Shown here: piece by piece, positions 1-40,043 of the stretch | How positions within the stretch are numbered: position 1 is the first letter of the stretch | How the letters are laid out: each line of letters begins with the position of its first letter | Source of the DNA: Rhodospirillales bacterium | GTDB taxonomy: Bacteria; Pseudomonadota; Alphaproteobacteria; Acetobacterales; Acetobacteraceae | Direction of reading: 5' to 3' | Length of the DNA: 40,043 nucleotides | Assembly: GCA_947447625.1 (NCBI GenBank) | Contig: CANFKS010000028.1 | Location: forward strand, 1 to 40,043 | The notes under the pieces: generated by a model | Databases searched by the model: none | What the model was told of the DNA's origin: nothing | Seen by the model: only the letters and a program-made list of their open reading frames with translations | Translations under genes and position numbers: made by a program

Positions 1-311
1 CCCGCAAAACTGCGCGTGGTGCCGCCAATGCCGACGCCGGTGTAGACCGCACGAGTGTCGAGATCGATGCCGAACTTGGTGACCGCCTGCTCCGTCAGCA
101 CCACCGCGTCGGCCCCGGTGTCGAGCACGAAGACGGCCGGCTTGCCCGAGACGCTGCCGAGCACGAGCGGCACGTTGCCGCGCATTGTCACCGGGATTTG
201 TACGCGCGGGCGCACGCCACATGTGTCGAAATCGAAATCGTCATCGGGATGCGGCGTCACGCAGCCGGCAAGCAGCACCAGCAGCCCGATCAACGCGAAC
301 AGAGGGCGCAC
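1..311 (-). CDS. Retropepsin-like aspartyl protease lipoprotein (partial, 3' end outside window)
   Basis: About 103 residues are visible from a GTG start three bases after the stop of the upstream CBS-domain gene. The N-terminus is a lipoprotein signal: a short basic start, a leucine-rich core and the lipobox LAGC, so the mature protein is probably anchored to a membrane on the periplasmic side. After about 40 residues comes VFVLDTGADAVVLT, the DTGA signature of single-domain retroviral-type aspartyl proteases, with the Asp as catalytic residue in that family. The second half of the protease domain lies beyond the window. It is the last visible gene of the miaB-phoH-ybeY-corC run and is probably cotranscribed. 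The substrate is unknown. GTG was chosen because it places the signal peptide correctly. Confidence 0.7.
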   Translation of the reverse strand, partial: MRPLFALIGLLVLLAGCVTPHPDDDFDFDTCGVRPRVQIPVTMRGNVPLVLGSVSGKPAVFVLDTGADAVVLTEQAVTKFGIDLDTRAVYTGVGIGGTTRSFA

Positions 312-314
312 GGG

Positions 315-1202
315 CTAGTCGGACACGAGGAGCGGCGGCGCCTTGCGAACGCGGAGCCGGCGGATGCGCCGCGCATCGGCGTCAAGCACACGAAATTCGA
401 TGCCGGAGGGATGGCCGATCACCTCGCCGCGCGCCGGCACCCGGCCGGCCAGCATGAACACCAGGCCGCCGACGGTATCGATGTCGCCGTCGCGCTCGCC
501 CTCGCTCAGCAGGGGGCCCATGCGGGCCTCGAACTCCTCCACGGTCAGGCGAGCGTCCATGTCGAGCGAACCGTCGTTGCGTTCGACCACCATGGAGCCC
601 GGCACCTCGTCATGCTCGTCCGAGATGTCACCGACGATTTCCTCGACGAGGTCCTCGATGGTAACGAGACCGTCGATGCCGCCGTATTCGTCGACCACCA
701 GGGCGAGGTGCATGCGGGCCTGGCGCATCTGCAACAGCAGGTCGAGCACCGGGATTTGCGGGGCGACGAGCATCGGCTTGCGCAGGATCGCTTCGAGCTT
801 GAAGGCTTCGGCGCGGCCGACGAAGGCGAACACGTCCTTGATGTGGACCATGCCCACGACGGCATCGAGTTCCTCCCGGTAGACGGCCAGGCGGGAGTGG
901 CCCTCGCGTTGGAACAGGGCGACCGCCTCGTCGAGCGTGGCGCTGACTTCGATGGCGACGATGTCCGGGCGCGGGACCATCACGTCATCGGCCGTGGTGC
1001 CGCGCAGGCGCAGCACATTGGCGATCAGGGCGCGTTCCTGGCGGTCCAGTTCCGGGGCGCCGCCGGGTGTGGCGGCTTCGGCGGCGGCTTCCTCGACGAG
1101 TTCGGCGATCGAGTCGCGCACGCTGTGTTCATGGTGGCGGCGCAGCAGGCGCCCGCTGATGCGGGCCAGCAGGCCGGCGCGGCTGTATCCGTGGCCGCTC
1201 AT
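315..1202 (-). CDS. corC: CorC/HlyC-family CBS-pair protein (transporter-associated domain)
   Basis: This 295-residue soluble protein has the CorC/YbeX architecture. A basic N-terminal stretch is followed by the conserved segment with VMVPRPDI near residue 75, two CBS motifs (about 65-185) and the C-terminal CorC_HlyC transporter-associated domain ending in a beta-rich segment near residue 290. LALVVDEYGGIDGLVTIEDL is the typical end of the second CBS unit. The family is linked to magnesium/cobalt efflux and binds adenine nucleotides, but its exact role is unsettled. No membrane DUF21 domain is present, so it is the short cytosolic form. Its ATG overlaps the ybeY stop by four bases (ATGA), showing translational coupling. 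The ybeY-corC order is widely conserved. Confidence 0.88.
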   Translation of the reverse strand: MSGHGYSRAGLLARISGRLLRRHHEHSVRDSIAELVEEAAAEAATPGGAPELDRQERALIANVLRLRGTTADDVMVPRPDIVAIEVSATLDEAVALFQREGHSRLAVYREELDAVVGMVHIKDVFAFVGRAEAFKLEAILRKPMLVAPQIPVLDLLLQMRQARMHLALVVDEYGGIDGLVTIEDLVEEIVGDISDEHDEVPGSMVVERNDGSLDMDARLTVEEFEARMGPLLSEGERDGDIDTVGGLVFMLAGRVPARGEVIGHPSGIEFRVLDADARRIRRLRVRKAPPLLVSD

Positions 1203-1684
1203 GCCCGCTTCCCCCCGCCCGATTTCCCAATGCCGGGTTTCCAGGGGTTGGGCCGGCGCAGGCGGCCGAGCAGGCGCGATTCAGCCATTTCCATGCGCCG
1301 CGCCGGGCCGGCCTCGTGATGGTCATGGCCGGCGAGATGGAGCATGCCATGGATCACGAGATGGGCGAGATGATCCGCCGCCCGCTTGCCCTCGCGCACC
1401 GCTTCGCGCGCGACAACGCCGCTGGCGATAATGATTTCGCCCGGCAGGGTTGCGAAGGCAGGCTCGAACGTCAGCACATTGGTCGGCTTGTTGCGGCCGC
1501 GGTGGCGGGCATTGAGCTGCTTCACCGTGGCGTCGGATGCCAGCACGATGATCGCGCCACCCCCCGCGATGCCCGCCGCGCGGCGAACGATACGGCAAGC
1601 GCCGGGCACCAGACGGTGCCAGGATGGGTCTTCGATGGTGATGTGGAGCCCCGCCGATGCGGGGCTGCGACTGGGTGTGGGCAT
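1199..1684 (-). CDS. ybeY: Endoribonuclease YbeY (rRNA maturation factor)
   Basis: The 161-residue protein carries the YbeY zinc motif at residues 112-122 (HGMLHLAGHDH), in which three histidines bind the metal, and the family segment with NKPTNVLTF near residue 70. YbeY is a single-strand-specific RNase used in 16S rRNA 3' processing and 70S quality control. The ATG at 1684 begins one base after the phoH stop. The frame stays open upstream into phoH, but that extension is only the opposite reading of phoH codons. The four-base overlap with corC and near-contact with phoH mark an operon. Catalytic residues look intact. Confidence 0.93.
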   Translation of the reverse strand: MPTPSRSPASAGLHITIEDPSWHRLVPGACRIVRRAAGIAGGGAIIVLASDATVKQLNARHRGRNKPTNVLTFEPAFATLPGEIIIASGVVAREAVREGKRAADHLAHLVIHGMLHLAGHDHHEAGPARRMEMAESRLLGRLRRPNPWKPGIGKSGGGKRA

Positions 1685-1685
1685 G

Positions 1686-2720
1686 TCAGGAGGCCTCGGC
1701 CTCCGGGCGATGGCGGCCACGGCCGGCGGTCTCCTTTTCGGCGGCTGAGCGCTGGTCATAGGCATCGACGATGCGTGCCACCAGCGGATGGCGCACCACG
1801 TCGCGCTTGTCGAAGCGGCAGATACCGATACCGGGCAGTCCCTCCAGCGTGTCGAGCGCATCGCGCAGGCCGGAGCGGGCGCCGGTCGGCAGGTCGATCT
1901 GGCTGAGATCGCCAGCCACCACCATATGGGTGCCCTCGCCCATGCGGGTCAGGAACATCTTCATCTGCACCGGCGTGGTGTTTTGTGCCTCATCGAGAAT
2001 GACAAAGGCATGCTTGAGGGTGCGCCCGCGCATGAAGGCCAGCGGGGCGACTTCGATTTCCCCCGTGCCCATGCGCCGGATCACCTGTTCGCCCGGCATC
2101 ATGTCATGCAGCGCGTCATAGAGCGGGCGGAGATAGGGATCGACCTTCTCCTTCAGATCGCCGGGCAGGAAGCCGAGGCGCTCGCCGGCCTCGACCGCGG
2201 GGCGCGACAGCACAATGCGGTCGACCTTGCCCGCCGTCAGCATCGCCACCGCCTGGGCCACGGCGAGGTAGGTCTTGCCGGTGCCGGCGGGGCCGATGCC
2301 GAACACCATCTCATGGGTGGACAGCATATCCATGTAGGTCGCCTGGCCGGGGCTGCGCGGGCCGACCGCGCCGCGCTTGGTGCGGATCGCCGGCAGGTCG
2401 GACAGCGGCAGGCGAGGATCATCGAGTTCGATCATGCGCACGGCAGCGTCCACATCGCTCGCCGAAATCGCCTCGCCGCGTTCGAGCCGGCGATAAAGCC
2501 CGTTGAGCGCGGTCTGCGCCGCCTCCACCCGCGACGGATCGCCCGAAATCGCCATCCGGTTGCCCCGGCAATTCACCTTCACGCCCAGCCCCTGCTCGAT
2601 CCGCACAAGGTGGCGGTCATGGTCGCCGAGCAGCAGCGACAACAAGGTGTTGTCCGGGAAATGCAGCGTGAGGGCGCGCGTGGCGGAAACGGCGGCCGGG
2701 GCCGGGGCGATGTGGGTCAA
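1686..2720 (-). CDS. phoH: PhoH-like ATPase
   Basis: This 344-residue protein of the PhoH/YbeZ family is a cytosolic ATPase that works with YbeY. Walker A is GPAGTGKT at about 143-150. Walker B is VILDEAQN near 240-247. The conserved [19 protein letters not shown] segment lies between them. The N-terminal KH-like part (about 15-85) is also present. The best start is TTG at 2720. It overlaps the miaB stop (TTGA), and AGGAGAG lies about 8 bases upstream; no ATG or GTG fits before the conserved N-terminus. Longer upstream extensions would run through miaB in another frame and are rejected. Gene order miaB-phoH-ybeY-corC is conserved across proteobacteria. Confidence 0.92.
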
Positions 2721-4063
2721 GCGCAGGCTCTCTCCTGTTCGAGGGTGGCGGTGAGGGAATTGGTGTGCGCAGCCGTCACCTTCATCTCCACCACCGTGCC
2801 GGTGAGGGAAACCGGGCCGATGGCATGGACCGGCTGAAGCCAGGGCGAACGCCCGCCGATCTGCCCCTCGTGGCGGCCGGGTCCGGTGACGAGCACGGGA
2901 ATAATAAGGCCGGCGCATTGGGCGTTGAAGGCGGTCTGCTGTTCGCGCAACAGCGCCTGCAGGGCGTAGATCCGGCGGTCCTTCTCCTCCTCCGGCACCT
3001 GCAATCCAGCGCCGGCGGCAGGAGTGCCGGGGCGGGGGGAGTATTTGAAGCTGAACGCCTGGGCAAAGCCGATGTCGCGGATCAATTGCATCGTGGATTC
3101 GAAATCGCGCTCGGTCTCGCCGGGATGGCCGACGATGAAATCCGACGACAGCGCCATGTCCGGCCGCGCCACGCGCAAACGGGCGATCAGCGCGCGGTAG
3201 TCATCGGCAGTATGCTTGCGGTTCATCGCGGCCAGGATGCGATCCGAGCCCGACTGCACCGGCAGATGCAGAAACGGCATCAGCGCCGGCACCTCGGCAT
3301 GGGCGGCAATCAGGTCGTCGTCCATGTCCCGCGGGTGTGATGTGGTGTAGCGGATGCGAATGAGCCCATCGATATCAGCGAGGCGACGCACCAGATCGCC
3401 AAGGCCGCGCGCACCGTCGCCATGCCAGGCGTTGACGTTCTGGCCGAGCAGGGTGATCTCACGCGCACCTTGCGCCACCATGCGGCGCGCCTCGGCGAGG
3501 ATGTCGGCGGCCGGGCGGCTCGCTTCGGCGCCTCGTGTGTAGGGCACCACGCAGAACGAGCAGAACTTGTCGCAGCCTTCCTGGATCGTGAGGAAGGCCG
3601 TCACCCCCTGGGGCGCCGCCGCGTCGGGCAGGAAGTCGAACTTCTGTTCGGCGGGAAAATCGGTGTCGATCACGGCGCCCGCCGCGCGGCTGGCGCGGGC
3701 CACCATTTCGGGCAGACGATGATAGGTCTGAGGACCCAGCACGATATCGACATAGGGGGCACGAGCCAGGATCTCGGCGCCCTCGGCCTGGGCGACGCAA
3801 CCGGCCACCGCGATCACCATTTTGTGGCCCTGGGCCTCGCGCGCCTGCTTCAGCACGCGCAGGCGGCCGAGTTCGGAGAACACTTTTTCTGCCGCTCTGT
3901 CGCGGATATGGCAGGTGTTGAGGATCACCATGTCGGCGCCCTCGGGCAACTCGGTCGGCGCATAGCCCAAGGGCGCCAGGACATCGGCCATCCGGCCGCT
4001 GTCATAGACATTCATCTGGCAGCCCCAGGTGATGACGTGCAGGTGCTTGGTTTCGGAGGTCAT
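2717..4063 (-). CDS. miaB: tRNA-2-methylthio-N6-dimethylallyladenosine synthase MiaB
   Basis: The 448-residue protein is a radical-SAM methylthiotransferase that adds the 2-methylthio group to i6A37 of tRNAs reading U-starting codons. The N-terminal MTTase domain has the three auxiliary-cluster cysteines at about C15 (WGCQMN), C51 (LNTCHIR) and C89 (VAGCVAQ). The radical-SAM motif CDKFCSFC is at 164-171, and a TRAM domain forms the C-terminus. ATG 4063 gives the canonical [10 protein letters not shown] start; the frame is open further upstream but without family similarity. It is the first gene of the run to corC and overlaps the phoH start. The 232 bases before it (4064-4295) show no gene and probably hold the promoter, which I could not pin down. 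Confidence 0.96.
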
Positions 4064-4295
4064 CGCAGCGGTCCCACTCTGGCCGCCCGGCGACGGCCGG
4101 GGGCGAAGAGCGGACAGATCGTCTGCATCGTGGCTCGGGTCAAGCGCAAGGGCCGTCTGGTTCCTCCGCGTCGCGCGCACCATGGGCTTCCGGGGTCGGA
4201 TTCGGGGCGGCTTTGCTGAGCGCATCGTGGCAACCAAGCCGGCCGGCGTGTCAAGCGATACGGTGATGCCGTCGCCAAAACATCACGCAATGTCA

Positions 4296-5228
4296 TCACT
4301 GGATCGGCCGGCAGGGGAGGGCCCGGCTCTGGCGCAGCGCCGCGGCGCCCTCGGCGGTGATGCGCCAGACTGCCTCCGTCAACGCCTTGCGGGAGTTGAA
4401 TGCCGCCGGGTCGATCGGCGGATGCAGCAGGATGGTGGCGCGCATGCCGCGGGCCTGGGCAAGCCGGACGAAATGGGACGCGAGGTCCTGATCGCCGACC
4501 CAGGCGAACAGCGAGCGGCTGGCGCGCCCGGCGGGCATGCCAGCGATGCGGTCGTAGACCAGCGACACCGGCTGAACCAGCGCCGTCCGCCCATCGGCCA
4601 GCACCGGGACCTCGGCAATCGAGAGAAACGCCGAGCGGAACGGCAACACGCGCGACCCGTCCGACGTGGTGCCTTCGGGAAACAGGATCAGGTTGTCCCC
4701 GGCCGCAAGCCGCTGCCGCATCTCATCGCGCTCGCGCACCGTCGAGGTACGCTTGCGGCGCACATAGACGGTGCGGCCAAGAGCAGCGATCCAGCTGACC
4801 ACCGGCCACTGGCCGATCTCTTCCTTGGCGATGAAACTGGCCTGAAGCCTGGCACCAAGGACAGGCACGTCCAGCCACGAACTATGGGTCGAGACATACA
4901 CCACCGGCCGTCCATCGCCGCCCTGCTGCGCCGGGGTGCCGACCACACGGATGCCAACGCCGATGATCCAACACATCACGGCCCAATAGAGCCTGGCGAA
5001 GCGCTCATTGATCCGCCCCGGCAGCGCCATGAACAGGGCCTGGATCGGAATGCACGGCAGTGTCCACAACACGATCAGCAACAGCCGTCGCAGCACCCTG
5101 AGTTTGCGCAGTGGCGAGGGACGGTCGGGCATGAACGCGGTCCATGAGCCGTCATCGCCGCCGCGCGCTGCGACCAGGATCATCGGCTCGCGCGGTTTGC
5201 GAAGGCGGCGGGGCGGAGGGGATTGCAT
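4296..5228 (-). CDS. Lysophospholipid acyltransferase, PlsC family
   Basis: The protein has about 310 residues from the ATG chosen here. A hydrophobic anchor at about 49-70 is followed by the PlsC domain with the HX4D motif (HSSWLD, H115 and D120) and the FPEGTTS acyl-acceptor motif near 183-189. Family members acylate lysophosphatidic acid or related lyso-lipids (ornithine-lipid OlsA type) at the inner membrane; which acceptor is used here cannot be told. The start is uncertain: ATGs at 5183 and 5132 and a TTG at 5267 are also in frame and none has a strong ribosome-binding site. The gene stands alone, divergent from the EamA exporter. Confidence 0.85.
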   Translation of the reverse strand: MQSPPPRRLRKPREPMILVAARGGDDGSWTAFMPDRPSPLRKLRVLRRLLLIVLWTLPCIPIQALFMALPGRINERFARLYWAVMCWIIGVGIRVVGTPAQQGGDGRPVVYVSTHSSWLDVPVLGARLQASFIAKEEIGQWPVVSWIAALGRTVYVRRKRTSTVRERDEMRQRLAAGDNLILFPEGTTSDGSRVLPFRSAFLSIAEVPVLADGRTALVQPVSLVYDRIAGMPAGRASRSLFAWVGDQDLASHFVRLAQARGMRATILLHPPIDPAAFNSRKALTEAVWRITAEGAAALRQSRALPCRPIQ

Positions 5229-5323
5229 GGTGGAACCGGCAATAGCGAAACCAGCCCGCCCCGGCAATGATGCATCGCACGAAGCGGCGTGTCAGGCCGC
5301 GCCATCCGGGCCATAAGGGTACC

Positions 5324-6241
5324 ATGTCGAACCCCCTCCCCGCCGCAGCGCATCCCGCCACACTCAACGCCGAGGCCTGGCTGCTGATTTTCGCCCTCTC
5401 GCTGCCATGGGGCGGCTCGTTCCTGTTTTTCCGCATCCTCGCGGGTGAGTTGCCGAGTTTCACCATCGTGCTCGTGCGGCTCGGGCTCGCGGTCATGCTG
5501 CTCTATCTGATGCTGCGGGTGCGCGGCGAGCGGCTTGATGTGCCCTGGGGCACGTTCATGGTGATGGGGATCCTGAACAACGTCATCCCGTTCAGCCTGA
5601 TCGCCTGGGCCTCCATCCGCATCACCGGCGGCGAAGCGGCGATCCTGAATGCGACGACGCCGATGTTCGGCGCCCTTGTGCTGCGGGTGTGCGCCGGCGA
5701 ACGGCTGACCCCGGCGCGGATCGGCGGCGTGCTGCTGGGCGTGGCCGGGGTCGCAGTGCTGGTCGGCCCGGCGGCACGCGGCCTGGGGGCGAATTTATGG
5801 GCCGAACTGGCCTGCCTCGGCGCCGCGTTGAGCTATGGGTTCACCACGCTGTGGGGCCGCCGGCTGCGGCACATCCCGCCGTTCCAGGCGGCCACGGCGC
5901 AGTGCTTATGCAGCCTGCTGGTGCTGATCCCCATCGTCGCGGTGATCGACCAGCCCTGGACCTTGCCGATGCCGTCATGGCGGGCGCTGGGCGCCTTGGC
6001 CGGGATCGGCTGGCTTTGCACCGGGCTGGCCTATGTCGTGTTTTTCCGCATCGTCGCCGTCGCCGGCGTCGCCAACGTGATGCTGGTCACGTTCCTTGCC
6101 CCGGTGAGTGCGATGATCCTTGGCGGCCTGGTCCTGGGCGAGGGTGTCGGCTGGAACGCCATCGCCGGCATGGTGCTTATATTCGCCGGCCTCGCGGCTA
6201 TCGACGGACGGCTGCTGTCACGCGGTAAAGCCCCGGGGTGA
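5324..6241 (+). CDS. EamA/DMT-superfamily exporter
   Basis: This 305-residue hydrophobic protein has about ten transmembrane helices arranged as two EamA repeats (about 15-145 and 155-295). The N-terminal LPWGGSFLFFRIL segment and the late LGEGVGWNAIAGMVLIFAG segment are typical. Family members export small metabolites or amino acids; no substrate can be assigned. The start is ATG 5324, preceded by AAGGG. Its last 44 bases overlap the convergent MFS gene on the other strand. Confidence is high for family and low for function. Confidence 0.87.
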   Translation: MSNPLPAAAHPATLNAEAWLLIFALSLPWGGSFLFFRILAGELPSFTIVLVRLGLAVMLLYLMLRVRGERLDVPWGTFMVMGILNNVIPFSLIAWASIRITGGEAAILNATTPMFGALVLRVCAGERLTPARIGGVLLGVAGVAVLVGPAARGLGANLWAELACLGAALSYGFTTLWGRRLRHIPPFQAATAQCLCSLLVLIPIVAVIDQPWTLPMPSWRALGALAGIGWLCTGLAYVVFFRIVAVAGVANVMLVTFLAPVSAMILGGLVLGEGVGWNAIAGMVLIFAGLAAIDGRLLSRGKAPG

Positions 6242-7334
6242 ACAGCAGTCCAAGCCCGCCGAGCCCCGCCATCAGCACAAACGCGCTGCCGCTGCCGTCG
6301 TAGATCCATCCCGCGAGCCACGATGCGATCCCCACCGGCAACGCCCCGCCCAGCGCCGCATGCAGCGTCTGCGCCGCCCCCGCCCGCTCCGGCGGAATAT
6401 GCCGGCTCAGCATCTGCATCGCCGAGAGATGCTGCATCCCGAACGTCGCCCCATGCAGCCACTGCACCGCGATCAGCCACGACAAATCGGTGCTCAAACC
6501 CGTGACCGTCCAGCGCAGCACCGCGCTCCCCGCCGCGATCGCCGTCATCCCGGCCGGCCCGAGCCGCTCCGCGAACGCCCGGCCAAAAACAAAAAACAAC
6601 GTCTCCGCCACCACCGCCTCCGACCACAGCAGCCCGATGGTGGATGACGAAATACCATGCGCCTGCCAATGCAACGTCCCCAGCACATAAAGCGCGCCAT
6701 GCGCCCCCTGCACGCAGGCACTCGCCGCCACCGTCAGCAGAAACGCCCGATTGCCGAGCAGCCCGAGAATCCCGCCAAACCCCGCGCGCCGTCCCGCCAC
6801 ATCGCCCGGCAGAAGCCGCGCAATCCCCGCTGCCACGCCGTAGCAAACGACGCTCAGGATCGGCACCACGCGCGGCCCGAACGCCTGGATCAGCGCCCCG
6901 GCGGCCGCCGTCGCCGCCGTAAAGACGGCCGAGGCCGAACCGCGAACCCTCCCGTAGTCGAGCCGCCCGCGACTGGCGAGCCCGAGCGATAGCGCATCGG
7001 CCAACGGCATCAGCGCCGCCGCACCCAGCCCCTGTACCGCTGCCAGGACCAGCAACGCCCAGAACCCCGAAGCCGGCAGCAACGCCGCCGCCGCCGCCGC
7101 CGCCACCAGACACCCCGCCATCAGCACCATCGGCGTCCGCCCGCTGCGATCCGCCATCACCCCCCACACCGGCACCGCCAGCATCCGCACCACCGTGCCA
7201 ACCGCGAGCAGCGTCCCGATCGAGGCCGCATCCAGCCCTCGCGTCGCCAGAAACGCCGGCAAAAACGCGGTTCCGACAGCCGCCGCCGCGAAAACCGGCG
7301 CCAGAAACCCGCCGACCCGCAGCGCGTCCGACAC
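6198..7334 (-). CDS. MFS transporter, phenylpropionate-permease-like (MFS_1_like)
   Basis: The 378-residue membrane protein has about 12 predicted helices. WGVMADRSGRTP between helices 2 and 3 is the classical MFS loop motif. The overall pattern, including QWLHGATFGMQHLSAMQML in the C-terminal half, resembles the PPP family (HcaT, YfjB-like). Substrate unknown. The start is GTG 7334, four bases after the sufE stop, so it is probably the distal gene of pmbA-sufE-MFS. Its 3' end overlaps the convergent eamA gene by 44 bases. The same region is open in another frame on this strand for about 520 codons, giving only low-complexity glycine/alanine/arginine protein; that is not a gene. Confidence 0.85.
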   Translation of the reverse strand: MSDALRVGGFLAPVFAAAAVGTAFLPAFLATRGLDAASIGTLLAVGTVVRMLAVPVWGVMADRSGRTPMVLMAGCLVAAAAAAALLPASGFWALLVLAAVQGLGAAALMPLADALSLGLASRGRLDYGRVRGSASAVFTAATAAAGALIQAFGPRVVPILSVVCYGVAAGIARLLPGDVAGRRAGFGGILGLLGNRAFLLTVAASACVQGAHGALYVLGTLHWQAHGISSSTIGLLWSEAVVAETLFFVFGRAFAERLGPAGMTAIAAGSAVLRWTVTGLSTDLSWLIAVQWLHGATFGMQHLSAMQMLSRHIPPERAGAAQTLHAALGGALPVGIASWLAGWIYDGSGSAFVLMAGLGGLGLLFTPGLYRVTAAVRR

Positions 7335-7337
7335 GGC

Positions 7338-7778
7338 CTAGGTCCGCGCCGCCAACTCGCGCACCTTGCGCGCCATGGCGGCAATGCCATTGCCGCGATT
7401 GGTCGACAGCGCCTCCAGCAGCCCGAGATCCTTCAGAAACACCGGATCCGTCGCCGCGATTTCCCCCGGCGTCCGCCCCGAATAAACCCGCAACAACAAC
7501 GCCACCAACCCCGAGACGATCGCCGCATCCGAGGCCCCGGCAAAATAAAGCCGCCCCTCCCGCACCGCCGCCTCCATCCAAACCCGGCTCTGACAACCCG
7601 GCACGCGATGCGCGTCATCGGCCCATGCATCCGGAAACGGCGGCAATTTGCGGCCGAGTTCGATAATATACTGGTAGCGCTCCATCCAGTCATCGAACAC
7701 CGCAAGCTCATCGCCAATGGCGGCGATGGCCTCGGCGGCGGTTTCGTCCTCGGGCTGGAGGAATGCGTCCGTGCTCAT
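7338..7778 (-). CDS. sufE: SufE family sulfur acceptor
   Basis: The 146-residue protein matches SufE/CsdE. The motif VPGCQSRVW near residue 62 carries the cysteine that accepts persulfide sulfur from the SufS/CsdA cysteine desulfurase for iron-sulfur assembly. The preceding Y..IIELGRKLPPFPD helix is also characteristic. No suf operon is nearby, so this may be the stand-alone housekeeping sufE. The ATG overlaps the pmbA stop by four bases, so it is translationally coupled to that gene. Confidence 0.93.
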   Translation of the reverse strand: MSTDAFLQPEDETAAEAIAAIGDELAVFDDWMERYQYIIELGRKLPPFPDAWADDAHRVPGCQSRVWMEAAVREGRLYFAGASDAAIVSGLVALLLRVYSGRTPGEIAATDPVFLKDLGLLEALSTNRGNGIAAMARKVRELAART

Positions 7779-9100
7779 GCGCCCGCCAGCGTCATCGCAT
7801 CGATCCGCACCGTGGGCGCATCGGTGCCGCGGCGGAACACCAGGTCGTTGGCTGGCGTCATCATGGTAAACATCTCCTGCAACGTCCCCGCGATGGTCAC
7901 TTCCGCCACCGCCTCGGCCAGCTTGCCGTCCCGGATCATGAACCCCGCGGCCCCCCGGCTATAGTCCCCGGTCAGCCCGTTGATGCCCATGCCGATCAAC
8001 TCGGTGACATACAGCCCCTCCTTGATGTCGGCCATCAGTTCGGCCGGGCTCACGCTGCCAGCGGCGAGAAAGAGGTTCGTCGTGCCCGGCGAAGGCGGCC
8101 CGCCAGTGCCGCGTGAGGCATGGCCGGTGGTCCTGAGATCGAGTTGCCGCGCCGAGCGGCTGTCCAGCACCCAGGATCGCAGCACGCCATCCTCGACCAG
8201 CACCAGCGGCGCGGTCGGCACGCCCTCGGCGTCGAACGGGCGCGAGCGCGCCCCGCGCAGACGGCGCGGATCGTCGGTGATGGTGATGCCGGGGCGAAAA
8301 ATCTGCTGGCCCATTTTCTCGCGCAGAAAACTCGTACCCCGCGCCACCGATGCGCCGTTGATGGCGCTGGCGAGATGCCCGATCAGCCCGGCCGAAACCC
8401 GCGGGTCATAGATCACAGGCACTGTGCCTGTCTTGGCCCGGATCGGGTCGAGCCGCGCAATCGCCCGGTTGCCGGCCGAGCGGCCGATCGCCTCGGGGTC
8501 CTCCAGGTCGGCCAGATGGACGGCGGAGGTATAATCATAGTCGCGCTGCATCCCGGTGCCGGACCCGGCGAGCGCCACGGCGGACAGGGAGTGGCTGGTG
8601 CGCGCATAGCGCCCGGCAAACCCGGCCGACGTGACGAGGGTGATCTCGGTGCGGCCATAGCCCGCCTCCGCGCCCTCGGAGTTGGTGATGCCGCGCACCG
8701 CCAGGGCGGCCTCCTCGGCAATCGCGGCCCGCGCGATCAGCGCTGCCGCATCGGGCTCGGCGGGGTCATCGAGATCAAGTTCGACCGCCTCCAGCCGCGC
8801 CTCGTCGGCCAGCGCCGCATAAGGGTCCTCCGGCACGACGCGGGCCATATCCACCGCACGCTCCGCCAGCGTGGCAAACCCCGCCGGATCAACCGATGAG
8901 GACGCCACAATCGCCGCCCGCCGGCCGACGAACACGCGCAGCCCGAGATCGCGCCCCTCGGCCCGCTCCAGATGCTCGATTTTGCCCAGCCGCCGCGCCA
9001 CGCTGAGCGATGTGCCGGAAATCAGCACCGCATCCGCCGCATCGGCGCCCGCCGCCTTGGCGCGTTGGATCAACGTCTGGAGAAGGTCGATCGAGGTCAT
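7775..9100 (-). CDS. pmbA: PmbA/TldE metalloprotease-complex subunit
   Basis: The 441-residue protein is of the TldD/PmbA family. It lacks the HExxxH zinc site that defines TldD, so it is the TldE (PmbA) subunit, which pairs with TldD to degrade unfolded peptides and process modified peptides such as microcins. Family marks are AEGRDLGLRVFVGRRAA near 46-63, a central GTSFLREKMG segment and the C-terminal TGDYSRGAAGFMIRDGKL stretch. No tldD is in the window. It is followed directly by sufE (ATGA overlap). A palindromic repeat lies between its start and the upstream M16 peptidase. Confidence 0.93.
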   Translation of the reverse strand: MTSIDLLQTLIQRAKAAGADAADAVLISGTSLSVARRLGKIEHLERAEGRDLGLRVFVGRRAAIVASSSVDPAGFATLAERAVDMARVVPEDPYAALADEARLEAVELDLDDPAEPDAAALIARAAIAEEAALAVRGITNSEGAEAGYGRTEITLVTSAGFAGRYARTSHSLSAVALAGSGTGMQRDYDYTSAVHLADLEDPEAIGRSAGNRAIARLDPIRAKTGTVPVIYDPRVSAGLIGHLASAINGASVARGTSFLREKMGQQIFRPGITITDDPRRLRGARSRPFDAEGVPTAPLVLVEDGVLRSWVLDSRSARQLDLRTTGHASRGTGGPPSPGTTNLFLAAGSVSPAELMADIKEGLYVTELIGMGINGLTGDYSRGAAGFMIRDGKLAEAVAEVTIAGTLQEMFTMMTPANDLVFRRGTDAPTVRIDAMTLAGA

Positions 9101-9127
9101 CTCGGCTCCTTGGTCGAAAATTGCGTC

Positions 9128-9194
9128 TAGAGCGGGATGCCTTCTGACAGGCGAAGGAATCCTGCTCTAACTTTTTGTTTTATAGCGTGATTCA
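9128..9194 (-). repeat. Composite palindromic repeat, copy 1 (reverse orientation)
   Basis: Bases 9128-9144 and 9153-9169 form a 17-bp stem (one G-T and one G-A mismatch) around an 8-base loop: the B hairpin of the family, ending in TAGAGC/GCTCTA. Read on the minus strand, it is preceded by an A-rich linker and the remnant TGAATCACGC, matching the end of the A hairpin seen complete at 26867-26914. It lies between the M16 peptidase stop and the pmbA start on the same strand. Confidence 0.75.
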
Positions 9195-9235
9195 CATCGC
9201 CAGCGGGTCCACGTCTGGCGATCGCGCGCCAAGCC

Positions 9236-10504
9236 TCAGGCGGCCAAAATTTCCGCGATCCGCCCGAGCGAAGGCACCTTGTCCGCCGGCCCCATCGCCG
9301 CCAGCGTGGGCGCCGCGCGGAAAATATGCGCCGCCGCCCGCTCGATATCCTCGGCCGTCACCGCCTCGATCTTTGCCACCGTCTCCGCCGTCGGCACCAC
9401 CCGGCCAAACACCTGCACCTGGCGCGCCAATTGCTCGCAGCGCGAACCCGTGCTCTCCAACGACATCAGCAGGCTGGCCTTCACCTGCGCCCGCGCCCGC
9501 TGCATTTCCGCCGGATTGATCTCGGACTGCACCTTGCGCAACTCCTCCAGCACCACCGGCATCAACTCCGCCGCCTCGCTCTCCCCGGTGCCCGCGTAGA
9601 CGCCGAACAACCCGCCGTCGAGGTAAGGCGCGTTGAACGAGTAGATCGAATAAACCAGCCCGCGCTTCTCGCGCACCTCCTGGAACAGCCGTGACGACAT
9701 GCCCCCGCCAAGCAGCGTCGAGAGCAGCATGGCCGGGTAATAATCCGCATCCCCATAGGCGACCGAGGGAAAGCCCAGCACGATATGCACCTGATCCAGA
9801 TCGCGATCCTCGCGGAACTCGCCGCCGCCATAGATGCCGGGCGGCACGGCCGAGGCGGGCAGGCGGGGCAGATCGGCGAAATGCGTCTGCACCAGGCGCA
9901 CGAAGGTGTCATGCTCGATGGCGCCGGCGGCCGCCACCACCGAATTGGCTGCCGCATAGTGCCGCTTCATGTAGCCGGTCAGCACATCGCGCTTCATGCC
10001 GCGGATGCCGTCCTCGGTGCCGAGCACCGGGCGGCCCATCGGCTGGTTGGGATAGGCGGCTTCCTGGAAGTGGTCGAAAATAATGTCATCCGGCGTGTCG
10101 TTGGCCTGCCCGATCTCCTGCAGGATCACGCCGCGCTCGCGTTCGAGTTCGTCGGGGTCGAAGGTGGAGTGGGTCAGGATGTCGCCGATGATGTCGGTCC
10201 CCAGCGCGGCGTCCTCCTTCAGCACCTTCACATAGAACGCGGTCTGCTCGCGCGCAGTATAGGCGTTGATGTGGCCGCCGACCGCCTCGATCTCCTCGGC
10301 GATTTCGGTCGCGCTGCGCCGCTCGGTCCCTTTGAACGCCATGTGTTCGAGGAAATGCGACACGCCGTTTTCCTCGGCGCTCTCGTTGCGCGTGCCCGAG
10401 GCGACATAGGCGCCGAGCGACACGGTTTCCACCCGGTCCATCCGTTCGGTGACGACCGTCAGGCCGGACGGCAGGCGGGTGAGGCGGATCGCGGGTTCGG
10501 TCAT
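9236..10504 (-). CDS. M16 family zinc peptidase (processing-peptidase-like)
   Basis: The 422-residue protein has the inverted zinc motif HFLEH at residues 50-54 and the downstream glutamate near 130 (GVILQE), making it an active M16 peptidase of the mitochondrial-processing-peptidase-beta type. The second, non-catalytic M16 half includes LLGGGMSSRLFQEVREKRGLVYSIYS near residues 265-290. No signal peptide is visible, so it is probably cytosolic. It follows thrC with a four-base overlap (ATGA), an arrangement seen in many alphaproteobacteria, and precedes pmbA by 135 bases that contain a palindromic repeat. Confidence 0.93.
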   Translation of the reverse strand: MTEPAIRLTRLPSGLTVVTERMDRVETVSLGAYVASGTRNESAEENGVSHFLEHMAFKGTERRSATEIAEEIEAVGGHINAYTAREQTAFYVKVLKEDAALGTDIIGDILTHSTFDPDELERERGVILQEIGQANDTPDDIIFDHFQEAAYPNQPMGRPVLGTEDGIRGMKRDVLTGYMKRHYAAANSVVAAAGAIEHDTFVRLVQTHFADLPRLPASAVPPGIYGGGEFREDRDLDQVHIVLGFPSVAYGDADYYPAMLLSTLLGGGMSSRLFQEVREKRGLVYSIYSFNAPYLDGGLFGVYAGTGESEAAELMPVVLEELRKVQSEINPAEMQRARAQVKASLLMSLESTGSRCEQLARQVQVFGRVVPTAETVAKIEAVTAEDIERAAAHIFRAAPTLAAMGPADKVPSLGRIAEILAA

Positions 10505-11901
10505 GCGGCATTCCTGTTCGCGAGCGCCCGCACCTGGGCCTCGATGGCAGCGAGGTCGGCGGGGACGACGGTGAATTTCTCGTCCCTCTCATATAGGTCG
10601 GCGAGGCGCGGCGGCAGGGGTGGGCGAATGCCGGTCGCTTGTTCCATCGCATCGGGGAATTTGGCGGGATGGGCGGTCGCCATCGCGATCATCGGCACGC
10701 CAGATTCCGCACAAGCCCGCGCGGCAGCAATGCCGATGGCCGAATGGGGGTCGGCGAGATAGCCGGAGGCATCATGCAACCGGCGGATTTCCGCCAGCGT
10801 GCCGGCATCATCCAGCGTGAACCCGCGGAACAGCGATGTCGCCCGCCGCCACGCCGCATCCGGCACCGGCATGCGCCCCTCGGCGCGGAACCGCGCCATC
10901 ACCGCAGCCGTCGCGGCGCCATCATGTTCCAACAATTCGAACAGCAGCCGCTCGAAATTGGAACTCACCTGGATATCCATGCTCGGCGACAACGACGGCT
11001 CGACCGGCAACATCGACATGTCGTTGGCCGACAAAAACCGCGAGAGAATGTTGTTGCGGTTCGACCCGATCACCAGCCGCTTGATCGGCAACCCCATCCG
11101 CCGCGCTGCCCACGCCGCCAGCACATTGCCGAAATTGCCCGACGGCACCGCGAACGCGACCTCCCGGTCCGGCGCCCCCAACGCCAACGCGGCCGCCACA
11201 TAGTATGGGATTTGGGCCGCCACCCGCGCCCAGTTGATCGAATTGACCGCCGACAACTGCATTTGCTGGCGGAACGGCACATCGGCAAACATGGATTTCA
11301 CGAGGTCCTGGCAATCGTCGAACGTCCCCTCGACCGCCAGATTGCTTACGTTCGGCGCCATCACGGTCGTCATCTGCCGGCGCTGCACATCGCTCGTGCG
11401 CCCATGCGGATGCAGGATCGCGATATCCACCCGCTCCCGCCCCGCGCATGCCTCGATCGCGGCTGACCCGGTATCACCCGACGTCGCACCCACGATCGTC
11501 ACCCGCCGGTCCTGCTCGGTCAGCACATGATCGAACAACCGCCCGAGCAGCTGCATCGCCATGTCCTTGAAGGCAAGCGTCGGCCCATGGAACAGCTCCA
11601 TCGTCCACATATTGCTATCGAGTTGCACCAAGGGCGCCACCGCCGGATGCCCAAACCCGCCATAGGCCTCGCCGCACAACCGCTGCAACACCGCAAACGG
11701 AATCGTATCCCCCACGAACGGCCTCATCACCCGCGCAGCCATCTCCGCATAGGGCAGCCCGCGCAACGCCCGCCAATCCGAATCGACGAAATGCGGCCAG
11801 GACTGCGGCACATACAGCCCGCCGTCATCGGCCAGCCCCGCCAGCAGCACGCCCGTGAAATCCGCCTCCGGAGCCTGCCCCCGGGTCGAAACATAACGCA
11901 T
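10501..11901 (-). CDS. thrC: Threonine synthase
   Basis: The 466-residue PLP enzyme converts O-phosphohomoserine to threonine. The lysine that binds PLP is K112 in PTLAFKDMAMQ. The phosphate-binding segment GATSGDTGSAAIEA lies about 40 residues later, and the C-terminus has the class signature SGYLADPHSAIG. Length and N-terminus (MRYVSTRG) fit the long bacterial/fungal type of threonine synthase. ATG 11901 is clear. The gene heads a run into the M16 peptidase and is divergent from the rhodanese gene. Confidence 0.96.
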   Translation of the reverse strand: MRYVSTRGQAPEADFTGVLLAGLADDGGLYVPQSWPHFVDSDWRALRGLPYAEMAARVMRPFVGDTIPFAVLQRLCGEAYGGFGHPAVAPLVQLDSNMWTMELFHGPTLAFKDMAMQLLGRLFDHVLTEQDRRVTIVGATSGDTGSAAIEACAGRERVDIAILHPHGRTSDVQRRQMTTVMAPNVSNLAVEGTFDDCQDLVKSMFADVPFRQQMQLSAVNSINWARVAAQIPYYVAAALALGAPDREVAFAVPSGNFGNVLAAWAARRMGLPIKRLVIGSNRNNILSRFLSANDMSMLPVEPSLSPSMDIQVSSNFERLLFELLEHDGAATAAVMARFRAEGRMPVPDAAWRRATSLFRGFTLDDAGTLAEIRRLHDASGYLADPHSAIGIAAARACAESGVPMIAMATAHPAKFPDAMEQATGIRPPLPPRLADLYERDEKFTVVPADLAAIEAQVRALANRNAA

Positions 11902-12041
11902 GGAAACCGCCTCGCAGTGGATCGTTCAGTGGATCGTTGGCGCCTTCTCCGCCAAGAGCCCCGCCGGATCAACCTCCGTCCGCTTGACGTCTGCCCCCCG
12001 CCGAACGACACAATGCCCCAAGCCAACCCTGAGGATCCAAG

Positions 12042-12434
12042 ATGAAAAAAGGTATCAAGCAACTTCTCGCCGAGGCCGAGGCCGAGATCGCCCGCGTCCC
12101 GGCTGCCGACGCCGTCAAAATGGTCGGGCAGGACGATGTGGTGTTCGTCGACATCCGCGACCCCCGCGAAATCGAACGTGAAGGCACCATCCCCGGCGCC
12201 TTCCGCTGCACCCGCGGCATGCTGGAATTCTGGATCGACCCGGACAGCCCCTACCACAAGCCGATTTTCGCCGAAGACAAAAAATTCGTCTTCTTCTGCG
12301 CCGCCGGCTGGCGCTCAGCCCTCTCCGCCAAAACCGCGCAGGACATGGGTCTGGCCAACGTCGCCGACATCGTCGGTGGCCTTACCGCCTTCCGCGAAGC
12401 CGGCGGCCCCGTCGAACCCCTCCCCAAGAAATAA
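12042..12434 (+). CDS. Rhodanese-like domain protein
   Basis: A single 130-residue rhodanese domain. VVFVDIRDPREIEREGTIPGA (about 33-53) is the CH2A-like start, and the active-site loop CAAGWRSAL begins with C86, which would carry persulfide. The sulfur acceptor is unknown. A 20-residue N-terminal helix precedes the domain and no signal peptide is seen. AAGATG-type leader sequence with ccaagATG gives only a weak ribosome-binding site. It is a single gene divergent from thrC. Confidence 0.88.
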   Translation: MKKGIKQLLAEAEAEIARVPAADAVKMVGQDDVVFVDIRDPREIEREGTIPGAFRCTRGMLEFWIDPDSPYHKPIFAEDKKFVFFCAAGWRSALSAKTAQDMGLANVADIVGGLTAFREAGGPVEPLPKK

Positions 12435-12449
12435 TCCTCAAACCCGGTA

Positions 12450-12477
12450 GGGTGCAGCGCCCTTGAGCCCTGCACCC
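12450..12477 (+). terminator. Stem-loop after the rhodanese gene
   Basis: GGGTGCAG (12450-12457) pairs perfectly with CTGCACCC (12470-12477) around a 12-base loop, 15 bases after the rhodanese stop. No T-run follows, so intrinsic termination is doubtful; it may stabilise the 3' end. Confidence 0.35.
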
Positions 12478-12601
12478 CCCCTGCACCACCCCCCGTCACA
12501 CAAACAAGACGAAGCCCTTTCACGATAACGCTTGCGCCCTATCGCCACCCGTTCGCAAATGCCGTCTTGCGTTGACCGATTTTCCAGCAGGAGCACACAT
12601 C

Positions 12602-14176
12602 ATGCGCCGCCGCACCCTCCTCGCCACCGCCGCTGTCGCCCTGGCAGCGCCCCGCATTGGCAATGCACAGGCCGCCAAGCCGCTCCGCTTCGTGCCGGAT
12701 GCCGACCTCGCCATCGCCGATCCCGTCGTCACCACATCCTACCAGACCCGCGACCACGGCTTCATGGTGTTCGACACGCTCTATGGCCAGGACAACGAAT
12801 ACCGCGTCCGCCCGCAAATGGTCGAAGGCCATACCGTCGAAAACGACGGCAAGACCTGGAACCTCACCTTGCGCGACGGGCTGATGTTCCATGACGGCAC
12901 CAAGGTGCTCGCCAAGGATGCCGCCGCCTCCGTCGCCCGCTGGGGCAAGCGCGACAGCTTCGGCCAGGCGCTGATGGCCCGCACCGACGAAATCTCCGCT
13001 CCCGACGACAAAACCATCCGCTTCCGCCTCAAGGAAGCCTTCCCCCTGCTGCCCGATGCGCTCGGCCATTATTCGCCCAGCATGTGCGGCATCATGCCGG
13101 CGCGCCTCGCCGAAACCGATGCCACCAAGCCGCTCACCGAAATGGTCGGTTCCGGCCCGTTCCGCTTCCGCGCCGACGAGCGCGTTCCCGGCTCGCGCGT
13201 CGTCTATGAAAAATTCCAGGGCTACAAGCCGCGCAATGAACCCGCCGAGCGCACCGCCGGCGGCAAAGTCGTGCATATCGACCGCGTCGAATGGGCCATC
13301 ATGCCGGACACCGCGACCGTCGCGAGCGCCCTGGTCAACGGCGAGATCGACTGGTGGGGCACGCCGGTCACCGACCTTCTGCCGCTGCTGCGCAAATCCG
13401 CCAACATCGTGCTGCCGACCCTGGTCTCGACCGGCTTCGTCGCCACCATGCGGCTGAACCACATGCACGCGCCCTTCAACAACCCCGCCATCCGCCGCGC
13501 CGTGATGCACGCCGTCAGCCAGTCCGACTACATGACGGCGGTGCAGGGCGAGGACCGCAGCACCTGGGCCGATGCTGTCGGCTATTTCTGCCCGGATACC
13601 CCGATGGCAAGCAAGGCCGGCATGGAGAACCTCACCGCGCCGCGCGATCTCGAAGCGGTCAAGCGCGAACTCGCCGCCGCCGGCTACAAGGGCGAGCGCG
13701 TCGTGCTGCTGGCGCCGCAGGACATCCCCTCGTCCAAGGCGCTCATGGAAGTCACCGCCGACCTGTTCAAGCGCATCGGCATGACCGTCGATGTCCAGGC
13801 GATGGACTGGGCCACCGTGGTTCAGCGCCGCGTCAAGCAGGAGCCGCTCGACCAGGGTGGCTGGTCAGTCTTCCAGACCAGCTGGGGCGGTGTCGACCAG
13901 TTCAATCCCGCAGTGCACGCCTTCCTGCGCGGCAACGGCAAGGACGGCATCTTCGGCTGGCCGGTCAGCCCGCGCATCGAGGAACTGCGCGCCGAATGGT
14001 TCAAGGCGCCCGACCTCGCCGCCCAGAAAAAAGTGGCCGAACAGCTCCAACTTCAGGCCTTCCAGGACGTCCCCTACATCCCGCTCGGGCAAACCAAGGG
14101 TCCGACCGCCTACCGCAAGGACCTCAGGGGCGTGCTGTCCGGCATGCCGCTCTTCTGGAACATCACACGGGGCTGA
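12602..14176 (+). CDS. ABC transporter substrate-binding protein, family 5 (peptide/nickel/opine type)
   Basis: The 524-residue periplasmic binding protein belongs to SBP_bac_5. The N-terminus MRRRTLLATAAVALAAPRIGNA is a cleavable export signal with paired arginines, possibly Tat. Family features are the opening PDADLAIADPVVTTSYQTRDHGFMVFDTLY, GKTWNLTLRDGLMFHDGTKV near 85-105 and KEAFPLLPDAL. AGGAG lies 15 bases before ATG 12602; earlier in-frame starts give no signal peptide. No permease or ATPase gene is adjacent, so it is an orphan binding protein whose partner genes lie elsewhere or are lost. The 3' end overlaps the convergent dehydrogenase by 14 bases. Confidence 0.92.
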   Translation: MRRRTLLATAAVALAAPRIGNAQAAKPLRFVPDADLAIADPVVTTSYQTRDHGFMVFDTLYGQDNEYRVRPQMVEGHTVENDGKTWNLTLRDGLMFHDGTKVLAKDAAASVARWGKRDSFGQALMARTDEISAPDDKTIRFRLKEAFPLLPDALGHYSPSMCGIMPARLAETDATKPLTEMVGSGPFRFRADERVPGSRVVYEKFQGYKPRNEPAERTAGGKVVHIDRVEWAIMPDTATVASALVNGEIDWWGTPVTDLLPLLRKSANIVLPTLVSTGFVATMRLNHMHAPFNNPAIRRAVMHAVSQSDYMTAVQGEDRSTWADAVGYFCPDTPMASKAGMENLTAPRDLEAVKRELAAAGYKGERVVLLAPQDIPSSKALMEVTADLFKRIGMTVDVQAMDWATVVQRRVKQEPLDQGGWSVFQTSWGGVDQFNPAVHAFLRGNGKDGIFGWPVSPRIEELRAEWFKAPDLAAQKKVAEQLQLQAFQDVPYIPLGQTKGPTAYRKDLRGVLSGMPLFWNITRG

Positions 14177-15059
14177 TCGCCTCGGGGTTGATCCACTTGT
14201 CCCACAACGTCGCGAGGACAGCGTAGTCCTCGCGGCCCATCCCCCGGGCGCACGCCAACTCATAGGCGGTGTGCGCCCCCTGGATGGCGAAGAGCGGGAT
14301 GCCGTCGCGCTGCGCCACATCGAGCGCAAGCACAGAATCCTTGCGCGCCGCATCGAGCGGCATACCCGGCGCGAAATTGCGGCTGGCCACCCGTTCGCCG
14401 ATGCGATGCGTCAGCGGGCGGACCAGCCCGGCATCCGCACCGCTCATCATCGTCACGAAATCGGCCGTCGTGATCCCATTTGCCCGCGCCATCGCCAGCG
14501 CCTCGGCAAGCACCACATAAACGCCATGCGCAACCGCGTTGTTGATCACCTTGGCTGCCGCCCCGGCGCCCTGTGCGCCCATCACGCTCTGCTTGCGGGA
14601 CAGCGCATTGAGCCACGGCGCCGCCGCCATCAGGTCATCCGCCGCGCCGCCGATCAGCAGCACGCTGTCGCCACGCGCCATGATCTCCACGCCCGATTGG
14701 ATCGCCGCATCCACCAGGCGCAACCCGGCCGGTGCGCACAGCGCCGCCATTTCCGCGATATCCGCCGGCGTGACGGTGCTGGTTTCGATGATCATCGTGC
14801 CGCGCGGCAACAGCCCCGCCAGCATCGCCACCGTTGCGCGCGAGGCCGCCGGCGTCGGCAGGCTCAGCACCACGCACCCGACGTCCTGCACCGCGGCCCC
14901 CAGGCTGCCCGCCGTGGCGATCGTGCTCGCCTCGGCCAAGTGCCGCCGCTCGCCCGACAGATCGAACCCCACGACCGGGCCATCCGCCGCGAGCCGGCGT
15001 GCAACCTCCAGCCCCATGTTTCCCAGCCCGATAACGGCGCAGGCGGCGTTGCGTGCCAT
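14163..15059 (-). CDS. 3-hydroxyisobutyrate dehydrogenase-like NAD(P)-dependent oxidoreductase
   Basis: The 298-residue beta-hydroxyacid dehydrogenase has the N-terminal Rossmann motif AVIGLGNMGLEVARRL. The substrate loop around LVDAAIQSGVEIMARGDSVLLIGG replaces the usual LDAPVSGG. The catalytic lysine is in GAAAKVINNAV (about 165-175), followed by the C-terminal helical domain. Family enzymes oxidise 3-hydroxyisobutyrate, tartronate semialdehyde or similar; the variant substrate loop means the substrate is open. It lies downstream of htrA on the same strand, separated by a palindromic repeat, and its 3' end overlaps the convergent binding protein gene. Confidence 0.87.
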   Translation of the reverse strand: MARNAACAVIGLGNMGLEVARRLAADGPVVGFDLSGERRHLAEASTIATAGSLGAAVQDVGCVVLSLPTPAASRATVAMLAGLLPRGTMIIETSTVTPADIAEMAALCAPAGLRLVDAAIQSGVEIMARGDSVLLIGGAADDLMAAAPWLNALSRKQSVMGAQGAGAAAKVINNAVAHGVYVVLAEALAMARANGITTADFVTMMSGADAGLVRPLTHRIGERVASRNFAPGMPLDAARKDSVLALDVAQRDGIPLFAIQGAHTAYELACARGMGREDYAVLATLWDKWINPEAISPV

Positions 15060-15098
15060 GGTGGATGCTCCCTGTTGCTTTTGCTGACCGGTCTAGCA

Positions 15099-15146
15099 TA
15101 GAGCCTGATGATTTTTGGCGGAATCGTCAAAAATCATCGGGCTCTA
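15099..15146. repeat. Composite palindromic repeat, copy 2 (A hairpin only)
   Basis: A nearly perfect 22-bp inverted repeat with loop GAAT: the left arm starts TAGAGCCTGATG and the right arm ends CATCGGGCTCTA. The two stem differences are both G-T (G-U) pairs. The loop region carries a GAATC (GANTC) site. The TAG at 15146-15144 on the minus strand is the stop codon of htrA. Confidence 0.8.
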
Positions 15147-16505
15147 GGCGCTCGGCAGCGTCACCCACCGCTCGCCCGACGGGCCGCGCACCAGCAGCAG
15201 CAGCCGGGTCCGCCGCTCGCGCCGCGCGCCGTCCACCAGCAGCCAGAACGAGCGCACCGAGTGCACCGGCTCGGTCATCACCCGCTGGATCACATCGCCC
15301 GGCTCGATCCCAGCCTCGGACGCCCGGCTCTGGGCATCGACCGCCACCACCGCGACCCCCTCCATGGCCGTCTCGATACCGAACTTGCCCCTGATCTCCG
15401 TCGTCAGCGGCGCCAGCCCGAGGCCGAGATCGGGCGGATCGACAAATCCGTTCGCCATGCTCCCCGCCAGCTTGCCCTGTCCGGCCTTGATGTCGTCCGG
15501 ATTGTCGATGATGGGGATGTCGAGTGTCATCCGCACGCCGCCGCGCCAGATATCGAACACCGCCGTGGTGCCCACATCGAGGGCGCTGACGGAGCGGCGG
15601 AATGTCCGCGCATCCTTCATCGCCGCATCCGCCACCCCCACCACGATATCCCCCGGCCGCAACCGCCCCAATCCGGAGCCGCCACTGTCGAGCCCAGTCA
15701 CGATCACGCCTGCCGCCGACCGCTCCGCCCGCGGCATTCCGGCCCCATCGGCGATCGCCGGCGTCAGCGTCTGCACCCGCACGCCGACCCAACCCGGCTT
15801 GACCCGACCGAACTGCAACAGCCGCGTGATAACAAACTGCGCGTCGTTCGACGGAATGGCGAAACCGATGCCGATCCACCCGCCATCGCCCTGCGACTGC
15901 ACCGCGGTATTCATCCCGACCACCTCGCCTTGCAGATTGAACAGCGGCCCGCCCGAGTGGCCCGGGTTGATCGTTGCGTTGGTCTGAATGTAGTCGTCGT
16001 ACGCGCTGGTCCGGATATCACGTTCCAGCGCGCTGACGATCCCTGCGGTCAGCCAAGTCGCATAGCCCCGCGGCGTGCCGATTGCGATCACCGGCATGCC
16101 TTGCCGCAGGGCGTTGGAATTGCCCCATGTGACCGGCGCAAGCGGCTTTTCCGGCTGGACCTGGAGCAGCGCGATATCGACCAGCGCCATGCTCACCACA
16201 CGCGCCGACAGGGTTGAGCCGTCCGACAGCGTGACCGTCACCTCGCTCGCGCCCTCCACCACATGGCGATTGGTCACGATCAGCCCGTCGGCCTCGATCA
16301 CGAACCCGGTGCCCATGATCCGCTTGCGCGCGGTCGCTGCCGGCTGGCCCATCTGCGCCGGGGTATCGACGCGTTTCACCGCCGCGATGCTCACCACGCT
16401 CGGCAACAGCCGCGCCGACAGCGCCACCATATCGAGCGGATCATGTGCCGCCGCCGCGCCGCCGCCGAGCAGCAGCGCCAGCAGTCCCATCCAAATGCGG
16501 CGCAT
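15144..16505 (-). CDS. HtrA/Deg-type periplasmic serine protease with two PDZ domains
   Basis: The 453-residue S1C protease has a signal peptide in residues 1-20 (ending AAAAH). The triad is H81 (TNRHVV), D110 (LVDIALLQV) and S184 (NPGHSGGPL). The serine loop reads GHSGG rather than GNSGG. Two PDZ domains follow (about 235-320 and 360-450). It probably degrades or refolds damaged envelope proteins. ATG 16505 shares one base with the stop of the glutathione peroxidase gene, so the two are coupled. Longer upstream reading only crosses the peroxidase gene. The TAG stop falls inside a palindromic repeat. Confidence 0.92.
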   Translation of the reverse strand: MRRIWMGLLALLLGGGAAAAHDPLDMVALSARLLPSVVSIAAVKRVDTPAQMGQPAATARKRIMGTGFVIEADGLIVTNRHVVEGASEVTVTLSDGSTLSARVVSMALVDIALLQVQPEKPLAPVTWGNSNALRQGMPVIAIGTPRGYATWLTAGIVSALERDIRTSAYDDYIQTNATINPGHSGGPLFNLQGEVVGMNTAVQSQGDGGWIGIGFAIPSNDAQFVITRLLQFGRVKPGWVGVRVQTLTPAIADGAGMPRAERSAAGVIVTGLDSGGSGLGRLRPGDIVVGVADAAMKDARTFRRSVSALDVGTTAVFDIWRGGVRMTLDIPIIDNPDDIKAGQGKLAGSMANGFVDPPDLGLGLAPLTTEIRGKFGIETAMEGVAVVAVDAQSRASEAGIEPGDVIQRVMTEPVHSVRSFWLLVDGARRERRTRLLLLVRGPSGERWVTLPSA

Positions 16506-17062
16506 CAGGCCCCCACCGCCAACGCCTTGCCGAGCGCTGCCTGCACCCGCGCCCCCTCCGGCTCGTCGCCCGACCCGAAACAACCGACGATCCTGCCGTC
16601 CCGTCCGATCACGACCTTGTTGAAATTCCACGACGGCTCCCAGTTCCGCTCGGCCTTGACCCATTTGTAGAAGGGCGCGGCATCCTCGCCCATCACCTTC
16701 GAAATCCCTGCCATCGGGAAATCCACCCCAAAACGCGACTCGCAGAACGTCTTCACCTTGGCGTTGCTGTCGCTCTCCTGGTGGAAATCTCCGCTCGGCA
16801 CGCCGATCACAACGAGGCCCGACGCCTTGCGCGTCTTATGCAGCTTCTCCAGCGCCTCGTACTGATAGGTGAAGCCGCAAAAACTCGCTGTGTTCACCAC
16901 CACCAGCGCATTGCCCTTGTAGTCCCCGAGCAGCAGCGTGCCGCCCTCGATATTGGGGAACCCGAAATCCCATGCCGTCTGCCCGACCTGCGCCCGCGCG
17001 GGACTCACGGCGCCGAACACCAGACCAGCAGCGATGATTTCACGACGAGACACTCCAGACAT
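16505..17062 (-). CDS. Exported glutathione-peroxidase-family protein (cysteine type)
   Basis: The 185-residue GPx homologue begins MSGVSRREIIAAGLVFGAVSPARA, a signal with twin arginines (SRRE) typical of Tat export; cleavage is expected after ARA. The peroxidatic residue is C62 in NTASFCGFT, encoded by TGC or TGT and not selenocysteine. The W.F.K segment SWNFNKVVIG is the other family mark. C-terminal to the signal it is the usual short thioredoxin-fold size. It reduces lipid or hydrogen peroxides, probably with thioredoxin-like donors. Placed directly upstream of an HtrA protease, it suggests an envelope-stress pair. ATG 17062 was chosen for the signal peptide. Confidence 0.92.
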   Translation of the reverse strand: MSGVSRREIIAAGLVFGAVSPARAQVGQTAWDFGFPNIEGGTLLLGDYKGNALVVVNTASFCGFTYQYEALEKLHKTRKASGLVVIGVPSGDFHQESDSNAKVKTFCESRFGVDFPMAGISKVMGEDAAPFYKWVKAERNWEPSWNFNKVVIGRDGRIVGCFGSGDEPEGARVQAALGKALAVGA

Positions 17063-17157
17063 ACGATGCGCTCCGCAACACAGGGGACACCGGAAGATAG
17101 CACAATCATCCCAAGAGATGGAGGAGGGACCGGCGTTCCTGAAACCCGCAGCCCACT

Positions 17158-18921
17158 CTAAATGCGCGACAGCGCCTCGAACACGTCCCCCTCGGGCGCG
17201 AGCCCACGGATATGGGCGCGATGCCACAGCGCATAGAACAGCAAGGTCCATGCCGCGAACCCATGCCGCCGGCCGTCGGAGCGGCGGAACAGCGCCTCGA
17301 CCTTTTCCGGATAGGCGATCTCCTGAATGCCGGGCTGCGCCGCCACCAGCTTGCCGAGACGCGCCCCCTGGTTGCCGATCCACTGCCCAATCGGCACCGT
17401 GAAGCCCTGCTTGGGCGCGAAGGGCTGCGCCGCCGGGCAATTCTGTTCCAGCCATTTGCGCAGGATCCACTTGCCCATGCCGTTATGGACCTTCAGCGCA
17501 TCGGGCAGCAGGAACGCGGCCTGCGCCACGCCCTTGTCGAGAAACGGGGTGCGCCCCTCGACAGCATGCGCCATCAGCCCGCGATCGATCTTGATCAGCA
17601 GATCATTCGCCAGCCAATCCGCCACATCGATCTCCTGCGCCACCATCAGCCGGGTCCGCCCCGGCCGTGTTGCCTGCGCCTCGGCCGCGAGCATCCCGTC
17701 GCGCCAGGCGCCGGGCTGCTCGCGCAAGACGCTCACCCGGTCGAAATTGCCCCGCGTGCGCATCGCCTTGCCGCCCAGCCACCACGGCCGCATCGCCGTG
17801 CGATAGCGTCCGTAGCCGCCGAAAATCTCGTCACCGCCCTCACCGGACAGCACGACCTTGACATCCTGCACCGCACGCCGCGCCAGAAACCAGGTTGGGA
17901 TGATCGCGTAATCCGCGACCGGATCATCGAGACACGCCACGATCTCCGGCAAATGCCGCCAGACCATCGCTTCCGTCACTTCGATCGTCTCGTGCCGCGC
18001 CCCGCACGCGCGAGCCACCACGGCGGCCTGCTCGCGCTCATCGGCCGCCCCAGGATGTGCGAATCCGGCGGTGAACGCCAGCACCGGCGTGTCGTTGAGC
18101 CGCGCCATGAGGGTCAGCAGGGTTGCGCTGTCGATGCCCCCCGAGAGGAACATGCCGTAGGGGACGTCGGAGCGCTGGTGCAGATCGACGCTCTCCTCCA
18201 GCGCCCGATCCAGTCGCACAAGCGCCGCGTCCTGCGAAATCACCTCCGGCGGCCCATCCGGCAAGGCCGCGATCCGTGTCCGCTCGACGATCTGGCCATC
18301 CCGGCAATGCAGCGTCTCGCCGGGCAACACCCGGAAGATGCCGGGGATGATCGTCTCTGCCCCGGTGGTGAACTGGATCTGCAACACCTCGTCCCGCGCC
18401 GCCGCGCGCACCCGGCGCTGTACCAGCCCGGCAGTGAGCAACGCCTGCGGCTCCGAGGCGAAAGCGATCCCGCCCGGAACCTGTGCGTAGTACAACGGCT
18501 TGATCCCGAACGGATCACGCGTCAGCGTGACGGTGCGCGAGGCGCGGTCATGGATCGCGATCGCATACATCCCGCGCAAAGCGCTGGCATAGGCCGCCCC
18601 CTCGCGCAGCCACAAATGGAGCGGCGGTTCGCAATCGCTGTTCGATGCGAACGCCACCTGCGGCATTCCCGCGCGCAACGCGCGATAATTGTAGATCTCC
18701 CCATTGGCGACCAGCGCCGCAGGCCCCGCGAACAGCGGCTGATCCCCCGTCACCAGGTCGATGATCGACAGCCGGTTGTGGACCAGCACCACGCGCCCCA
18801 CCAGCGTATGGCCCGACCCGTCCGGCCCGCGATGCGCGATCGAACGGGTCAATGCCGCGATCACCGCCGGATCCGGCGGCGGCGCATCGGGGGATAGAAC
18901 GAGTCCAGCAATGCCGCACAT
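17158..18921 (-). CDS. asnB: Asparagine synthetase (glutamine-hydrolysing)
   Basis: The 587-residue class II amidotransferase starts MCGIAGLV, with C2 as the N-terminal glutaminase nucleophile after Met removal. NGEIYNYR near 73-80 and the glutaminase domain run to about 210. The synthetase domain has the PP-loop SGGIDS at 260-265 and the SGEGGDEIFGGYGRYR motif about 100 residues later. It converts aspartate, glutamine and ATP to asparagine. It may equally be a specialised amidotransferase of the same family, as in some capsule clusters, but no polysaccharide genes are adjacent. The frame continues open far upstream across ygfZ; that part is spurious because the start must expose C2. Confidence 0.93.
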   Translation of the reverse strand: MCGIAGLVLSPDAPPPDPAVIAALTRSIAHRGPDGSGHTLVGRVVLVHNRLSIIDLVTGDQPLFAGPAALVANGEIYNYRALRAGMPQVAFASNSDCEPPLHLWLREGAAYASALRGMYAIAIHDRASRTVTLTRDPFGIKPLYYAQVPGGIAFASEPQALLTAGLVQRRVRAAARDEVLQIQFTTGAETIIPGIFRVLPGETLHCRDGQIVERTRIAALPDGPPEVISQDAALVRLDRALEESVDLHQRSDVPYGMFLSGGIDSATLLTLMARLNDTPVLAFTAGFAHPGAADEREQAAVVARACGARHETIEVTEAMVWRHLPEIVACLDDPVADYAIIPTWFLARRAVQDVKVVLSGEGGDEIFGGYGRYRTAMRPWWLGGKAMRTRGNFDRVSVLREQPGAWRDGMLAAEAQATRPGRTRLMVAQEIDVADWLANDLLIKIDRGLMAHAVEGRTPFLDKGVAQAAFLLPDALKVHNGMGKWILRKWLEQNCPAAQPFAPKQGFTVPIGQWIGNQGARLGKLVAAQPGIQEIAYPEKVEALFRRSDGRRHGFAAWTLLFYALWHRAHIRGLAPEGDVFEALSRI

Positions 18922-19024
18922 CAGCCGCGGCCGGCAGAAAGGGTCATTGAGCGCATGGGTTCCCTTAGCATTCCCGCCGCCGCCGTGTCTTGCGAAGTTC
19001 GCGCGGCGCGACCACCTCCATGCT

Positions 19025-19843
19025 ATGATCCAGATCGCTCCTCTTCCTGACCGCAGCGTCATCGTCATCACAGGCACCGATCGCGTGGCCTTCCTGCAGG
19101 GCCTGGTGTCCAATGACGTCGCCGATACCAATCCAGGCCGTGCCGTCTGGGCAGCCTTTCTCACACCGCAGGGCAAGTGGCTCGCCGATTTTTTCATCCT
19201 GGCGGAGGATGATGACCTGCTGCTCGATGTCGAGCGGGCGCAGGCCGACATGCTGCTCACCCAGCTCAGCCGCTTCCGGCTGCGCTCGAAAGTGACGCTG
19301 CGGCATGCCGCCGACGAATGCGCGGTCCATGTGGCCTGGAACGGGCGGCCTGAGCCCGCGCCGGGCCTCATCCTCGCTCCCGATCCCCGCCTGGCGGACG
19401 CCGGCTGGCGCATCCTCGCGCACAGCTCCGTCGCCACCAACGCAACAGCGGCCGAGTGGAACGCCCACCGCCTGGCGCTCGGCTTGCCCGATGGCTCGGC
19501 CGACATGGAAGCCGGCAAATCCGTCCTGCTCGAAGCCGGTTTCGACGAGTTGAACGGGGTATCCTGGTCCAAAGGCTGCTACATGGGCCAGGAACTCACC
19601 GCCCGTACCAAATACCGCGGCCTGATCAAGCGCCGCCTTGTCCCTGTCGCCATCGAGGGCGCGCCCCCGCCGCCCGGAACCCCCATCCTGCGCGACGGCG
19701 CCGATATCGGCACCATGCGCTCCAGCCAGGACGGACGGGGCCTCGCCACCCTGCGCCTCGACGCCATGTCGGCCGGCGCGCTTGCCTGCGGCCCCGCGAC
19801 GCTGCATCCGGCGCCCCCGAGTTGGCTTCGGTTGCCCGCTTGA
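19025..19843 (+). CDS. ygfZ: Folate-binding Fe/S cluster maturation protein YgfZ
   Basis: The 272-residue protein of the YgfZ/GcvT family supports iron-sulfur enzyme maturation, including MiaB, with tetrahydrofolate. The diagnostic motif is SKGCYMGQELTAR, centred on the conserved cysteine near residue 184. The N-terminus has LQGLVSNDV and the GKWLADFFIL segment typical of the family. ATG 19025 was chosen over upstream in-frame starts that overlap the divergent asnB. The next gene is groES, about 230 bases on. Confidence 0.93.
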   Translation: MIQIAPLPDRSVIVITGTDRVAFLQGLVSNDVADTNPGRAVWAAFLTPQGKWLADFFILAEDDDLLLDVERAQADMLLTQLSRFRLRSKVTLRHAADECAVHVAWNGRPEPAPGLILAPDPRLADAGWRILAHSSVATNATAAEWNAHRLALGLPDGSADMEAGKSVLLEAGFDELNGVSWSKGCYMGQELTARTKYRGLIKRRLVPVAIEGAPPPPGTPILRDGADIGTMRSSQDGRGLATLRLDAMSAGALACGPATLHPAPPSWLRLPA

Positions 19844-19912
19844 TCTCCACGCGCCTGATCTGCACGCGCCTGATCGGCTTGGGGCAACCGAACGCCTGTC
19901 ATTGCAAATTAA

Positions 19913-19939
19913 TGAGCACTCGGGGGCGGAGAGTGCCAC
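19913..19939 (+). promoter_or_regulatory. CIRCE-like operator 1 (upstream of groESL promoter)
   Basis: TGAGCACTC, nine bases, GAGTGCCAC: matches the HrcA-binding consensus TTAGCACTC-N9-GAGTGCTAA at 8/9 and 7/9. It lies just upstream of the putative -35 box. Confidence 0.65.
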
Positions 19940-19946
19940 GACAGAC

Positions 19947-19975
19947 TTGACTCCGCCCAGCCCAACCCCTAGATG
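19947..19975 (+). promoter_or_regulatory. groESL promoter (sigma-70 type)
   Basis: TTGACT at 19947-19952 and TAGATG at 19970-19975, with exactly 17 bases between, flanked on both sides by CIRCE-like elements. Transcription would start within the downstream operator. The -10 match is moderate. Confidence 0.6.
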
Positions 19976-19977
19976 CG

Positions 19978-20004
19978 CTGGCACTCCCAATGCGGGAGTG
20001 CTAA
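19978..20004 (+). promoter_or_regulatory. CIRCE operator 2 (HrcA site of groESL)
   Basis: CTGGCACTC, nine bases, GAGTGCTAA. The right arm is perfect and the left arm matches seven of nine consensus positions. Position directly after the putative -10 and 65 bases before groES fits repression by HrcA. hrcA itself is not in the window. Confidence 0.88.
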
Positions 20005-20069
20005 CACCTTGAAACCGCGGCCGGCCGCCTATCGTGCCGTCCGCAAGCACCATTCATGGAGCGATCCGA

Positions 20070-20378
20070 ATGAAGTTCCGTCCCCTGCACGACCGGGTCG
20101 TGGTCCGTCGGCTCAAGGCCGAGGAAAAGACTGCCGGTGGCATCATCATCCCCGATACCGCTGCTGAGAAGCCGATGGAAGGCGAGGTCATCGCCGCCGG
20201 CGCTGGCGCGCGCAACGAGACGGGCGCCGTCGTGGCGCTCGACGTCAAGGCTGGCGACCGCGTCCTGTTCGGCAAGTGGTCGGGCACCGAAGTCAAGATC
20301 GACGGCGAAGAGCTGTTGATCATGAAGGAGTCCGACATCATGGGCATCATCGAGGGCAAGCCGGCGAAGAAGAAGTAA
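20070..20378 (+). CDS. groES: Co-chaperonin GroES
   Basis: The 102-residue GroES/Cpn10 starts [14 protein letters not shown] and has the mobile-loop region [14 protein letters not shown], which binds GroEL, and the beta-barrel segment [24 protein letters not shown] short lysine-rich tail (GKPAKKK) makes it slightly longer than the usual 95-97 residues. It forms the heptameric lid of the GroEL folding cage. ATG 20070 has GGAG upstream; the in-frame codon at 20034 adds only non-family residues. First gene of the CIRCE-controlled groES-groEL operon. Confidence 0.98.
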
Positions 20379-20380
20379 TC

Positions 20381-20428
20381 TCCCGCGCCGCTCGCGCGGG
20401 ACGGCGAAAGGCACGCTCTTCGCGTGCC
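20381..20428 (+). other. Tandem stem-loops between groES and groEL
   Basis: Two adjacent hairpins: 20381-20388 pairs with 20394-20401 (8 bp, 5-base loop), and 20410-20416 pairs with 20422-20428 (7 bp, 5-base loop). No T-run follows, so they are unlikely to terminate. They may protect or define the ends of separately processed groES and groEL messages. Confidence 0.6.
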
Positions 20429-20470
20429 GATAGCGTCCAGCTTACCGATACTTCGCCTCCCCTCGCCTGA

Positions 20471-22144
<1,674 letters not shown>

Positions 22145-22178
22145 GACGTCCCGTCGCACTTCGCCTGAACGACGAAAG

Positions 22179-22207
22179 GGGCGGACCGCAAGGTCCGCCC
22201 TTTTTTT
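22179..22207 (+). terminator. Rho-independent terminator of groESL
   Basis: GGGCGGACC (22179-22187) and GGTCCGCCC (22192-22200) form a perfect 9-bp stem with a GCAA tetraloop, followed by seven T residues, 35 bases after the groEL stop. Confidence 0.95.
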
Positions 22208-22450
22208 GATCCTGTCTGGCGAGAGGCGTCCACTACAAATACCGTCGCGATAGAGGAGTGATTGACTCGCTGCCACATTTCTGCGCCAACTCGGAAGTGC
22301 AATCGGAATTTCGGCTAGGCTTGCTGCGCTCTCCGTCGGTTCCCGGGTTCAAATCCGGTGCCAGGTGCCTTCAAGACACTCCTAAGGCCCGGTTGTCTGA
22401 CGTGCCACGTGCTTTTGCGTGGTGCCTGAGACGGAGAAGGTAAGGCAGCT

Positions 22451-22654
22451 ATGGCTACTGGTACTGTTAAGTGGTTCAACACCACGAAGGGCTTCGGGTT
22501 CATCATGCCGCAAGACGGGGGCAAGGACGTTTTCGTCCACATCACCGCCGTTCAGGCGGCTGGTCTCCGTGGTTTGAACGAGGGGCAGCAGGTCAGCTAC
22601 GACGTGGCGATGGAGCGGGGCAAAGCCGCCGCCACCAACCTGAAACTGGCCTGA
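22451..22654 (+). CDS. cspA: CspA-family cold-shock protein (copy 1)
   Basis: The 67-residue OB-fold nucleic-acid chaperone has RNP1 KGFGFIMP and RNP2 VFVHIT. It differs from the next gene's product at only three positions (T3I, E44D, Q47K). GGAGAAGG lies upstream of the ATG. The 243-base leader (22208-22450) between the groEL terminator and this start has no other gene. It contains a stem-loop CCACG/CGTGG near 22405-22422 and a tRNA T-arm-like stretch. Long structured leaders are usual for cold-induced csp messages; induction here is inference. Confidence 0.96.
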   Translation: MATGTVKWFNTTKGFGFIMPQDGGKDVFVHITAVQAAGLRGLNEGQQVSYDVAMERGKAAATNLKLA

Positions 22655-22841
22655 TTATTTAGAGAACAAGGGCAAATCGTCCGGCACCGCGCGGCTCCCA
22701 AGGACTGGCATGCGCCAGGCAATCCGCGGGAGTCGTTGTCGTTTCCGGATCAAGCGATTGCTCCTGACCTAAAACGACTATATCACGCAACCCGCCGCGG
22801 GACGCCGCAGCGGACCCAACACTCCCAGGAGTACTCTACGA

Positions 22842-23045
22842 ATGGCTATCGGCACTGTTAAGTGGTTCAACACCACCAAGGGTTTTGGCTTCATCATGCC
22901 GCAGGACGGCGGCAAGGATGTGTTCGTGCACATCACGGCCGTGCAGGCCGCCGGCCTGCGTGGCCTGAACGACGGCCAGAAGGTCAGCTATGATGTTGCC
23001 ATGGAGCGCGGCAAGGCCGCCGCCACCAACCTCAAGCTCGCCTAA
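22842..23045 (+). CDS. CspA-family cold-shock protein (copy 2)
   Basis: The 67-residue protein is identical to the preceding one at 64 of 67 residues, but with many synonymous codon differences, so the duplication is not recent or codons have been re-optimised. RNP1 and RNP2 motifs are intact. AGGAG lies 12 bases before the ATG. The 187-base gap contains a possible promoter (TTGCTC at 22758, TATATC at 22779, spacing 15), suggesting separate control. A strong terminator follows. Confidence 0.96.
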   Translation: MAIGTVKWFNTTKGFGFIMPQDGGKDVFVHITAVQAAGLRGLNDGQKVSYDVAMERGKAAATNLKLA

Positions 23046-23064
23046 TCCGGCTTGACGAAAGCGA

Positions 23065-23100
23065 GGGCCGCTCCCGCTTCGGCGGGGCGGCCCTTTTCTT
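23065..23100 (+). terminator. Rho-independent terminator after the second csp gene
   Basis: GGGCCGCTCCCGC (23065-23077) pairs with GCGGGGCGGCCC (23082-23093) with one bulged base and a TTCG loop, then TTTTCTTT. It lies 20 bases after the csp stop. Confidence 0.9.
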
Positions 23101-23128
23101 TGCCCGCGCCCTGGGCAATGCTTCTTCC

Positions 23129-24088
23129 ATGTTTACCCTCCCCGAGCTCGAAGCCGCCGCCGCCCTCGTTCATGCGGCATTTCCCCCCACCGCCAGCTAC
23201 GCCTGGCCCCTGCTTGCTGCGCGTACCGGCAGCGAAATCTGGGTCAAGCATGAAAACCACACTCCGACCGGCGCTTTCAAGGTCCGTGGCGGCATCACCT
23301 ACTTTGACCGCCTGAAACGCGACCGCCCCGACGTCCGGGGCGTTGTCTCCGCCACGCGCGGCAATCATGGCCAATCCCTCGCTTATGCCGGGGCCCGCGC
23401 CAAGGTTCCCGTCATTATCGTTGTCCCGCTCGGCAACAGCACCGAGAAAAACGCCGCCATGCGCGCCCAAGGCGCCACTCTTGTCGAACACGGCGAAGAC
23501 TTCGACGCTGCCCGCATCCATGCCCGCGCCCTCGCCGAACGAGACAACCTCGAATTCGCCCCTTCCTTCGCCCCCGACCTCGTCGTCGGAGTTGCCACCT
23601 GGGCCCTTGAACTGTTCCGCACCGCGCCGCCGCTCGACGCCCTCTATGTCCCGATCGGCCTCGGCTCGGGAATCTGCGGCGCTATCATGGCGCGCGACCT
23701 GCTCGGCCTGAAAACCGAAATCATCGGCGTCCAATCCACCGGTGCCCCTTCCTACGCGCTCTCCTTCGCTGCCGGCCGTGTCGTCGAAACCCAGCGCGCC
23801 GACACCAACGCCGATGGCATGGCCACCCGGATTCCTGACGCCCAGGCCCTCGCCATCATCCGCGCCGGCGCCTCCCGTATCATCACCGTCACCGACGATG
23901 AAGTCGCTCACGCCATCCGCGCTTACTGGACCGATACCCATAACTTGGCTGAAGGCGCCGGCGCTGCCCCCCTCGCAGCCCTGATGCAAGACAACCGCAA
24001 AAACCAACGCCTCGGCACAGTTCTCTGCGGAGGCAATATCGACCTGGAATTGTTCCAGCGCTGGGTGCTCGGAGGGACCGGCACGTAA
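23129..24088 (+). CDS. Threonine dehydratase-like PLP-dependent lyase
   Basis: The 319-residue fold-type II PLP enzyme has the cofactor lysine at K51 in the motif HTPTGAFKVRGG, the substrate loop SATRGNHGQSLAYA, and the glycine-rich phosphate site GLGSGICGA near 180. There is no ACT regulatory domain, so it resembles the catabolic or serine/threonine dehydratase group rather than biosynthetic IlvA. The reaction is probably threonine or a hydroxy-amino acid to 2-oxo acid plus ammonia. Related enzymes include serine racemase and hydroxyaspartate dehydratase, so the substrate is not certain. Single gene, convergent with the phosphonate ester hydrolase. Confidence 0.88.
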   Translation: MFTLPELEAAAALVHAAFPPTASYAWPLLAARTGSEIWVKHENHTPTGAFKVRGGITYFDRLKRDRPDVRGVVSATRGNHGQSLAYAGARAKVPVIIVVPLGNSTEKNAAMRAQGATLVEHGEDFDAARIHARALAERDNLEFAPSFAPDLVVGVATWALELFRTAPPLDALYVPIGLGSGICGAIMARDLLGLKTEIIGVQSTGAPSYALSFAAGRVVETQRADTNADGMATRIPDAQALAIIRAGASRIITVTDDEVAHAIRAYWTDTHNLAEGAGAAPLAALMQDNRKNQRLGTVLCGGNIDLELFQRWVLGGTGT

Positions 24089-24162
24089 ACAAGCCGGCCC
24101 TCCGCCCCAAGCTGGTCTTTGATCAGATGACACTGAAGCAGGGCGGTCGCCCCCACCCACCT

Positions 24163-24195
24163 CCCGTAAAGGCCATAAGAGGCGTCCTTTACGGG
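24163..24195. terminator. Stem-loop between convergent genes
   Basis: CCCGTAAAGG (24163-24172) pairs perfectly with CCTTTACGGG (24186-24195) around a 13-base loop. It lies between the convergent dehydratase and hydrolase stops. No clear T-run on either side; it may act as a shared 3' barrier. Confidence 0.45.
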
Positions 24196-24205
24196 GCGTG
24201 AACGA

Positions 24206-25762
24206 TTATTGGGTGGGTTTCTTAAGGCGGCTCTGCAGCCCAGTGGGGCTCGCGCGGAAATGGGTCAATGACCGGTCTGGATGACGCATCCGCCAGGACA
24301 GGGCGCGCTGGGCATAATGGCGCACCACGCTCTCATAGGCTGGATCGGCGGCCAGATTGTGGAACTCGTCGGGATCGCGCGTGAGGTCGAACAGCAGGGG
24401 CGGCAGGGCTGCGAAATGGACATATTTCCATTGCGCGTCCTGGATCACCAACAGGCTTGCCTCGTCCATGCCGAGGCCGAGATCGGTTTCGGCGCGGGAG
24501 TGGAAGGTGTCACGGAAATCAAACTCGTAGTGCAGCGCGTCGCGCCAGTCGGCCGGGCGGCTGCCGTGGATCAGGGGCAGCAGGCTCGCCCCGTCGCAGG
24601 CCGGCGGGATGTCGGCGCCGAGCCAATCGAGCATTGTGGGCATCAGGTCGACGCTCTCGCTGTAGGCGTCCTCGATCCGGCCGGCCTGGTCGGCGGCATC
24701 GGGGTCACGGATGACAAGGGGGATACGAAAGCTCGAGTCATGGAAGCCGATTTTGCCGAGCAGATAGTGATCGCCGAGTTGTTCCCCGTGATCTGAGGTG
24801 AAGATCACCAGCGTGTCGTCCCACAGCTTCTGCGCGTCCATCAGGGCGAACACCTCGCCAAGGCAGTCATCGACCTCGGCGATCATCCCGCAATAGGTTG
24901 CGCGCATCTGACGGACCGTGGCCTCATCCATGTCGGCCGCCATGCCCTCGCCACCGCGGAAGAAACTCGCCTGGCGGGTATTGCGGAGATAGTGATCGAG
25001 CAGCGGATGCAGGGTGGCCTCCGCGCCGGGCGTGGCCGCCCGAACAGGCGGCGGCATGTCCTCGGCTCGATACATGTCATTGTAGGGGGCGCTGACCACG
25101 AAGGGCGGGTGTGGCCGGTAGTAGCCGAGATGAAGGAAGAACGGTTTGCCGTTGCGGCCCTTGAGGTAGGTGAGCGCTTTTTCGGTGAAGAAGGCGCTGT
25201 CGGAGAGATGGCGCGGCACGCGGGCGGGCTGGGTGGTGGCGCCGGTCAGCGTGTCTTCGCCTTCGGGCAGCCATATGTCGTCGCGGTTGGCGGGCACCTC
25301 GAAGCCTTTCTGCGCGAGCCAGCCGAAATAGCCGTCATGGTCGGGGCCGAACTCGCCGACCGGGCGCCAGCCCTCCATGGTGTCGCCGAGATTGAGGAAT
25401 CGGGGGTCGGCTGCGGCGGTGGTGCGCGGATCCGGGGGGGTTGTGGTGTAGCCGATCAGCGCGGGATCGTGGCCCGCCGCCCGCGCAGCCTGCGGCAGCG
25501 TGACATGGCGGCGATCAAGCGGCACCCAGTTCTGCACCTGGCGGTGGTTCATCAAGTAGAGCCCGGTATGCAGGCTCGCCCGCGCCGGACCGCAGGGCAC
25601 GGCGGTGGTCACATGATTGCGGAACGTCACGCCTTCGCGGCACAGGCGGTCAAGGTTCGGCGTGCGCAAATGGGTTGCACCGAGATGCGGCACGTGATCG
25701 GCGCGCCACTGGTCGACGACGATAAGCAACACATTGCGCGGCCGCCGTGGTTGAGTGGACAT
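24206..25762 (-). CDS. Phosphonate monoester hydrolase / phosphodiesterase (alkaline phosphatase superfamily, sulfatase-type)
   Basis: The 518-residue protein follows the rhizobial phosphonate monoester hydrolase (PMH) pattern closely along its length. The N-terminus is NVLLIVVDQWRAD with the metal aspartate D17. The CxPxR motif is C57-G-P-A-R, the cysteine that is converted to formylglycine in this family. TYLKGRNGKPFFLHLGYYRPHPP lies in the middle, SDHGEQLGDHYLLGKIG carries the second metal pair, and the C-terminal LSWRMRHPDRSLTHFRASPTGL is PMH-like. PMHs hydrolyse phosphonate monoesters and phosphodiesters and promiscuously sulfate esters. No signal peptide, so cytosolic. A formylglycine-generating enzyme is not in the window. 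Divergent from the acid phosphatase gene. Confidence 0.92.
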   Translation of the reverse strand: MSTQPRRPRNVLLIVVDQWRADHVPHLGATHLRTPNLDRLCREGVTFRNHVTTAVPCGPARASLHTGLYLMNHRQVQNWVPLDRRHVTLPQAARAAGHDPALIGYTTTPPDPRTTAAADPRFLNLGDTMEGWRPVGEFGPDHDGYFGWLAQKGFEVPANRDDIWLPEGEDTLTGATTQPARVPRHLSDSAFFTEKALTYLKGRNGKPFFLHLGYYRPHPPFVVSAPYNDMYRAEDMPPPVRAATPGAEATLHPLLDHYLRNTRQASFFRGGEGMAADMDEATVRQMRATYCGMIAEVDDCLGEVFALMDAQKLWDDTLVIFTSDHGEQLGDHYLLGKIGFHDSSFRIPLVIRDPDAADQAGRIEDAYSESVDLMPTMLDWLGADIPPACDGASLLPLIHGSRPADWRDALHYEFDFRDTFHSRAETDLGLGMDEASLLVIQDAQWKYVHFAALPPLLFDLTRDPDEFHNLAADPAYESVVRHYAQRALSWRMRHPDRSLTHFRASPTGLQSRLKKPTQ

Positions 25763-25926
25763 GGTCTCTCTCCTGGTTTGGCACCCGACGTAGACGCTGC
25801 GTGCTGCATCTTGATGACAGCAGCATTGCTGATCGATGAAGCCATCGGATCTGCGCTGTCATCATTTTTTCACTTGGCGACGGACGGTCGCCCCGCCATC
25901 GAGGGGACCCATTCGGAGTGTGCTTG

Positions 25927-26613
25927 ATGATCACCAAACGTCTACTCGTCGCCCTAATTCTCGCCCTGCCGCTGCCCTCTATGGCTGGGCCGCCATACCT
26001 TACGGCAGAGATGCTCGACCTCACGCTCCTCCTACCCCCGCCGCCCCCGGCCGGCGGTGCTGTCGAGAAAGCAGAGATCGAGGCTGTGATTGCCGTGCAG
26101 CGCGCCGCCAGTCCGGAGCGCATCGCACTTGGCGCGCGCGACGCGGCGGAGGATGTCTTCACCATGTTCGCCAGCGTCATGGGCGCGGCTTTCGCTCCGG
26201 CCAATCTGCCTGTCGCCTCCGTGTTCTTTGAGCGCGTCGGCGAATCGGAAGACGAGACGGTCGACCCTGCAAAGAAGAAGTTCGCGCGGCAGCGCCCCTG
26301 GATCGCTTCGAGTGAGGTCAAGGTGCTCGGCCCGTCCACGAAGTCTGGCTCGTGGCCGTCGGGTCACACCACGCGAAGCACGTTGGAGGCCATCATCCTC
26401 GCCGCCATGGTGCCGGAGAAGCGTGAGGCAATTTGGGCGCGGCAATCCGAATATGCACAGAGCCGGGTGATTATCGGCATGCACTACCCGCTCGATCTGG
26501 TGGTCGGCGGCCGTGCCGGAACTGCGATGGCGACGGCCATGTTCGCCGATCCTGCGTTCCGCGCTGATTTTGACCGCGCCCGGACGGAAGTTCGCAAAGC
26601 GCTTGGCCTGTAG
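25927..26613 (+). CDS. Class A acid phosphatase / PAP2-family protein (exported)
   Basis: The 228-residue protein starts MITKRLLVALILALPLPSMAGPP, a clear Sec signal. The three PAP2 phosphatase motifs are present: KKFARQRP (KX6RP), WPSGHTT (PSGH) and SRVIIGMHYPLD (SRX5HX3D). It is therefore probably a periplasmic non-specific acid phosphatase acting on phosphate monoesters. ATG 25927 has GGAG upstream; a GTG nine bases earlier is possible. Its TAG stop is the first three bases of the repeat at 26611. With the divergent phosphonate ester hydrolase it suggests local phosphorus scavenging. Confidence 0.9.
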   Translation: MITKRLLVALILALPLPSMAGPPYLTAEMLDLTLLLPPPPPAGGAVEKAEIEAVIAVQRAASPERIALGARDAAEDVFTMFASVMGAAFAPANLPVASVFFERVGESEDETVDPAKKKFARQRPWIASSEVKVLGPSTKSGSWPSGHTTRSTLEAIILAAMVPEKREAIWARQSEYAQSRVIIGMHYPLDLVVGGRAGTAMATAMFADPAFRADFDRARTEVRKALGL

Positions 26614-26713
26614 AGCCGGATGATTTTTGGCGGAATCGTCAAAAGTCTGAATCAGGCGAGCCAACAGAGAGTGAGAGTGGGATGCCTTCGCCGATCGGAA
26701 GGCATCCCACTCC
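26611..26713 (+). repeat. Composite palindromic repeat, copy 3 (A + B hairpins)
   Basis: The A unit at 26611-26658 starts TAGAGCCGGATGATTTTTGG and ends GAATCAGGCG. A 14-base linker follows, then the B unit at 26673-26713, in which AGAGTGGGATGCCTTC pairs with GAAGGCATCCCACTCC. The B stem differs from copy 4 (GTGGG for GCGGG) but the opposite arm changes with it. The first three bases are the stop codon of the phosphatase gene. Confidence 0.85.
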
Positions 26714-26866
26714 AGAGAATGATCCGATCCCCTCGGTTCGTACCTGGGCGATTGCGGAAATCAAATAAAATCGACGGGAACCCTCAAGGCCATGACCGGA
26801 CAAAGTCCGATGGTCTGTTGTGCGAAGCGCGGTGCCGAACAGTTCGGGCATGGCACATCAATGGCT
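26714..26866. other. Non-coding spacer between two repeat copies
   Basis: This 153-base stretch lies between repeat copies 3 and 4, and the whole 26614-27104 interval has no credible gene. Short open frames on both strands run into the repeats and have no family features. Nothing else is recognised in it. Confidence 0.5.
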
Positions 26867-26969
26867 TAGAGCCTGATGATTTTTGGTGGAATCACCAAAA
26901 ATCTGAATCAGGCGATCAAACAAAGAGTTAGAGCGGGATGCCTTCGCAATCAGAAGGCATCCCGCTCTA
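26867..26969 (+). repeat. Composite palindromic repeat, copy 4 (A + B hairpins, best preserved)
   Basis: The A unit at 26867-26914: GATTTTTGGTG and CACCAAAAATC form a perfect 11-bp stem with a GAAT loop, extended by CCTGAT/ATCAGG beyond a 3-base bulge. The linker at 26915-26928 is AT-rich. The B unit at 26929-26969 is a perfect 17-bp stem with loop GCAATCA. Same orientation and spacing as copy 3. Confidence 0.9.
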
Positions 26970-27058
26970 AAGCCCCCTCAACACCGACGAACCCTTACGC
27001 TCCACCGATGATGAGGGATGTGACCGGCCGCAGCGCTGCGATGCACTCAGCAGCAGAA

Positions 27059-27081
27059 ACGAGCCGCACACGCTGGCTCGT
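27059..27081 (-). terminator. Stem-loop downstream of the CHAP-domain gene
   Basis: ACGAGCC and GGCTCGT form a 7-bp stem with a 9-base loop, about 24 bases beyond the stop of the minus-strand CHAP gene. Only a short TTTCT follows in that direction. Confidence 0.4.
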
Positions 27082-27104
27082 CAATCACCCTCCAAGCCGC
27101 AGCG

Positions 27105-27818
27105 TCAGCGAATTTCGCGATGGATCAGTTCGGCGTCGCGCCATGGGCTCGGCGTCAACGATGCTTCCGCGACCATGCGGCCATTATCGGGGCGATCGTA
27201 GATGAAGCCGTTCGTCGGATAGACGGTGCCGCCGTAGTCGCCGGTATGGCCAACGCCCACACGGACACGGCTCCAGTCATTGTTGTCGGAAACGTCGATG
27301 ACCGGGATGCTTTTGAACACATTGCCCTTCGTCGCACCCGGGCCCCGCCAGTTCGCATGGTCGATTTCGACCATTCGGCTGTCGACCACGCGGGTGACAA
27401 CCGCAACATGGCCGAGGCGCATGCCGCCGGTATTGCGGAAACTCATCACCGATCCGGCTTCCGGCAAATTGCCGCGGGCAAACTGGCCGGCCGCATTGTC
27501 CCACCAATCCTTGGCGTTGCCCTTGATATCAATCCCGGTCAACGCGCGGGCGTAGGGGACGCAACTGATCCCGGCAGCGCGGGCTGCATAAACCACCTTG
27601 CTGCTTTTGAGCGGCGAGGATTTGCTGGACTGTAAGGCGGGGCTCTTCTTGATCGGTGTTGATACCGTCGCGGCGTGGGCAGGCACGATCTTGGCGACGG
27701 GCTTCTTTTGGGCGGTCGTCGCCGCACCAGCCGGCAGGGACATGCAAAGAGCAAGCACCATGGTGATACCGAAGGCTGCGCGCATCGCACCCGAACCTCC
27801 CATCGCCCACTTCGTCAT
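27105..27818 (-). CDS. Exported CHAP-domain amidase/endopeptidase
   Basis: The 237-residue protein has a basic start, a hydrophobic signal segment (about 13-32, ending AGA) and a lysine/serine/proline-rich linker to about 75. The CHAP domain follows: the nucleophile C86 in SCVPYARALTG, the partner histidine near 137 in RLGHVAVV, and the DHANWRG segment. CHAP enzymes cut peptidoglycan stem peptides or amide bonds, so a cell-wall role is expected. ATG 27818 has GGAGAGGA about ten bases upstream; ATG 27785 is an alternative. The 312 bases before it (27819-28130) are unusually AT-rich and hold DnaA-box-like sites. Confidence 0.87.
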   Translation of the reverse strand: MTKWAMGGSGAMRAAFGITMVLALCMSLPAGAATTAQKKPVAKIVPAHAATVSTPIKKSPALQSSKSSPLKSSKVVYAARAAGISCVPYARALTGIDIKGNAKDWWDNAAGQFARGNLPEAGSVMSFRNTGGMRLGHVAVVTRVVDSRMVEIDHANWRGPGATKGNVFKSIPVIDVSDNNDWSRVRVGVGHTGDYGGTVYPTNGFIYDRPDNGRMVAEASLTPSPWRDAELIHREIR

Positions 27819-27932
27819 ACCTATGTCCTCTCCAACGTCTCCGTCTTGTTTCCGATTGCTACGCACGCGTGAGCATGGCAAGCGGTCACGGCGAAATCAG
27901 CACCGCAGTTATGCGAATTCGTAATTTCTGGC

Positions 27933-28026
27933 TGTGGATAACGCGATTCGTCAGGAAATTTTGCCTGTTTTCCACATCGAAAGATCCGATCGTGGCAAAT
28001 TTGCTGCGTGTGGCGAATCAGCCACA
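27933..28026. promoter_or_regulatory. AT-rich region with DnaA-box-like and GANTC sites
   Basis: TGTGGATAA at 27933-27941 is a perfect DnaA box (TTATCCACA on the minus strand). TTTTCCACA at 27968-27976 is a one-mismatch box in opposite orientation. TGTGGC-N6-GCCACA at 28009-28026 is an inverted repeat enclosing GAATC, and GATTC occurs near 27945. The region is AT-rich against its GC-rich neighbours and lies upstream of the CHAP gene. Either a cell-cycle-type promoter or chance. Confidence 0.4.
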
Positions 28027-28082
28027 ACTTGCGATCATACCGATCGCCAATCCTGTCGTTGGTATTGCGCACTATAAATACA

Positions 28083-28110
28083 AACGGCGGCGAAGGGCTC
28101 CGCCGCCGTT
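28083..28110 (-). terminator. Rho-independent terminator of the RidA gene
   Basis: On the minus strand AACGGCGGCG pairs with CGCCGCCGTT (10 bp) and is followed by TGTATTTATA, 20 bases after the ridA-family stop. Confidence 0.8.
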
Positions 28111-28130
28111 CATAACGTCTTGCGTCGAGA

Positions 28131-28481
28131 CTACTTGCAGGCGGTGACCATGATTTCAACGAGCAGACGCGGATCGGCCATGTTGGCCTCCACACAGGCC
28201 CGCGCCGGGGCGCCGTCCTTGGGCAGCCAGGCCGACCACAGCTTGTTCATGGCGTCACGATCGCGAATGTCCTTGAGCCAGATCTGCGCCTGCAGCACGC
28301 GGGTCTTGTCGGTGCCATGCGTTTCCAGCAATTCGTCGATCAGTGCCAGCACCTGCGCAGTCTGGCTTTCGATGCCTTGCGAAGGGTCCTTCGCCGTGCA
28401 GCCCTGCAGAAATACGAAGCCATGGTATTCAACGGCCTTGGCGAGGATCGCGTTCGGCTCGGTGCGGATGATTTTGCTCAT
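28131..28481 (-). CDS. RidA/YjgF family protein
   Basis: The 116-residue protein of the RidA (YjgF/YER057c/UK114) family shows GFVFLQGCTAKDPSQGIESQTAQVLALIDELLETHGTDKTRV and a C-terminal PARACVEANMADPRLLVEIMVTA, where the arginine in PAR.CVE is the substrate-binding residue in active imine/enamine deaminases. It may hydrolyse reactive enamines made by PLP enzymes. ATG 28481 has GGGGGAG upstream. The frame continues open further 5' without similarity. It ends at a strong terminator and is divergent from the hydrolase gene. Confidence 0.92.
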   Translation of the reverse strand: MSKIIRTEPNAILAKAVEYHGFVFLQGCTAKDPSQGIESQTAQVLALIDELLETHGTDKTRVLQAQIWLKDIRDRDAMNKLWSAWLPKDGAPARACVEANMADPRLLVEIMVTACK

Positions 28482-28674
28482 ATCCCAGGTCTCCCCCGAT
28501 TGGTTGATAGGGGGCGGTTGTAAGGCGGCCACGATGCCGCGGCAAGCCTGCCCGCTGCTGCGCCTTGGCCTGTCGCACAATCCATGCCGCCACTGGTTCC
28601 ACTTCCGTCGATCGCGCTCTATCGGCGCGCGGATGTCCCGTGCCATCCTTGGTCGTGCTGAAATAGGGGATATC

Positions 28675-29628
28675 ATGTTTCTCAACGAATTCGCCGCGGG
28701 CCACGCGCCGCATGACATGACCGGCAGCCCCGAATTCGCCAGCCTGCAATCGAGCGCGACCGATTTGGGCATCCCCTTCGCCGAGGGCACGCGCTACCGC
28801 TCCCACAACATCGTCCTGCGCCATCACCGCTTCCATTTCCTGGAATGGGGCGCCATCGACGCCCCGCCCGTCGTGCTGCTGCATGGCGGCCACCAATCCG
28901 CCCATGCCTGGGACCTGGTGAGTCTCAGCCTCGCGCGGCACTTTCGGGTTCTGGCGCTCGACCAGCGCGGCCATGGCGACAGCGAATGGGCCCGCGATGT
29001 CGACTACTCCAATCACACGATGTCGCTGGACGCCGAGGCCTTCATCGCAGCGCTCGGGCTCGAACGGCCCGTGCTGGTCGGTCACTCCATGGGGGGGCGC
29101 AATGCGATGCTGCTGGCCCATCGCGCTTCGGTCGCTCTGCGCGGCTTGGTCGTGGTCGATATCGGCCCCGAGATTTCCGAGAAGGGCCGCCACTCCATCG
29201 CCGGTTTCGTGCGCGCCAACGAGGAATTCGATGACCTTGAGGCCTTCATCGCAAACGTCCAGAAATACGATGCCTACCGCTCCCGCGCCCATATCGAACG
29301 GACCGTAAAATATAACATGCTGCAACGGCCCGACGGCAAATACATCAGCAAGTGCGACCCCGCCCCACGCCGCCTCGGCCTGCTCGCCGGGAGCCGCCTG
29401 CAGGATAATCTGACGCTTGCGGCCGTCCCCGGCCTATCGCTGCCCACCTTGGTGGTGCGCGGCGCGAACTCCAACATCCTGGAGCCTGATGCGGCCGAAC
29501 GGTTTCGCGATGCGCTGCCGCACGGCGAACTCGCGACCATCGCGGATTGCGGCCACAACGTCGCATCACAGAACACGAAGGGCTTCCTGGCGGCACTGGC
29601 GCCATTCCTCGCGGCGCAACTGGGCTAA
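28675..29628 (+). CDS. Alpha/beta-hydrolase fold protein
   Basis: The 317-residue hydrolase has the oxyanion segment LLHGGHQSAHAW near 68-79, DQRGHGDSEWA near 96-106, the nucleophile elbow GHSMGG with S138, and the terminal histidine in DCGHNVASQ. The strand that normally supplies the acid reads VVRGANSNIL, with Asn267 where most relatives have Asp (SDIL), so the acid may come from elsewhere or activity may be altered. Substrate unknown. ATG 28675 with AGGGGA upstream is preferred over distant in-frame starts. Convergent with the binding-protein gene. Confidence 0.87.
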   Translation: MFLNEFAAGHAPHDMTGSPEFASLQSSATDLGIPFAEGTRYRSHNIVLRHHRFHFLEWGAIDAPPVVLLHGGHQSAHAWDLVSLSLARHFRVLALDQRGHGDSEWARDVDYSNHTMSLDAEAFIAALGLERPVLVGHSMGGRNAMLLAHRASVALRGLVVVDIGPEISEKGRHSIAGFVRANEEFDDLEAFIANVQKYDAYRSRAHIERTVKYNMLQRPDGKYISKCDPAPRRLGLLAGSRLQDNLTLAAVPGLSLPTLVVRGANSNILEPDAAERFRDALPHGELATIADCGHNVASQNTKGFLAALAPFLAAQLG

Positions 29629-29653
29629 CCCAGCGACAACCGCGGAAAACGAA

Positions 29654-29673
29654 GCGGGGGCCGAAGCCCCCGC
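29654..29673 (-). terminator. Stem-loop between convergent hydrolase and binding-protein genes
   Basis: GCGGGGGC and GCCCCCGC form a perfect 8-bp stem with a 4-base loop. On the minus strand it is followed by TTCGTTTT, so it more likely terminates the binding-protein gene, which ends 10 bases before it. Confidence 0.65.
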
Positions 29674-29682
29674 CCCTCAATC

Positions 29683-31008
29683 TCAGCCGGCGTTCGCCTT
29701 GTCCAGGATAGGCTGGAACGTCTCGGTTGCCTTGGTCAACTCAGCCGCGGCATCCGCGCCGCCGAGGATGTTGGTCAGACCAACGCCGATCGTGTCGCGG
29801 AATTCCGTCACCGGCACGATCACCGGCAGACCGGCGCGCGCGATGCTCAGGCTGGTCAGCGTCGCCTCGAACCAGTCCTTGGGGAACTTGCCGTTCTTGA
29901 TCACGTCCGGATCGGCATAGGCGCTCGCCCGCGGCGGTGTGCCGGCGCCTGAACGCAGGATTTCCTTGTGCGACTCCTTGCCGGCGGCAAACTGGCAGAA
30001 ATACCACGCAGCCTTCTTGTTTTTGGCGCCTGCCGGCACGCCGATGCCGTCAATGAACGTCGCCGTGTTGTGCGCCTTGGGGCCCCTTGGCACGGCGGCG
30101 AAGCCGACCTTGTCCGTGATGCGGGATTTCGCAGGATCCAGCAGCGGGGCCGAGAAGCCGATACCGTCGAGCCACATCGCGGCACGACCCTGCATGAAGC
30201 TGGTTTGTGCTTCGTTCCAGTTGAAGCCGACGTTGCCCGGCGGGGCGCAATCGCGCATCAGCTTCTGGTAGAACTTCGCCGCCTCGATCGCTGTCGGTGT
30301 CGAGGTGAGCAGCTTCTTGCCGTCCGGCGTCACCGTCTCCTGGTCGAAGCCGAGCAGGAACGTGTCATAAAGCACGACGTTGGCGTTCTTGAGCCCGCGG
30401 CCGACGAAGCCATACTGGCCCTTGGCGGGATCGGTCATCTTCTTGGCCATGGCGTAGAGTTCGTCGAACGTCTTGGGCGGGCCGCTGAAGCCAGCTTCGG
30501 CCAGCATGGCCTTGTTGTAGAACAGGATGAACAGATCCTGATTGTAGGGCACCGCGGTGATTTTGCCATTTGCCGCGGTCGCCACTGCCATGGAGGGCTT
30601 GGAGAAATCGGCCAGATCGAAATCCGGATTCGTCAGCGTCGGGTTCCTGATGTAGGGGCCAAGGTCTTCCATCCAGTTCGCTGCCTCGACCTGACGCTTC
30701 TGCACATGCATCGCGATCTGGAGCACATCGAAGCTGGGATGGCCCGAGGCCAATTCGAGGGCCGCTTTCGGCCGTTGCTGCTGCTCGGGGATCTGCTCGA
30801 AGCCGACGCGAATGCCGGTCTTTTCCTCGAACGCCTTGAGGCTCGCCTTGGCGATATCGGCACGCGGCGAAAGCTGGTAGTTGACCTCGATCTTCTGGCC
30901 CTTGAATTGCTTCCAATCGAAAGCCTCGGCAGCGCCGACTTTTTCGACGATGGCTGGCGCGGCAAGCACGCCGGCTGAAACTTGCAGGAGTTGGCGACGA
31001 CGCAGCAT
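29683..31008 (-). CDS. ABC transporter substrate-binding protein, family 1 (sugar/glycerol-phosphate type)
   Basis: The 441-residue periplasmic protein starts MLRRRQLLQVSAGVLAAPAIVEKVGA, a signal with paired arginines that may be Tat. Family-1 features include EEKTGIRVGFEQIPEQQQRPK, VPYNQDLFILFYNKAMLAEAGFSGPPKTFDELYAMAKKMTD, the FMQGRAAMWLDG segment and VGFAAVPRGPKAH. Related proteins bind sugars, polyols or glycerol phosphates; the ligand is unknown. GGAGG lies 10 bases before ATG 31008. No permease or ATPase gene is adjacent, so it is a second orphan binding protein in the window. Confidence 0.92.
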   Translation of the reverse strand: MLRRRQLLQVSAGVLAAPAIVEKVGAAEAFDWKQFKGQKIEVNYQLSPRADIAKASLKAFEEKTGIRVGFEQIPEQQQRPKAALELASGHPSFDVLQIAMHVQKRQVEAANWMEDLGPYIRNPTLTNPDFDLADFSKPSMAVATAANGKITAVPYNQDLFILFYNKAMLAEAGFSGPPKTFDELYAMAKKMTDPAKGQYGFVGRGLKNANVVLYDTFLLGFDQETVTPDGKKLLTSTPTAIEAAKFYQKLMRDCAPPGNVGFNWNEAQTSFMQGRAAMWLDGIGFSAPLLDPAKSRITDKVGFAAVPRGPKAHNTATFIDGIGVPAGAKNKKAAWYFCQFAAGKESHKEILRSGAGTPPRASAYADPDVIKNGKFPKDWFEATLTSLSIARAGLPVIVPVTEFRDTIGVGLTNILGGADAAAELTKATETFQPILDKANAG

Positions 31009-31029
31009 ATGCGAATCCTCCGGGTTGGC

Positions 31030-31046
31030 GGGCTTCTAAGAAGCCC
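31030..31046. promoter_or_regulatory. Perfect 17-base palindrome before the binding-protein gene
   Basis: GGGCTTCT, one central base, AGAAGCCC. It lies about 22 bases upstream of the binding-protein start and 74 bases beyond dksA. Could be an operator or a small terminator of dksA without a T-run. Confidence 0.4.
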
Positions 31047-31079
31047 TTACCGCTATCCTAGAACGCCGCGCGCGCCTGT

Positions 31080-31124
31080 GAAAGCCAGATCGCTAAAAGC
31101 CAGAACGGTGAAAGCCGGATCAAT
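31080..31124. repeat. Three 15-base tandem repeats at the end of dksA
   Basis: Units at 31080-31094, 31095-31109 and 31110-31124 share the core AAAGCCRGA with few differences. The last unit overlaps the dksA stop codon (31120-31122). Confidence 0.6.
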
Positions 31125-31536
31125 CGTCCCGGTGCACGCGTTCCATGCGTTCGTGGCGCTCCTGCGCCTCGATCGACATCGTGGCGATCGGCCGTGCTTC
31201 GAGGCGGCGAAGACCGATCGGCTCCCCGGTTTCCTCGCAGAACCCGTAGCTTCCGCCTTCAACACGCTGCAATGCCTGGTCTATTTTGGAGATCAGCTTG
31301 CGCGCCCTGTCACGGGTGCGCAGTTCAAGCGCCCGGTCGGTTTCAACGCTGGCACGATCGGCGATATCCGATTCATGGATGCCCCCTTCTGAGAGGCTTG
31401 CCAGCGTACCATCGGCATCGCGCAGGAGTTCGGCGCGCCATTTCAGCAATTTCTGCCGGAAGTACTCGGCCTGCAGCGGATTCATGAACGCCTCCTCATC
31501 GGAGGGCCGGTAGTCCGGGGGCAGTGTAACCATCAT
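31120..31536 (-). CDS. dksA: RNA polymerase-binding transcription factor DksA
   Basis: The 138-residue DksA/TraR protein has a coiled-coil region (about 20-90) with the tip acidic residues in the DADGTLASLSEGGIHESDIADRAS stretch and a C-terminal zinc-finger-like end SYGFCEETGEPIGLRRLEARP followed by SIEAQERHER. Only one of the four zinc cysteines of E. coli DksA remains, as is common in alphaproteobacterial DksA. It acts with ppGpp at the polymerase secondary channel in the stringent response. Two ATGs in a row (31536, 31533) follow AGGAACG; the first is used here. Confidence 0.94.
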   Translation of the reverse strand: MMVTLPPDYRPSDEEAFMNPLQAEYFRQKLLKWRAELLRDADGTLASLSEGGIHESDIADRASVETDRALELRTRDRARKLISKIDQALQRVEGGSYGFCEETGEPIGLRRLEARPIATMSIEAQERHERMERVHRDD

Positions 31537-31673
31537 CGGTGTGGCGTTCCTGCGTCGTTTCAACTCTGCTCCGCCACAGGGCGTAGGGGCGAGATTGCGG
31601 CGGCTTATACCGACGCCTGCGGGTGGCGCCAAGGGGTTGTGAACAAAATGTCAAACGATGTTGCGTGGTTTCA

Positions 31674-32075
31674 TCACGCCGTTCTGTATCGCGCCAATTC
31701 GACCATCGCTCGCAGCCTTATAGCGGCCACAGCATCAGCCAGGCCCGGATCCCGCGCCGGCCCCGGCGCGTTTGACGCGGCGGCAGACAGTGCCTCCAGC
31801 AGATCGGGCTGCCCGCCCTCACCCAGCAATGCCCGGTGCAAGGCATCGAGATGCTCGAGCAGAGCCCGCCCGTAGTGCCGCGCTTCCCGATCCTCAATCG
31901 GCTCCCCGCCGGATTGCAGGGCGATCAATGCAGCAAGGCTGCCAACACCGTCGGGCGCGGCGACCCGGGCCTCGGCAATTCCCTCCTCGCTGACCGCAAA
32001 GCCACCGGGGCGGCGCCTGGCCGGGGCGCGCTGGATCGTGCCGATAGCCGGGTTGGCAGAAATGATCAGCGACAT
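31674..32075 (-). CDS. fliX: Flagellar assembly regulator FliX
   Basis: The protein of about 133 residues matches FliX of alphaproteobacteria: a proline/arginine-rich N-terminal part, then VGSLAALIALQSGGEP, a helical segment with GRALLEHLDALHRALLGE, and the C-terminal DPGLADAVAAIRLRAMVELAR. FliX links flagellar basal-body assembly to activation of the sigma-54 regulator FlbD in Caulobacter. A GTG at 32084 with a better-placed GAGG is an alternative start. It is divergent from flgI, as in Caulobacter. Confidence 0.87.
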   Translation of the reverse strand: MSLIISANPAIGTIQRAPARRRPGGFAVSEEGIAEARVAAPDGVGSLAALIALQSGGEPIEDREARHYGRALLEHLDALHRALLGEGGQPDLLEALSAAASNAPGPARDPGLADAVAAIRLRAMVELARYRTA

Positions 32076-32167
32076 CTCAACCACACCCGCCTCGGCACGA
32101 GGCGCCGCGCGGCACTTTTTGCCGACCCAAAATGGATGTCGAATGGCGGAAATCAGCCAGGCTCAAG

Positions 32168-32182
32168 TGGCACATCGCTTGC
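32168..32182 (+). promoter_or_regulatory. Sigma-54 (RpoN) promoter for flgI
   Basis: TGGCACATCGCTTGC matches the -24/-12 consensus TGGCAC-N5-TTGC exactly. It points at flgI, and the expected start of transcription near 32194 leaves a short leader to the ATG at 32219. Confidence 0.8.
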
Positions 32183-32218
32183 GTCTTCCACATCGTGATG
32201 AAGCGAATGTGGCAGGCA

Positions 32219-33340
32219 ATGGTTTATACTTGGCTACGATGCGGCGGTTTTTTGGCCTTGACCGTGATTTTTCTGAACCTCCTCGGCGGGGCGGCGGCGG
32301 CCCAAGTGCGCATCAAGGATATCGCCGATGTCGAGGGTGTCCGCGACAATCAACTGGTTGGCTATGGGCTGGTCGTCGGCCTCAATGGCACTGGCGACAA
32401 GCTCGATTCGGCCGTTTTCACCCGCCAATCCCTGATCGGCATGCTGGAGCGTCTCGGCGTTAACACCCGGGACCAGGAAAGCAAGCTCCAGACCAAGAAC
32501 GTCGCCGCCGTGATGGTGACGGCCAATCTCCCCGCCTTCGTGCGCAGCGGCAGCCGGATCGATATCGCGGTCTCCGCCCTTGGTGACGCCAAGGACCTGA
32601 CCGGCGGCACTTTGCTCGTCACGCCCCTGCTGGCCGCCGATGGCGAGGTCTACGCAGTGGCACAAGGTGCGATCGCCACGGCCGCCATCGCAGTGCGCGG
32701 GGCCAATGCCTCCGTTACCCGTGGTGTGCCAACCGCCGGGCGCATCGCCAATGGCGCCACGGTCGAAAAGGAAGTCGGCTACCAGATCGCCACCAAAACT
32801 GCGCTGCGCCTGGGCCTGCGCAACCCCGACCTCACCACCGCAAGGCGTATCGCCGCTGCCATCAACACCGCCCTCGGGTCCAGCGCGGCCAAGGCGACCG
32901 ACCCACGCAGCGTGCTCATCGATCTTGCCGGGCGCGATGTGATCGAGGCTCTGGCGCGGATCAGCGAGTTGCGGGTGCAGCCCGACAGCGCCGCCATCGT
33001 CGTGATCGACGAAGCGAGCGGCACCATCGTGATGGGCAGCAACGTCCGTGTCAGCACCGTCGCCATCGCCCAAGGCAACCTGACCATCCGCATCACCGAA
33101 ACCCCCGAGGTCAGCCAGCCCGGTCCCTTTTCAAACGGCACGACCACGACAGTCGGGCGCACCAACGTCCAGATCGATGATTCGTCAGACAGGAAGCTCG
33201 GCATCCTCAACGCCAACGTCACATTGCGCGACCTCGTCGCCAGCCTGAATTCGCTCGGCGTCGGTCCGCGCGACATGATCACCATTCTCCAATCGATCAA
33301 GGCGGCAGGTGCCTTGCAGGCGGAATTGCAGGTCCGATGA
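32219..33340 (+). CDS. flgI: Flagellar P-ring protein FlgI
   Basis: The 373-residue FlgI has a signal peptide (MVYTWLRCGGFLALTVIFLNLLGGAAAA) and the family opening VRIKDIADVEGVRDNQLVGYGLVVGLNGTGDKLD. SKNVAAVMVTANLP-type sequence and the C-terminal LNSLGVGPRDMITILQSIKAAGALQAEL are also typical. It builds the periplasmic P-ring around the flagellar rod. ATGs at 32198 and 32207 are in frame, but the sigma-54 promoter puts transcription start near 32194, so 32219 is favoured. Overlaps flgJ by four bases (ATGA). Confidence 0.96.
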   Translation: MVYTWLRCGGFLALTVIFLNLLGGAAAAQVRIKDIADVEGVRDNQLVGYGLVVGLNGTGDKLDSAVFTRQSLIGMLERLGVNTRDQESKLQTKNVAAVMVTANLPAFVRSGSRIDIAVSALGDAKDLTGGTLLVTPLLAADGEVYAVAQGAIATAAIAVRGANASVTRGVPTAGRIANGATVEKEVGYQIATKTALRLGLRNPDLTTARRIAAAINTALGSSAAKATDPRSVLIDLAGRDVIEALARISELRVQPDSAAIVVIDEASGTIVMGSNVRVSTVAIAQGNLTIRITETPEVSQPGPFSNGTTTTVGRTNVQIDDSSDRKLGILNANVTLRDLVASLNSLGVGPRDMITILQSIKAAGALQAELQVR

Positions 33341-33660
33341 ACATCACCCCATCCTCCCCCCCCGACACACCGCAACGCGCCACAGCAGAGGGCCAGAAAG
33401 CCTGGAAAGCAGCACAGGAATTCGAGTCGATGGCGCTTGGCGCCCTGCTGCAGCCGATGTTCGAAACCGTCCAAACCAATGGCGGCAACAAGCCCGGCGG
33501 CGGCATGTTCGGCGGCGGTGCCGGCGAGGAGATGTGGCGGCCGATGTTTGTGCAGGCCATCGCCAAGCAGATGGCTGGCCATGGCGGGATCGGCCTGGCC
33601 GTTCCGGTCTTCAACCGCATGCTGCAAATGCAGGAAGCACAGCGAGGGACATCGACATGA
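33337..33660 (+). CDS. flgJ: Rod-binding protein FlgJ (N-terminal domain type)
   Basis: The 107-residue protein has only the rod-binding domain: AAQEFESMALGALLQPMFETV, a glycine-rich loop, EEMWRPMFVQAIAKQMAGHGGIGLA and VFNRML. The muramidase domain of gammaproteobacterial FlgJ is absent, as in other alphaproteobacteria (CheL-type). It probably scaffolds rod assembly in the periplasm. ATGA overlaps on both sides place it between flgI and the flgN-like gene in one transcript. Confidence 0.9.
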   Translation: MNITPSSPPDTPQRATAEGQKAWKAAQEFESMALGALLQPMFETVQTNGGNKPGGGMFGGGAGEEMWRPMFVQAIAKQMAGHGGIGLAVPVFNRMLQMQEAQRGTST

Positions 33661-34043
33661 CACCGGGCCTGATTGACGCAATCGAAACCGTGATACGGAT
33701 CATGGAGCATGAAAACACCGCCCTTCTGGCGATGGACCTGCGGGCAGCCGCCGCGCTGACGAACGAAAAACGCGAAGCGGTCGCCCGCCTTGCCGCCCTG
33801 CGACCCACTGCCTTGCGGGACCCTCGCCTGCGCCCGGCATTTGAACGGATGGAGCAGCTGTCGCGGATAAACCAATCCCTCCTCAGCCGCGGCCTCGCCG
33901 CCCAGGGCCGCGTGATCAACCTGCTCGCTGCCGCCGCCCAAACCGCCCGCGCCACCCGCCCCGGCCAGGCGGCCCGCTACACTGGACTTGGCCGCCACGC
34001 CCAGACTGCCGCGCCGGCGATCGCAATTTCGACCCGGGTTTGA
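33657..34043 (+). CDS. FlgN/FlbY-like flagellar protein
   Basis: This 128-residue mostly helical protein starts MTPGLIDAIETVIRIMEHENTALLAMDLRAAAALTNEK, the pattern of FlgN/FlbY-type small flagellar proteins, which in other bacteria chaperone hook-filament proteins. The C-terminal third is alanine-rich with little conservation. The ATG overlaps the flgJ stop by four bases. Position in the flgI-flgJ operon supports the call; sequence similarity alone is modest. Confidence 0.75.
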   Translation: MTPGLIDAIETVIRIMEHENTALLAMDLRAAAALTNEKREAVARLAALRPTALRDPRLRPAFERMEQLSRINQSLLSRGLAAQGRVINLLAAAAQTARATRPGQAARYTGLGRHAQTAAPAIAISTRV

Positions 34044-34102
34044 ACGGAAATCCGCCACCGTGCCCCTGGCCTTCCCGCTGCCGCAGTGCTACGGCCCCGG
34101 AC

Positions 34103-34834
34103 ATGCAATCCGACAACGATGATGCGATCTGGCCGGATGTTCTGGCGCGTGCGCCCCATGCGGCGTCCGCCTTGCCGCTCTACGCCCCGCTGCTCGACGG
34201 GCCCGTTGTGCTCGGTCGCATCGCCCAGACGCTGGACAGCAAAATCGCCACCACGAACGGCGCCTCTTTTTGGATAAGCGGGCCCGCCGATATCCGCCAC
34301 ACCCATCGCCTGCGCGCCTTGTTTGATGCCGTTGTGGTCGGCGCCGGCACCATCCGTGCCGATGACCCTCTGCTTACCACCCGGCTTTGCGCCGGCCCCT
34401 CCCCGGTGCGCGTCGTGCTCGACACCGAACGCAGCCTCGGCACCGCCTATCGCGTTTTCACCGATGGGCCCCCGACCTTGTTGGCCTGCGCGGCCGACCG
34501 TGCGAGCGAAACACACGGCAGCGCTCAGGTCATCAGCCTCCCGCGCGCCGGACGCGGCCTCGATCTCACAGCCCTGCTCGCCGCCCTGCGCGCGCGCGGA
34601 CTGGCCCGTGTCTTCATCGAAGGCGGCGGCGTGACGGTATCGCGCTTTCTCGCTGCCGGCGTGCTCGATCGCCTGCACGTCACGATCGCCCCGCTTCTGC
34701 TCGGCGATGGCGTGCCGGCCTTCACCTTGCCCGGCGTGGCCCGCCCGCAGGATGGGCTGCGCCTCGACTGGACCCTCCATCGTCTTGGCGCCGATATTCT
34801 GCTCGACATCCCCTTGACCCCGGCCCGCGCATGA
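34103..34834 (+). CDS. RibD C-terminal (reductase) domain protein
   Basis: The 243-residue protein is a stand-alone RibD_C/dihydrofolate-reductase-like domain. VLGRIAQTLDSKIATTNGASFWISG, the DAVVVGAGTIRADDPLLTTR motif for NADPH and substrate, the IEGGGVTVSRFLAAG stretch and LLLGDGVPAF are typical. The zinc deaminase half of RibD is missing. In riboflavin synthesis this domain reduces the ribosylaminopyrimidine; free-standing forms reduce related pyrimidines or pteridines. First gene of a tight five-gene run with a pterin-synthase homologue, so a pteridine-like substrate is inferred. ATG 34103 avoids overlap with the flagellar gene. Confidence 0.85.
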   Translation: MQSDNDDAIWPDVLARAPHAASALPLYAPLLDGPVVLGRIAQTLDSKIATTNGASFWISGPADIRHTHRLRALFDAVVVGAGTIRADDPLLTTRLCAGPSPVRVVLDTERSLGTAYRVFTDGPPTLLACAADRASETHGSAQVISLPRAGRGLDLTALLAALRARGLARVFIEGGGVTVSRFLAAGVLDRLHVTIAPLLLGDGVPAFTLPGVARPQDGLRLDWTLHRLGADILLDIPLTPARA

Positions 34835-35775
34835 AAACCCGCGCCTTCTGGACCATCGCCCCCGGTGTCGGCGAACTGCGGGACGAAGCCCTGCCGGCGC
34901 CGTTGCCTGATGAAACCCGGATCCACGCCCTGGCCAGCGGCATCTCGCGGGGTACCGAAGCCACGATCTTCGCCGGCCATGTTCCTTCGAGCCAGTTCGA
35001 CACCATGCGTGCGCCCCTCATGGCCGGAGATTTCCCCTTCCCCGTCAAATACGGCTACGCCCTGGTCGGGCGCACCGACGTTGGCACGCGCGTGTTCGTG
35101 CTTCACCCGCACCAAGCCGTCTGCAACGCTCCGGCCGCGATGTGCATTCCCCTCCCCGCAGCCCTGCCCACACACCGCGCCGTGCTGGCGGCCAACATGG
35201 AAACCGCGCTCAACATCGCGTGGGACGCAGCACCCCTGGCCGGCGAACGCATGATGGTGGTCGGCGCCGGTGTCGTCGGTCTGCTCACCGCCTGGCTCCT
35301 AGCCCGCACCCCGGGCGCCGATGTGGCCGTGATCGACATCGATCCCGCGCGGCGAAGCCTGGCCGAAGCCTTTGGCTGTCGCTTCGCCCCCCCCGACGCC
35401 GCCCCCGCGGATCGCGAACTCGTGGTCCACACTTCCAGCACCGAAGCCGGCCTGCGCACCGCCCTTGCCGCCGCTGCCTTCGAGGCCCGCATCATCGAGG
35501 CCAGCTGGTTTGGCGACCGCGCCCCCGCTTTGCCCCTTGGCGAAGCGTTCCATGCCCGCCGCCTGCGCCTCATCGCCTCCCAGGTCGGCGCCGTCTCGCC
35601 CGCCATGCGGGGCCGGCGCAGCCACGGCGAACGCCTCGCCATGGCGCTTGACCTGCTGGCTGACCCGGTGTTCGACAGGCTGCTCGATACCGTCGTCCCC
35701 TTCGCCGATCTCCCGCGCCGCATGCCCGGCCTGCTCGCCGGCGGCCTGTGCCATATCGTCACCTATGAGGAATAA
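34831..35775 (+). CDS. BchC-like MDR-superfamily dehydrogenase
   Basis: The 314-residue medium-chain dehydrogenase has ASGISRGTEATIFAGHVPSSQFDTMRAPLMAGDFPFPVKYGYALVG, the pattern of BchC-type enzymes, and a Rossmann motif VVGAGVVGLLTAWLLA near 148-163. The catalytic zinc ligands of true alcohol dehydrogenases (CGTD, GHE) are replaced (SRGTE, YGYAL), so zinc catalysis is unlikely. It probably oxidises or reduces a hydroxyl on the pathway intermediate. ATGA overlap with the RibD-like gene and three bases before the next gene. No bacteriochlorophyll genes are nearby. Confidence 0.85.
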   Translation: MKTRAFWTIAPGVGELRDEALPAPLPDETRIHALASGISRGTEATIFAGHVPSSQFDTMRAPLMAGDFPFPVKYGYALVGRTDVGTRVFVLHPHQAVCNAPAAMCIPLPAALPTHRAVLAANMETALNIAWDAAPLAGERMMVVGAGVVGLLTAWLLARTPGADVAVIDIDPARRSLAEAFGCRFAPPDAAPADRELVVHTSSTEAGLRTALAAAAFEARIIEASWFGDRAPALPLGEAFHARRLRLIASQVGAVSPAMRGRRSHGERLAMALDLLADPVFDRLLDTVVPFADLPRRMPGLLAGGLCHIVTYEE

Positions 35776-35778
35776 CCC

Positions 35779-36180
35779 ATGTTCAGCCTGACGGTTTGCG
35801 ACCACATCATGATCGCCCACAGCTTCTCCGGCGCCGAATTCGGCCCCGCGCAGAAACTCCACGGCGCCACCTTCGCCGTGGAGGCCGAATTCCGCGCCCC
35901 CCGGCTCGATCACCTCAACCTGCTGATCGACATCGGCCTCGCCAAGGTCGAACTGCGCAAAGTGCTCGACACGGTCGATTACAGCAATCTTGACGAAAAG
36001 CCCCAGTTTGCAGGCCAAAACACCACCACCGAATTCATGGCCCACCACATCCATACCCTGCTCAGCGCCGCTCTGCGCGACGGCCGGATGGGCGATGGCG
36101 GCAAGGCCGTCACCGGGCTCAAGGTGCTGCTGCGCGAAAGCCCGGTCGCCTGGGCGGCCTATGAAGGGGCGGTGGCGTGA
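35779..36180 (+). CDS. 6-pyruvoyl-tetrahydropterin synthase/QueD-family protein with degenerate active site
   Basis: The 133-residue T-fold protein aligns with PTPS/QueD: IAHSFSGAEFGPAQKLHGATF at the N-terminus, LLIDIGLAKVELRKVLDTVDYSNLDE in the middle, NTTTEFMAHHIHTLL, and RESPVAWAAYEG at the end. Zinc histidines H14 and H28 and the glutamate of RESP remain. The third zinc histidine is A30 (HGA for HGH), the catalytic cysteine position before LHG is not Cys, and the Asp-His pair reads D67-Y68. It is therefore unlikely to make standard 6-pyruvoyl- or 6-carboxy-tetrahydropterin. AGGA precedes ATG 35779, and the next gene overlaps (GTGA). Confidence 0.85.
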   Translation: MFSLTVCDHIMIAHSFSGAEFGPAQKLHGATFAVEAEFRAPRLDHLNLLIDIGLAKVELRKVLDTVDYSNLDEKPQFAGQNTTTEFMAHHIHTLLSAALRDGRMGDGGKAVTGLKVLLRESPVAWAAYEGAVA

Positions 36181-37211
36181 GCCGGATCGCCTTCCTCGTC
36201 CCCGGCCGGCTCGATACCATCTCCGGTGGCTATGGCTATGACCGTGCGATCATCGCCGCGCTGCGCAGCCTTGGTCATACCATCGACACCGCCGAACTCC
36301 CCGGCACGCATCCGCTGCCTGACGCCGCTGCGATCGCCGCTGCCCGCGCCGCCTGGGACAGTCTCGCGCCCGATGCCATCCCCGTGATCGACGGCCTAGG
36401 CCTGCCCGCCTTCGCCGACTGCGCCCCCGCGTTCGCCGCCCGCCACACCGTTGGCCTGATCCATCACCCGACCGCGCTCGAAGCCGGCCGCACCGATGCC
36501 GCGCGAGACCAGCTGCGTGCCAGCGAACTGCGCCTCTTCCCCGCCCTGCCTCGCATCATCGTCACCTCTGACGCCACGGCGATCCGTCTGGCGCAGGATT
36601 TCGGCGTCGATTCGGAGCGCATCCGCGTCGTCGTCCCCGGCACCGCCCCGGCCCCGCGCTGCGCCGGATCGGGTGGCCCGGGCTGCACCATCCTCTCTCT
36701 GGGCGCCTTCATTCCGCGCAAGGGGCATGACCTGCTGATCCGCGCCCTCGCCCGCCTGTTCGACCTGGATTGGACTCTGCTCATCGCAGGGCCGGGTATC
36801 GACTCCCCCCATGCCCAGTCCTTGCGCGCTGTGGCGGAGGAACTCGGAGTCACCCACCGCGTCACCTTCCTTGGCGCAGTCCTCGAGGCTGAGCTCGACG
36901 CCTTGTGGGCCCGCGCCGACATCTTCGCCCTCGCCACCCAGTTCGAGGGCTACGGCATGGCCATCGCCGAGGCCCTGCGCCGCGGCTTGCCCGTCGCCGT
37001 CACCAACGGCGGGGCTGCGGGCGCGCTGGTGACGCCAGAAGCCGGGATCGTCTGCGAAGTTGGTGACCTCGTGACGTTCTCAAAAGCGATCCGTCGCCTG
37101 ATCTTTGACCGACCCCTGCGCGCTGCCGCCGCGGATGCCGCCTGGGCCATCGGCCAGGTCCTGCCGGATTGGCCGCAACAGGGCGCTGCCTTCGCCGCCG
37201 CCCTGCGCTGA
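36177..37211 (+). CDS. GT4-family glycosyltransferase
   Basis: The 344-residue GT-B enzyme begins with FLVPGRLDTISGGYGYDRAIIAALRSLGH, the acceptor-domain glycine loop. The C-terminal half has SLGAFIPRKGHDLLIRAL and the GT4 EX7E region EGYGMAIAEAL. It transfers a sugar from a nucleotide donor with retention. The start is GTG 36177, overlapping the stop of the pterin-synthase homologue. No other glycan genes are nearby, so a small-molecule acceptor made by the neighbouring genes is more likely than lipopolysaccharide. Confidence 0.9.
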   Translation: MSRIAFLVPGRLDTISGGYGYDRAIIAALRSLGHTIDTAELPGTHPLPDAAAIAAARAAWDSLAPDAIPVIDGLGLPAFADCAPAFAARHTVGLIHHPTALEAGRTDAARDQLRASELRLFPALPRIIVTSDATAIRLAQDFGVDSERIRVVVPGTAPAPRCAGSGGPGCTILSLGAFIPRKGHDLLIRALARLFDLDWTLLIAGPGIDSPHAQSLRAVAEELGVTHRVTFLGAVLEAELDALWARADIFALATQFEGYGMAIAEALRRGLPVAVTNGGAAGALVTPEAGIVCEVGDLVTFSKAIRRLIFDRPLRAAAADAAWAIGQVLPDWPQQGAAFAAALR

Positions 37212-37224
37212 GAAGGATCATGGC

Positions 37225-38088
37225 ATGACCGAGACCTTCGACGCCGGCTGGCTTGACCTGCGCGAACCGTTCGACGCGGCCGCCCGCCACCCTGGACTGG
37301 CCGAACGCTTCATCGCCGCCCTGCCGCCGCAGCCCGTCATCATGGATCTCGGTGCCGGTGGTGGCAGCCTGTTCCGCTGGCTCGCACCGCGCATCGGCGG
37401 CGACCAAGCCTGGCTGCTGGTTGATGCCGATGCTGGCCTGCTCGAACATGCCCTCAACGTCACCGCTGCCTGGGGCGCCGCCCAAGGCTTCGCCGTCCGG
37501 GCCACCAGCGGCCTGATGCTGCGCACGCCGGGCGGGATCTGGCGGATCGGCGCCAAGGTGGCCGACCTTGCGGACGTCGCACCGCTCGACATCGGTGCAG
37601 CCGACGGTGTGGTGTGCAGCGCCTTGCTCGATCTGGTTTCACCGAACTGGATCACCGCGCTGGCAGGCGAAGTCACCGGCCCCGTCCTCGCCTGCCTCAA
37701 TGTCGATGGCCACGACATGATGCTGCCCCGCCACGCCGCCGATCGCACCATCACCACAGGCTTCCGACGCGACCAGTCCCGCAACAAGGGGTTCGGCCCC
37801 TCCGTCGGCCGTCATGCCGAGGGCTTCTTCCAGGCCGCTTTCGCCGACGAGGGTTTCGCCGTCAGCACTGCCGCCTCGCCTTGGCACATCCCGGCTGGCG
37901 CCGCACAGATGCTCTCTGCCTTGGTTGACGGCCATGCCACCGCCGCCGCGCGCTGGATGCCCTCATCGCGCGGCACGATCACGGCCTGGCGAAAATCACG
38001 CCTGCGCCAGATCGCAATCGGACGGCTTGCCATGCGGATCGGCCACCGCGATCTTCTCGCCGTGCCGCTTGATGCGCACGGCGGCTGA
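37225..38088 (+). CDS. Class I SAM-dependent methyltransferase-like protein
   Basis: This 287-residue protein has motif I VIMDLGAGGGSLFRWL near residue 46 and an acidic end of strand 2 (LLVDADAGLLEHAL), the SAM-binding pattern of class I methyltransferases. The post-I region contains DGVVCSALLDLVSPNW. The C-terminal third (ITAWRKSRLRQIAIGRLAMRIGHRDLLAVPL) is basic. Methylation target unknown. AAGGA precedes ATG 37225, 13 bases after the glycosyltransferase, closing the five-gene run. Confidence 0.78.
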   Translation: MTETFDAGWLDLREPFDAAARHPGLAERFIAALPPQPVIMDLGAGGGSLFRWLAPRIGGDQAWLLVDADAGLLEHALNVTAAWGAAQGFAVRATSGLMLRTPGGIWRIGAKVADLADVAPLDIGAADGVVCSALLDLVSPNWITALAGEVTGPVLACLNVDGHDMMLPRHAADRTITTGFRRDQSRNKGFGPSVGRHAEGFFQAAFADEGFAVSTAASPWHIPAGAAQMLSALVDGHATAAARWMPSSRGTITAWRKSRLRQIAIGRLAMRIGHRDLLAVPLDAHGG

Positions 38089-38121
38089 TCGACTCGCTTT
38101 TATTGTTTGGGAGACCCTGCC

Positions 38122-39387
38122 ATGGCGCTGCTCGGATGCATCGCGGATGATTTCACCGGCGCGACCGACCTCGCCGCCATGCTCGTCAAAGGCGGCATGC
38201 GCGCCGTCCAACTCATCGGCGTCCCCGGCCATGACGACCCGGTACCCGCTGCCGATGCCATCATCGTCGCCCTCAAATCCCGCACCGCAGCGCCGGGCGA
38301 CGCCGTTGCCGAAAGCCTCGCCGCGCTGGCCTGGCTCAAGCGCGCGGGTTGCCGTCAATTCTTCTTCAAATATTGCTCAACCTTCGATTCCACCGAACAC
38401 GGCAATATCGGCCCCGTCGCCGAAGCTTTGTCCGACGCGCTCGGAACCGGCTTCGCGCTGGCCTGCCCCGCATTCCCTACCAATGGGCGCACCGTCTATC
38501 AGGGCCATCTGTTCGTCGGCGGCGCCCTGCTCAACGAAAGCGGCATGGAGAAGCATCCGCTCACGCCGATGACCGACGCCAACCTGGTGCGCGTCCTCTC
38601 CCGCCAATGCCAAGGCACTGTCGGCCTGGTGCCTTTCGCGACGGTGAACAACGGCCCCGCTGCCATCCGCGGCGCGATGACCGCCCTCAAGGAACAGGGA
38701 CGCCGCTTCGCCATCGTCGACGCCGTCACCGATGCGCATCTGCGCGCGATCGGCGAGGCCGCCGAGAACCATGCCCTCATCACCGGCGGCTCCGGCGTCG
38801 CCCTTGGTCTGCCCGAAAATTTCCGCCGCGCCGGCCTGCTCGTCGCCAGCGATGCCGCCGCCCTGCCCAGCCTCGATGGCCATGCCGCCGTCCTCGCCGG
38901 CTCCTGCTCGCGCGCCACCCTGTTCCAGATCGGCAACGCCCGCAGCCAGGTGCCGACCCTGGAACTCGACGCCCTCGCCACGCCCGACGCCGCAGCCCTC
39001 GCCGCGGAGGCGATCGCGTGGGTGAAGGGCCGTCTCGGCGCCATTCCTGTGGTGATCGCCGCCAGCGCCCCGCCCGAAAAAGTCGCCGCCCTGCAGGCCC
39101 GGCTCGGCCGCGAGGCCGCGGGCGCACTGATCGAAGAGACCCTCGCCACCATCGCCGCCGCCCTGGTCGAACAAGGCGTCCGCCGCCTCGTCGTGGCCGG
39201 TGGCGAGACCTCGGGCGCCGTCGTCACCCGGCTTGGCGTCCGCTCGCTGCGGATCGGCCGCGAAATCGACCCCGGCGTGCCCTGGACCTATGCCGAGGGC
39301 AACGGCGTGCCGCTGATGCTGGCGCTGAAATCCGGCAATTTCGGCGCGCCCGACTTCTTCACCAAAGCCTTCGCGGCCCTGGCGTGA
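38122..39387 (+). CDS. otnK: 3-oxo-tetronate kinase OtnK (DUF1537 family)
   Basis: The 421-residue kinase of the four-carbon acid sugar kinase family starts LLGCIADDFTGATDLAAMLVKGG, the family signature. FFFKYCSTFDSTEHGNIGPVAEAL and the C-terminal nucleotide segment VAGGETSGAVVTRLGV with PGVPWTYAEG follow. It phosphorylates 3-oxo-tetronate to the 4-phosphate. ATG 38122 has GGGAG upstream. It shares one base with the next gene (TGATG), which is the matching decarboxylase, so the substrate assignment is well supported. Confidence 0.92.
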   Translation: MALLGCIADDFTGATDLAAMLVKGGMRAVQLIGVPGHDDPVPAADAIIVALKSRTAAPGDAVAESLAALAWLKRAGCRQFFFKYCSTFDSTEHGNIGPVAEALSDALGTGFALACPAFPTNGRTVYQGHLFVGGALLNESGMEKHPLTPMTDANLVRVLSRQCQGTVGLVPFATVNNGPAAIRGAMTALKEQGRRFAIVDAVTDAHLRAIGEAAENHALITGGSGVALGLPENFRRAGLLVASDAAALPSLDGHAAVLAGSCSRATLFQIGNARSQVPTLELDALATPDAAALAAEAIAWVKGRLGAIPVVIAASAPPEKVAALQARLGREAAGALIEETLATIAAALVEQGVRRLVVAGGETSGAVVTRLGVRSLRIGREIDPGVPWTYAEGNGVPLMLALKSGNFGAPDFFTKAFAALA

Positions 39388-40031
39388 TGGACGAACCGGC
39401 AACGCGCGCCCTTCTTGCCGAACTCGGTCGCAGCCTGTTCGCGCGCGGCTTCTCGGTCGGCAGCGCCGGCAATATCTCGGTGCGGTTGCCCGATGGCTAC
39501 CTGATGACGCCGACCAACTCCTCCCTCGGCCGCCTCGACCCCGCGCGGATTGCCAAGCTTGATGACGACTTCCGCCATATCGACGGCGATCCGCCATCCA
39601 AGGAAGTGTTCATGCACCGCGCGATGTATCGCGGCCGCGCGGCAGCGGGCGCGCCGGTCGGTGCGGTGGTGCATTTGCATTCCACCATGGCCACCGCCGT
39701 CGCCTGCCTTCCTGACATCGACCCCACCAACCCGATCCCCCCGTTGACGCCCTATTTCGTCATGCGCGTCGGCCGTGCCATGCCGGTAATTCCGTATTAC
39801 CGGCCTGGCGATGCCGCCATGGAACCGGCAATTGCAGCGGCAGCCGAAGGCGCGCGGGCGATGCTGCTCGCCAATCACGGCCCTGTGGTGAGCGGCAAAA
39901 CCCTCACCGACGCCGTCTATGCCGCAGAGGAGCTTGAGGAAGCGGCAAAGCTTTTCCTGCTGCTGCGCACCAGCGCACCCCGCCTGCTGACGCCGTCGCA
40001 GGTCGATGATCTGTTGACAACCTTCCAGTAG
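39387..40031 (+). CDS. otnC: 3-oxo-tetronate 4-phosphate decarboxylase OtnC (class II aldolase family)
   Basis: The 214-residue class II aldolase/adducin protein has SAGNISVRLPDGYLMTPTNSSLG, the zinc motif VVHLHSTMATA near 94-104 and LLANHGPVVSG near 158. It decarboxylates and isomerises 3-oxo-tetronate 4-phosphate to dihydroxyacetone phosphate. Together with OtnK it completes the last two steps of L-threonate, D-threonate or D-erythronate use; the dehydrogenase (LtnD/DtnD-type) and isomerase genes are not visible. Complete; only 12 bases remain in the window after its stop. Confidence 0.92.
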   Translation: MDEPATRALLAELGRSLFARGFSVGSAGNISVRLPDGYLMTPTNSSLGRLDPARIAKLDDDFRHIDGDPPSKEVFMHRAMYRGRAAAGAPVGAVVHLHSTMATAVACLPDIDPTNPIPPLTPYFVMRVGRAMPVIPYYRPGDAAMEPAIAAAAEGARAMLLANHGPVVSGKTLTDAVYAAEELEEAAKLFLLLRTSAPRLLTPSQVDDLLTTFQ

Positions 40032-40043
40032 CCGGTTGCGCCA

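Follow-up and report, generated by a model that had tools for sequence, protein, structure and literature searches.

SCO6650 of Streptomyces coelicolor (PDB 3d7j) is the nearest solved relative (E 8e-42) of the PTPS/QueD-family protein in the locus described here. It was reportedly studied as a single protein, found to lack the zinc and the catalytic triad and to have no PTPS activity, and left with no assigned function; we know of no product for it. Tetrahydrobiopterin, the substrate of a further system, derives from the GTP cyclohydrolase I route. The pteridine glycosyltransferase CtPGT glycosylates tetrahydrobiopterin (PMC5683033), and BrbF, a creatininase-family formamidase, serves the riboflavin pathway in Sinorhizobium (PMC9478397). 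For the family COG0720, PMC5041015 gives the motifs CxxxHGH for PTPS-I, CxxxxxHGH for PTPS-II and ExxHGH for PTPS-III, and calls the function of PTPS-V 'still unclear'. The literature that we searched on the gene set, SCO6650, pterin glycosides and COG0720 gave no account of the gene set, in line with the original prediction, which recognised no described pathway of exactly this composition.

The window, the whole stretch of 40,043 nucleotides that was analysed, carries five consecutive open frames on the + strand at 34103-38088, each with a single stop:
34103..34834, +, RibD_C-type reductase with no deaminase domain (Pfam RibD_C, E 3e-40)
34831..35775, +, BchC-like MDR dehydrogenase (NCBIfam bchC, E 7e-8, far below the cut-off)
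35779..36180, +, PTPS/QueD-family protein with GPAQxxHGAT replacing the zinc/catalytic motif (Pfam PTPS, E 3e-21)
36177..37211, +, GT4 glycosyltransferase with a GTG start (Pfam Glycos_transf_1, E 5e-27)
37225..38088, +, class I SAM-dependent methyltransferase (AlphaFold/Foldseek; Methyltransf_25, E 1.5e-4, under the cut-off)

The open frames confirm the coordinates and junctions predicted originally, namely an ATGA overlap at 34831 between RibD_C and MDR, a 3-base gap before PTPS at 35779, a GTGA overlap at 36177 between PTPS and GT4, and a 13-base gap before the methyltransferase at 37225. For the RibD_C gene, a TTG codon at 34040 is in frame and could serve as a start instead. When 33900-38200 was scanned for promoters and terminators, no signal rose above shuffles. 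FlgI/FlgJ lie upstream of the operon and a 3-oxo-tetronate kinase downstream; queries with these proteins matched 0/23 far and 0/23 phylum-draw loci, with matches confined to the window's own group, and they were therefore treated as mere neighbours.

The five genes form a genuine conserved set, beyond chance, because of both the co-occurrence test and the gene-order counts. Among 120 Acetobacteraceae genomes, MDR was found in 54 of the 55 with PTPS and in none of the 65 without it (P 1e-33; match thresholds E 1e-5 for PTPS, 1e-40 for MDR and 1e-60 for RibA), and the two genes share a contig in 54/54 genomes, with a median gap of 17 nt. Where the sequence extends 4.5 kb or more to both sides of PTPS, all five families are present in 33/41 near loci, 16/19 far loci and 16/22 loci from an even draw over the phylum, which bears out the predicted co-occurrence; out of at least 591 relatives, the 80 best were used. 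The phylum draw comprised 23 of 26 genomes, the three left out belonging to the same genus as fetched ones, and within its fetched flanks RibD_C was not found in 4/23, the methyltransferase in 2/23 and GT4 in 1/23. Two genomes are shared by the far and phylum-draw sets (L152 and L155 are L095 and L105), so the 103 loci used below represent 101 distinct ones; copies were dropped only in the distance-correlation and identity analysis (67 loci), where gene-to-gene distances correlated at 0.83-0.94.

The set occurs in Alphaproteobacteria, the class named in the original prediction, and is found beyond that class as well. Complete five-family sets, mostly in a different gene order, were found in gamma- and betaproteobacteria, an Acidobacteria bin and actinobacteria. 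Plasmids of Methylosinus, Peteryoungia and Microbacterium also carry complete sets, and those of Streptomyces, Rhodobacteraceae and Haloarcula partial ones; this rests on 7 out of 21 plasmid records, whose gene tables are incomplete. The haloarchaeal locus has no RibD among the genes listed in its 16 kb stretch, and one PTPS homologue was found in a different gene context.

The predicted five-gene set stands as a core and is incomplete as a description, since the window's genes are the core of a larger cluster in relatives. Outside the window's group, the core is often joined by genes for GTP cyclohydrolase II, for a creatininase-family protein, for a CDP-alcohol phosphatidyltransferase and for a membrane protein resembling MprF, and some alphaproteobacterial clusters include a cytochrome b561. 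The motif of CDP-alcohol phosphatidyltransferases, DGxxARx8Gx3Dx3D, is present in 16/16 proteins. Within the 120 family genomes, the CDP-alcohol transferase was found in none (at most 22 candidates scored per genome) and the MprF-like protein in two, both times on contigs other than that of PTPS (at most 18 candidates scored). When every candidate was scored in a control, the lipid module was found in 5/9 genomes and not in Neoroseomonas, Belnapia, Elioraea or Lamprocystis. Given this negative search for the CDP-alcohol transferase, the product of the window's family is probably not lipid-linked.

In all 103 loci, PTPS has other residues at the sites of a zinc-binding histidine and of the catalytic cysteine and histidine; judged by these residues, the window's protein cannot be an ordinary pterin synthase, and ordinary PTPS chemistry is not supported for what the original prediction called a pterin-synthase homologue. 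Position 24 is Ala in 102 loci and Ser in one, and position 30 is Ala throughout, so that the PTPS-I (QueD) motif is found in 0/103; with Gly22 and Gln25 each in 103/103 and HGH nowhere, the PTPS-II and PTPS-III motifs are likewise absent. Residue 68, presumably the catalytic His site on the basis of PDB-match alignments, is Tyr in 85 loci, Leu in 8, Phe in 5 and Met in 5, and never His. The NCBIfam QueD model scores 39.8 bits against a cut-off of 89.25, and the label '6-carboxytetrahydropterin synthase' borne by plasmid relatives is contradicted by the PTPS residues. Membership of COG0720 itself is supported by the Pfam match together with Glu120, the pterin-anchoring glutamate, which is kept in 103/103 loci. 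With a mean identity of 0.61 in 67 loci, PTPS ranks first in conservation among the five proteins. The haloarchaeal PTPS still carries an HxH motif.

RibD_C is the sole Pfam family matched by the first gene, whose best PDB match is 6p8c, a 2,5-diamino-6-ribosylamino-4(3H)-pyrimidinone 5'-phosphate reductase (E 1.5e-28), and whose nearest relatives in the PDB comparison are archaeal-type reductases. The NCBIfam model rib_reduct_arch (TIGR01508) scores 108.4 bits, below its cut-off of 186.45. Also among the PDB matches is 4xrb (E 9e-11), a structure of Rv2671, a RibD_C protein that reportedly has dihydrofolate reductase activity. Arg71 and Arg94, which on the PDB-match alignment correspond to Arg183 and Arg206 of E. 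coli RibD, are conserved in 86/86 covered loci, and Asp88, at an aligned position that holds a substrate residue, is replaced by Asn in 19/86. The domain, the retained substrate arginines and the occurrence of deaminase motifs in 0/14 cluster copies agree with a diaminopyrimidine-type reductase. Each of these 14 genomes has another RibD_C match away from the cluster, preceded by both deaminase motifs in 13 and by one in 1. In the window's genome, the cluster copy is distinct from the deaminase-bearing RibD. The tree split between cluster and other RibD_C proteins has a support of only 70/83 and includes one long branch.

The MDR protein falls outside the BchC equivalog, scoring 31.9 bits where the cut-off is 291.25. 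In the alignment with 4a2c, the zinc ligand motif GHE is replaced by GYA, and Tyr76 occupies 98/98 covered loci, which does not fit a zinc MDR alcohol dehydrogenase; the enzyme apparently lacks the catalytic zinc. Its conserved features are SRGTE, YGY and Asp169, and it is probably NAD-dependent. The AlphaFold model (pLDDT 92.9) matches butanediol, sorbitol, idonate and galactitol-1-phosphate dehydrogenases and TarJ, pointing to a fold of the polyol-dehydrogenase type. The best PDB matches of GT4 are PimB' (3oka) and then the 'predicted glycosyltransferases' 3c4q/3c48, which are MshA. An LPS role, whose finding would have refuted the original prediction, is unlikely, because GT4 travels with the five-gene set. 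For the confident methyltransferase model (mean pLDDT 95.8), Foldseek lists PDB entries of class I SAM methyltransferases, such as 3mgg and RebM; the gene is present in 33/41 near loci with full flanks and is the least constant core member in the window's group.

GTP cyclohydrolase II lies inside the cluster in 12/19 far loci with full flanks, in many clusters beside a creatininase-family gene, and is absent from the window's own cluster; queries with cluster creatininases gave no match in the window. The window's genome gave two GTP cyclohydrolase II matches, and just one of them, a standalone RibA encoded on a different contig, carries the cysteine triad. The cysteine motif is found in this protein and in 7/7 cluster RibAs examined, and is absent from the genome's RibBA. 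Standalone RibA occurs in 50/55 PTPS-positive family genomes, being not found in the other 5, as compared to 30/65 PTPS-negative ones.

The chances seem about even that the operon encodes the central part of a pathway of its own, which leads on from the GTP cyclohydrolase II product by a predicted GTP-derived diaminopyrimidine/pterin route. As read from the sequences, the set probably makes a glycosylated and methylated compound out of a ring that comes from GTP, fixed in many relatives to a membrane lipid: together with the five core families, the extra genes of the larger cluster suggest a GTP-derived diaminopyrimidine or pterin core that is reduced, oxidised in its side chain, glycosylated, methylated and often lipid-anchored. 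GTP cyclohydrolase II, encoded in the cluster of many relatives, would first form 2,5-diamino-6-ribosylamino-4(3H)-pyrimidinone 5'-phosphate, and the creatininase-family protein, where present, may be a formamidase. By homology, RibD_C would then convert the ribosyl to a ribityl chain; as the ring would not be deaminated, the 2-amino-4-oxo (pterin-type) pattern would be retained. More speculatively, MDR could oxidise a hydroxyl of the side chain; if this were C2', the 5-amino group might close on the ketone to give a 7,8-dihydropterin. The PTPS homologue, without zinc, might hold the ring via the glutamate that it conserves and so direct the closure or a tautomerisation. GT4 would then glycosylate the compound, and the methyltransferase would methylate it. 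In relatives only, the CDP-alcohol phosphatidyltransferase may link the product to a phospholipid and the MprF-like protein may bring it to the other side of the membrane; the cytochrome b561 of some alphaproteobacterial clusters hints at a redox use. Against this scheme speak the lack of GTP cyclohydrolase II in the window's cluster, the standalone RibA counts (common in PTPS-negative genomes, not found in 5 PTPS-positive ones), the phylum-draw loci in which a core member was not found, the modest support for the RibD_C split, the Asn at position 88 of RibD_C, the haloarchaeal HxH motif and locus with no RibD listed, and the PTPS homologue in a different context. We consider it a long shot that these steps make up a GTP cyclohydrolase I-independent route to reduced pterins (GTP cyclohydrolase II, ribityl reductase, NAD-dependent C2' oxidation, closure on zinc-less PTPS) whose glycosylated product would, in many bacteria and a haloarchaeon, become part of a phospholipid. 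Such a membrane-bound pterin lipid, flipped to the outside and in some of them held in the reduced state by cytochrome b561, would be a new class of redox lipid.

The 'glycosylated pteridine-like' product of the original prediction is plausible: the families indicate a GTP-derived pyrimidine/pteridine core, which may be either bicyclic, a pteridine, or a monocyclic aminopyrimidine. In the monocyclic case, which we hold to be rather unlikely, the product would be a diaminopyrimidine ribitol or its keto form, RibD_C and MDR would work on the side chain, PTPS would only bind or present the pyrimidine, and GT4 and the methyltransferase would modify the ribityl chain. The residues missing from PTPS in 103/103 loci, the polyol-dehydrogenase fold of MDR and a best GT4 match that works on an inositol lipid would suit such a product; however, the universal pterin-anchoring Glu and the top rank of PTPS in conservation argue against it, and 5-amino-6-alkylaminopyrimidines are chemically unstable in free form. 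Alternatively, host GTP cyclohydrolase I could supply an ordinary pterin, with RibD_C as a dihydropterin reductase, MDR acting on the side chain and GT4 following, in analogy to the cyanobacterial and Chlorobium pterin glycosides. A glycosyltransferase does adjoin a PTPS-family gene, Rv2671 is among the RibD_C matches and bacterial pterin glycosides exist (PMC13259868, PMC5683033); but the Rv2671 match is far weaker than that of 6p8c, GTP cyclohydrolase II is encoded in so many far clusters, and the PTPS motifs are missing, which makes this origin improbable. A queuosine-like 7-deazapurine nucleoside pathway with PTPS as QueD, suggested by the family and by the plasmid annotations, was rejected as highly improbable on the QueD score and the PTPS residues, and no QueE- or QueC-like gene is among the annotated neighbours. 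That an LPS or capsule glycosyltransferase operon lies by accident next to stray metabolic genes has practically no credence: in its favour, GT4 matches many polysaccharide glycosyltransferase models, all below their cut-offs, but the co-occurrence statistics, with MDR in no PTPS-negative genome, and the identical set in differing orders across phyla led us to reject it. Anti-phage defence was also rejected: the five proteins had no PADLOC match at E 1e-5, and PTPS had none in the phage collection.

Five core families, or as many as nine when the extension is counted, are associated across several bacterial phyla and partly in an archaeon, on chromosomes and plasmids. From the extended set, a small molecule, in many cases attached to a lipid, is predicted for Streptomyces, Methylosinus, Salinicola and other genera. 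The set offers a candidate pathway for SCO6650 (3d7j) and perhaps for the PTPS-V group of PMC5041015, to which the window's PTPS clade could correspond. SCO6650 shares 56% identity with the window's PTPS over 131 aligned residues and has the same GPAQRLHGAT and Glu anchor, whereas PTPS-I (QueD), PTPS-II and PTPS-III belong to the same family and have motifs that occur in none of the loci. The archaeal/fungal-type reductases (6p8c, 2azn) are the closest solved relatives of RibD_C and likewise have no deaminase domain; unlike them, the window's copy is cluster-bound, with a deaminase-bearing RibD elsewhere in the genome. BrbF resembles the creatininase-family genes adjoining GTP cyclohydrolase II in many clusters, and differs in its riboflavin role in Sinorhizobium and in that the window has no creatininase match. 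The pterin glycosides of cyanobacteria and Chlorobium, represented by CtPGT, would be analogous in outcome if GT4 acts on a pterin; the CtPGT substrate, tetrahydrobiopterin, is derived through GTP cyclohydrolase I, in contrast to the GTP cyclohydrolase II-derived core proposed here.

The five genes lie on one strand of the window, which is contig G000:C28 of a 4.28 Mb draft genome:

34103-38088, + strand: five genes, encoding a RibD_C reductase, a BchC-like MDR dehydrogenase, a PTPS-family protein, a GT4 glycosyltransferase and a methyltransferase.

This layout and its junctions, as described in the original prediction, were borne out by the open frames and family matches. The methyltransferase scored below the Pfam cut-off; its AlphaFold structure, predicted at a mean pLDDT of 95.8, finds matches among class I SAM methyltransferases (3mgg and RebM, for example). 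Immediately upstream, on the same strand (32132-34043), are FlgI, FlgJ and a small protein lacking a Pfam match, which to us looks FlgN-like. Since FlgI and FlgJ are present in 32 of the 57 loci closest to the window by PTPS (near loci), the five-gene operon may be co-transcribed with the flagellar genes, or may merely be anchored beside them. Downstream (38125-40028), a 3-oxo-tetronate kinase is followed by a 3-oxo-tetronate 4-phosphate decarboxylase, and the kinase, a stable neighbour, is matched in 48 of the 57 near loci.

The five families recur as a set. Of 120 genomes drawn evenly from the window's family, its own among them, 55 carry this PTPS, and the MDR is found in 54 of these 55 versus none of the 65 PTPS-negative genomes (Fisher P 1e-33). 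Both genes share one contig in 54/54 genomes, with a median gap of 17 nt (<500 nt in 52). From a scan of species genomes, the best 80 of at least 591 loci were kept; within these 80, those nearest to the window by PTPS belong to Acetobacteraceae (Roseomonas and its kin) and to Rhodospirillales bins. The original prediction had named co-occurrence of the five families as its check, and all five are present in 33 of the 41 near loci (of 57) with at least 4.5 kb on each side, there in the window's order, and in 16 of the 19 far loci (of 23) with full flanks. The remaining near loci lack the methyltransferase alone (5/41) or hold fewer genes (3/41), while 13 of the 16 far five-gene loci keep the order MDR-PTPS-GT4-methyltransferase with RibD_C inverted. 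Among 398 genomes drawn evenly over the Pseudomonadota (the phylum draw), 27 have the PTPS clade, including the window's; the 23 loci fetched contain the MDR (23), GT4 (22), methyltransferase (21) and RibD_C (19), counts that overlap with the far loci by two genomes. In one genome, RibD_C and a CDP-alcohol transferase lie ~62 kb from the other set genes. Across 67 loci, pairwise distances among the five proteins show correlations of 0.83-0.94; in 29 loci that lie beyond the window's group, the range is 0.64-0.90. Part of this correlation can stem from shared species history.

By PDB match, RibD_C comes closest to the archaeal-type diaminopyrimidine reductases, with 6p8c at E 1.5e-28 and 2azn at E 1.5e-21, whereas bacterial RibD reaches E 4e-18 at best; the RibD_C score misses the NCBIfam cut-off of the archaeal-type family (108.4 versus 186.45 bits). 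All 14 cluster genomes examined carry a further RibD_C match outside the cluster (exactly two matches in 12). Deaminase motifs precede the outside copy in 14/14 (both motifs in 13), versus 0/14 for the cluster copy. The tree needs a single change to divide the two kinds of copy (support 70/83; 94% of bootstrap trees), although one long branch calls for caution. The GTP cyclohydrolase II (GCH II) domain of the RibBA in the window's genome (L124, G000:C95 2841-3968) lacks the cysteine triad, so that riboflavin synthesis probably relies on a standalone RibA on contig G000:C3, which keeps it. Standalone RibA is found in 50/55 PTPS-positive versus 30/65 PTPS-negative family genomes.

In the PTPS homologue, the HGH and Asp-His of solved relatives align with HGA and Asp-Tyr. 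Over 103 loci, the QueD-cysteine position is Ala in 102 and Ser in one, the zinc-histidine position is Ala in all 103, and the catalytic histidine is replaced throughout, with His14, His28 and Glu120 the same in every locus; the roles of these residues as zinc ligand, triad and anchor are our presumed assignment. The nearest solved relative is SCO6650 (3d7j) of Streptomyces coelicolor, reportedly a protein with neither zinc nor PTPS activity. None of the PTPS-I, -II and -III motifs, as given in PMC5041015, was found over the 103 loci. The window's genome also holds a second, very diverged PTPS-family stretch within a 248-residue frame (L002, G000:C48:21353-21754).

The MDR lacks the GHE zinc motif, and Asp169 occupies the cofactor site in 99/99 covered loci; Asp at this site favours NAD. 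The structures most like the MDR's AlphaFold model are polyol and alcohol dehydrogenases, the matches listed including sorbitol, idonate and galactitol-1-phosphate dehydrogenases and TarJ. The GT4 protein has PimB' as its best PDB match and MshA as its second NCBIfam match, both far from equivalence.

Far loci add a GCH II, a creatininase-family protein, a CDP-alcohol phosphatidyltransferase, with its catalytic motif in 16/16 proteins, and an LPG_synthase_TM (MprF-like) protein (12, 9, 17 and 17 of 19 loci with full flanks; 10, 5, 8 and 7 of 22 phylum-draw loci). A search of 120 genomes of the window's family found no CDP-alcohol transferase, and the MprF-like protein in just two. In alphaproteobacterial loci, L170 and L173 for example, RibD_C and the methyltransferase flank a cytochrome b561, and a 'cytochrome b' adjoins RibD on a Peteryoungia plasmid.

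Counting listed or recognisable genes in incomplete plasmid gene tables, all five core families are on Microbacterium, Methylosinus and Peteryoungia plasmids; the incomplete tables list the core families without RibD for a Streptomyces fungicidicus plasmid and without GT4 for a Rhodobacteraceae plasmid. On the Peteryoungia plasmid (L179, 1472-5672), a sulfatase-annotated protein, an MprF-like protein, an FkbM methyltransferase and a CDP-alcohol transferase adjoin the set, which suggests further lipid modification in Rhizobiaceae. Haloarcula pHsi388 (L175) carries a diverged form with MDR, PTPS, GT4, a methyltransferase-like protein, creatininase and CDP-alcohol transferase; its PTPS (8001-8378) keeps an HxH motif, and may represent the state before metal-site loss. 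On a Streptomyces anthocyanicus plasmid (L181, 9001-9426), a 47% identical PTPS homologue stands in another context, beside MEKHLA- and cupin-domain genes, with the other cluster genes unlisted.

From the sequences, neighbourhoods and structures of the set, we infer a route that starts from GTP. GCH II would convert GTP to a diaminopyrimidine, and RibD_C would reduce it to a ribityl compound that retains the 2-amino group, because no deaminase is attached. The MDR would then oxidise a side-chain hydroxyl, and the PTPS homologue would bind the intermediate and perhaps close the ring. The boldest part of this route, ring closure to a pterin, is speculative; the main rival is a monocyclic product whose ring is never closed. 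In the proposed route, the product would be glycosylated and then methylated, and in many relatives it would be transferred to a phospholipid and flipped.

The original prediction recognised no described pathway with this exact set, and we likewise found no published account of the set in a literature search that covered few subscription journals. As far as the accessible, mostly non-subscription literature goes, each family is known by itself, and what is undescribed is their combination, the range over which it occurs, and the lipid branch. Cyanobacteria are known to contain pterin glycosides (PMC13259868), and a pteridine glycosyltransferase has been described in Chlorobium (PMC5683033).
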